The notes beneath the pieces are model-generated. The model had not been told where the DNA came from. It did no database searches and saw only the letters and a list, made by a program, of their open reading frames with translations. This document shows, one piece after another, positions 1 to 42,031 of a stretch of 42,031 nucleotides of DNA; the first letter of the stretch is position 1; each line of letters starts with the position of its first letter. This stretch comes from Pelagibacteraceae bacterium (lineage in GTDB: Bacteria > Pseudomonadota > Alphaproteobacteria > Pelagibacterales > Pelagibacteraceae): assembly GCA_009693705.1 (NCBI GenBank), contig SHWS01000012.1:1-42031 (forward strand), written 5' to 3'. The position numbers and the translations under genes are program-made.

Positions 1-33
1 TATTTGTTTAGACAGCAGACCTTTGTTTATTAA

Positions 34-408
34 TCAATCTTTAGATTTAGGACCAAAAAATTTACTGTGTCTTAATCTCATAACCACAATTGCAATTGCT
101 ATTAATAAAATTGCAATGGATTCATAAACTAGCGATGAAGGATCCGTTTCTTTACCTTGTAAGATTATAAATCTAGATAAAGCTGTTATAGCAATTAAAA
201 GTGGCAAGGTTATACTAATAGCTTGCTCTTCCCAAAACACTCTAACCATTGCCATTACTTCTAGGTATAAAAACATTAATAATAAATCAGCTAAAGTTAT
301 TGATTGTAGTTTGTACATATTTTGGATTTCAAGAAATACTGCTAAAACAGTACTTAATAAAATAACAATAAGTAACCCAAGTTGTAAATTTTTAATTAAA
401 GCTTTCAT
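34..408 (-). CDS. PsiE-like membrane protein
   Basis: A 124-residue protein with four predicted membrane segments (about residues 7-26, 38-56, 63-83 and 94-110). The block around residues 48-85 (LYLEVMAMVRVFW followed by LPLLIAITALSRFII) resembles the PsiE family, known in E. coli as a phosphate-starvation-inducible inner-membrane protein of unknown mechanism. The start codon overlaps the stop of the upstream gene by one base (TAATG at 406-410), so the two are probably co-transcribed and translationally coupled. The family assignment is from motif appearance; a role in phosphate stress is only inferred from the family name. Confidence 0.72.
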   Translation of the reverse strand: MKALIKNLQLGLLIVILLSTVLAVFLEIQNMYKLQSITLADLLLMFLYLEVMAMVRVFWEEQAISITLPLLIAITALSRFIILQGKETDPSSLVYESIAILLIAIAIVVMRLRHSKFFGPKSKD

Positions 409-866
409 TAATTTTTTTTCTTTTTAGAGAAAGGCAACCATTTTTCTTCAGGTGTTTTGGTTGATCCATCATATTTTATGTCATATGAATTATTAGAATT
501 TAAAATCTCTATTCCTTTTGAAAAAACAAACATAAACACAACCACAAACACTATAGCAATTATTTTAAAAGGGTCATAGTTTTTTGTTTTAAAGACGCTG
601 CTAGATCTAGCTTCAGCTCTGTGGAATTGTTTAAAAGTCATATAAACAGCAAAAATTAATCCAATATGTCCAATATATAGACCCGCCCAACCAAATGCAA
701 AAGTCGTATAAGAAAAAATATAGAGACTAAATACAGTGGTCCAAATGAAACTTAAAACAAGTAATATTTGAAGTCTTACCGATTTTGGGAGCGCCCTAAG
801 ATCATTTTTACTATCATCAAATAAAATATTAGCACAATCGGCCATCCATTTTTTTAAAGATTCCAT
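408..866 (-). CDS. Hypothetical three-TM membrane protein
   Basis: A 152-residue protein that I do not recognise. It has an N-terminal soluble stretch of about 30 residues, three hydrophobic segments (about 33-53, 61-79 and 102-122) and a polar C-terminal tail ending in a lysine run (KKKKN). It is the first gene of a pair with the PsiE-like gene, sharing a TAATG stop/start junction. Upstream on the minus strand a GATAAT-like -10 (positions 875-880) lies only eight bases before the ATG, which would give a leaderless message, but no good -35 is visible. The function is unknown; the coupling suggests it works with the PsiE-like partner in the inner membrane. Confidence 0.75.
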   Translation of the reverse strand: MESLKKWMADCANILFDDSKNDLRALPKSVRLQILLVLSFIWTTVFSLYIFSYTTFAFGWAGLYIGHIGLIFAVYMTFKQFHRAEARSSSVFKTKNYDPFKIIAIVFVVVFMFVFSKGIEILNSNNSYDIKYDGSTKTPEEKWLPFSKKKKN

Positions 867-995
867 AATTCTATATTATCGTTTTATTTTTAAATTAAAA
901 TTTTTTTTTAAACATTATTAATTAAATTAAGGTTTATCAGCTGAATTAAGGTAAAAATCTTTTACTGCGACAATTAAAGTTTATAATTATAAGAA

Positions 996-3533
996 TTATT
1001 GATTTCTAATCAGAGGATAAGCTTTGGGATTTAAGAACTTTAAGTTTGAGACCAAAATCAATAATAAAGTTACCAATCCAATTGTAAATCCTAAATAGAT
1101 TAAAATCTCTAAATCAAATTCCCATACTAATTGAAAAATATTTTCTATAATAAATTTTGAACCAATTACTGCAAAAAATACTGCAATTAAAATTACTGAT
1201 TTAAAGATAATTATAAACTCAATTAAAGATGATAAAATCACTTCTTTTTTTGAAAACCCAATAATTTTAAAAACTAAATTTTGAAATTCTTTTACCTTAC
1301 CTTGCAGCATAATTGCGCTTGAAATAACAATTAAACCAATCACAATTGTTATGGCTGAAATTAAAGTAACGGCAATAAATACCTTATTGAGAACTGAAGT
1401 TACTTTATTTAAGTAGTCAGCTATTTTTACAATAGATAAACTTGGTAAAATTTCTATCATTCTTGTTTCGTTAAATTTTGATAGATCATCAAATTTTGCA
1501 GTAGACAAAAACTCATGAGGCATATTATTTGCAAATTCAGGATTAAATAACATTGCAAAATTAATACTTAAGTCTCGGTAATTAACCTCTCTAAAGTTTA
1601 TAACTTCGCCATCAATTTCTCTTCCATAGATACTTAAAGTAAATATATCACCTAGTTTTATATTGAAATCTTTTGCTACTTTAGCATCGAGAGAAATCTG
1701 AAGCTTGTTAGATTTTGAAAGATCCCACCATTCACCAGCTACAATAGGATTATCTGCGGGTACAATATCAGTCCAAGACGAACGTCGATCGCTCTCGATA
1801 ACCCAGTAGCTATCATTATCTGGCAAGATGTAAGTATTAGGATTGATACCATTAATTTTGATTAAGCCTGATGAGACAATTGGTACGATTTCTAAATCAA
1901 CCTTTTGATCCATCATTGTAATTGTATTTACAAATTTTTCTTTTTCAGATTTTTGGATTCCGATAAAAAAATAGTCAGGAGCAAGCTCAGGAATAGATTT
2001 TGCAATCTCTCTTTTAAAATTATTACCAACAAGAGCTAGCGTCAATAACAATGTAACTCCCAATCCTAGAGACATCATAGTAATAGGTGTGATACTTTTA
2101 GTTTGAGTAATGTTTTTGATAGAAACTTTTAGTGAAATATTTTTTGTGTTTTTTAAAGTTTTAAGAAAATAAATTATTAATTTTGATAATAAGTAAAATA
2201 CAGTTAAGCAAATAAAGAAAGCAGCAAAGTAGCTAAGACTATATAAAGGTTTTGCTGAGCCGATAGTGAATAACAAAATAAGACTAGAAAGCAAGATCAG
2301 ACTAACAAAAATAGATTTTTTAGAGTAGTAAAATTGTAAATTTTGAAAAACATTTCTAAATAAGTTAGAAGCTTTGATCTGATCTATAGCATTAACAGTT
2401 GGAATAGAAAAAATTATAAGCACTAATAGTCCAACTAAAAAAATTTTAATAAAGTTTATAAATGAAAAAATTGGTTTAATGTTTAGTCCAAGACCTTCTG
2501 ATAAATAAATATCAACAATTGGAACAATTAAAAAACTCGAACCGTATGCCGCGATAGTTATGATAAAAAGCAAGAAAAATAACTGAAGATAGTAAACAGT
2601 TTTTATATTCACAGAGAAAAACCCCACAGCTTTTCTTACAGCAATTGACATATTGTTTTGGTTGATAAAAGAGAGGAGGGTATTGGCAACGCCTATTCCA
2701 GCAATTAACATCGCACTTATGGAAACCAATGATAAAAATTGTGAAAAATTATCTATAATTCTTTTTAAACCACTAGCGGAATTTTCTGGATATCTCAATT
2801 TTACTTTTTGGTCGTCTTTAAATATTTCTTCAATTTTTTTTTCTATTTCTTTAGGATCATCATTCTCTTTAAATTTTACTTTATATTCATAGTTTAAAAA
2901 GCTGCCTATACTACTAAGTTTTAACAAATCTAAAGTTTGTTTACCTGTTAAGGCAAAGTCTCCAAAAGCTATAAAACCACTAACATCAGGTACTGATTTT
3001 ATTAATCCTACTACTGTAAATATTTGATCTTGAACTTTAATTTTTTCATCAATTTTAAGTTTTAAAGTTTTAAAAATATTTTTATTAACCAAAATTGTAT
3101 TCTTTTCTTCATGCATTCTCTTTAATGCACCTTTAGGTTCGTATAATACAGAACCGTATAGAGGATAATTTTGATCAACTGTTTTAATTCGAGAGAATAA
3201 AGATTGATTCTTATCTCGATCAGTTGTCGAAATCATCGTGCTAAACTCAACCATTTCCATAATGGTTGCAAACTTTTTTGCTTGGTTTATTAAATTAAGA
3301 TCACCTTGATTTCGGTTGTAATCAATTTCTAGATCTCCTCCAAGCAGATCTTTGGCATTATCATTTAATTCTTTTTTAAGACTATCTTCAATTGTGAATA
3401 TAGAGCTCAATATAAAAAGACTAATAAATAGTGTAACAATGATGCTAGAGAGTTTTTTATAGTTTCTGCTTAAATCTCTTAAAGTATACTTTAAAATTAA
3501 ACTTAACTCTTGAGGATTAGACAATTTTTCCAT
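996..3533 (-). CDS. ybbP: YbbP-type ABC exporter permease (two FtsX domains)
   Basis: An 845-residue permease close in length to E. coli YbbP. It has an N-terminal membrane helix (about 33-50), a large periplasmic MacB-core-like region, an FtsX three-helix bundle at about 265-390, further helices at about 405-455 and 485-505, a second extracytoplasmic region, and a C-terminal FtsX bundle at about 715-835. The gene starts 17 bases inside the preceding ATPase gene, so the two subunits are coupled. In E. coli the ybbA-ybbP pair is divergent from tesA, and the same arrangement is seen here. Members of this family are thought to act in the inner membrane as exporters or mechanotransmitters for lipids or envelope substrates; the actual substrate is unknown. 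Confidence 0.88.
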   Translation of the reverse strand: MEKLSNPQELSLILKYTLRDLSRNYKKLSSIIVTLFISLFILSSIFTIEDSLKKELNDNAKDLLGGDLEIDYNRNQGDLNLINQAKKFATIMEMVEFSTMISTTDRDKNQSLFSRIKTVDQNYPLYGSVLYEPKGALKRMHEEKNTILVNKNIFKTLKLKIDEKIKVQDQIFTVVGLIKSVPDVSGFIAFGDFALTGKQTLDLLKLSSIGSFLNYEYKVKFKENDDPKEIEKKIEEIFKDDQKVKLRYPENSASGLKRIIDNFSQFLSLVSISAMLIAGIGVANTLLSFINQNNMSIAVRKAVGFFSVNIKTVYYLQLFFLLFIITIAAYGSSFLIVPIVDIYLSEGLGLNIKPIFSFINFIKIFLVGLLVLIIFSIPTVNAIDQIKASNLFRNVFQNLQFYYSKKSIFVSLILLSSLILLFTIGSAKPLYSLSYFAAFFICLTVFYLLSKLIIYFLKTLKNTKNISLKVSIKNITQTKSITPITMMSLGLGVTLLLTLALVGNNFKREIAKSIPELAPDYFFIGIQKSEKEKFVNTITMMDQKVDLEIVPIVSSGLIKINGINPNTYILPDNDSYWVIESDRRSSWTDIVPADNPIVAGEWWDLSKSNKLQISLDAKVAKDFNIKLGDIFTLSIYGREIDGEVINFREVNYRDLSINFAMLFNPEFANNMPHEFLSTAKFDDLSKFNETRMIEILPSLSIVKIADYLNKVTSVLNKVFIAVTLISAITIVIGLIVISSAIMLQGKVKEFQNLVFKIIGFSKKEVILSSLIEFIIIFKSVILIAVFFAVIGSKFIIENIFQLVWEFDLEILIYLGFTIGLVTLLLILVSNLKFLNPKAYPLIRNQ

Positions 3534-4182
3534 CCCTAAGTTTAATTATTCTTTTTGCTCTACTTGCAAGTTTTAGATCGTGAGTTACTAAAATTAAGGA
3601 AGATCCTTCTTCTTTTACATAGTTAAACAAAATATCAGAAATCATTTTGGAATTTTCACTATCTAAGTTTCCAGTTGGTTCATCTGCTAAGATTAATTCT
3701 GGTTTCATAGCAATTGATCTTGCAATAGCTACACGTTGTTGTTCGCCGCCAGATAATTGACTTGGTAAATTATTAAATCTATTTTTAAGACCAAATCTAT
3801 CTAATAATTCTTTTGCTTGATCGTAAGGGTTTTTAAATTTATTAAGCTCTAGAGTTAAAGCAACGTTTTCAACTGCAGTATAATTTGGAATTAAGTAAAA
3901 AGATTGAAAAACAATTCCAATATTTTTTCTCCTAATTTCAGATACCTCATCCTCTGTTAGTGAAGTAATATCTTGATCTTGAAAGTAAATTTTGCCTGAG
4001 GTTACTTTTTCTAATCCGCCAATTAACATGATTAAGCTAGTTTTGCCGGAGCCACTTTCACCAACAATTGAAATTGTTTCTTTTTTCTTAATAATTAAAT
4101 CAATATCTTGTAAAACCTTAATTGTATCCTTACCTGTATGGTATTTAAGATTAATTTTTTTTAATTTAAGAAGATTGTCCAT
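3517..4182 (-). CDS. ybbA: YbbA/LolD-type ABC transporter ATPase
   Basis: An ATP-binding subunit of 221 residues from the chosen start (MDNLLKL). Visible motifs are Walker [10 protein letters not shown] at 41-49, the Q-loop near FQSFYL, the signature [14 protein letters not shown], Walker [13 protein letters not shown], and the H-loop VTHD. It belongs to the MacB/LolD/YbbA clade and pairs with the FtsX-type permease directly downstream, overlapping it by 17 bases. An upstream ATG at 4230 would add 16 poorly conserved residues and run into the divergent esterase; the start at 4182 is preferred because homologues begin just before the LxxxNLxY block. Its start codon overlaps that of the divergent gene in a CATG. 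Confidence 0.9.
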
Positions 4183-4792
4183 GAATAAAAGTTTAATTAT
4201 TAAAATATTGATATTATGTCTAGTAAACATAAAAGCATTGGCAATAGAAAAAGTTGTCTTATTTGGAGATAGCTTGATGGCAGGGTATGGGCTATCTAGC
4301 GAATATCATTTATCTACCGTTTTAGAAGAAAATTTAAAATCTGATGGCTTTGATATTCAAATAGTTAATGGCAGTGAATCTGGTAGCACTTCATCAGGAG
4401 GATTAAATAGAGCTGAGTGGACTTTATCAGACGCTAATATTGATTTAATAATTTTAGGTCTTGGCGCAAATGATATGTTAAGAGGAATTAATCCTAAGGA
4501 AACTCAAAATAATTTAGAACAAATTATTAAACTAGTTAAAAATAAAAATATTCAAGTAATTTTAGCAGGTATGGTAGCCCCTACGTCACATGGTTCTAAC
4601 TACAAAAAAGAATTTGATCAAATTTTTCCACACTTATCAAAAAAATATAATATAACTTTAATTCCTTTTTTACTAGAAGGCGTGGCACTTAATCCAAGTT
4701 TAAATCAAAGTGATGGTATCCACCCAAATGAAAAAGGTACATTAATTATTGCTGAAACAATTAAAAAAAATATTATTAAAATATTGAATTAA
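4181..4792 (+). CDS. tesA: TesA-like SGNH esterase/thioesterase, secreted
   Basis: A 203-residue protein with an N-terminal signal peptide (about residues 1-21, ending KALA). The SGNH-hydrolase blocks follow: GDSLMAGYG with nucleophile Ser31, the block II glycine around SSGGLNR, GLGANDML with the Asn, and DGIHPN supplying the catalytic Asp and His. Length and motif order fit E. coli TesA, a periplasmic multifunctional acyl-CoA thioesterase, lysophospholipase and arylesterase. The start at 4181 gives a proper signal peptide; a longer in-frame reading from 3992 would overlap the ABC gene completely and is rejected. Its neighbours are the divergent YbbA/YbbP exporter, as in E. coli, and the convergent flavoprotein gene 11 bases beyond the stop. 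Confidence 0.9.
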   Translation: MNKSLIIKILILCLVNIKALAIEKVVLFGDSLMAGYGLSSEYHLSTVLEENLKSDGFDIQIVNGSESGSTSSGGLNRAEWTLSDANIDLIILGLGANDMLRGINPKETQNNLEQIIKLVKNKNIQVILAGMVAPTSHGSNYKKEFDQIFPHLSKKYNITLIPFLLEGVALNPSLNQSDGIHPNEKGTLIIAETIKKNIIKILN

Positions 4793-4803
4793 TTTTAAAT
4801 TTA

Positions 4804-5985
4804 TTAAGCATATTGACCTGCAACAAATCCAGACGACCAGGCCCATTGAAAATTATAACCCCCTAAGTGACCCGTAACATCAACCACTTCTCCAATAAAA
4901 AATAAGCCAGGGTGTTTAATTGACATCATTGATTTAGAAGAAAGTTCGTTAGTATCTACGCCACCTAATGTTACTTCAGCAGTTCGATAACCCTCAGAAC
5001 CAACTGGCTTAACAAGCCAAGCGTTGATTTGATTGCCTAATTTATTTAATAATTTATTTGATAGCTCAGATATATTTCCTGAAGCTCCAACTTCTTTACA
5101 TATTATTGAAGCTAATCTTTTAGGTAGAATTTTAAAAATAATTTTACTGATATCTTGTTTAGGATCTAATTTTTTTTCATTTTCTAAGAATTTAAACATA
5201 TCTAATTTTGGTGAGAGATTGATTTTAATATCATTACCCAATTTCCAATAAGAAGAAATTTGCAATACAGAGGGTCCACTTAAACCTCTATGAGTAAATA
5301 ACATTCCCTCCTCAAAAAATATTTTATTATAAGAAACGATCGCATCTAATGATAAGCCACTAAGTTCTTTGCACATTTCGAGTATTTTTTCACTAAAAGT
5401 TAAAGGCACTAAAGCCGGTAAAGTTTCAATAATATTTAAATTAAATTTTTTAGCTATGTCGTAGCCAAATGTGCTTGCTCCAATTTTTGGAACAGAAAGA
5501 CCTCCGGTAGCAATAATTAAAGAGTCACAAAGATATTTATCAGAATTAGCTTCAATTATATATTGATTATCTTTTTTTTCTATATTGCTAACAATTGTCT
5601 CTTTTTTTAAAATTACTTTTGCGTTTTGACATTCTAAAAGAAGCATATCGATAATTTGCTGAGCACTGTCATCACAAAAAAGCTGACCTAATTTTTTTTC
5701 GTGGAATTTAATATTATGTTTATTGATTAGCTTAATAAAATCATGTTGATTATATTGATTTAAGGCTGATATTATAAACTTAGGGTTCTTTGAAATAAAT
5801 TTATTTGGATGGATATTTAAATTAGTAAAGTTACATCTACCACCACCAGAAATTCTAATTTTTTCACCTATTTTTTTTGTGTGATCAAATAAAAGTACTT
5901 TTCTTCCTCTTTTGCCAGCCTCAATAGCGCTCATTATACCAGCTGCTCCAGCTCCAATTATTATAACATCGTATTTTTTAAACAT
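4804..5985 (-). CDS. HI0933/YhiN/BaiN-family flavoprotein
   Basis: A 393-residue FAD-dependent oxidoreductase. The N-terminus holds the dinucleotide-binding motif GAGAAGIMSAIEAGKRG (about 11-27). It is followed by the family hallmark ISGGGRCNFTN, a second nucleotide-binding stretch (IIATGGLSVPKIGAS), and the C-terminal block VTGHLGGYNFQWAWSSG. This is the HI0933-like family, members of which are annotated as NAD(P)/FAD-dependent oxidoreductases; the physiological substrate is generally unknown. The gene stands alone, convergent with the esterase and divergent from the TPR gene. Length is normal and no key motif is missing. Confidence 0.9.
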   Translation of the reverse strand: MFKKYDVIIIGAGAAGIMSAIEAGKRGRKVLLFDHTKKIGEKIRISGGGRCNFTNLNIHPNKFISKNPKFIISALNQYNQHDFIKLINKHNIKFHEKKLGQLFCDDSAQQIIDMLLLECQNAKVILKKETIVSNIEKKDNQYIIEANSDKYLCDSLIIATGGLSVPKIGASTFGYDIAKKFNLNIIETLPALVPLTFSEKILEMCKELSGLSLDAIVSYNKIFFEEGMLFTHRGLSGPSVLQISSYWKLGNDIKINLSPKLDMFKFLENEKKLDPKQDISKIIFKILPKRLASIICKEVGASGNISELSNKLLNKLGNQINAWLVKPVGSEGYRTAEVTLGGVDTNELSSKSMMSIKHPGLFFIGEVVDVTGHLGGYNFQWAWSSGFVAGQYA

Positions 5986-6109
5986 AAATTAACTTTAATA
6001 TTAGTAATTGGATGGTTTATATTTGTTTAATAATAAGTGATTATTTTAATAAAATCAAAATATAACTCCTATAGAGACAAGCGCTTAATATTTTGTTAAA
6101 TTAAAAATA

Positions 6110-6658
6110 ATGTCAAAAATTTTTATTAATATAACTATTTTTATTTTACTAATATTAAATGTTAAAGCAGAAGATCAAGTTGATAAATTAAACCAACTAT
6201 TTAAAGAACTTAAAACGACTAATGTTGAAAACAGTTATAATATTGAACAACAAATATGGAAAATTTGGAGCACTCATCCTACTGATGAAAAAAAAACTTT
6301 AAGATTAAATGAAGGTGCAAATTTAATGGGTCAAAATCAATTATTGGTAGCTATAGATATAATCACAGAAGTAATAGAGCTGGATCCAAATTGGGCTGAA
6401 GCTTGGAATAAAAGAGCCACAGCCTATTATTTAGTCGGCAATTATCAAAAATCCCAAGACGATATTGATAAAGTATTAAAGCTTGAAGAAAGACACTTTG
6501 GAGCCTGGGCGGGTCAAGGTTTAGTTAATATCCAATTAAAAAATTATGAAAAAGCTATAATGAGTTATAAAAAAGCAAAAGAAATATATCCTACAATGCG
6601 ATCTCCCGATTCTGTAATTAAAGAATTAGAAAAAACAATAAAAGAAAATTTAATTTAG
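6110..6658 (+). CDS. Secreted TPR-repeat protein
   Basis: A 182-residue protein with a signal peptide (about residues 1-20, cleavage likely after NVKA), then an acidic helical region and two to three tetratricopeptide repeats between about 72 and 170 (for example LDPNWAEAWNKRATAYYLVG and its neighbours). TPRs are protein-binding scaffolds, so this is probably a periplasmic adaptor. Similar short exported TPR proteins are common in alphaproteobacteria, but I cannot assign a partner. It is flanked by the divergent flavoprotein gene and, downstream, by a decayed transporter gene, so no operon context helps. Confidence 0.85.
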   Translation: MSKIFINITIFILLILNVKAEDQVDKLNQLFKELKTTNVENSYNIEQQIWKIWSTHPTDEKKTLRLNEGANLMGQNQLLVAIDIITEVIELDPNWAEAWNKRATAYYLVGNYQKSQDDIDKVLKLEERHFGAWAGQGLVNIQLKNYEKAIMSYKKAKEIYPTMRSPDSVIKELEKTIKENLI

Positions 6659-6715
6659 TTTAAGTTTGTATCATTGAAATATTTAAAATATAAATAATCA
6701 TTTAAAATTTATTTT

Positions 6716-7056
6716 ATGTCAAAAATTATTTCTGCATATGTCCATTTTGTTGACATGATTTCTGAAAAAGTTGGGAAAAAATAAGTCCGAAGCTTCAAGC
6801 TTTATATCGAATGTCTATTAATGACTCTCATTATTACAGATAAGTCTGGTATTGGGGTGGAGAAGCTAATCTTCGTGTTAATGGTAAAAAAATGGAGCTT
6901 ACAAGTCTTCCAGAAGATGAATGGAATAAAATTATAAACAACTCGGAATCTTTTTGGGACGAAACATTTAAGATTAGTCCTCGAGCTAAAAAAGTTGTTG
7001 ATGCATTTAAGTTATATGCACAAACAATGGATAAAGCAGGATATCCTTACAGATAA
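6716..7056 (+). pseudogene. Decayed C-terminus of a probable TRAP substrate-binding protein (DctP-like)
   Basis: No intact gene is present between 6659 and 7120, but frame 1 from 6781 to 7056 reads as protein-like sequence. It begins KLQALYRMSINDSHYYR, then a TAA at 6841-6843, then VWYWGGEANLRVNGKKMEL and a segment with LPEDEW, SFWDE and a terminal AGYPYR. The pattern of an aromatic-rich helix, a LRV-G-K-EL strand, P-EEW, FWDE and a final PYR resembles the C-terminus of one TRAP-transporter solute-binding protein (DctP) family. The N-terminal ~250 residues are missing, and an ATG at 6716 opens a different frame that closes at 6782-6784, so a frameshift is also likely. The family call is from memory of the motif pattern. 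Confidence 0.55.
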
Positions 7057-7067
7057 AACTTTAATTC

Positions 7068-7090
7068 TAGGCGCCTTTTAGAGGCGCCTA
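7068..7090. terminator. GC-rich hairpin, probable bidirectional terminator
   Basis: A perfect 8-bp stem, TAGGCGCC at 7068-7075 pairing with GGCGCCTA at 7083-7090, with a 7-base loop. It lies between the pseudogene remnant (plus strand) and the small secreted protein gene (minus strand) that converges on it. T-rich sequence on either side is modest (ATAAAATTT downstream on plus). In this AT-rich window it is the only clearly GC-rich hairpin I noticed. Confidence 0.7.
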
Positions 7091-7120
7091 ATAAAATTTA
7101 TAAATTTTCTCGACTCGTAT

Positions 7121-7384
7121 TTAATGACAGCTAAACATTGCGAATTCAGATTGCTTTAAATCTTTTTCACAATTTTTCCAAACAATATTATAATTAAGAT
7201 TTTCTAATCTTTCTTTTGTAGTTTTTTCTTTAAAAGACAAGTTTATAAGATCGTCTTTAAAAAATTTTTCAAAGCGTTTATTTGCACACTTTTCAATCAA
7301 TTTTTCTGTTTGTCCAAGAGATGTTGCTTGAGCTCCCCCAAAAAAAAATAAGCTCAAAACTATGATTGTTAAAAGTTTTTTCAC
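7121..7384 (-). CDS. Small secreted protein of unknown function
   Basis: An 87-residue protein that I do not recognise. It begins at a GTG codon (7382-7384), read as MKKLLTIIVLSLFFFGG, a clear signal peptide with likely cleavage after AQA. The mature part is a charged, probably helical domain with three cysteines (near residues 33, 72 and 86) that could form disulfides in the periplasm. It converges on the GC-rich hairpin at 7068-7090. The signal peptide is of the same MKK-L-type found repeatedly in the repeat patch at 40600-42000, but the mature sequence is unrelated as far as I can see. Confidence 0.65.
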   Translation of the reverse strand: MKKLLTIIVLSLFFFGGAQATSLGQTEKLIEKCANKRFEKFFKDDLINLSFKEKTTKERLENLNYNIVWKNCEKDLKQSEFAMFSCH

Positions 7385-7552
7385 AATATAATCCTATATT
7401 AAATCGGTCAAATTTAAAATTTAAAACCACTATAGTCGAAAGCCATTAAAACAATATCATTGAACAAAACTATAAACAGAGCTTAGATTTCATAGTAGCT
7501 AATTAGTTTTTTTTTAAATAGAATATGAATAATCAGATAACAGAAGTAAACC

Positions 7553-8731
7553 ATGAACGGTAAAGATATCGTAATAACCTCAGCACTTAGAACGGCGATA
7601 GGCTCATTAGGAAAAACATTAAAAAACATTTCAGCTAAAGATCTTGGTTCGGTTGTGATTTCTGAATCAATCAAAAAATCTAAATTGAAAAGTGATGAAA
7701 TAGACGAAGTTATCATGGGGCAAGTGCTTACAGGAGGCGCTGGTCAAAATCCTGCTAGACAAGCTGCTATTAAATCTGGAATACCAAAAGAAAAGCCAGC
7801 TTACATCGTCAACCAAGTTTGTGGCTCTGGAATACGATCCGTAGCGTCGGGTTTCCAAAGTATTAAAGCTGGAGACTCTAAAATTGTAATTGCAGGAGGC
7901 CAAGAAAGCATGTCCCTTGCCCCACATGCAATACACTTAAGAGATGGAAAGAAACTTGGAGATGCTGAAATAGTAGACACTTTAATTAAAGACGGTTTGT
8001 GGGATGCATTTAACGGATACCATATGGGCATAACAGCCGAAAATGTTGCAACAAAGTTTCAAGTTACAAGAAAACAGCAAGATAAGTTTGCTTTTAGCTC
8101 TCAAATGAAAGCTTTAAACGCACAAAAACTAAATAAATTTAAAGATGAAATTGTAAATTTTAAAATTAAATCAAAAAATTCTGAAGTAGATTTTAACAAA
8201 GATGAACATCCAAGAGAGGGGATATCTATAGAAACTCTAACTAAATTAAAACCAGTTTTTCAAAAAGATGGAACAGTTACAGCTGGCAATGCATCAGGAA
8301 TTAATGATGGTGCTGCAGCAGTTACTCTTATGTCTTCTGCTGAGGCTGAGAAAAGAAACTTAAAAAAATTAGTTATCATAAAATCCTGGGCTAGCTGTGG
8401 AGTTGATCCTGCTTTAATGGGCACAGGTCCAATTCCTTCTTCTAAAAAAGCATTAGAGATAGCTGGTTGGTCTGTAAAAGATTTAGATCTTTTAGAGGTT
8501 AATGAAGCATTTGCAGCACAAAGCATTGCAGTATTAAAAACATTAGGCATTCCAGAGGAAAAAGTTAATGTAAATGGTGGAGCCATAGCAATTGGACACC
8601 CAATAGGAGCTTCAGGCACAAGAATTTTAGTTACTCTAATTCATGAAATGATTAAGAGGGATGTTCATAAAGGTTTAGCAACTTTATGTATTGGTGGCGG
8701 TATGGGCATCGCCATGTGTGTCGAGAGATAA
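7553..8731 (+). CDS. phaA: Acetyl-CoA C-acetyltransferase (thiolase)
   Basis: A 392-residue biosynthetic-type thiolase that interconverts acetoacetyl-CoA plus CoA with two acetyl-CoA. The nucleophile is Cys90 in NQVCGSG. The C-terminal catalytic residues are His349 in AIGHPIGASG and Cys379 in LCIGGGMG; these sit one residue from the numbering of the Zoogloea enzyme (89/348/378). The glycine-rich GNASGINDGAAA block is present. Length is normal. It converges on the acetoacetyl-CoA synthetase gene with a single base between the two stop codons, so the two enzymes of acetoacetate use lie tail to tail. atoB is an equally fair name; the direction in vivo is probably degradative given the neighbour. 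Confidence 0.93.
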   Translation: MNGKDIVITSALRTAIGSLGKTLKNISAKDLGSVVISESIKKSKLKSDEIDEVIMGQVLTGGAGQNPARQAAIKSGIPKEKPAYIVNQVCGSGIRSVASGFQSIKAGDSKIVIAGGQESMSLAPHAIHLRDGKKLGDAEIVDTLIKDGLWDAFNGYHMGITAENVATKFQVTRKQQDKFAFSSQMKALNAQKLNKFKDEIVNFKIKSKNSEVDFNKDEHPREGISIETLTKLKPVFQKDGTVTAGNASGINDGAAAVTLMSSAEAEKRNLKKLVIIKSWASCGVDPALMGTGPIPSSKKALEIAGWSVKDLDLLEVNEAFAAQSIAVLKTLGIPEEKVNVNGGAIAIGHPIGASGTRILVTLIHEMIKRDVHKGLATLCIGGGMGIAMCVER

Positions 8732-8732
8732 T

Positions 8733-10661
8733 CTATTTAAGTTCTTTTAAATTTTTAAAAAAATCTAAACTCTTGGGATTTGCTATTGCTTCTTTATTAT
8801 TTAATTCTTCACCATTAATTACTTTTTTGACAGCAAGCTCAACTATTTTACCACTTTTAGTTCTTGGTATCTCTGGAACTTTGATGATCACTGCCGGTAC
8901 GTGCTTAGGAGAACAATTTTTTCTAATTATAGTTTTAATTAGTTTGATTTTTTTCTTATCTAAAATTTTATTTTTTTTAGTAGTTACAAATAATATAATT
9001 CTTTCATCATCTTTATAATTTTGACCGACAACTAAACCTTCTGAGATAAAATCGATATTTTCTACTTGTTGATAAATTTCAGATGTTCCAATTCTTACAC
9101 CACCAGGATTTAAAGTGGTATCAGATCGGCCTCTCATAATGAATCCATTATTTGGGGTTTTTTCTACAAAATCACCATGGTGCCAAATGTTTTTAAATTT
9201 TTTAAAATAAGCTTGATGATATTTTTTACCACTAGCATCTCCCCAGAACTTTACTGGCATTGACGGAAAAGGTTGTTTAACTACTAGCTCTCCTTTTTCA
9301 TTATTTTTTGTGCTTTTTCCTTGATCATTAAATACGTCTACATCAATTCCTAAACTCTGACCTTGAATTTCCCCTTTATAAACGTTTGAAAATAAATTTC
9401 CTAAAACTAAACAACCAACCATATCAGTACCACCTGATATTGAAGCCAAATGTACATCTCGCTTAATATGATTATAAACATATTTAAAACTCTCATCTCC
9501 CAAAGGAGATCCTGTGGAGGTAATTATTTTTATTGAACTTAAATCAAGATGCTTATTAATAAAATTTTCATTTTTTAAATGATCAATGTATTTAGCACTT
9601 ACACCAAAGAGATTAATTTTTTTATCTTGGCAATATTTTAAAAGAACATCAATTTTTGGATAAGTAGGTGATCCTTCATATAAAAAAATTGAGGATCCTG
9701 TTGCAAGTCCACTAACTAACCAATTCCACATCATCCAACCAGCTGTTGTAAAATAAAATAATTTTTCACCATCTTTTATATCACAGTGTAAAATAAACTC
9801 TTTTTTATGTTCAATTAAAACATTACCAGTTCCATGCGCAATACATTTTGGTTTACCTGTAGTTCCACTTGAATAGAGAATATAAATTGGGTGGTTAAAC
9901 TCGAATCTTTCAAAAGTTTCGTCTAATTTAGAATTATTTATAATTTTATTAAAATTTATAAAATTTTTTATTTTTAATTTTGTTTTTTTTTCATAAGGAA
10001 AAATTATTACTTTTTTAATAGTAGATATTTTTTTTAAAATATTATCAATTTTTTCTAAGATATTATTTTTTTTTCCATTATAAAAATAATAATCACTAGT
10101 AATTAATATTTTAGGTTTGATTTGTTTAAATCGATCTATAACACCTTGTGTACCGAAGTCAGGAGAACAAGAGGACCAAATAATTCCATTTTTTGCACAA
10201 GCTAAAAAGCATATAACTGTTTCAATTTTATTTGAAACATATCCTGCAATACGATCTCCTTTTTTTATGTTTAAAGATTTTAAGTAAAAAGAAACTTTAC
10301 ACACTTTTTCATATAACTCGTTCCAAGAAATATTTTCTTCAAAACCTGTCTCAGATAAAAAGGTAATTGCAATATTATTATTTTTTTTTTTAAGAATGTT
10401 TTCAGCATAATTTATTTTAGAATCTGGAAAAAAAATTGTCTTATTAAAAACTTTATTTTCTTCAATAATTTTTTTACCTTTGTGTCCTATTATGTTTGAA
10501 TAATCCCAAAATTTAGACCAAAAAATTTTAGGATTTGAAATACTCCACTCCCAAATTTTTCTAAAATCATTATCTTCTTTAAAATTAATAAATTTTAAAA
10601 AACTTGATAAATTCGAGCCATTAACTCTTTGTTTCGACGCTCTCCAAAGAGGCTTATTCAT
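8733..10661 (-). CDS. Acetoacetyl-CoA synthetase
   Basis: A 642-residue adenylate-forming enzyme (ANL superfamily) that activates acetoacetate with ATP and CoA. The AMP-binding P-loop is YSSGTTGKPK; downstream are ISGGTDMVGC, which in this subfamily replaces the usual acetyl-CoA synthetase sequence, the hinge aspartate in MRGRSDTTLNPGGVRIG, and the C-terminal catalytic lysine in RTKSGK. The N-terminal WRAS and the PDSKINYAEN block are typical of acetoacetate-CoA ligases (acsA/AACS). It follows the phosphohexomutase gene by three bases on the same strand. With the convergent thiolase it gives acetoacetate to two acetyl-CoA. Confidence 0.9.
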   Translation of the reverse strand: MNKPLWRASKQRVNGSNLSSFLKFINFKEDNDFRKIWEWSISNPKIFWSKFWDYSNIIGHKGKKIIEENKVFNKTIFFPDSKINYAENILKKKNNNIAITFLSETGFEENISWNELYEKVCKVSFYLKSLNIKKGDRIAGYVSNKIETVICFLACAKNGIIWSSCSPDFGTQGVIDRFKQIKPKILITSDYYFYNGKKNNILEKIDNILKKISTIKKVIIFPYEKKTKLKIKNFINFNKIINNSKLDETFERFEFNHPIYILYSSGTTGKPKCIAHGTGNVLIEHKKEFILHCDIKDGEKLFYFTTAGWMMWNWLVSGLATGSSIFLYEGSPTYPKIDVLLKYCQDKKINLFGVSAKYIDHLKNENFINKHLDLSSIKIITSTGSPLGDESFKYVYNHIKRDVHLASISGGTDMVGCLVLGNLFSNVYKGEIQGQSLGIDVDVFNDQGKSTKNNEKGELVVKQPFPSMPVKFWGDASGKKYHQAYFKKFKNIWHHGDFVEKTPNNGFIMRGRSDTTLNPGGVRIGTSEIYQQVENIDFISEGLVVGQNYKDDERIILFVTTKKNKILDKKKIKLIKTIIRKNCSPKHVPAVIIKVPEIPRTKSGKIVELAVKKVINGEELNNKEAIANPKSLDFFKNLKELK

Positions 10662-10664
10662 AAA

Positions 10665-12119
10665 TTAAATTTTTTGATCGTATTCTCCAATTTTGCCAGT
10701 TTTTTGCAATAAATCATCAATAAAATCAAAGATTTTCTTCTTTCTTTCACTTGAAGTAGGACTTTCGGTTACAATCACTAAAGAGGGTTTATTTGATGAG
10801 GCTCTAATTAAACCCCAAGAGCCATCTTCAAATGAAAATCTAACTCCATTAATAGTTAAAATATCTTTTATAACTTGATTATCTATTTTAGTTTTATTTT
10901 CTTTAATTTTATGAACTTGTTTTACTAGATCTTCAACTACTTGATATTTTTCTTCATCTTTACAAAAAGGAGCCATTGTAGGTGTTTGATATGTGTTTGG
11001 TAATTCATTAATTATCTCACTCATCATTTTATTTTGGTTACCCAACAAATGACAAACTTGAATTGCTGAATTAATTCCATCATCATAACCATAACCTAAT
11101 GGCTGATTAAAGAAAAAATGCCCACTTTTTTCAAACCCTGCTAATGCTTTTTCAGTATGAACTTTTCTTTTAATGTGTGAATGCCCTGTTTTCCAATAGA
11201 TTGTTTCGCAGTTATTTTCAAAAAGTTTTTTATCAGTTGCATAAAGACCCGTAGATTTAACATCAACAATGAATTTAGATTTTTTATGTTTTTCTGATAA
11301 GTTTCTTGCAATAAGTAGCCCTACCTTATCTGAAAAAATCTCATTACCATTGTTATCAATTACTCCAACTCGATCACCATCACCATCAAAGCCAAAGCCA
11401 ATATCAGCTTTATTATCTTTGACTGCTTTTCCAATAGCATGTAGCATTTTTAAATCTTCAGGATTTGGATTATATTTTGGAAAAGTCCAATCTAAATTAC
11501 AATCAAGTTCTATAACCTCACAGCCTACACCTCTCAAAACATCAGGTGCAAATATTCCAGCTGTGCCATTGCCACATCCAACTACAGCTTTAATTTTTCT
11601 ATTAATTTTATTTTTATTTATTAGGTCATTTTTATAAATCTGTTGAAAATTTTTTATTTCTTTCTCTGATCCTTGACCCTCTATAAATCTTTCATTAAGC
11701 GTTATGTTTTTTAATTCCTGCATTTCTTCTGGCGCGTAGGTCAATCCTTTTTTAATTCCCATCTTAACCCCAGTCCAACCATTTTCGTTGTGACTTGCGG
11801 TAATCATAGCTAATCCATCTGCATTTAAATTAAATTGTGCAAAATAAACCATTGGAGATAATGATAAACCTATGTCCTCAACATAACACCCGGTAGATAT
11901 TAATCCTTTTTTTAATGCAGCTTTAATTTCCTCACTATAAGATCTATAGTCGTAACCTATAATTACTCTTGGATTATTTTTTTTTGTATGATTTATAATT
12001 TGTGTTCCCAAACCCTTTCCAAGATTCGTGATTCCAAGTAAATTTATACTTTCTTGATACAACCATCGTGCGTCATATTCTCTGAATCCATAAGGATCAA
12101 TTTTTAAATTTTGGCGCAT
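10665..12119 (-). CDS. Phosphomannomutase/phosphoglucomutase
   Basis: A 484-residue alpha-D-phosphohexomutase (AlgC/ManB-like), interconverting hexose 6- and 1-phosphates for sugar-nucleotide and envelope polysaccharide synthesis. The catalytic phosphoserine is Ser109 in TASHNENG. The Mg-binding loop is GFDGDGDR with Asp245, 247 and 249. The sugar-specificity loop is in FEKSGHFFF (GEMSGH in many relatives), and the C-terminal phosphate-binding block is LIRASSNKPSLVIVTES. The start at 12119 follows a 155-base divergent gap shared with nrdA. It is the first gene of a two-gene unit with acetoacetyl-CoA synthetase, a pairing with no obvious metabolic logic. Confidence 0.9.
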   Translation of the reverse strand: MRQNLKIDPYGFREYDARWLYQESINLLGITNLGKGLGTQIINHTKKNNPRVIIGYDYRSYSEEIKAALKKGLISTGCYVEDIGLSLSPMVYFAQFNLNADGLAMITASHNENGWTGVKMGIKKGLTYAPEEMQELKNITLNERFIEGQGSEKEIKNFQQIYKNDLINKNKINRKIKAVVGCGNGTAGIFAPDVLRGVGCEVIELDCNLDWTFPKYNPNPEDLKMLHAIGKAVKDNKADIGFGFDGDGDRVGVIDNNGNEIFSDKVGLLIARNLSEKHKKSKFIVDVKSTGLYATDKKLFENNCETIYWKTGHSHIKRKVHTEKALAGFEKSGHFFFNQPLGYGYDDGINSAIQVCHLLGNQNKMMSEIINELPNTYQTPTMAPFCKDEEKYQVVEDLVKQVHKIKENKTKIDNQVIKDILTINGVRFSFEDGSWGLIRASSNKPSLVIVTESPTSSERKKKIFDFIDDLLQKTGKIGEYDQKI

Positions 12120-12239
12120 CTGTTAATTACTTAACCTTTTTTAATTTTTTTTATTGAAATTTTTTTTGATTGTTCTATATATGTTCTGTTGATTTACTGT
12201 TTATATAGTATATCAACATTATGCGTATACAACATGTAG

Positions 12240-12267
12240 TTGTTTTACCCTAATAACAAAATATAAT
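12240..12267 (+). promoter_or_regulatory. Promoter of nrdA, predicted leaderless
   Basis: TTGTTT at 12240-12245, a 16-base spacer and TATAAT at 12262-12267. The nrdA ATG is at 12276, so a start about seven bases after the -10 would fall at or one to two bases before the ATG, leaving no room for a ribosome-binding site. The upstream gap also holds the imperfect dyad CAACATGTAGTTG at 12229-12241, next to the -35, a candidate operator. Confidence 0.55.
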
Positions 12268-12275
12268 AACAATTT

Positions 12276-14225
12276 ATGAATAAAATACTATCTCAGGCCT
12301 TAAAACGTGCTGTCTCTGAGTATAACCCAAATGCCAATAATGAAGTTTTAAAAGATAAAAGACCTGATTTGTTTTCATTAAGCAATGAAACAGAATTATT
12401 TCAAAATGAAAAAGGCATCGTCATTAAAATTGATCGTTCGAAAGACGTAAAATTAACTCCTTTTGGTAAAGCAACTTTAAAAGATAGATACCTTGGCCAT
12501 AACGAGTCTTATCAAGATCTTTTTGCTAGAGTGGCAAGTACATATTCAGACGATAATTTGCACGCGCAAAGAATTTATAATTATATTAGCAATCTTTGGT
12601 TTATGCCGGCGACACCGGTTTTATCGAATGGTGGAACCAGAAGAGGATTGCCAATTTCATGTTTTTTAAATGAAGCATCAGATAGTTTAGGTGGAATTTT
12701 AAATCTTTGGAGTGAAAATGTTTGGTTGGCAGCTAAAGGTGGTGGTATTGGAAGTTACTGGGGTAATTTAAGATCCATCGGTGAAAAAATTGGTAAAGTT
12801 GGAAAAACTTCAGGCATTATTCCGTTCATTAAAGTTATGGATTCATTAACTATGGCAATTAGCCAAGGATCTTTAAGACGAGGCTCAGCTGCTTGCTATT
12901 TGCCAATTGATCATCCCGAAATAGAGGAATTTATTGAAATGAGAAGACCAACAGGTGGTGATCCAAATAGAAAAGCTCTAAACCTACATCACGGTGTTTT
13001 AGTTTCAGATGCATTTATGCGAGCAGTTGAATTGGATGAACAATGGGCTCTAAAAAGTCCTGCAGATGGTACAATTCAACAAACCATATCTGCAAGAAAT
13101 TTATGGATTAGATTATTAACAGCAAGAATTGAAACTGGAGAGCCTTATATAATTTTTATTGACACTGTTAACAGACAAATTCCTCAACATCACAAGCTAG
13201 CAAACTTATTTGTTAAAACATCTAATCTTTGTAGTGAAATAACTTTACCAACAGGTATAGACAAAGATGGCAAAGATAGAACAGCGGTTTGTTGCTTATC
13301 ATCATTAAATTTAGAAATGTACGATGAGTGGAAAGATGATCAAAACATTATTCCAGATGTAATGAGATTTTTAGATAACGTTTTAACGGATTTTATTGAA
13401 AGAGCTCCAGAGCAGTTTAAAGATGCTAAATACTCAGCTGAAAGAGAAAGAAGTGTTGGCCTAGGTGTTATGGGTTTACATTCTTATTTGCAAAAAAATA
13501 GGATACCGCTGGAGTCTGTAATGGCAAAAGCCTGGAATAAAAAAATATTCAAATATATTCATGAACAAGTAAATAAAGCATCAAAAGATCTTGCTGAAGA
13601 GAGAGGGGCCTGTCCAGATGCTGCTGAATATGGCTATCAAGAGCGATTTTCAAATAAAACTGCAATAGCTCCAACAGCATCTATATCTATTATTTGTGGA
13701 GGTGCTTCTCCTGGGGTTGAACCAGTTGCGGCTAATAGTTATACGCATAAAACACTTTCAGGATCTTTTAATGTAAGAAATAGATACCTAGAAGAAATAT
13801 TAGAAAGTTATGATAAAAATAATGAGGAAATTTGGTCAACTATTACAACCAATCAAGGTTCAGTATCTCATCTAGATTTTTTAACTGATTTAGAAAAAGA
13901 TGTTTTCAAAACTGCTTTTGAATTAAACCAAAATTGGTTAGTTGAATTAAGTGCTGATAGAACTCCATTTATTTCTCAAGCTCAATCAGTTAATTTGTTT
14001 TTACCAGCAGATGTTCATAAAAGAGACTTACATAAAATTCATTTTGATGCTTGGAAAAAAGGTTTAAAGAGCCTTTATTATTGCAGATCAAAATCTATCC
14101 AAAGAGCTGAAAATATCAATGATGCAAAATCAACTGATATTTTAGCTAATGTTTATAAAAATAAAGCAACCGAAACCAAAGAAACCAAAGAAAACGATTA
14201 CGAGGAGTGTTTATCATGTCAGTAG
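12276..14225 (+). CDS. nrdA: Ribonucleoside-diphosphate reductase, large subunit (class I)
   Basis: A 649-residue catalytic subunit that reduces ribonucleotides to deoxyribonucleotides. Redox-active and radical residues are visible: Cys129 in GLPISCF, the radical-site triad Asn317/Cys319/Glu321 in SNLCSEI, the partner cysteine in AVCCLSSLNL (339/340), the two adjacent tyrosines in SLYYCRS, and the C-terminal redox pair Cys645/Cys648 in ECLSCQ. It is about 110 residues shorter than E. coli NrdA; the N-terminus runs almost straight into the substrate-domain sequence, so the allosteric ATP-cone that mediates dATP inhibition appears to be absent. nrdB overlaps its 3' end by ten bases. Confidence 0.94.
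   Translation: MNKILSQALKRAVSEYNPNANNEVLKDKRPDLFSLSNETELFQNEKGIVIKIDRSKDVKLTPFGKATLKDRYLGHNESYQDLFARVASTYSDDNLHAQRIYNYISNLWFMPATPVLSNGGTRRGLPISCFLNEASDSLGGILNLWSENVWLAAKGGGIGSYWGNLRSIGEKIGKVGKTSGIIPFIKVMDSLTMAISQGSLRRGSAACYLPIDHPEIEEFIEMRRPTGGDPNRKALNLHHGVLVSDAFMRAVELDEQWALKSPADGTIQQTISARNLWIRLLTARIETGEPYIIFIDTVNRQIPQHHKLANLFVKTSNLCSEITLPTGIDKDGKDRTAVCCLSSLNLEMYDEWKDDQNIIPDVMRFLDNVLTDFIERAPEQFKDAKYSAERERSVGLGVMGLHSYLQKNRIPLESVMAKAWNKKIFKYIHEQVNKASKDLAEERGACPDAAEYGYQERFSNKTAIAPTASISIICGGASPGVEPVAANSYTHKTLSGSFNVRNRYLEEILESYDKNNEEIWSTITTNQGSVSHLDFLTDLEKDVFKTAFELNQNWLVELSADRTPFISQAQSVNLFLPADVHKRDLHKIHFDAWKKGLKSLYYCRSKSIQRAENINDAKSTDILANVYKNKATETKETKENDYEECLSCQ
14202..14207 (+). promoter_or_regulatory. 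Ribosome-binding site of nrdB
   Basis: GAGGAG inside the last codons of nrdA, eight bases before the ATG at 14216. It is one of the few good Shine-Dalgarno matches in the window and decides the nrdB start in favour of 14216 over a GTG at 14207. Confidence 0.75.
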
Positions 14226-15226
14226 CAGAAAAAATAAATGAAGAAAATATTCAACCAAAAAATAATAATGGATTACTGGTTAGTAATCCTGTTTATAAAC
14301 CATTTAGATATCCATGGTGTTATGATGCGTGGTTAACACAACAAAGAATTCATTGGTTGCCAGAGGAAGTGCCACTTGGAGATGATGTTAGAGATTGGCA
14401 GAAAAATTTAAATGGTTCAGAAAAAAATTTATTAACTCAAATTTTTAGATTTTTTACTCAAGCAGATGTTGAGGTAAGCAATTGCTATATAAGACATTAC
14501 ATGAATGTCTTTAAACCAACTGAAGTATTAATGATGATGTCTGCTTTTGCCTCAATGGAAACAGTTCATATTGCTGCTTATTCACATTTGTTAGATACAA
14601 TTGGTATGCCTGAATCTGAATATTCTGCTTTTATGAAATATAAAGAGATGAAAGATAAGTATGATTATATGCAGGGTTTTGATGTTAAATCCAATCATGA
14701 CATAGCAAAAACTATTGCTGTATTTAGCGCTTTCACAGAAGGTCTGCAATTATTTGCTAGTTTTGCAATTCTTCTAAACTTTCCAAGGCATAATAAAATG
14801 AAGGGTATGGGCCAAATTGTTACTTGGTCAGTAAGAGATGAAACATTGCACTGCAATTCAATGATAAGATTATTTGAAACTTTTATTAAAGAAAATCCAG
14901 AAATTTGGACACCAAGGCTTAAAAAAGAAATCTACGAGGCGTGCCGAACTATTATTGAACATGAAGATGCTTTTATTGATTTAGCTTTTCAAACGGGTCC
15001 AATGCAGGGTTTAACTGCTGAAGAGGTTAAACAATATATTAGATTCATTGCCAATAGAAGATTGACTCAATTAGGTTTAGAGGGAATTTACGATGTTCAT
15101 AAAAATCCACTTACTTGGTTAGATACGATGTTGAACGGAGTTGAGCATATGAACTTTTTTGAGGGACGTGCAACAGAATATTCTAAAGCATCTACTCAAG
15201 GTACTTGGACAGAAGCTTTTAGTTAA
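14216..15226 (+). CDS. nrdB: Ribonucleoside-diphosphate reductase, small subunit (class Ia type)
   Basis: A 336-residue radical-generating subunit that houses the dimetal centre and hands the radical to NrdA. The metal ligands fall at Asp84, Glu115, His118, Glu175, Glu209 and His212, and the radical tyrosine is Tyr122 (METVHIAAY); the first four of these carry the same numbers as in E. coli NrdB. A tyrosine radical is therefore expected, rather than the metal-only chemistry of class Ic. The start at 14216 is set by a GAGGAG ribosome-binding site within nrdA, giving a ten-base overlap and translational coupling. No ATP-cone is fused to its N-terminus either. Confidence 0.94.
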   Translation: MSVAEKINEENIQPKNNNGLLVSNPVYKPFRYPWCYDAWLTQQRIHWLPEEVPLGDDVRDWQKNLNGSEKNLLTQIFRFFTQADVEVSNCYIRHYMNVFKPTEVLMMMSAFASMETVHIAAYSHLLDTIGMPESEYSAFMKYKEMKDKYDYMQGFDVKSNHDIAKTIAVFSAFTEGLQLFASFAILLNFPRHNKMKGMGQIVTWSVRDETLHCNSMIRLFETFIKENPEIWTPRLKKEIYEACRTIIEHEDAFIDLAFQTGPMQGLTAEEVKQYIRFIANRRLTQLGLEGIYDVHKNPLTWLDTMLNGVEHMNFFEGRATEYSKASTQGTWTEAFS

Positions 15227-15228
15227 TT

Positions 15229-15858
15229 TTGCAATATAAAAAATATTTTCGAAAAACTAGTTTAAAACAGCAAGACCAAGGTAATTTTTTTTTAAACGAA
15301 ATAGCTAAAAAAAAACCTAAAACTTTTTTAGAAGTGGGAGTCTTTCACGGTGTTACTGCAAGAAATGTCTGTGAATTACTTTATCAAATTCATAAAAATG
15401 ATTTTAAATATATTGGTTTAGATTTATTTGAAGTAAATGAGGAAAATACCAAAGAGATTATATCTAATATAAAATTCAATAATCCATTTAAAACTATTTA
15501 TTTTAAATATATCAAGAAACAAAATCCTTATAGCAAAGAAGCAGTTGAAGATTTGTTAAATAAATTTAAAGACAATGTTCATTTAATTAAAGGAAACTCT
15601 AATAAAATATTAAAAAAAATCGACATGTCGAAAGTAGATTATGTATTTTTAGATGGTAGCCATGATTATAATACTGTGATTAATGATCTAAATAGCTGTT
15701 TGGATACTATCAATAATAACGGTACAGTTTTGTGCGATGATTATAACTTAAGTTATGCCTCTGGCGTCAAACAAGCTGTTGATGAATTTATAAAGATAAA
15801 TAAATTTAACTGTAATATTATTTGTAATAGTAGATTTGCAAAAATTGAAAAAAATTAA
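15229..15858 (+). CDS. Class I SAM-dependent methyltransferase (Methyltransf_24-like)
   Basis: A 209-residue protein starting at a TTG two bases after the nrdB stop; there is no earlier ATG in frame and the first internal ATG would remove the SAM motif. Motif I is EVGVFHGVTA (about 35-44), motif II-like acidic end of strand two is YIGLDLFE, and YVFLDGSHDYNTVINDL matches the D-G-H-Y-V-D pattern of the Methyltransf_24 family. The family methylates diverse small molecules or sugars and often sits with glycan genes. The substrate is unknown; co-transcription with nrdAB is likely from spacing alone. It abuts the stop of prpC with no base between. Confidence 0.75.
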   Translation: MQYKKYFRKTSLKQQDQGNFFLNEIAKKKPKTFLEVGVFHGVTARNVCELLYQIHKNDFKYIGLDLFEVNEENTKEIISNIKFNNPFKTIYFKYIKKQNPYSKEAVEDLLNKFKDNVHLIKGNSNKILKKIDMSKVDYVFLDGSHDYNTVINDLNSCLDTINNNGTVLCDDYNLSYASGVKQAVDEFIKINKFNCNIICNSRFAKIEKN

Positions 15859-16983
15859 TTATCTTTGATTTAAATCCATTACCTGACGATATTTATTGCC
15901 TTTGTATTTTGCAAGAGGTCTAATTAATTTATTTGCTGCGTGTTGCTCCATAATGTGAGCTGACCAACCAATAATTCTTGAAATTACAAATATAGGAGTA
16001 AAGAAATCTGTATCAAATCCCATTAAATGGTAAGTAGGTCCAGTTGGAAAATCAACATTTGGATAAATATTTTTTTCTTTAATCATTGTTTTTTCAATAA
16101 TGTCATAAATTTTTTCATAACTCTTATTTTTTTTAATTTTGGCAACTTTACCAAAATACTCTCTCATAGTTGGAACTCTTGAATCGCCTGACTTATAAAC
16201 TCTGTGGCCAAATCCCATGACAACTTGTTTTTTAGCAATAGCGTTTTTAATCCATTTCAAAGCATTTTCTGGTTTTTTTATTTTTTTCATCATGCGCATG
16301 ACTTCTTCATTGGCGCCACCATGCAATGGTCCTTTTAAACTTGCAATAGCGCCAGTGATTGCGCCATGAATATCCGACAAACTACTTGTAATCGTTCTTG
16401 CAGTAAATGTAGATACATTAAAGCTGTGCTCAGCATACAATATTAATGACACGTCAAAAGCTTTTACTATTTCTTTTTGAGGCACTTTACCAAAACACAT
16501 ATAAAAAAAGTTTTCAGAAAACGACAAATTGTTATTGGGCTTGATTAATTTTTGTCCTTTTCTAATACGATAAAATGCGGCTAAAGCTGTTGGAGTTTTA
16601 GAAAAAATTCTTATTGCTTTCCTTAAATTAGCTTCAGGAGAAGAGTTCGATGTTTCTTTATCCTCCAGGCCCATTACACTTACCGCTGTTCTAGCCAGAT
16701 CCATAGGATGAGATTTTTTTGGCAAATGCTTAATTATTTCATATAAATTTTTTGTTAATTCTCGATTATCTCTTTCTTCTTTTTCAAATTTTTTAAGCTG
16801 GATAGAGTTTGGAAGATCTTTATTTAAAATCAAATAAGCAACCTCTTCAAATCTACAGGCCACACATAGATCTTGAGCAGCATATCCTCTATAAGTTAAG
16901 GAATTAATTTCTGGCATAACTTTAGAAATTTCAGTTTCATCAACGACAATTCCAAGCAAGCCTTTTTTAACATCTTCATTCAT
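15859..16983 (-). CDS. prpC: 2-methylcitrate synthase (citrate synthase family)
   Basis: A 374-residue enzyme condensing propionyl-CoA with oxaloacetate to 2-methylcitrate. The N-terminal VVDETEISKVMPEINSLTYR is characteristic of PrpC rather than GltA, which has an extra N-terminal domain in Gram-negatives. The catalytic residues are in GPLHGGANEE (His), GFGHRVYK (His) and the MGFDTDFFT region (Asp). It is the last gene of prpD-prpB-prpC; its start overlaps the prpB stop by one base (TAATG). It probably retains citrate synthase side activity, as is known for the family. Its stop codon abuts that of the convergent methyltransferase. Confidence 0.92.
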   Translation of the reverse strand: MNEDVKKGLLGIVVDETEISKVMPEINSLTYRGYAAQDLCVACRFEEVAYLILNKDLPNSIQLKKFEKEERDNRELTKNLYEIIKHLPKKSHPMDLARTAVSVMGLEDKETSNSSPEANLRKAIRIFSKTPTALAAFYRIRKGQKLIKPNNNLSFSENFFYMCFGKVPQKEIVKAFDVSLILYAEHSFNVSTFTARTITSSLSDIHGAITGAIASLKGPLHGGANEEVMRMMKKIKKPENALKWIKNAIAKKQVVMGFGHRVYKSGDSRVPTMREYFGKVAKIKKNKSYEKIYDIIEKTMIKEKNIYPNVDFPTGPTYHLMGFDTDFFTPIFVISRIIGWSAHIMEQHAANKLIRPLAKYKGNKYRQVMDLNQR

Positions 16984-17879
16984 TATTCATGTCCGTCTGT
17001 ACTAAAGTTATATATTTTTTCATCTAATTGATTATATTTTTCATAATCAACTAATTCGTATAATCTTTTTCTAGTTTGCATTTTATCGATAATATTATTT
17101 TGATGTCCAGTATCATAAATACTCCTTAATCCATCTTCGACACTTTTCATTGCTAGTCTTTGTGTGGTTACAGGATAAATGACTATATTATAGCCGAAAT
17201 TTTCAAGTTGTTTATAACTAAAAAGTTTTGATTTTCCAAATTCAGTCATATTTGCAAGCAAATAACCCGATAACTCTTTTCTAACTTTTTCAAAATCTTT
17301 TTCATCTTCTAACGCTTCAGGAAATATAATTTCAGCCCCTGCATCTATATAAGCCTTACATCTCTCAATCATTTTATCTAAACCCTCAACTTCTTTAGCA
17401 TCTGATCTTGCAATAATTTTGAAATTTTCATCTTTTTTAGCAGAGACACAATCTTTAATTTTTTTAATCATTGCTTCAGTTGAAATTAGTTCTTTGTTAT
17501 CCAAGTGACCACATCTTTTTCTTTCAATTTGATCTTCAAGGTGAACAGCGGCAACTCCAAATTCTTCAAAAGTTTCTATAGTCTCCTTGCATGATTTAAA
17601 TCCAGTATCAATATCGACAATGGTTGGTAGGTTGGTTACTCTTGAGATCAAATACGATCTTGTGCTGACATCTTCCAGTGTAGTTAAACCAATATCAGGA
17701 AAACCAAGATCGTTAGCCATAACTCCACCAGAAATATAAACTGCATCATAACCAATCTCTTCTATAAGCTTTGCTGTAAGAGGATTGTAAGCTCCAGGAA
17801 CTCTTAATATTTTATTAGATTTTAATTTTTTTGATAAATCTATTCTTTTTTGATTTGGTTCTTTGCTAACAAAATGCAT
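16983..17879 (-). CDS. prpB: Methylisocitrate lyase
   Basis: A 298-residue member of the isocitrate lyase/PEP mutase superfamily, cleaving 2-methylisocitrate to pyruvate and succinate. The hallmark KRCGH is present with catalytic Cys123, preceded by the metal ligands in VDIDTGF (Asp89/Asp91) and AAVHLEDQ. The N-terminal RVPGAYNPLTAKL block and SGG at 50-52 fit PrpB. Length is normal. It is joined to prpD upstream and prpC downstream by TAATG stop/start overlaps, so the three are a tightly coupled operon. Confidence 0.93.
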   Translation of the reverse strand: MHFVSKEPNQKRIDLSKKLKSNKILRVPGAYNPLTAKLIEEIGYDAVYISGGVMANDLGFPDIGLTTLEDVSTRSYLISRVTNLPTIVDIDTGFKSCKETIETFEEFGVAAVHLEDQIERKRCGHLDNKELISTEAMIKKIKDCVSAKKDENFKIIARSDAKEVEGLDKMIERCKAYIDAGAEIIFPEALEDEKDFEKVRKELSGYLLANMTEFGKSKLFSYKQLENFGYNIVIYPVTTQRLAMKSVEDGLRSIYDTGHQNNIIDKMQTRKRLYELVDYEKYNQLDEKIYNFSTDGHE

Positions 17880-19381
17880 TAAAATATTCCTTCTCTCATA
17901 TTTCTTTTTAATTTATTTTTTTTTAATTCAATATTTAGTTTCCAAAGGTCACCAGTTTTTAATGTTTTTAAGTTTTGTACTACTTTTAAAAATCTTTCAG
18001 ATTCTTTTTTATCCAGAATTTGATCAGTTAATTTTAAAAATTTATTTATATAATCTTCTCTTTTAAATGGACGCATTCCATATGGATGAGCATCAGCTCT
18101 ATCAATTTCATCAACAATTCTTTTACCATTATTTAATGTGATAATTACTTTTGCACCAAAAGATTTATTTTTTGGATTTGGATCATGATATTTTTTTGTC
18201 CATTTTTTATCTTCGTGAGTTTTGATTGATTTCCATATTTTTATTGTGCTTTTTCTATTAGCTCTAGTCTTCGAGTATGATTTAATATGGTGCCAATCTC
18301 CATCTTCTAGCGCTATAGCAAAAATGTACATAATTGAGTGATCTAGTGTTTCTCTACTTGCATTTGGATCCATTTTTTGTGGGTCATTTGCTCCTGTGCC
18401 AATAACATAGTGAGTATGATGACTGGTGAAAATATCTATTTTTTTGATTAGAGTTAAATCAGGAATTTTAATTTTAATTTTTTTTGCAAGATCTATTAAT
18501 GCTTGAGATTGATATTCCGCTGAATATTCTTTTGTATAAGTTTCCAAAATAGCTGTCTTAACCTGGCCTTTTTTTGGAAGCGGAACCTTATATAATGCAT
18601 TTTTGCCATCAAGAATTCTAGCAATAACACTATCTTCACCTTCGTAAATTGGACTAGGTGAACCTTCACCACGCATTACTCTATCTATAGCTTCAATTGC
18701 TAATTTACTTGCATGTGCTGGCGCGTATGCCTTCCAACTGGAAATTTCTCCTTTTCTAGACTGTCTTGTCGAAATTGTTGTGTGCAATGCTTGCTGGATT
18801 GCTTGATAAATAGTTTCTGTATTTAATCTAAGCATTGAACCTATTCCTGCAGCAACACTTGGGCCCAAATGAGCAATGTGATCTACCTTGTGCTTGTGCA
18901 AACATATTCCTTTAACTAAATTAACCTGAATTTCATAAGCGGTAATTATTCCTCTTAGTAGGTCAAGACCACTTTTATTTTTTTGTTGAGCAACACTGGT
19001 TAGAGGAGGAATATTATCTCCCGGATGACTATAATCAGCTGCTAAAAAAGTATCATGAAAATCAAGCTCTCTTACAGCTGTACCGTTTGACCAAGCGGCC
19101 CACTCACAATCAAATCTTAATTTAGAGTTTACACCAAATAATGTAGCACCATTTTTTCTAGGATGTTTTAATGCCATTTCTCTTGATGTGATAACTGGCT
19201 TTCGGTTTAAAGATGCAATTGCAACTGCAGCATTATCGATAATTCTATTAATAACCATTTCAATAGAGTTTTTATCAAGCTTCACATTGTCATTTGCTGA
19301 TTCTGCAATTTTCCAAGCAAGTTGTTTTGTTTTAGGAAGATTAATTTTAGATGGATAAACTTTAACTTTATGAATTATCAA
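17879..19381 (-). CDS. prpD: 2-methylcitrate dehydratase (MmgE/PrpD family)
   Basis: A 500-residue PrpD-family dehydratase converting 2-methylcitrate to 2-methyl-cis-aconitate (and possibly hydrating it). Recognisable blocks are [25 protein letters not shown], with the conserved [42 protein letters not shown] and [16 protein letters not shown] (each a PrpD signature). It is the first gene of prpD-prpB-prpC, with a 1-base overlap to prpB. No acnD/prpF or aconitase gene is present in the window, so the hydration step must use PrpD itself or an aconitase encoded elsewhere. A HAD phosphatase gene lies 51 bases upstream on the same strand. Confidence 0.92.
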
Positions 19382-19432
19382 AAAACTCCTTAATTATTTT
19401 TTATTTTAATAGTTAAAAAAAATTAATCAATG

Positions 19433-20116
19433 TTAAAGATATTTTGATATAATTTTTTCAATATCAATAAAGTCTTTGATTAAATGGTTATGATATATTT
19501 CTGAAGCATTTTTGTCTGTATAGCCATCTTGTAATAAAATAATTGGTATCCCAGCAGCTTTTGCAGCATTAGCATCAGTTTCACTGTCACCAATCATTAA
19601 CGCTTTTTTAATATCACCATCTAGTATTTCGATTACCGAGGTTAGATGTCTTGGATCAGGTTTGCAGAAATCAAAAGTATCGTATCCAGCAACATATTCA
19701 AAAAAATTATAAATTCCAATTTTTTTTAAAAGATTTACAGCCAAATGCTCCGTTTTATTAGTGCACACAGCCATTGAAATATTTTTTTTTTGGCACCAAA
19801 ATAAAAAATCATTTACACCATTAATTAATGTGCTTTGATTAAGTATATTTTTTCCATAAAAATCTAAAAAATCTTCAACCATTAATTTTTTCATTTTTTC
19901 ATCATTGATTTTATCCAATTCTTTTTTAGCCTGTCCCCAAATAGACCTACCTATTAAAGCGCCAGCGCCTTGACCAACTAAATCTCTTATTTCATCAGTC
20001 GTTTTGGTAGGATAGCCATATTTTTTCATAACGTTATTGTGTGCCAACATTAAATCAGGCGCAGTATCAACTAATGTGCCGTCTAAATCAAAAAGGATTG
20101 TAAATTTTTGCTTCAT
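19433..20116 (-). CDS. gph: HAD-family phosphatase, probable phosphoglycolate phosphatase
   Basis: A 227-residue HAD hydrolase. Motif I is FDLDGTLVDT with nucleophile Asp10 and acid/base Asp12, motif II is the threonine in CTNKT, motif III the lysine in CKPDP, and motif IV GDSETDANAAKAAG. The cap domain of about 60-70 residues between motif I and II fits subfamily IA, and the DLMLAHN/GQGAGALI pattern is that of Gph. It would dephosphorylate 2-phosphoglycolate from DNA repair or oxygenase chemistry. It reads in the direction of the prp operon but is separated from it by 51 bases; it is divergent from the glmU-C gene. Confidence 0.85.
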   Translation of the reverse strand: MKQKFTILFDLDGTLVDTAPDLMLAHNNVMKKYGYPTKTTDEIRDLVGQGAGALIGRSIWGQAKKELDKINDEKMKKLMVEDFLDFYGKNILNQSTLINGVNDFLFWCQKKNISMAVCTNKTEHLAVNLLKKIGIYNFFEYVAGYDTFDFCKPDPRHLTSVIEILDGDIKKALMIGDSETDANAAKAAGIPIILLQDGYTDKNASEIYHNHLIKDFIDIEKIISKYL

Positions 20117-20167
20117 TAAAAGTATTTTTAAGAAATAATTTGTGAGTTAATTTAGCCACATACTTAA

Positions 20168-20173
20168 TATAAT
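20168..20173 (+). promoter_or_regulatory. -10 box for the glmU(C)-glmS unit
   Basis: TATAAT 12 bases before the ATG at 20186, so the transcript would have a leader of only about six bases. The -35 is weak (GTTAAT at 20146-20151, spacing 16). I see no glmS-ribozyme-like leader; there is no room for one. Confidence 0.45.
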
Positions 20174-20185
20174 AAAATTGAAAAG

Positions 20186-20809
20186 ATGAAACAATTAAAT
20201 TCACAAAAACTCCAAAATAAACTCAGAAATAAATTTTTAAAATTGGGTGTTAAAATGGTCGGTCCAGAGACAATTTTTTTTTCAAAAGATACTAAAATTG
20301 GAACTGGTGTTGAAATAGAACCATATGTCGTAATTGGTAAAAAAGTTAAAATAGGAAACAAAGTCATTATTAAATCCTTTTCTAATTTAGAAGATTGTAA
20401 AATTGAAAATAAAGTTGAAATCGGACCTTATGCAAGAATTAGACCAGGAACATTGTTAAAAGAAGGATCCAAAGTTGGTAATTTTGTTGAGATCAAAAAA
20501 AGCATCATTGGCAAAAAATCAAAAATAAATCATTTATCTTATGTTGGCGATAGTGAGCTTGGTAAATCAGTTAATATTGGAGCAGGTACTATTACCTGTA
20601 ACTACGATGGATTTAAAAAAAATAAAACCAAAATTGAAGATAAAGTATTTATTGGATCAAATTCGTCTTTAGTTGCCCCTTTAACTATTGAAAGTGAGAG
20701 TGTCATTGGTGCTGGTTCAGTAATTACTAAAAATGTTAAAAGAAAGTCATTAGCTTTATCAAGATCTTTGCAAACCGAGGTTCAAAACTACAAAAGAAAA
20801 TCAAAATAA
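20186..20809 (+). CDS. glmU: GlmU C-terminal acetyltransferase domain only
   Basis: A 207-residue left-handed beta-helix acetyltransferase that corresponds to the C-terminal half of GlmU. The GlmU-specific blocks are present: PETIFFSKDTKIG, IGPYARIRPGT, VGNFVEIKKS, INHLSYVGD carrying the catalytic histidine, GAGTITCNYDG, and the CoA-binding IGSNSSLVAP and GAGSVITKNV. The whole N-terminal uridyltransferase (about 230 residues, with a GxGTRM motif) is missing, yet the helical linker region (LQNKLRNKFLKLG) is kept. It should acetylate glucosamine 1-phosphate; UDP-GlcNAc formation then needs a separate nucleotidyltransferase elsewhere. It precedes glmS by three bases, forming an amino-sugar operon. 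Confidence 0.88.
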   Translation: MKQLNSQKLQNKLRNKFLKLGVKMVGPETIFFSKDTKIGTGVEIEPYVVIGKKVKIGNKVIIKSFSNLEDCKIENKVEIGPYARIRPGTLLKEGSKVGNFVEIKKSIIGKKSKINHLSYVGDSELGKSVNIGAGTITCNYDGFKKNKTKIEDKVFIGSNSSLVAPLTIESESVIGAGSVITKNVKRKSLALSRSLQTEVQNYKRKSK

Positions 20810-20812
20810 AAT

Positions 20813-22633
20813 ATGTGTGGAATTATAGGAATTACTAGTAATAAATCTGTTTCTGCAGCGATAATTAATTCTTTAAGAAAATTAGAATATAGAGGTTACG
20901 ACTCAGCAGGTATAGCAACTTTATCGAATAATGAAATATTTGAATTAAAGGCCGAAGGAAGAGTTGATAATTTAGAAAAAAATTTATCAATAAGCAATAT
21001 GAAAGGAAATGTTGGCATAGGCCATGTTAGATGGGCAACACATGGAATCCCCAATAATATAAATGCTCACCCACATTCATCAGATACTGTATCTGTAGTT
21101 CATAATGGTATTATTGAAAACTCAACTATTTTAAAAAAATTTTTAGTTAGCAAAGGCCACAATTTTAAATCACAAACAGATACTGAAGTCATAGTTCATT
21201 TGCTTACTGAATATTTAAAAACCGATGAATTAATTGTGGCAATTACCAAAACATTAAAACAATTACACGGTAGTTTTGCTTTAGGAATTATCTTTAAAAA
21301 ACAGCCTGATTTATTGGTTGGCGCGAGAAGAGGCTCTCCATTAGCGGTCGGCTATGGGCCTAATGAAAATTATTTAGGATCAGATTCCTATGCTTTAAAA
21401 TCTATGACGAATAAAATTACCTATTTAGATGATGGTGAATTTTGTCTACTTAAAAAGGATCAAGTTGAATTTTTTAACGCATATGGAAAAAAAATTAATA
21501 AAAAAGTTTTAGAACTTTCATCTAATGAAGCAATTTATGACAAAGGGGATTTTAAACACTTTATGGCTAAAGAAATCGAAGAACAGCCAATCACTTTAAA
21601 AAATGGTATCAGAGAATATGTCGATAATATAAATAACGATATTAATATCTATAATTTTCCCTGGCAAATAAGTGAAATTTCATCAATAATGTTAATTGGA
21701 TGTGGCACCGCTTATCATGCGTGCTTAATGGCAAAATATTGGTTTGAGAATTTAACTTCGTTAGACATTACAGTTGATATTGCGTCTGAATTTAGATACC
21801 GAAAAAATAAATTTAAACCGAGCACTTTATATGTATTTGTTTCTCAATCAGGAGAAACAGCAGATACATATGCTGCATTAGATTTATGTAATAAAAATAA
21901 CGCGAAAACTTGTGCAATCGTTAATGTCATAGAAAGTTCAATTGCAAGAGACTCAAATTTTGTTTTACCAATTCATTGTGGACCAGAAATAGGTGTTGCC
22001 TCAACTAAAGCTTTTTTAGGTCAAATGTTAATTCTTTATATGATGGGTTTAAAATTAGGTTTTATGAACAAAGATATAAATAAAATCGATTATGTTAATA
22101 AAATAAAAGATTTAAAAAAATTACCAGAACTAATTAGTCAAACATTATTAACTGATGATAAAATTCAAACAGTGACGGCTACCTTTAATAAAGCAAAAGG
22201 ATCAATGTTTTTAGGCAGAGGCTTTTCATATCCAATCGCACTTGAAGGTGCATTAAAGTTAAAAGAATTATCCTATATTCATGCCGAAGGTTATCCAGCA
22301 GGTGAAATGAAACATGGTCCTCTAGCTTTAATTGAAAATGGAATGCCAGTAGTTGTTTTAGCACCAAGAGATGATTATTATAAAAAAACAATTTCTAATA
22401 TGCAGGAAGTGATAGCGAGAGGTGCAAAAGTATTATTAATAACCAACAAAAGTAAAGATGAAGTATTTTCAGAAAATATTTGGGAAACTATCGAAGTTGA
22501 AACTTCTAACAACGATTTACTTCCATTTCTTTTAACAATTCCTCTTCAAAAATTAGCTTATTATTCAGCTTTAAAAAAAGGATACGATATAGATAAACCT
22601 AGAAATTTAGCAAAATCAGTCACAGTTGAATAA
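20813..22633 (+). CDS. glmS: Glutamine-fructose-6-phosphate aminotransferase (isomerizing)
   Basis: A 606-residue enzyme making glucosamine 6-phosphate from fructose 6-phosphate and glutamine. It begins MCGIIG, so Cys2 becomes the N-terminal nucleophile of the class II glutaminase domain (RWATHG, HNGIIEN visible). Two SIS isomerase domains follow (GCGTAYHA, SQSGETADT, GRGFSYPIALEGALKLKE), ending in DKPRNLAKSVTVE. Length matches E. coli GlmS. It lies three bases after the GlmU acetyltransferase gene, so consecutive steps of UDP-GlcNAc synthesis are co-expressed. It converges on the TPR-glycosyltransferase with seven bases between stops. Confidence 0.96.
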   Translation: MCGIIGITSNKSVSAAIINSLRKLEYRGYDSAGIATLSNNEIFELKAEGRVDNLEKNLSISNMKGNVGIGHVRWATHGIPNNINAHPHSSDTVSVVHNGIIENSTILKKFLVSKGHNFKSQTDTEVIVHLLTEYLKTDELIVAITKTLKQLHGSFALGIIFKKQPDLLVGARRGSPLAVGYGPNENYLGSDSYALKSMTNKITYLDDGEFCLLKKDQVEFFNAYGKKINKKVLELSSNEAIYDKGDFKHFMAKEIEEQPITLKNGIREYVDNINNDINIYNFPWQISEISSIMLIGCGTAYHACLMAKYWFENLTSLDITVDIASEFRYRKNKFKPSTLYVFVSQSGETADTYAALDLCNKNNAKTCAIVNVIESSIARDSNFVLPIHCGPEIGVASTKAFLGQMLILYMMGLKLGFMNKDINKIDYVNKIKDLKKLPELISQTLLTDDKIQTVTATFNKAKGSMFLGRGFSYPIALEGALKLKELSYIHAEGYPAGEMKHGPLALIENGMPVVVLAPRDDYYKKTISNMQEVIARGAKVLLITNKSKDEVFSENIWETIEVETSNNDLLPFLLTIPLQKLAYYSALKKGYDIDKPRNLAKSVTVE

Positions 22634-22640
22634 TAATTTT

Positions 22641-24281
22641 TTATTTAATTATATCGTTTTTGATGTTTTTAACTACTGAATCCCAATCATCTAGTTTTGT
22701 CTGACGATATAATTTAGCAGAGGGGTACCAAGGACTGTCATTACGATATAATAACCATCTAAAATCTGGATCAAAAGCTAATAAAATCCAAACAGATTTA
22801 TTTATGGCTCCACATAGATGAGCGATAGATGTATCAACGCTAATTATTACATCCATTGCCTCTATCAATCCCGCGGTACTATCGAAGCCAATTATTTCAT
22901 TTTTGTGACAATGGAAATTTTTTATTTCTTTTAATAATTTTTCATCATTTTTTGAATACTCAATTTCTAAAGAGTGAAACTCATAAGGTAAATCAAATAA
23001 TGTTTTTAATTGTTCTAGGTTTATACTTCTTTTATCCTCTGATCCATAAGACTTACTGCCCGTCCATTTAATTCCAATTTTTTTGCTTTTACTATTTTTA
23101 AGTTTTTGTTTCCAGAAATTTAATTTATCTTTAGGGGTAAAAAAATAAGGAGTTTTGTTAGGTATGGTATCAATTGATGTTCCAAAAGCTAATGGAAGAC
23201 TTACTATTGAACAATGATAATTAATTTCTTTCATATTTAATTTATTGATATCAGTATAATCCAAGTTCATTGAATCAATCATGGATGTAAGTGATTGTGG
23301 AGTGTTCAAAATAATTTTTGCACCTAATTCTTTAACCATAGGCAAATAACGACAAAACTGTATGTAATCTCCCAAACCTTGTTCTTTTGAGATGAAAATA
23401 GTTTTATCTTTAAGATCTTTATCACCAATCCATTCAATATTTGTATTAAATGTAAGATATTTTTTTTTATGAATTTTTTTTCGGTACTCATAATTTTTCC
23501 ATCCTGCTTTAAAATTACCTTGTGTTAACTGTAAATGACCTAAATTATTTAGTGCTAGAAAATAGTTTGGTTCAAAGTAGATTGCTTTTTGGAAACTTGT
23601 CAAAGCCTCATCATAACGACCAAGCTTTCTCAAGGAACTTCCTTGGTTATTTAAAGCTTCATAAAAATCCGGTTTAAGTTCGAGAGCTTTTTTGTAACTT
23701 ATCAAAGCTTCATCATAACGACCAATCATTTTTAAGGAGTTACCTTTGTTATTAAAAGCCTCAAATAAATCTGGTTTGAGATCGAGAGCTTTTTGCGAAG
23801 ATGCTAACGATTCATCATAACGATTAAGCTCATTTAGACATTCTCCTTGATTGACTAATGCATCATAAAAATCTGGTTTAAGGTTGAGCGTTTTTTGATA
23901 ACATATTAAAGCCTCATCATAACGATTAAGTTTATTTAGACAAATTCCTTGATTGTAAATAGCTTCTACATAATTAGGCTTTAAATCAAAAGCTTTTTTA
24001 AAACATTCCAATGCATCATCATAATGACCAAGTTCTTGTAAACAATTACCTTTATTATTTAATGCTTCAGGAATTTTAGGATTAGTTTTTAAAAGACGAT
24101 CTAATAATATTAAAGCATCATTATATTTCTTTTGTAATAAAAATAAATGCCCAAGGTTATTTAGGGCAATAATATTATCGGGATCTAATTTAATAATTTT
24201 TTTGTAATTTAATTCTGCTTTATTAAACTTTCCAGAGGTAAGAAGTTTGGATGCTTCGGTTAATAATTTATTAATATACAT
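22641..24281 (-). CDS. TPR protein with C-terminal GT-B glycosyltransferase-like domain
   Basis: A 546-residue protein. Residues about 1-265 are seven to eight consecutive 34-residue TPRs of consensus RYDEAL-SY-KAL-LKPDF-EALNN-G--L--LG. The rest (about 285-546) is a GT9/GT-B-like domain with ISKEQGLGDYIQFCRYL, KIGIKWTGS, and the nucleotide-sugar-side block ISVDTSIAHLCGA followed by SPWYPS and LYRQ. Alphaproteobacteria carry many such TPR-glycosyltransferase fusions, usually linked to surface polysaccharide or protein glycosylation; the acceptor here is unknown. The gene stands alone, convergent with glmS. The TPR DNA is highly repetitive (see repeat entry), hinting at recent duplication. Confidence 0.82.
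   Translation of the reverse strand: MYINKLLTEASKLLTSGKFNKAELNYKKIIKLDPDNIIALNNLGHLFLLQKKYNDALILLDRLLKTNPKIPEALNNKGNCLQELGHYDDALECFKKAFDLKPNYVEAIYNQGICLNKLNRYDEALICYQKTLNLKPDFYDALVNQGECLNELNRYDESLASSQKALDLKPDLFEAFNNKGNSLKMIGRYDEALISYKKALELKPDFYEALNNQGSSLRKLGRYDEALTSFQKAIYFEPNYFLALNNLGHLQLTQGNFKAGWKNYEYRKKIHKKKYLTFNTNIEWIGDKDLKDKTIFISKEQGLGDYIQFCRYLPMVKELGAKIILNTPQSLTSMIDSMNLDYTDINKLNMKEINYHCSIVSLPLAFGTSIDTIPNKTPYFFTPKDKLNFWKQKLKNSKSKKIGIKWTGSKSYGSEDKRSINLEQLKTLFDLPYEFHSLEIEYSKNDEKLLKEIKNFHCHKNEIIGFDSTAGLIEAMDVIISVDTSIAHLCGAINKSVWILLAFDPDFRWLLYRNDSPWYPSAKLYRQTKLDDWDSVVKNIKNDIIK
23500..24220 (-). repeat. 102-bp tandem coding repeats (TPR array)
   Basis: The motif TCATCATAACGA and relatives recur about every 102 bases (34 codons) across the TPR half of the glycosyltransferase gene. 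The middle units are close to each other at DNA level, not only in protein. This is expected to allow unit gain or loss by slippage or recombination. Confidence 0.75.
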
Positions 24282-24380
24282 TTGAATTTATATATAAATT
24301 TTTTAGTGTTAATTTTAATTAAAATAGATTTAATCACAATTTTACATTTAAATTAAAAACTTTAGATTTATATGATTTAA

Positions 24381-24396
24381 TATACACAGTTGTATA
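24381..24396. promoter_or_regulatory. Perfect inverted repeat upstream of DAHP synthase
   Basis: TATACA-CAGT-TGTATA: a perfect 6-bp dyad with a 4-base centre, 36 bases before the DAHP synthase ATG. It could be an operator or part of the promoter. No known operator is matched. Confidence 0.35.
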
Positions 24397-24432
24397 AATC
24401 TTAAATCCTGATAGAACAAGCCCAGGTTGAAT

Positions 24433-25812
24433 ATGAAAAATTGGAAAATTAACAGTTGGCGAAAATATCCCGTAAAACACATACCGGAATATCCTGACAA
24501 AAAAAAATTAGAGGAAGCACTTGATAAGATTAAATCTTTTCCTCCATTAGTTTTTGCTGGAGAAAATAGACATTTAAAATCTCAATTAGCTGATGTAGTT
24601 GATGGAAAAGCATTTCTATTACAAGGCGGAGATTGTGCTGAAAGTTTTGCTGAATTTCATCCAGATTATATCAGAGATACATTTAAATTAATGCTTCAGA
24701 TGTCTTTAGTTCTTACTTATTCAGCTTCATTGCCAGTTGTTAAATTAGGTAGAATTGCAGGTCAATTCTCTAAACCAAGAAGCGCTGCGACAGAAATTAA
24801 AGATGGAGTGGAACTTCTTAGTTATTTAGGAGATAATATTAATGGAATTGAATTTACAAAAGAATCTAGGGTTCCAGATCCAATAAGATTACTTAAAGCT
24901 TATTCACAATCAGCTTCTACTTTAAATTTAATTAGAGCTTTTTCCCACGGTGGTTTTGCAGATTTAAAAAAAGTTCACACCTGGAATTTAGGTTTTATTA
25001 AAAATAGTCCAGAGTTAAAAAGATTTAAAGAATTAGAGGATAGAATTGCGGATTCTTTAGCATTTATGGATGCTTGCGGAATTAATTCTGATTTTAATAG
25101 AAGATTAAAGACCGTTAATTTTTGGACCTCTCATGAAGCTTTATTGTTGCCGTTTGAAGAGGCAATGACTAGAGTTGATTCAACCACCGGTGAATATCAT
25201 GATACTTCTGCACACTTTGTTTGGATTGGTGATCGAACTAGGCAGTCAGATGGTGGACATGTTGAATTTTGTAGAGGAATTGAAAATCCAATTGGAATTA
25301 AATGTGGTCCAACTCTAAAAGCAGATGATTTAATTGATTTATGTAATAAAATTAATCCAACTAATGAAAAAGGCAAAATTACTTTAATCTCTAGATTTGG
25401 TTTTGACAATGTTTCAAAACATTTACCAAAATTAATTAGAGCAATTAAAAAAGAGGGTTTAAATGTAGTTTGGTCATGTGATCCATGTCATGGCAATACA
25501 ATTAAATCAACCTCTGGTTATAAAACACGACCATTTAACAGCGTCGTAAAGGAAGTTAAAAATGTTTTTGAATGTCATCAAAGCGAAGGTACTTATGCTG
25601 GTGGTCTTCATATTGAATTGACTGGTCAAAATGTAACTGAATGCACGGGTGGAGCACAAAAAATAACCGATAGCGATCTTTCTTCAAGATACCATACACA
25701 TTGTGATCCAAGATTAAATGCAAATCAAGCATTAGAACTTGCTTTTCTAATTTCAGATGAGATTAAAAAGAATAGCACTTATTCTAAAAATGTTATTAGA
25801 GCCGCATCATAG
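24433..25812 (+). CDS. aroG: 3-deoxy-7-phosphoheptulonate synthase, class II
   Basis: A 459-residue class II (plant/actinobacterial type) DAHP synthase, the first step of the shikimate pathway from PEP and erythrose 4-phosphate. Family blocks: LQGGDCAESF with metal-binding Cys68, RIAGQFSKPRS, WTSHEALLLPFEEAMTR, WIGDRTRQ, CDPCHGNT, GGLHIELTGQNVTEC and the HCDPRLNANQ end. ATG at 24433 is preferred over a TTG six bases upstream. Length is normal and there is no fused chorismate mutase. It stands alone on the plus strand, followed after 40 bases by nadE. The symbol is uncertain: class II genes are variously called aroF, aroG or aroH. Confidence 0.93.
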   Translation: MKNWKINSWRKYPVKHIPEYPDKKKLEEALDKIKSFPPLVFAGENRHLKSQLADVVDGKAFLLQGGDCAESFAEFHPDYIRDTFKLMLQMSLVLTYSASLPVVKLGRIAGQFSKPRSAATEIKDGVELLSYLGDNINGIEFTKESRVPDPIRLLKAYSQSASTLNLIRAFSHGGFADLKKVHTWNLGFIKNSPELKRFKELEDRIADSLAFMDACGINSDFNRRLKTVNFWTSHEALLLPFEEAMTRVDSTTGEYHDTSAHFVWIGDRTRQSDGGHVEFCRGIENPIGIKCGPTLKADDLIDLCNKINPTNEKGKITLISRFGFDNVSKHLPKLIRAIKKEGLNVVWSCDPCHGNTIKSTSGYKTRPFNSVVKEVKNVFECHQSEGTYAGGLHIELTGQNVTECTGGAQKITDSDLSSRYHTHCDPRLNANQALELAFLISDEIKKNSTYSKNVIRAAS

Positions 25813-25852
25813 AATATTGCTTTATATTGGATTTTTTTTTAATTTGTAATCA

Positions 25853-26590
25853 ATGAATTCTGTAGAAAAAATAACATTTATTTCTAATTGGATTAAGAAT
25901 TATGTTGAGCACATGCCAACTAAAGCTCAATCGTTAATTATAGGTATATCTGGCGGTATAGACTCATCCGTTTCAAGTACACTTAGTGCAATGACTGGAC
26001 TAAAAACAATTGTATTGACTATGCCCATCAAACAAAAATCATCTCAACATGATTTAAGTTTAAAACATCGAGACTGGTTAGTAAAAAAGTTTAAGAATGT
26101 TGAAGCTCATACTGTTAACTTAGATCCATTGTTTGAAAATTTTACTTCAGCATTATCAAAATTTAATAATGAGCATGGCTTAGCAAATTCAAGAGCAAGA
26201 CTAAGAATGACAACTCTTTATCAAGTAGCTGCAGCACATAAGGGAATTGTTGTTGGTACTGGAAATAAAGTTGAAGATTTTGGGGTTGGTTTTTATACTA
26301 AATATGGTGATGGTGGAGTTGATATATCTCCAATTGGTGATTGTAATAAAACTGAAGTGTGGGAGCTAGGTAAAGAACTAGGAATTTTAAAAGAAATAAT
26401 TGAAGTAGCACCAACAGATGGTCTTTGGGATGATGGTAGAACTGATGAAGGTCAGCTTGGGTTAAAATATCATGAGCTTGAAGAAGCAATGGATAATCCA
26501 AATTCTTTCAATAGAGCTAAATACTTAAAAATAAGAAAACAAAATTTGCATAAAATGGAGCCTATTCCAGTATGCAAAATTCCAAATTAA
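25853..26590 (+). CDS. nadE: NAD synthetase, ammonia-dependent
   Basis: A 245-residue NAD synthetase that amidates deamido-NAD with ATP and ammonia. The PP-loop ATP pyrophosphatase motif is GISGGIDSSVS at 31-41; VVGTGNKVEDFGVGFYTKYGDGGVDISP and PTDGLWDDGRTDEGQLG are typical of NadE. The N-terminal glutaminase (nitrilase) domain of the larger NadE type is absent, so the enzyme must use free ammonia or an outside glutaminase. It is followed by cysS after 45 bases. Length is normal for the short form. Confidence 0.92.
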   Translation: MNSVEKITFISNWIKNYVEHMPTKAQSLIIGISGGIDSSVSSTLSAMTGLKTIVLTMPIKQKSSQHDLSLKHRDWLVKKFKNVEAHTVNLDPLFENFTSALSKFNNEHGLANSRARLRMTTLYQVAAAHKGIVVGTGNKVEDFGVGFYTKYGDGGVDISPIGDCNKTEVWELGKELGILKEIIEVAPTDGLWDDGRTDEGQLGLKYHELEEAMDNPNSFNRAKYLKIRKQNLHKMEPIPVCKIPN

Positions 26591-26599
26591 TCAATTCGA

Positions 26600-26626
26600 T
26601 TCACAAATATAAAAATTAAGTATATT
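26600..26626 (+). promoter_or_regulatory. Possible cysS promoter
   Basis: TTCACA at 26600-26605 and TATATT at 26621-26626 with a short 15-base spacer, nine bases before the cysS ATG. The same stretch contains the dyad TTAAG-TATATTT-CTTAA (26616-26632), overlapping the -10. Confidence 0.35.
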
Positions 26627-26635
26627 TCTTAATTA

Positions 26636-27991
26636 ATGACTAAGGATATTTTTTTAACAAATAATCTTACTAACAAGAAGGAAAAGTTTGTTCCAATAGA
26701 TCAAAATAACGTTAGAATGTATGTCTGTGGTCCAACTGTTTATGATGATCCCCACATAGGCAATGCTAGACCAATAGTTATTTTTGATATTTTTTATAAA
26801 ATTTTAAAAAAAAAATATTCATCAGTTACTTATGTTAGAAATATTACTGATATTGATGATAAAATAATTAAATCTGCAAAAGAAAACAATATATCAATTT
26901 CTGAATTAACCATAAAAATAACTAAAAGCTTTTATGAAGATTGTGATTTTTTAAAATGTGAAGAGCCAACCCATCAACCAAAAGCAACTGAGCATGTTGA
27001 TTTAATGATCGAGATGATATTGGAATTAATTAAAAAAGGTTTTGCTTATGAAAATAATCATCATGTTTACTTTGAGGTTAAAAAATTTAAGGATTATGGA
27101 AAACTTTCAAATAAAAAATTAGAAGATTTAATTGCAGGTTCTCGTATTGAGGTAAGTGAAAATAAAAAAAACTCTGAGGATTTTGTTCTTTGGAAGCCAT
27201 CTTTAGAAAATGAACCTAGTTGGAATTCGCCTTGGGGCAAAGGCAGACCTGGTTGGCATCTTGAATGTTCAGCAATGTCAAAAAAATTTCTTGGTAATGA
27301 ATTTGATATTCATGGAGGAGGTATTGATTTAATTTTTCCACACCATGAAAATGAGATTGCTCAGTCACGATGTGCAAATGATACGAAAGTTTTTGCTAAT
27401 TATTGGATCCATAATGCATTTTTAACAATGTCCAATGAAAAGATGGCAAAATCTCAGGGAAATATATTAAAAATAAAAGATTTTAGAGGCAAAATCAGTG
27501 GGCAAGTTTTACGATTAGCCTTGATGAGCGCTCACTACAAGCAGCCATTAGATTGGAATGATAAATTATTAACCGAATGTGAAAATACTCTTACTAAATG
27601 GTATAACGTTTTTTTAACGACCAATCTTCACAGTGAAGTATCAGAAGATATTTTAAATCCTCTTTATGATGATTTAAACACTCCAGGGTATATTGCTAAT
27701 TTGCATAAACTTTATGATCAAGCTTTTAAAGGAAATGACCAAGATAAAAAAATATTTACTAGCGCTTGTAATTTTGTTGGTCTGTTAAGTGAAACTAAAC
27801 AGCAATGGTTAAATATAAAGGAAAACAAAATTTCAATTACTCCAAAAGATATTTTAGCAAAAATTGATCTAAGAAATAAAGCAAGACAGAATAAAAACTA
27901 TGAAGAAGCTGATAAAATCAGAGATGATCTTTTAGACAAAGGAGTTTTAATAGAAGATAAAGATGGTAAAACATTATGGAAATTTAGATGA
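26636..27991 (+). CDS. cysS: Cysteinyl-tRNA synthetase
   Basis: A 451-residue class I tRNA synthetase. The HIGH-equivalent is HIGN at 40-43, the zinc site uses Cys31 (CGPTVYD), the cysteine in HLECSAM and the HHENEIAQ block, and the KMSKS-equivalent is KMAKS. The C-terminal DALR-like helical region is present (RNKARQNKNYEEADKIRDDL). It charges tRNA-Cys. cimA begins at the last bases of cysS (ATGA overlap at 27988-27991), so the two are coupled, and cimA is in turn coupled to trmJ. Confidence 0.95.
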   Translation: MTKDIFLTNNLTNKKEKFVPIDQNNVRMYVCGPTVYDDPHIGNARPIVIFDIFYKILKKKYSSVTYVRNITDIDDKIIKSAKENNISISELTIKITKSFYEDCDFLKCEEPTHQPKATEHVDLMIEMILELIKKGFAYENNHHVYFEVKKFKDYGKLSNKKLEDLIAGSRIEVSENKKNSEDFVLWKPSLENEPSWNSPWGKGRPGWHLECSAMSKKFLGNEFDIHGGGIDLIFPHHENEIAQSRCANDTKVFANYWIHNAFLTMSNEKMAKSQGNILKIKDFRGKISGQVLRLALMSAHYKQPLDWNDKLLTECENTLTKWYNVFLTTNLHSEVSEDILNPLYDDLNTPGYIANLHKLYDQAFKGNDQDKKIFTSACNFVGLLSETKQQWLNIKENKISITPKDILAKIDLRNKARQNKNYEEADKIRDDLLDKGVLIEDKDGKTLWKFR

Positions 27992-29589
27992 GTAAAGAGA
28001 GATTATATATATTTGATACAACACTAAGAGATGGAGCTCAAACTCAGGGAGTAGATTTTTCTTTAGAGGACAAAGTAAAAATTGCTAACTCGTTAGATAA
28101 ATTAGGTGTTGATTATATTGAAGGAGGTTGGCCAGGCGCTAATCCAACTGATACTGAGTTTTTTCAAAAAAAACATTCTTTTAAAAATGCAAAACTAACC
28201 TCTTTTGGTATGACCAAAAGATCTGGTCGAAGTGCTGATAACGATCCTGGATTATCCGCTTTATTAAACTCAAATACTTCAGCAGTTTGTTTAGTTGGCA
28301 AATCTTGGGATTTCCACGTCAAGGTTGTACTAGAAATCTCCAATGAAGAAAATCTAGAAAATATAAGAGAAAGTGCAAAACATTTTATTAAAGCAAAAAA
28401 AGAGTTCATGTTTGATGCTGAACATTTTTTTGATGGATATAAATCAAATCCCAAATACGCAATTTCATGTCTTAAGGCTGCTTATGATGAGGGTACAAGA
28501 TGGATTGTCTTATGCGATACCAACGGAGGAACACTTCCTCATGAAATTAATAAAATCGTTACTGAAGTTTCAAAAGTTATTCCAGGTAAAAACTTGGGTA
28601 TCCATGCGCATAATGATACTGGTAATGCGGTGGCCAATTCTTTAGCCGCAGTTTTAGCGGGTGTCAGACAAATTCAAGGAACCATCAATGGTTTAGGTGA
28701 AAGATGCGGTAATGCAAATTTAATATCTTTAATTCCAACTTTTTTTTTAAAGAAAGATTTTTCTTCTAATTTTGAAACAAATATTAAAGCGGAAAATATC
28801 AAAAATCTTACACAGTGTTCTAGGCTTTTAGACGAAACATTAAACCGTAAACCTAATCAACATTTACCTTATGTAGGTGCAGCTGCATTTTCTCATAAAG
28901 GCGGCTTGCATGTCTCAGCAGTTCTAAAAGATCCAAAAACTTACGAACATATTAATCCTGAAGATGTTGGCAATTCGAGAAACGTTGTTATTTCTGATCA
29001 ATCTGGAAAATCAAATATTATCTCTAGATTAAAAAGTATTAATATTAATATTGAAGAAAATGATCCAAGAATTAAAAAACTTTTAAACGAGGTTAAAGAT
29101 CGTGAATTTAACGGTTATAGTTACGATGGCGCTGATGCGTCATTTGAATTATTAGCTAGAAGAATAACTGGAAAAATTCCAACATATATATCGATAACTG
29201 AATACGATGTTAGTGTTAAAAAAGAATCTTCAGGCAATATCGTTTCAATTGCCAAAGCATATCTGGAAGTAGATGGAAAAAAAATTCTATGTCAAGGCGA
29301 GGGTAATGGTCCAGTGAATGCACTTGACAATGCAATAAGAGCAAATGTTGATCGATTAGCTAAATATTCTATGTATTTAAAAGATTTAAAATTAGTAGAT
29401 TACAAGGTAAGAATTTTAAATACCGGGACTGAAGCTATAACTAGAGTTTCAATTGAAAGCACAGACTCTAAAGGTAAAAACTGGTTCACCATTGGAGTAT
29501 CAACTAATATTATTGAAGCATCATTTAAAGCTCTAATAGATAGTTTGGATTATAAATTATTTAAAGATAATGCTCCTGCAAGTCTTTAA
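27988..29589 (+). CDS. cimA: (R)-citramalate synthase
   Basis: A 533-residue member of the isopropylmalate/citramalate synthase family. The N-terminal catalytic TIM barrel starts FDTTLRDGAQTQGVDFSLEDK, and the metal ligands lie in GIHAHNDTGNAVANSL. GGWPGANPTD is characteristic of CimA rather than LeuA. A C-terminal LeuA-type allosteric domain (about 400-525) is present, so feedback inhibition by isoleucine is plausible. CimA makes citramalate from pyruvate and acetyl-CoA, giving isoleucine without threonine deaminase. It overlaps cysS (ATGA) and trmJ (TAATG). Confidence 0.92.
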   Translation: MSKERLYIFDTTLRDGAQTQGVDFSLEDKVKIANSLDKLGVDYIEGGWPGANPTDTEFFQKKHSFKNAKLTSFGMTKRSGRSADNDPGLSALLNSNTSAVCLVGKSWDFHVKVVLEISNEENLENIRESAKHFIKAKKEFMFDAEHFFDGYKSNPKYAISCLKAAYDEGTRWIVLCDTNGGTLPHEINKIVTEVSKVIPGKNLGIHAHNDTGNAVANSLAAVLAGVRQIQGTINGLGERCGNANLISLIPTFFLKKDFSSNFETNIKAENIKNLTQCSRLLDETLNRKPNQHLPYVGAAAFSHKGGLHVSAVLKDPKTYEHINPEDVGNSRNVVISDQSGKSNIISRLKSININIEENDPRIKKLLNEVKDREFNGYSYDGADASFELLARRITGKIPTYISITEYDVSVKKESSGNIVSIAKAYLEVDGKKILCQGEGNGPVNALDNAIRANVDRLAKYSMYLKDLKLVDYKVRILNTGTEAITRVSIESTDSKGKNWFTIGVSTNIIEASFKALIDSLDYKLFKDNAPASL

Positions 29590-30302
29590 TGTCATTTAGT
29601 AACGTTTCTTTTATCCTACACAATCCTCAGTTATCTGAAAATATAGGATCATGCGCTAGAGCTATGAAGAATTTTAATTTTAAAAATCTCATTTTAATAG
29701 ATCCAAAACCCATATTTCCTAATGATAAAATTCTAGCAACTTCAGTTGGGGCAAAAAATATTATTCATAATAGTAAAGTTTATAATAATTTAGAAGCCGC
29801 TTTGGAAAATGTTGACTATGTTATTGCTACATCTTCAAGATTTAGAAATAAAAATATTCAACATATAAATTTAGACGATCTTAAAAAAATAGATTTTAAA
29901 AAGAAAATTGCTTTTTTATTTGGTTCTGAAGCTTCGGGTTTATCAAATAATGAAATTAGTTATGCGAACTATACGTTGCAAATACCAACCAATCCTGATT
30001 TTAAATCAATTAATTTATCTCATAGTTTAATTATAATTGCTCACTATGTTTCAGGTATCATAAACCTTAAAACAACGATCTTTAATAAATCCAAAAAAAT
30101 TAAAACTGCCTCAAAAAAAGAAATCCAATCAATGATTAACTTTTGCTTTAGTAATTTAGATCGAATTAATTTTTTTAAACCTAAAGAAAAGCGACAGATA
30201 ATGATCGAAAATTTAAGAAACATTTTCTACAAAATGGATTTATCTGATAAAGAAACACGAATATTATCAAGTGTATTTGCGAGTTTAGCTAAAAAACGTT
30301 GA
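29589..30302 (+). CDS. trmJ: TrmJ-like SPOUT RNA 2'-O-methyltransferase
   Basis: A 237-residue SpoU/SPOUT-family methyltransferase. N-terminal motif 1 is HNPQLSENIGSCARAMKNF; the knot region follows with LFGSEASGLSNNEI (motif 2) and IPTNPDFKSINLSHSLII (motif 3), the three motifs of the family. The N-P-x-x-x-x-N-I-G pattern and the C-terminal helical extension point to TrmJ, which methylates residue 32 of tRNAs. The start overlaps the cimA stop (TAATG). A consensus promoter for rpsD begins right after its stop. Confidence 0.88.
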   Translation: MSFSNVSFILHNPQLSENIGSCARAMKNFNFKNLILIDPKPIFPNDKILATSVGAKNIIHNSKVYNNLEAALENVDYVIATSSRFRNKNIQHINLDDLKKIDFKKKIAFLFGSEASGLSNNEISYANYTLQIPTNPDFKSINLSHSLIIIAHYVSGIINLKTTIFNKSKKIKTASKKEIQSMINFCFSNLDRINFFKPKEKRQIMIENLRNIFYKMDLSDKETRILSSVFASLAKKR

Positions 30303-30330
30303 TTGACAAAATTTTGAGTAAGTTTATAAA
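30303..30330 (+). promoter_or_regulatory. Consensus sigma-70 promoter of rpsD
   Basis: A perfect -35 TTGACA at 30303-30308, immediately after the trmJ stop codon, a 16-base spacer and TATAAA at 30325-30330. The rpsD ATG at 30343 is 12 bases further, leaving a leader of only about six bases. The strength fits a ribosomal protein gene; there is no room for the S4 translational operator known in E. coli. Confidence 0.75.
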
Positions 30331-30342
30331 CCCCACTATCAA

Positions 30343-30960
30343 ATGACTAAAAGATTAAACTCTAAACATAAAGTAGATCGAAGATTAAAAGTTAACCTTT
30401 GGGGTCGACCAAAGAGTCCTTTTAACACTAGAGCTTATGGTCCTGGCCAGCATGGTCAAACTAAAACTTCAAAACCTTCGGATTATGGAATTCAGTTGCA
30501 AGCCAAACAAAAATTAAAAGCATATTATGGAAATATTAACGAAAGACAGTTTAGAAATTGTTATAGAAAAGCAGTTATGCTCAAGGGCGATACCAGTGAA
30601 AATTTAATTGGATTACTTGAAAGAAGATTGGACTCAGTTATTTACAGAGCTAAATTTGCAACAACCATTTTTTCTGCAAGACAATTGATCAATCATAATC
30701 ACGTTAAAGTGAATGGAAAAAAGGTTAACATTGCTAGTTATTTAGTTGATGAAGAGGATACAATTGAAATTAGAGATAAATCGAAACAATTAGCGATTGT
30801 AGATATTGCCTTAGCGAACAAAGAAAGAGAAACTCCAGAATATATTCAAATGGATGAAAAAAATAAAAAATTCAAATTTGTTCGAGTGCCAAAACTTGAA
30901 GAGGTGCCATATCCAATTGTGATGGAGCCTAATCTAGTAATCGAATATTACTCTAGATAA
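30343..30960 (+). CDS. rpsD: 30S ribosomal protein S4
   Basis: A 205-residue primary rRNA-binding protein. The N-terminal [17 protein letters not shown] and RAYGPGQHG are S4 signatures, and the S4 RNA-binding domain lies at about 93-155 ([38 protein letters not shown]). The N-terminal zinc-binding cysteines of some S4 proteins are absent, as in many alphaproteobacteria. Here it is monocistronic, outside the alpha operon, with its own strong promoter. Its stop is two bases from that of the convergent grxD. Confidence 0.97.
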
Positions 30961-30962
30961 TA

Positions 30963-31295
30963 TTATTTTTTAAAATTAATACCTTTGTCCTCTAAAATTG
31001 TTTTAAGCTCACCGCTTGCATACATTTCTTTAACAATATCACATCCACCAACAAATTCTTTTTTGATATATAATTGTGGAATAGTAGGCCAGTCGCTAAA
31101 AACCTTAATACCCTCTCTTAGATTTTGATTTTCTAAGACATTTATTCCCTTAAAATTAACTTCTAAAAGTTTAAGCATATTGGTTAACGCCATCGAAAAT
31201 CCACATTGCGGTGCATCGGGTGTTCCCTTCATAAATAAACACACTTCATTATTATCAATATGATTTTGAATTAAATCTTTAGTTTGTTGATCCAT
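30963..31295 (-). CDS. grxD: Monothiol glutaredoxin (Grx4 type)
   Basis: A 110-residue CGFS-type glutaredoxin, with Cys31 in PQCGFS, the WPTIPQLYIK strand with cis-Pro and the GGCDIV glutathione-binding loop. These proteins carry [2Fe-2S] clusters with glutathione and partner with BolA proteins in iron-sulfur trafficking. The bolA-like gene lies directly upstream with a 1-base stop/start overlap, the expected functional pair. It is the last gene of the long minus-strand operon. Confidence 0.94.
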   Translation of the reverse strand: MDQQTKDLIQNHIDNNEVCLFMKGTPDAPQCGFSMALTNMLKLLEVNFKGINVLENQNLREGIKVFSDWPTIPQLYIKKEFVGGCDIVKEMYASGELKTILEDKGINFKK

Positions 31296-31525
31296 TATAG
31301 TTCCTTTGTTTTAATTGCTAACGCATGTAATTCGTTACCCATTTTACCCTTTAAAGAATTATACACCATTTTATGTTGCTGAATTTTAGTCTTACCAGAA
31401 AATTGTGAAGAGGTAACAGTTGCAGAATAGTGATTGCCATCGCCGGCCAAATCTTGAATTTCAATAATAGCATCAGGCAATGCTTCTTTGATGTAACCCT
31501 CAATTTCTTTTAAATCCATTGCCAT
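31295..31525 (-). CDS. bolA: BolA/IbaG-family protein
   Basis: A 76-residue BolA-fold protein. Visible are the N-terminal helix (EIEGYIKEALPDA), the strand DLAGDGNHYSATVTS with a cluster-ligand histidine, the QHKMVYNSLKG helix and a C-terminal HALAIKTKE strand with the invariant BolA histidine. The short form fits IbaG/BolA-II more than BolA itself. It would form a [2Fe-2S] heterodimer with the glutaredoxin encoded next to it. It overlaps purL and grxD by one base each. Confidence 0.9.
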   Translation of the reverse strand: MAMDLKEIEGYIKEALPDAIIEIQDLAGDGNHYSATVTSSQFSGKTKIQQHKMVYNSLKGKMGNELHALAIKTKEL

Positions 31526-33720
31526 TATTTATTCATATAATCTTTTAACCAGTTTGTATTTGAAGATTTTAATTCGTCAATGGTCACTTTTATCTTATCA
31601 CTAAAATATAGCTCATTACTATTATTTATTGTTCCCAATTCATCATAATGGACTGCACTTTCATCTAAAATATTTTTAACCGTTTTAATGTTATTTGGAT
31701 GTACTTCGATAATGTATCGACCTTGATCCTCGCTAAAAAAATATTCAAGTTCATGGATTAAAAGCTTAGGTTTTTTTAAATTTATGCCCTTATTAGCTTT
31801 TATGCACATTTTACTAATAGCCGTTAATAGTCCCCCTAAAGATACATCGTGAGCACTTTTGATTAAATCATTTTCGATTAATTTTAATAAAGTTTCACCA
31901 ATATTTTTTTCATTAAAAAAATTTATTTCTGGTGGTGGACCGTTTTTTTTATCTAAAATATATCTAGCAAATATGCTTTGATCAATATTGCCTTCTGTTT
32001 TACCAATCACTAAGACTAGATTGTTAACTTCTTTAAATTCCATAGTAATCATTTTGCTATAATTTTTAATTAATCCAACTCCGCCAATTGTGGGAGTGGG
32101 TTTGATGCCGTCATCTTTAGTCTGATTATAAAAAGAAACATTTCCAGAAACGATAGGGTATTTTAAATACTCACTGGCTTCAGCTATTCCTTGAAGACAT
32201 TCAACAAATTCACCCATATTATTTTCATTTTCAGGGCTACCAAAGTTTAAACAATTGGTTAAGGCAATCGGTGTTGCACCTACAGATATTAAATTTCTCC
32301 AACTTTCACAGACAATTTGTTTTCCTCCAGTTAATGGATGAGCCCAACAATAAACAGCAGATGAATCAACCGAGGTTGCAATCGCTTTGTTAGTTCCATG
32401 AATTCTAACAACTCCAGCATCACCACCAGGTTTTTGAATAGTGTCACCCATTACGGTATGATCATACTGTTGCCAAATCCATTCTTTACTGCATATATTT
32501 GGATTAGCTAAAATTTTATTTAATACATCAACTATTTTTAAATTTTTAAAAACCTCTTTTTTAAATTTATTTCTTATAGGCATTTTAGTTTTTTTCCATT
32601 TTCGTTCATACATAGGTGAATTTTCAACCAATGTATTAATGGGGATGCTGGCAACTTGATTATTGTTAAAAAATAATTCAATTTTTTTTGAATTGGTAGT
32701 TTTACCAATTACAGCAAAATCTAAATTCCATTTATCAAATATTTTTTTTGCTAATTCTTCTTTACCATTTTCTAGGACAATCAACATTCGTTCTTGACTT
32801 TCCGAAAGCATAATTTCATAAGGCGTCATATTGGCTTCTCTGCAAGGAACATTATTTAAATTAATTTCAATTCCTAAATTACCTTTTGAGGCCATTTCAA
32901 TGCTAGAGGAGGTTAGACCAGCTGCGCCCATATCTTGTATGGCAATTATTGAGTCTCCTGTCATTAGTTCAAGACAAGCCTCTAATAGTAATTTTTCAGT
33001 AAAAGGATCTCCGACTTGAACTGTTGGTTTTTTTTCTTCAATTTTTTCATCAAAATTAGCTGACGCCATGCTTGCACCATGAATACCATCTCGTCCAGTT
33101 TTAGAACCAACATAAATTACCGGTTTATTTAACCCAGCAGCTTTAGAGTAAAAAATTTTATTTTTTTTAACCAATCCCAAGGTCATAGCATTAACAAGAA
33201 TGTTGCCATTGTAAGAACTATCAAAACTGGTTTGACCAGCAATGGTTGGAACTCCCATACAATTTCCATAACCACCAATGCCATGGACTACTCCTCTTAA
33301 TAAGTTTTTAGTTTTTTTATGCTGAGGAGATCCAAAGTGAATAGAGTTTAAATTAGCAATAGGTCTTGCACCCATTGTAAATACATCTCGCATAATGCCA
33401 CCAACACCAGTTGCGGCACCTTGATAGGGTTCAATAAAAGAGGGATGATTATGACTTTCAATTTTAAATACTATTGCATCATCATCATCAATATCAATTA
33501 CACCTGCATTTTCACCAGGTCCTTGAATAACTCTTTTGCCTTTTGTTGGAAGTTTTTTTAAATGTATTTTTGAGGATTTATAAGAGCAGTGCTCGTTCCA
33601 CATTGCAGAAAATATGCCAAGTTCTGTGATATTTGGAGTTCTTTTTAGTAGCTGACAAATCTTTTTATACTCATCTTTTTTAAGACCATGATCAATTGCT
33701 ACTTGTTCATTAACTATCAT
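31525..33720 (-). CDS. purL: Phosphoribosylformylglycinamidine synthase subunit PurL
   Basis: A 731-residue small-type PurL that works with PurS and PurQ to convert FGAR to FGAM. The N-terminal ATP-grasp-like/AIRS fold starts near [11 protein letters not shown] with the catalytic histidine, followed by [32 protein letters not shown], two pseudo-symmetric AIRS halves and the C-terminal HDVSLGGLL. The lack of a fused glutaminase and N-terminal PurS domain is the normal state in alphaproteobacteria and Gram-positives. It overlaps purQ by ATGA and bolA by TAATG. Confidence 0.96.
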
Positions 33721-34400
33721 TTTAGGTTATTAATTAAATTTTTAAAAAATAAAGATCCATCCTCACCTGAAAGACTTTTATCTATCATTCGTTCTGGATG
33801 AGGCATTAGACCAAAAATATTTTTTTCTTTATTAAATATTCCTGCAATATTTTTAATTGACCCATTAGGATTATATTGTTCTGCAGTATCACCATTTTGG
33901 TTGCAGTAATAAAGTGCTACTTGATCATTTTCTTCAATTTCTTTTAATTGATCTTTAGTACAAAAGTAATTGCCTTCATTATGCGCAATATGAAACTCTA
34001 AGACATCTTTTTCTAAACTTTTAAAATATGTATTTTGTTTATTATTAATTTTGACAAAAACATTTTTACAGATAAATTCTAAATATTTATTTCTTAGTAA
34101 CACACCAGGAACCAAACCTGTTTCAACTAAGATTTGAAAGCCATTACAAATTCCTAAAACCAAGCCACCACCTTTAGCAAAATTTATAACTGATTGCATT
34201 ATTTTGGTTTTAGCAGCCATGCTGCCACATCGAAGATAATCACCATATGAAAATCCACCTGGCAGAACTACTAGATCGCTTTTAGGTAGCTCCACATCTG
34301 CGTGCCAAACCATTTTATTTTTAAAACCAAATTTTTTTAAGGCAACATCGATGTCTCTATCACAATTTGATCCCGGAAAGGTAATAACAGAGGATTTCAT
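33717..34400 (-). CDS. purQ: Phosphoribosylformylglycinamidine synthase subunit PurQ (glutaminase)
   Basis: A 227-residue class I glutamine amidotransferase that supplies ammonia to PurL. The nucleophile cysteine is in [10 protein letters not shown], the oxyanion glycines are in [15 protein letters not shown], and the catalytic His/Glu are in MPHPERM. The start [16 protein letters not shown] is typical. It lies six bases after purS and overlaps purL by four bases. Confidence 0.96.
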
Positions 34401-34406
34401 TAATAA

Positions 34407-34646
34407 TTAAAGCTCAAGAATTTTGTAATTTTCAATAACAAGATTAGCTAAAAGTTTTTTACACATATCTTCAACTTGGATTTTTGCTTTTTTAGGATCA
34501 TTTTCTTTGGTGTCAATTTCAAAGTATTTACCTTGTCTTATTTCATTGAGGTTATTAAACCCCATACCATCTAAAGTTTGTTGAATAATCTTTCCTTGGG
34601 GATCGAGAACATCTTTTTTAAGAGTAATAACAACTGAAATTTTCAT
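34407..34646 (-). CDS. purS: Phosphoribosylformylglycinamidine synthase subunit PurS
   Basis: A 79-residue PurS with LKKDVLDPQGKIIQQTLDGMGF and IRQGKYFEID, the two conserved blocks. PurS dimers bridge PurL and PurQ and help channel ammonia. It overlaps purC by four bases (ATGA) and precedes purQ by six. Confidence 0.94.
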   Translation of the reverse strand: MKISVVITLKKDVLDPQGKIIQQTLDGMGFNNLNEIRQGKYFEIDTKENDPKKAKIQVEDMCKKLLANLVIENYKILEL

Positions 34647-35428
34647 CTAACTTTTTTTTTTACTGAAGACAATTTAGTTACATTGACCGCAGATAGATTT
34701 GTTTGTTCATGTAAAATACCTAATCTTTTCGCAACTTCAGTGTAAGCAGGTATTAAATCACCTAAATCTTTTCTAAACCTATCCTTATCAAGTTTTTTAT
34801 CGCTAACACTGTCCCATAATCTACAAGTATCAGGACTTATCTCATCAGCTAAGATTATTTCATATTTATCATCAACTTTAACTCTGCCAAATTCCAACTT
34901 AAAGTCGATTAATTTAATACCAACTCCTCTGAACATACCGACCATAAAATCATTAATTCTTAAAATCGTTTTTTTTATTTTGTCTAATTCTTTTTTAGTT
35001 GCCCATTCAAAAGCTAAAATATGATCTTCTGCAACTAAAGGATCTCCTAATTGGTCATTTTTAAAATAAAACTCGATCAAAGGTTTTTTTAAAACTGTAC
35101 CGTCTTCAATACCAAGTCTTTTTATAATAGATCCAGTTGCGACATTTCTTAAAACAAATTCAATAGGTATAATTTCAACTAATTTAATAAGTTGCTCTCT
35201 CATATTTAATCTTTTTACTAAATGATTTTTAATTCCTATTTGAGATAAATTTGATAGAATATGTTCTGAAATTCTATTATTCAAAACTCCTTTACCTTCA
35301 ATGACACTTCTCTTTTGATTATTAAATGCCGTTGCATCATCTTTAAAATATTGAATGACTAAGTTTTTATCAGAAGTTGCGTAAATTATTTTTGCTTTAC
35401 CTTCATATAACTTTTTACCTTTTATCAT
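34643..35428 (-). CDS. purC: SAICAR synthetase
   Basis: A 261-residue phosphoribosylaminoimidazole-succinocarboxamide synthase. Signatures are LYEGKAKIIYAT at the nucleotide loop, FVLRNVATGSIIKR, and LIDFKLEFGRV with ILADEISPDTCRLWD. It joins aspartate to CAIR. The start overlaps the purB stop by one base (TAATG) and its own stop overlaps purS. Confidence 0.95.
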   Translation of the reverse strand: MIKGKKLYEGKAKIIYATSDKNLVIQYFKDDATAFNNQKRSVIEGKGVLNNRISEHILSNLSQIGIKNHLVKRLNMREQLIKLVEIIPIEFVLRNVATGSIIKRLGIEDGTVLKKPLIEFYFKNDQLGDPLVAEDHILAFEWATKKELDKIKKTILRINDFMVGMFRGVGIKLIDFKLEFGRVKVDDKYEIILADEISPDTCRLWDSVSDKKLDKDRFRKDLGDLIPAYTEVAKRLGILHEQTNLSAVNVTKLSSVKKKVR

Positions 35429-36720
35429 TATTTAAACACTCTATTAAAAATTAGATTTACATTCTTAAAGTGTGAAGCATAATTAAATATAGATCTTAAT
35501 TTTTTTTCTGAAATTTTAGCCATGATCATTTTATCGTTTAAAATTACATTCAACAAATTTAGGTTTTCACTAAAACATTTTTTTGCGTAGCCTTGTACTA
35601 TTTTATAAGATTGTTCTCTAGTTAATCCTGATTTAGTAAGTTCGAGCATTATTTCTTGAGAAAAAATTAACCCTTTAGTTAAATTGAGGTTTTCAAGCAT
35701 TTTTTCAGGGTAGACAACCACATTTTCTAAAATATCTGCTAATCTTGTTAAAGCAAAGTCGATAGTAATATTTGCATCAGGTCCTATATTTCTTTCAACA
35801 CTTGAGTGAGAAATATCTCTCTCGTGCCAAAGTGCGATATTTTCTAAAGCAGGTATTACGGCACTACGTACCATTCTAGCAAGTCCAGTAAGATTTTCAC
35901 TTAAAATTGGATTTTTTTTATGAGGCATAGCAGATGATCCCTTTTGATTTTTTGAAAAATATTCTTGGAGCTCATAAACCTCAGTTCTTTGTAAATTTCT
36001 TATTTCAATTGCAACTCTTTCAATAGATCCAGCAATAATTCCTAATATTGAAAAATAAAAGGCATGACGATCTCTTGGAATAACTTGAGTTGAAATTGGT
36101 TCAACCCTTAAACCAAGTTTCTTTGCAACATGTTTTTCAACATTTGGATTAATATTTGCAAAAGTTCCAACCGCACCTGAAATCGCACAAGTCGAAACTT
36201 CATCAATTGCTGCAACTAATCTTTTTCGATTTCTTTTAAATTCTTCATAGAAAGAGGCTAATTTTAATCCAAAAGTTGTAGGCTCTGCGTGGATACCATG
36301 ACTACGCCCGATGCATGGAGTAAGCTTATATTTGATTGCTTGTTTTTTTAAAACTTTTAAAATTTGATCAATATCTTTAAGAATTATTTTTCCAGATTGA
36401 ACTAATTGAATATTAAAACTTGTATCTAATACATCTGATGAGGTCATACCTTGATGAAGATATCTTGCTTTAATACCCGCTCTTTCAGTGATCGAAGTTA
36501 AAAAAGCTATGACATCGTGTTTAACTTCTGATTCAATTTTGTGAATTCTTGAAACATTTATTTTAGCTTTTTTTCTGACAATGGTCGAAACACCTTTTGG
36601 TATTTGACCAAGACGTTCCATTGCTTCTGCTGCAGCGATCTCGACTTCTAGCCAAATTTTATATTTGTTTTCCTCAGACCAAATATCAGTGAGTTCTTGT
36701 CGTGAGTATCTTTTAATCAT
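35428..36720 (-). CDS. purB: Adenylosuccinate lyase
   Basis: A 430-residue fumarase/aspartase-superfamily lyase acting twice in purine synthesis (SAICAR and adenylosuccinate cleavage). The flexible signature loop is GSSAMPHKKNP; the conserved TSSDVLDT and GRSHGIHAEPTTFG (catalytic His) blocks are present. Length and the YSRQELTDIWS start fit the Bacillus/alphaproteobacterial type. It overlaps map and purC by one base each (TAATG). Confidence 0.95.
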   Translation of the reverse strand: MIKRYSRQELTDIWSEENKYKIWLEVEIAAAEAMERLGQIPKGVSTIVRKKAKINVSRIHKIESEVKHDVIAFLTSITERAGIKARYLHQGMTSSDVLDTSFNIQLVQSGKIILKDIDQILKVLKKQAIKYKLTPCIGRSHGIHAEPTTFGLKLASFYEEFKRNRKRLVAAIDEVSTCAISGAVGTFANINPNVEKHVAKKLGLRVEPISTQVIPRDRHAFYFSILGIIAGSIERVAIEIRNLQRTEVYELQEYFSKNQKGSSAMPHKKNPILSENLTGLARMVRSAVIPALENIALWHERDISHSSVERNIGPDANITIDFALTRLADILENVVVYPEKMLENLNLTKGLIFSQEIMLELTKSGLTREQSYKIVQGYAKKCFSENLNLLNVILNDKMIMAKISEKKLRSIFNYASHFKNVNLIFNRVFK

Positions 36721-37493
36721 TAGTTTAAGTAAGGAGGTTTTGAATATCCTTTAGCAGATTCTGTAAAAATTTCATAACCAAATTCAGTAATTCCAACCGT
36801 ATGTTCAAATTGTGCTGATAAAGATTTATCTTTTGTAACAGCGGTCCAGCCATCATTTAATATTTTAACATCATATTTACCGACATTAATCATAGGCTCA
36901 ATAGTAAAACTCATTCCAGGTCTTAAATCCATTCCAACGTTTTTATTACCATAGTGTAAAATATTGGGTGGTTCGTGAAATTTTGTACTTATACCATGTC
37001 CACAAAAATCTCTTACCACTGAAAAACCTTTATCTTCAACAAAGGACTGAATTTCGTATCCAATATCACCCAATTTAATTCCAGGTTTTAAAATTTTAAT
37101 AGCCCTCATCATCGACTCGTAGGTTACCTCAATAAGATTATTTAATTTCACTGAAGGTTCACCAATACAAAACATTCGACTAGTATCACCATAATGATCA
37201 TCAACAATTGCTGTGACATCCACATTAACAGCGTCTCCTTCTTTTAAAATTCTATCAGAAGGAATACCATGACAGATAACATGATTTAAAGAAGTGCACA
37301 AAGATTTTTTAAAACCTCGATAATAAAGTGGGGCAGAGTAGCCGCCATGGTCTCTGATAAATTCATATCCTAGTTTATCAATATAGTCTGTGGAGATGCC
37401 TTCTTTAATATTTTCTGTTAACATATCCAAAGTCTCTGCAGCTAATTTTCCTGCAACTCTCATTTTTTCAAACTTTTCTTTGTAATCAGTCAT
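36720..37493 (-). CDS. map: Methionine aminopeptidase, type I
   Basis: A 257-residue dinuclear metal protease removing the initiator methionine. Metal ligands are seen in VNVDVTAIVDDHYGDTSRMF (two Asp), the His in FCGHGIS, and the two Glu in FTIEPMI and QFEHTVG; HGIP carries the substrate-side histidine. It starts eight bases inside the sfsA 3' end and overlaps purB by one base. It sits as the second gene of the purine operon. Confidence 0.95.
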   Translation of the reverse strand: MTDYKEKFEKMRVAGKLAAETLDMLTENIKEGISTDYIDKLGYEFIRDHGGYSAPLYYRGFKKSLCTSLNHVICHGIPSDRILKEGDAVNVDVTAIVDDHYGDTSRMFCIGEPSVKLNNLIEVTYESMMRAIKILKPGIKLGDIGYEIQSFVEDKGFSVVRDFCGHGISTKFHEPPNILHYGNKNVGMDLRPGMSFTIEPMINVGKYDVKILNDGWTAVTKDKSLSAQFEHTVGITEFGYEIFTESAKGYSKPPYLN

Positions 37494-38184
37494 TTATAAT
37501 TTTAAGTTTTTTTTCGATATAAATTTTCTTAGGATTTATATGACATCTATATGCTAAAAAATTAACTCCTGCTTTTTTAGCCATAAGATAATTTTTATAA
37601 TATTCAATATCTATATCATTGGCTATTTTAAAATATTCCATATTTTGAATTTGCACTAGAAATAATAAGTAAGTTTTATAACCTTTTTTTATGGCATCAA
37701 TAAGGGTGAGTAAATGTTTTGATCCTCTTGAAGTTATTGCATCTGGAAATTCAGCGGTACTTTTGTCTCTAAAAAGAGTTACATTTTTAACTTCAACGAA
37801 GATTTTTTGTTTCTTTTTTTCAAGTAAAAAATCAAATCTGGTTTCTTTGTTGTAAAAAACCTCAGATTTTATCTCATCGTTATTTTGTAGTTCTTTAATA
37901 AGATTGTTCTTCAAGCCGTGATGAGCAATTTTATTTGCCATATGAGTATTGACGCCCACTAAATTATTTCTACTTTTAATAATTTCTAAACTATATTTTA
38001 ATTTTTTTTTAGGATCGTCATTTTTTAATAAGTAGACTTCATTTCCCTCATCTAACAGTCCGTTCATCGAGCCAGTGTTAGGGCAATGGGCAGTTACAGT
38101 TTCTTGATCTAATTTTACGTCGGTAAAAAAACGTTTATATCTTCTGATTAGTTTGCCTTTTACTAAAGACTTGGTAAATTCCAT
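37486..38184 (-). CDS. sfsA: SfsA family protein (sugar fermentation stimulation homologue)
   Basis: A 232-residue SfsA-family protein from the ATG at 38184 (MEFTKSLVKGKLIRRYKRFF); an ATG five codons earlier would overlap the promoter and is less likely. Conserved blocks are AHCPNTGSM at the N-terminal OB-like fold and a nuclease-like core with FDFLLEKKKQKIFVEVKNVT, FPDAITSRGSKHLL and FLVQI. The E-V-K core suggests a DNA-binding or nuclease activity, unproven. It is the first gene of the nine-gene operon and is divergent from the CinA-like gene, 20 bases away. Confidence 0.93.
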   Translation of the reverse strand: MEFTKSLVKGKLIRRYKRFFTDVKLDQETVTAHCPNTGSMNGLLDEGNEVYLLKNDDPKKKLKYSLEIIKSRNNLVGVNTHMANKIAHHGLKNNLIKELQNNDEIKSEVFYNKETRFDFLLEKKKQKIFVEVKNVTLFRDKSTAEFPDAITSRGSKHLLTLIDAIKKGYKTYLLFLVQIQNMEYFKIANDIDIEYYKNYLMAKKAGVNFLAYRCHINPKKIYIEKKLKIIND

Positions 38185-38198
38185 AAAAAAATTATACA
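38171..38198 (+). promoter_or_regulatory. Promoter of the CinA-like gene, overlapping the divergent operon promoter
   Basis: TTGGTA at 38171-38176, a 16-base spacer and TATACA at 38193-38198, six bases before the ATG at 38205. The -35 lies inside sfsA and the -10 overlaps the minus-strand -10 by four bases, so only one polymerase can bind at a time. Confidence 0.5.
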
Positions 38199-38220
38199 AT
38201 TAAAATGATTAAAAAAACAA
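38191..38220 (-). promoter_or_regulatory. Promoter of the sfsA-map-pur-bolA-grxD operon
   Basis: On the minus strand: TTGTTT (38220-38215), an 18-base spacer and TATAAT (38196-38191), six bases before the sfsA ATG at 38184. The -35 lies inside the first codons of the divergent CinA-like gene. The predicted transcript is leaderless. The hexamers are the same as at nrdA. Confidence 0.6.
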
Positions 38221-38954
38221 AATTTCATGCTGCAATATTAATTATTGGTAATGAAATTCTTTCAGGCAGAACTCAAGACACCAATACCAGCACTCTTGCA
38301 ATATGGTTGAATTCCCTTGGGGTTAAAGTAGCAGAGGTTAGAGTAATCCCAGATATCGAACAAACAATTATTGAGACAGTTAATTTATTAAGAACAACTT
38401 ACGATTATCTATTTACCACAGGTGGTATTGGTCCAACTCACGATGATATTACAGCACAATCTATTTCAAAAGCATTTGGTCTAAAATATGAAATTAACCA
38501 AGAGGCTTTTAAAATCTTAGAAGCTTATTATCAACCAGGTGAATTTAATGAAGGCAGACAGAAAATGACCAGAATGCCAGAAAAGGCAAATTTAATTTTA
38601 AATCCAACTAGTGGAGCACCTGGATTTAATGTCGAAAATGTATTTTGTTTACCAGGCGTTCCCTCAATTTTAAAATCAATGATCGGTGGATTAAAAAATA
38701 AAATAGTAGGTGGCGAACCTGTTTTAAGTCAAACGATTAGTTTAAGAACAGTCGAGAGTGAAATAGCAACTCCTTTAACTAAAGTCCAAGATGATAATCA
38801 AGATGTTGAAATTGGTAGTTACCCATTTTTTCAAGCAGGCAAATTAGGAGTATCGATCGTCATGCGTTCTGAAAATCAATTGAAAATTGATATTTGTAAT
38901 TCACAAATTTTAAAATTTGTTAATGAAAAAAAAATTGAAATAGTTGATCGTTAA
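38205..38954 (+). CDS. CinA N-terminal-like molybdopterin-binding domain protein
   Basis: A 249-residue protein of the MoCF_biosynth/CinA-N family. The start AAILIIGNEILSGRTQDTN, then the TTGGIGPTHDDIT loop and FCLPGVPSI, are the family blocks. CinA proteins use this domain as ADP-ribose/FAD pyrophosphatase and often fuse it to a PncC nicotinamide deamidase; here the C-terminal PncC domain is absent. Such stand-alone forms are common in alphaproteobacteria. The stop abuts the ATG of the gamma-glutamylcyclotransferase-like gene. Confidence 0.88.
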   Translation: MIKKTKFHAAILIIGNEILSGRTQDTNTSTLAIWLNSLGVKVAEVRVIPDIEQTIIETVNLLRTTYDYLFTTGGIGPTHDDITAQSISKAFGLKYEINQEAFKILEAYYQPGEFNEGRQKMTRMPEKANLILNPTSGAPGFNVENVFCLPGVPSILKSMIGGLKNKIVGGEPVLSQTISLRTVESEIATPLTKVQDDNQDVEIGSYPFFQAGKLGVSIVMRSENQLKIDICNSQILKFVNEKKIEIVDR

Positions 38955-39356
38955 ATGCTCTATTTTGCCTACGGTAGTAATCTTAATCATTTTCAAATGA
39001 AGCGAAGATGTAAAGATAGTATTTTTTTAAAAAAAATTAATCTTAAAGATTTCAAATTAACTTTTCGCAGCAAACATAAAGTTGCTGACATAGAGACTAA
39101 AAAAAAATCAATAGTGCCAGGTGCGTTATTTGAAATATCTAAAAGTGATGAAAAAAAATTAGATATTTATGAGGATTGCCCAATTTTGTATAAAAAATAT
39201 TATTTTAATTATTATGGAAAAAAAGTCATGACTTATACTATGGTCAAAAAAACCTCTTTTAAGTACCCAACTGAAAGGTATTTAAATGTCATCAAACGCG
39301 GCTATAAAGATTGTGGTCTTGATCAAAAATTTCTCAAACAAGCTTTATTGCTTTAA
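38955..39356 (+). CDS. Gamma-glutamylcyclotransferase-like protein
   Basis: A 133-residue protein of the GGCT/AIG2-like fold. The N-terminal FAYGSNL (residues 4-10) is the substrate-binding loop, GALFEIS begins the barrel strand and the catalytic Glu73 is in LDIYEDCP. The family releases 5-oxoproline from gamma-glutamyl amino acids or glutathione-derived peptides; the real substrate is unknown. It follows the CinA-like gene with no gap, so the two form an operon. Confidence 0.85.
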   Translation: MLYFAYGSNLNHFQMKRRCKDSIFLKKINLKDFKLTFRSKHKVADIETKKKSIVPGALFEISKSDEKKLDIYEDCPILYKKYYFNYYGKKVMTYTMVKKTSFKYPTERYLNVIKRGYKDCGLDQKFLKQALLL

Positions 39357-39387
39357 ATACTAGGGTAATTAATTATTTTTCGTCTAA

Positions 39388-39447
39388 TTAAGCGCCATAC
39401 ATAAGTGCTACACCAATAAGCGCACCAATTATTAGATAAGTTAACAT
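39388..39447 (-). CDS. 19-residue single-pass membrane microprotein
   Basis: A short open frame reading MLTYLIIGALIGVALMYGA, almost wholly hydrophobic, ending at TAA (39388-39390). On the minus strand the ATG is preceded by AAAAAAAAGGAAATAGC, with an AAGGA Shine-Dalgarno seven bases before the start, an unusually good site for this window. It lies alone in the 240-base gap between two plus-strand genes, in the opposite direction. The frame, the ribosome-binding site and the transmembrane composition together make it credible. The function is unknown; it could be a subunit-stabilising peptide. It is too short for most gene finders. Confidence 0.55.
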   Translation of the reverse strand: MLTYLIIGALIGVALMYGA

Positions 39448-39575
39448 GCTATTTCCTTTTTTTTAAATTTACTTTAAAATTTTTTGGATATTAAACCATT
39501 TAAATTAAGTAAATTAGTCAATTAGCCAATCAAATTAGGTTTTTGATCTTTAAATTAATGTTGCTAATAACTAAA

Positions 39576-39581
39576 TATAAT
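39576..39581 (+). promoter_or_regulatory. -10 box of the NAPE-PLD-like gene
   Basis: TATAAT 16 bases before the ATG at 39598; no convincing -35 (TTAATG at 39555-39560 with a 15-base spacer is the nearest). Confidence 0.4.
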
Positions 39582-39597
39582 TTTTATTGAATTTGTT

Positions 39598-40584
39598 ATG
39601 AAAAAAAAACCTTATCATCATTTACCAGATGGAACTTTTAGAAATCCAGAAGGATCTCCCAAAATATCCAAAAAAACAAATTTTTCATACAAAGCTTTCA
39701 ATGAAGAAAAAAAGAAATTAGATATGACCGTCCCAAAGGAACTTGTCATAGATAAATCTATAGTCTTGAACAATTTAAAAAAATTTAAAGACGAAGATTA
39801 TATTGCTTGGATTGGTCATGCTACTTTCTTGATTAAACTTGGCAATACTACAATAATAACTGATCCTGTATTTTCTAAAAATGCAGGACCTTTAATTTTT
39901 GGACCAAAAAGATTTACTGAACCAGCCTTAAAACTTAATGAAATTCCAAAAATTGATCTTTTTTTATTAACTCACAACCACTATGACCATCAAGATATGT
40001 CCACAATCAGAAAATTTCCATTTAAAGAAGCTAAAGTATTAGTTCCTCTTAAGCTTGGGAAATACTTTAATAAATATCAAGATGTGAATGAAATGGATTG
40101 GTATGATGTAATTCAAGTAAATAATGATTTAAAAGTTACTTTTTTACCTGCAGTTCATTGGTCAAAAAGAAGTTTAACAGATACTAATAAAACACTTTGG
40201 GGAAATTTTTTAATTGAATATAAAAACCAAAAAATCTTTTTTGCCTGTGATACCGGTTACGGAAATATTTATAAAGAGTTAGGAAAAAAATTTGGCCCAC
40301 TAGATCTTACAATAATTAATATTGGCGCTTATGATTTTAGACCAATGTTTGATAAAACAATTTATCATACAAATCCTGAAGAAGCTCTAAATGTTGCTCA
40401 AGACTTAAAAAGTAGAAAAGTTATAGGCATGCATTGGGGTACCTTTGTATTATCACTTGAACCTATAATGGAGCCACCAATTCGTTTTAAAAATAACGCA
40501 GATAAGTATGGATTTAAAAAACAAGATGCGATTATATTTAAAATTGGAGAGATAAACTCGTTAAAAAATATACTTTCAAATTAA
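39598..40584 (+). CDS. Metallo-beta-lactamase-fold hydrolase, NAPE-PLD/RomA-like
   Basis: A 328-residue metallo-hydrolase. The N-terminus is basic and not a signal peptide. The domain starts WIGHATFLIKLGNTTIITDPVFS; the metal motif is THNHYDHQD (His126, His128, Asp130, His131), with further ligands in AVHWSKRS, ACDTGYG and GMHWGTF. This is the pattern of the family that includes N-acylphosphatidylethanolamine phospholipase D and bacterial RomA/UlaG-like proteins. A phospholipid-related role is possible but only inferred. It is monocistronic and borders the repeat-rich patch. Confidence 0.87.
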   Translation: MKKKPYHHLPDGTFRNPEGSPKISKKTNFSYKAFNEEKKKLDMTVPKELVIDKSIVLNNLKKFKDEDYIAWIGHATFLIKLGNTTIITDPVFSKNAGPLIFGPKRFTEPALKLNEIPKIDLFLLTHNHYDHQDMSTIRKFPFKEAKVLVPLKLGKYFNKYQDVNEMDWYDVIQVNNDLKVTFLPAVHWSKRSLTDTNKTLWGNFLIEYKNQKIFFACDTGYGNIYKELGKKFGPLDLTIINIGAYDFRPMFDKTIYHTNPEEALNVAQDLKSRKVIGMHWGTFVLSLEPIMEPPIRFKNNADKYGFKKQDAIIFKIGEINSLKNILSN

Positions 40585-40630
40585 AAAATTTTAATCATCA
40601 AGAAGGCATTTTTAGCGAATATCAATAATA

Positions 40631-40760
40631 ATCAAAAAACTATTTAGCATCATCATTCTGGGTTTCTAATTAGACCCCTCTAAAATCCCAAAGCAAAATC
40701 AAGATTAATACAGCCATGACTCTGGGTGCTTTATTCGGTAATCTTCAATGGTGAAAAAAA
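40631..40760 (+). repeat. Copy A of the ~115-bp repeat
   Basis: First of three direct copies. It opens with AAAAAACTATTTAGCATCAT, coding for KKLFSIIILG and then a stop, here with ATC in place of the ATG. A spacer of about 50 bases (TAGACCCCTCTAAAATCCC...) follows, then a 12-codon frame MTLGALFGNLQW (40716-40754), whose TGA lies within the ATGGTGA that starts the next frame. From the A-run to that ATG it is 114 bases. It follows the NAPE-PLD-like gene, 46 bases after its stop. Confidence 0.85.
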
Positions 40761-40843
40761 TATTCAGTATCAGCATTCTAGCATCTATTTTGTTTTTGTT
40801 GGTTCTTGGAGGAGTAGATTATGGTAATAATTTGCTAATTTAA
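40748..40843 (+). CDS. 31-residue signal-peptide-like frame downstream of repeat copy A
   Basis: A short frame starting in repeat copy A as MVKKIFSISILASILFLL, a hydrophobic leader that stops after a few polar residues (end NNLLI). It looks like a signal peptide that has lost its mature domain, or a single-pass membrane microprotein. The next gene begins three bases after its stop. It may be a remnant that serves only to couple translation. I give it low confidence as a functional product. Confidence 0.35.
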   Translation: MVKKIFSISILASILFLLVLGGVDYGNNLLI

Positions 40844-40846
40844 GAA

Positions 40847-41122
40847 ATGAATTGGAATATTTTAGCTTGGGTTATAATAATGTTTTTTGTTTTAAGCTGG
40901 TCTTGGGGTATGACCAAACCAAATTATTTAACTAGATTTAATTTATTTGCAGTTAGTTGGTGGTGGATTTGTATTATACTAGTATTATTCATAAAAATTT
41001 CTCCTTTTTATCTTTTTTTAGTAATGCCTCTTGCAGTAATTATTGGATATGTTTTACCTGGTTTGCCGGGTAGTGTTGTAATGTGTTCATTAATATCTGC
41101 TGTATTATATTTTATTAAATGA
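40847..41122 (+). CDS. Hypothetical three-TM membrane protein
   Basis: A 91-residue hydrophobic protein that I do not recognise, with predicted helices at about 4-20, 31-50 and 52-88 (the last possibly two, split by PGLPGS). It is rich in tryptophan. It lies between repeat copies A and B: it starts three bases after the leader frame of copy A, and its stop overlaps the ATG that begins copy B (ATGA). A short inner-membrane protein is the most that can be said. Confidence 0.6.
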   Translation: MNWNILAWVIIMFFVLSWSWGMTKPNYLTRFNLFAVSWWWICIILVLFIKISPFYLFLVMPLAVIIGYVLPGLPGSVVMCSLISAVLYFIK

Positions 41123-41252
41123 AAAAACTATTTAGCATCATAATTCTGGGTTCCTAATTAGACCCCCTCTAAAATTCCAAAGCAAAATCAAGATTAATAC
41201 AGCCATGACTCTAGGTGCTTTATTCGGTAATCTTCAATGGTGAGAAAAATAT
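41119..41252 (+). repeat. Copy B of the ~115-bp repeat
   Basis: The best preserved copy. ATG at 41119 opens MKKLFSIIILGS then TAA; the spacer has one extra C relative to copy A (ACCCCCT); MTLGALFGNLQW is at 41205-41243, with a silent CTG-to-CTA change; and the final ATG at 41237 is the start of the MORN gene. From the A-run to that ATG it is 115 bases. Copies A and B differ at only a few positions over this length. Confidence 0.88.
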
Positions 41253-41752
41253 TTTATATCATATTTTTTAGTTTGTTCTTAACTGGCTCTGCTTATGCAG
41301 AATGTACTCAAGGTGATTGTGTTAACGGCCAAGGAACTTACACATGGCCTGATGGAACCAAATATGTTGGTGAATTTAAAGATGATAAAGGAAATGGCCA
41401 AGGAACTTTGACATATGCTAATGGAAACAAATATGCTGGTGAATTTAAAGATGATAAAAAAAATGGCCAAGGAACTGTAACATTTGCTAATGGAGACAAA
41501 TACGTTGGTGAATTTAAAGATGATAAAAAAAATGGCCAAGGAACTTTCGCATGGCCTGATGGAGAAAAATACGTTGGTGAATGGAAAGATAATAAAATTC
41601 ACGGCCAAGGAACTTATACATATGCCAATGGAGACAAATATGCTGGTGAATTTAAAGATGGCTTAAGAAATGGCCAAGGAACTTATACATTTGCTGATGG
41701 TAGAATTGAAAAAGGTATCTGGGCAGATAGTGAATTAGTTCAACCGAATTAA
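41237..41752 (+). CDS. Secreted MORN-repeat protein
   Basis: A 171-residue protein with a signal peptide (MVRKIFYIIFFSLFLTGSAYA then ECTQG) and six tandem MORN repeats of 23 residues, consensus GQGTYTYANGDKYVGEFKDD-K-N. It ends in a short acidic tail after ADGRIEKGIW. MORN repeats bind phospholipids or proteins, and in bacteria such exported proteins are of unknown function. The first bases of the gene, including its start codon, belong to repeat copy B, and copy C begins at its stop. The coding DNA is itself a 69-bp tandem repeat. Confidence 0.85.
   Translation: MVRKIFYIIFFSLFLTGSAYAECTQGDCVNGQGTYTWPDGTKYVGEFKDDKGNGQGTLTYANGNKYAGEFKDDKKNGQGTVTFANGDKYVGEFKDDKKNGQGTFAWPDGEKYVGEWKDNKIHGQGTYTYANGDKYAGEFKDGLRNGQGTYTFADGRIEKGIWADSELVQPN
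41326..41740 (+). repeat. 69-bp tandem coding repeats (MORN array)
   Basis: Six units of 69 bases (23 codons). GGCCAAGGAACT recurs at every unit start and GGTGAATTTAAAGATG in most. The units are similar enough at DNA level to allow copy-number change. Confidence 0.85.
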
Positions 41753-41885
41753 ATAAAAAAACTATTTAGCATCATCATTCTGGGTTTCTAATTAGACCCC
41801 TCTAAAATCCCAAAGCAAAATCAAGCTTAATACAGCCATGACTCTGGGTGCTTTATTCGTTAATGTTCTCGATGGTGAAAAAACT
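41753..41885 (+). repeat. Copy C of the ~115-bp repeat
   Basis: It begins directly after the MORN stop, here with ATA in place of the ATG (ATAAAAAAACTATTTAGC). The spacer and MTLGALF block are kept, but the end is altered (TTCGTTAATGTTCTCGATGG), so the short frame runs on instead of stopping. From the A-run to the ATG at 41872 it is 116 bases. Head and tail of this copy are nearly identical to each other over about 30 bases (one C/T difference in the core). Confidence 0.85.
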
Positions 41886-41925
41886 ATTCAGCATCATCAT
41901 TCTGGGTTGGTTGTTTGGCGGGTAA
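41872..41925 (+). pseudogene. Signal-peptide remnant after repeat copy C
   Basis: A frame reading MVKKLFSIIILGWLFGG then TAA. It looks like the first 17 residues of a signal peptide of the MORN-gene type that has lost its cleavage region and mature protein. Confidence 0.45.
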
Positions 41926-41976
41926 AGAGTCAAAAAAGTACTAGACTGGTATGAACTGGTAACTTAAAGTAGCGAC

Positions 41977-42031
41977 ATGAAACTAATAGATTGCATAATT
42001 CCTGTAGTAATTAATTTTTTTGCTTATCTAG
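41977..42031 (+). CDS. Possible start of a membrane or secreted protein, cut by the window end
   Basis: An ATG followed by 18 codons with a hydrophobic run (MKLIDCIIPVVINFFAYL), open to the end of the window. No ribosome-binding site is evident. It could be chance. Confidence 0.25.
   Translation, partial: MKLIDCIIPVVINFFAYL

Follow-up and report, generated by a model that had tools for sequence, protein, structure and literature searches.

A probable 19-codon membrane micro-protein gene in a SAR11-type genome

Can an open reading frame (ORF) of 19 codons, lying alone in an intergenic gap of a bacterial genome, be a gene, and if it is, what could so small a protein do? Gene callers commonly skip ORFs shorter than about 30 codons, streamlined SAR11 genomes are expected to hold little that is unused, and 19 residues are barely enough for one membrane-crossing helix. 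The frame considered here (Table 1) lies in a window of 42,031 nucleotides, by which we mean the whole stretch of DNA that was analysed. The genome is of the SAR11 type, given that all 80 loci with a relative of one neighbour of the frame, the metallo-beta-lactamase-fold hydrolase (MBL) gene, come from Pelagibacter-group records (Pelagibacteraceae, Pelagibacterales or Pelagibacter). As described below, the evidence from two genomes indicates that the frame is very probably a protein-coding micro-gene under purifying selection.

The frame and what chance would provide

The frame, its strand, coordinates and peptide sequence are exactly those given in a first-pass annotation of the window. The gap in which the frame lies alone on the minus strand, put there at 240 bases, measures 241, from the end of the gamma-glutamyl cyclotransferase-like (GGCT) gene at 39356 to the start of the MBL gene at 39598, and the AAGGA box is present but six bases, not seven, from the ATG. 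The peptide contains no charged residue, carries Tyr4 and Tyr17 near its ends and has a GxxxG motif at residues 8-12 (G8 and G12) that is common to the window and to the one other genome found to encode it, G299. In its length, hydropathy (1.98) and presumed helix, it matches the single-span small membrane proteins (ORFs of less than about 60 amino acids that form mostly one hydrophobic helix); conservation as coding sequence, which also marks this class, is provided by one orthologue in one relative and is thin. The gene would be of the single-span small membrane protein type and is apparently lineage-restricted.

Table 1. Features of the micro-gene locus (window coordinates)
Feature	Position	Strand	Basis and remarks
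Micro-gene, 19 codons MLTYLIIGALIGVALMYGA + TAA	39388..39447	-	Frame read directly; orthologue in G299 (L147:1522-1581)
Presumed transmembrane helix, single, hydrophobic, charge-free	39391..39447	-	Sequence reading; mean Kyte-Doolittle hydropathy 1.98
AAGGA, Shine-Dalgarno-like box	39454..39458	-	6 bases 5' of ATG (AAGGA-AATAGC-ATG); absent from G299
Gamma-glutamyl cyclotransferase-like gene (GGCT; GGACT/AIG2)	38955..39356	+	Pfam GGACT, E 1e-7; convergent with micro-gene; neighbour in both genomes
Metallo-beta-lactamase-fold hydrolase gene (MBL)	39598..40584	+	Pfam Lactamase_B_2, E 1.6e-35; divergent from micro-gene; absent beside G299 copy

The features of the frame itself are within the reach of chance. 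In a sample of 257 kb of the same genome (the window and 16 further stretches), the gaps contain 131 ORFs of 13-40 amino acids with an ATG start, 10 of them preceded by a Shine-Dalgarno core and 5 with a mean hydropathy of at least 1.8. Only one, the 39388-39447 frame, combines the two features, which is unremarkable alone because about 0.4 such ORFs would be expected if the features were independent. Good Shine-Dalgarno sites are indeed rare, as the first-pass annotation held: cores occur at 34 of the 234 crude gene starts in the 257 kb, a rough figure since these starts are the first start codons of ORFs of at least 100 codons. The size of the gap, which had been read as a hint of retained function, turns out to be a weak argument, with 13 of the 156 crude gaps, measured between ORFs of at least 70 codons, reaching 241 bases or more; such gaps are uncommon, not rare. 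Promoter-like sites number three in the stretch scanned in each genome, against shuffle means of 2.1 (window) and 3.2 (G299), and are at chance level. In each stretch, one of them is placed such that it could drive the peptide (39602-39574, minus strand, in the window; L147:1478-1505, plus strand, in G299), but the spacing to the ATG is not the same. Neither stretch contains a terminator-like site. The case for a gene is one of conservation, not of the frame's own features.

Conservation of the frame in the closest relative

G299 is the closest relative found, with 88% identity to the window over 4.3 kb, a match that stops at window position 39479, 32 bases before the ATG of the peptide. We regard it as the nearest because identity to the window's proteins reaches 93% for CinA and 88% for SfsA, above all other loci compared (at most 85%). 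At the same site and on the same strand, beside its GGCT-like gene, G299 encodes MLTYLIIGALIGVALMYYS (L147:1522-1581), which shares 17 of 19 residues with the window peptide and has its start and stop at unchanged positions. Four base differences separate codons 1-17 of the two genomes and all four are silent; four more in codons 18-19 change G-A to Y-S, replacing both residues. The frame is retained without indels (52 of 60 positions identical), and its flanks, with 25 of 34 and 22 of 32 identical columns, contain indels; the difference in identity is modest (one-sided Fisher p 0.03).

The synonymous/nonsynonymous comparison called for in the first-pass annotation favours a coding sequence. 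For codons 2-19, pS is 0.357 and pN 0.075, from path-averaged counts that score one of the four changes in codons 18-19 as silent; the four neighbouring genes of the same genome pair give pS of 0.365-0.398 and pN of 0.031-0.100. With sites treated as independent, the probability of so few replacements in codons 2-19 is 0.03 if the neutral rate per site is 0.2, 6e-4 if it is 0.3, and 4e-5 if it is 0.357, the silent rate of the ORF itself. If all four changes in codons 18-19 are taken as replacements, these values rise to 0.08, 0.003 and 2e-4. With the count restricted to codons 2-17, a cut made after inspection of the data, they are 3e-4, 3e-6 and 1e-7. The whole signal comes from two genomes and eight base changes. 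The same changes alter two residues in the claimed frame, compared to four to six in the other five frames. The gene is credible because its silent divergence matches that of the neighbouring genes while codons 1-17 show no replacement. Accordingly, the proposal that this is a real membrane micro-protein gene very probably stands: G299 keeps the frame with its start and stop in place, 17 of 19 residues are unchanged, and the changes in codons 1-17 are all silent. That the frame is translated and under selection appears highly likely from these patterns of substitution.

The ribosome-binding site fares differently. In G299, the leader reads AAAAAAATAAC-ATG and AAGGA is missing, so that translation there must begin without this box, and the strong site that had been offered as an argument for the gene loses its force. 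A start without such a core is seemingly shared by most genes of the window genome, as judged from the crude starts. Close relatives lacking the frame or this site had been named as grounds for rejection; in the single relative that has the frame, the frame is retained and the site is lost.

Distribution and genomic setting

Beyond these two genomes, none of those searched yielded a convincing homologue. A DNA search with a 91-base query against 399 genomes of the genus, including the window's own, yielded one true match outside the window genome, that in G299 (E 1.4e-20). At E up to 0.1, 341 of the 399 genomes match. The AT-rich sequence that precedes and includes the peptide start (window 39438-39470) has many short matches throughout the genus, likely due to low complexity, and the best match besides G299 and the window genome (E 8.6e-5, 31 bases), which covers mainly the AT-rich stretch preceding the ORF and the first 10 ORF bases, was set aside. 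Among 217 genomes of the genus that are at least 85% complete, no genome but the window's own matched at an E-value of 1e-5 or lower (G299, at 82% completeness, falls outside this set); absence from the other 216 implies that the gene is either narrowly distributed or too fast-evolving for such a DNA search. The 50 genomes picked via 50 of the 80 MBL loci contain no match. With the G299 DNA as the query, G299 alone was matched among 399 genomes (seemingly nearly the same draw, with the window genome presumably outside it), and the G299 peptide, searched against 131 genomes, matched only the window genome, G299 being presumably outside that draw. The genome sets overlap and many genomes are 55-85% complete, so that any single absence is weak.

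Protein-level searches add no further homologue. The search of Pelagibacterales suggested in the first-pass annotation produced no convincing match, and the orthologue came from the DNA search instead: the peptide had one chance-like match among 200 other genomes of the genus (in G198, E 0.26, on the strand opposite a 745-residue open frame, attributed to chance) and none among 396 other genomes of the order. Its only match in its own genome is itself. When ORFs of 13-40 amino acids in 145 loci and the window were scanned for similarity, nothing was found, the best non-self score being 30 against a self score of 91. A crude regular-expression filter applied upstream of MBL in 80 relatives recovered unrelated frames alone, at one locus (L044; the flank of L045 is short). 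Among the flanks downstream of GGCT, 2 of 50 usable ones contain the peptide, those of the window and G299; the set comprised 51 loci (the window genome, 49 others of the 66 GGCT-matching genomes, and G299), from which L188 was excluded as its contig ends early. Other small hydrophobic ORFs in these flanks look unrelated.

Among characterized families, structures and viruses, the picture is similar. Pfam and NCBIfam, which contain models for CydX, KdpF and similar small-subunit families, return no family at E up to 10, in a search to which a 20-residue query lends little power. The peptide matches no solved protein chain; a weak match to the PHROGs family phrog_16083 (function unknown; E 0.18) was judged to be due to chance; one exact degenerate peptide pattern has no match in viral contigs, and the gap sequence none in phage records. 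Nor does the peptide appear in the titles and abstract openings, among the matches listed, of the literature on Pelagibacter, SAR11 or Prochlorococcus small proteins, microproteins and smORF ribosome profiling, which include few subscription papers.

The setting of the gene is conserved on one side and variable on the other. Of 58 loci from other genomes (L085-L113 and L115-L143, with some genomes repeated), 54 have genes for SfsA and CinA-like proteins adjoining GGCT (the exceptions are L090, L105, L122 and L143), and the 3' side of GGCT is a hot spot of gene content, with roughly a dozen arrangements, counted by eye, in 16 relatives (loci among L115-L142; window 39357-39597). In one of the loci, L107 (G011:C7:42080-42476), the GGCT-like gene is split into overlapping pieces that lie in two reading frames, which may reflect a frameshift in the genome or the assembly. 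Within the flanks compared, some of them short, none of the 80 MBL loci contains GGCT, cinA or sfsA and none of the 58 GGCT loci contains MBL; as the two do not coincide in any of these loci, the GGCT-MBL junction is seen in the window genome alone, at this hot spot. In G299, MBL is replaced by two genes, one for tRNA-Leu (L162:5912-5997) and one that is NAD-kinase-like (Pfam NAD_kinase_C, E 1.9e-11). The window contains no tRNA gene. As the first-pass annotation stated, no partner gene is recognised beside the micro-gene. Its 5'-side neighbours differ between the two genomes.

Farther along the window, a 117-base repeat is present in three copies (40630-40746; 41119-41235, 72% identical to the first; 41752-41868, 97% identical to the first) that flank a 91-amino-acid ORF without a Pfam match and a MORN-repeat gene built of 69-base tandem units, near the contig end at 42031. 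This region is possibly a repeat-bordered cassette array at which the assembly stopped.

Alternative explanations and the possible role of the peptide

Could the frame have arisen by chance in an AT-rich gap and been conserved by accident? On features alone, 257 kb should contain approximately 0.4 ORFs of this kind, a single relative among those searched carries the frame and has lost AAGGA, and the whole-ORF test is weak (0.03) if the neutral rate is as low as 0.2. However, the silent divergence, close to that of the neighbouring genes, shows that there was time enough to decay, yet codons 1-17 are free of replacements, and identity is lower, with indels, on both flanks of the ORF; a chance origin is therefore unlikely. 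That the peptide is instead the remnant, N- or C-terminal, of a once longer membrane protein would agree with the patchy distribution next to a variable region, but the start and stop positions are the same in both genomes and no convincing similar protein emerged from the genus or order searches, which leaves this reading highly improbable.

Two further alternatives were considered. In favour of a membrane-active toxin of a type I toxin-antitoxin pair, restrained by an antisense RNA, are the short hydrophobic single-span peptide, its patchy distribution and its place at a hot spot of gene content. Such toxins, however, typically have charged ends and this peptide has no charged residues; moreover, one copy was found in its own genome, and no sequence in the window reaches the gathering score of an Rfam family. 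No promoter-like match is placed for an antisense transcript in the scanned stretch of either genome (a weak, consensus-based scan that an unknown promoter type would escape), and the plus-strand match at 39441-39469 in the window faces away from the ORF. We consider a toxin very unlikely. The same degree of doubt attaches to a conserved regulatory element in RNA or DNA, or a leader peptide, as opposed to a protein acting as such. A small conserved block within a gap is what an element of this kind would leave, but RNA folding is no better than in shuffled sequences in the two genomes (z 0.91 and 0.35), the base changes fit one reading frame best, and in both genomes the next gene downstream, GGCT-like, runs convergently, which would leave a leader peptide with nothing nearby to control.

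Several known small membrane proteins bear on what a peptide gene of this kind might do. YohP of E. coli (27 amino acids) is inserted post-translationally by SRP via SecYEG or YidC and forms SDS-resistant dimers that require Gly15 (PMC7549839). Like YohP, the peptide is nearly all one helix, presumed to be transmembrane, and the glycine-dependent packing found in YohP would have a counterpart in it. The peptide is shorter (19 amino acids), has no flanking lysines and possesses a canonical GxxxG that is missing from YohP, by a comparison in which no sequence tool was used. By analogy, the insertion route of YohP could be usable by a 19-residue peptide. CydX, the 37-amino-acid small subunit of cytochrome bd oxidase, of which 80 out of more than 300 homologues were unannotated (PMC4325964, PMC6005532), is likewise small, hydrophobic and easily overlooked. 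It is encoded with cydAB, whereas the peptide has no adjacent oxidase gene and no Pfam match, its neighbours being GGCT-like and MBL genes in the window and tRNA-Leu and NAD-kinase-like genes in G299. KdpF and AcrZ accompany a transporter or a pump, and AcrZ may modulate the pump AcrB (PMC10903887; for AcrZ also PMC7267776); the peptide would act alike if it packed on a transporter or pump, although no such operon lies beside the micro-gene and neither Pfam nor NCBIfam gives a match. Surveys with Pro-SMP finder (PMC10903887) and in GMSC (PMC11364881) report small proteins, some of them encoded in gaps and many of them single-span and of no known function; with 57 coding bases (60 with the stop), the micro-gene just touches the bottom of the 60-180 nt range of Pro-SMP finder (PMC10903887).

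We favour, with moderate confidence, the explanation that a micro-gene of a narrow SAR11 (Pelagibacter) lineage makes a single-span packing-helix peptide of the inner membrane; the packing helix is preferred because of the analogy with YohP and AcrZ. The 19-residue peptide would most likely insert into the membrane after its release from the ribosome and reside as a single span in the inner membrane. There, the conserved GxxxG face (G8 and G12) might mediate self-dimerisation or packing on one helix of a bigger membrane protein whose gene lies elsewhere, a putative partner that the packed peptide would tune or stabilise. That the peptide serves as an accessory helix in some larger complex is a tentative suggestion by analogy. 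It may possibly help to stabilise a respiratory or transport complex, as raised in the first-pass annotation.

The eye-catching strong ribosome-binding site proved to be the non-conserved part of this locus, and intuition was misled by it. The contrast between silent and replacement changes in sister genomes, with neighbouring genes as a yardstick, is a cheap detection test for genes of this size. A free-standing, charge-free gene of 19 residues, kept by selection in a streamlined ocean bacterium at a site of rapid turnover and with its partner distant, may represent a lineage-specific membrane subunit or regulator outside the family models, and the presence of a selected 19-codon gene in a streamlined genome suggests that more such genes have been overlooked.
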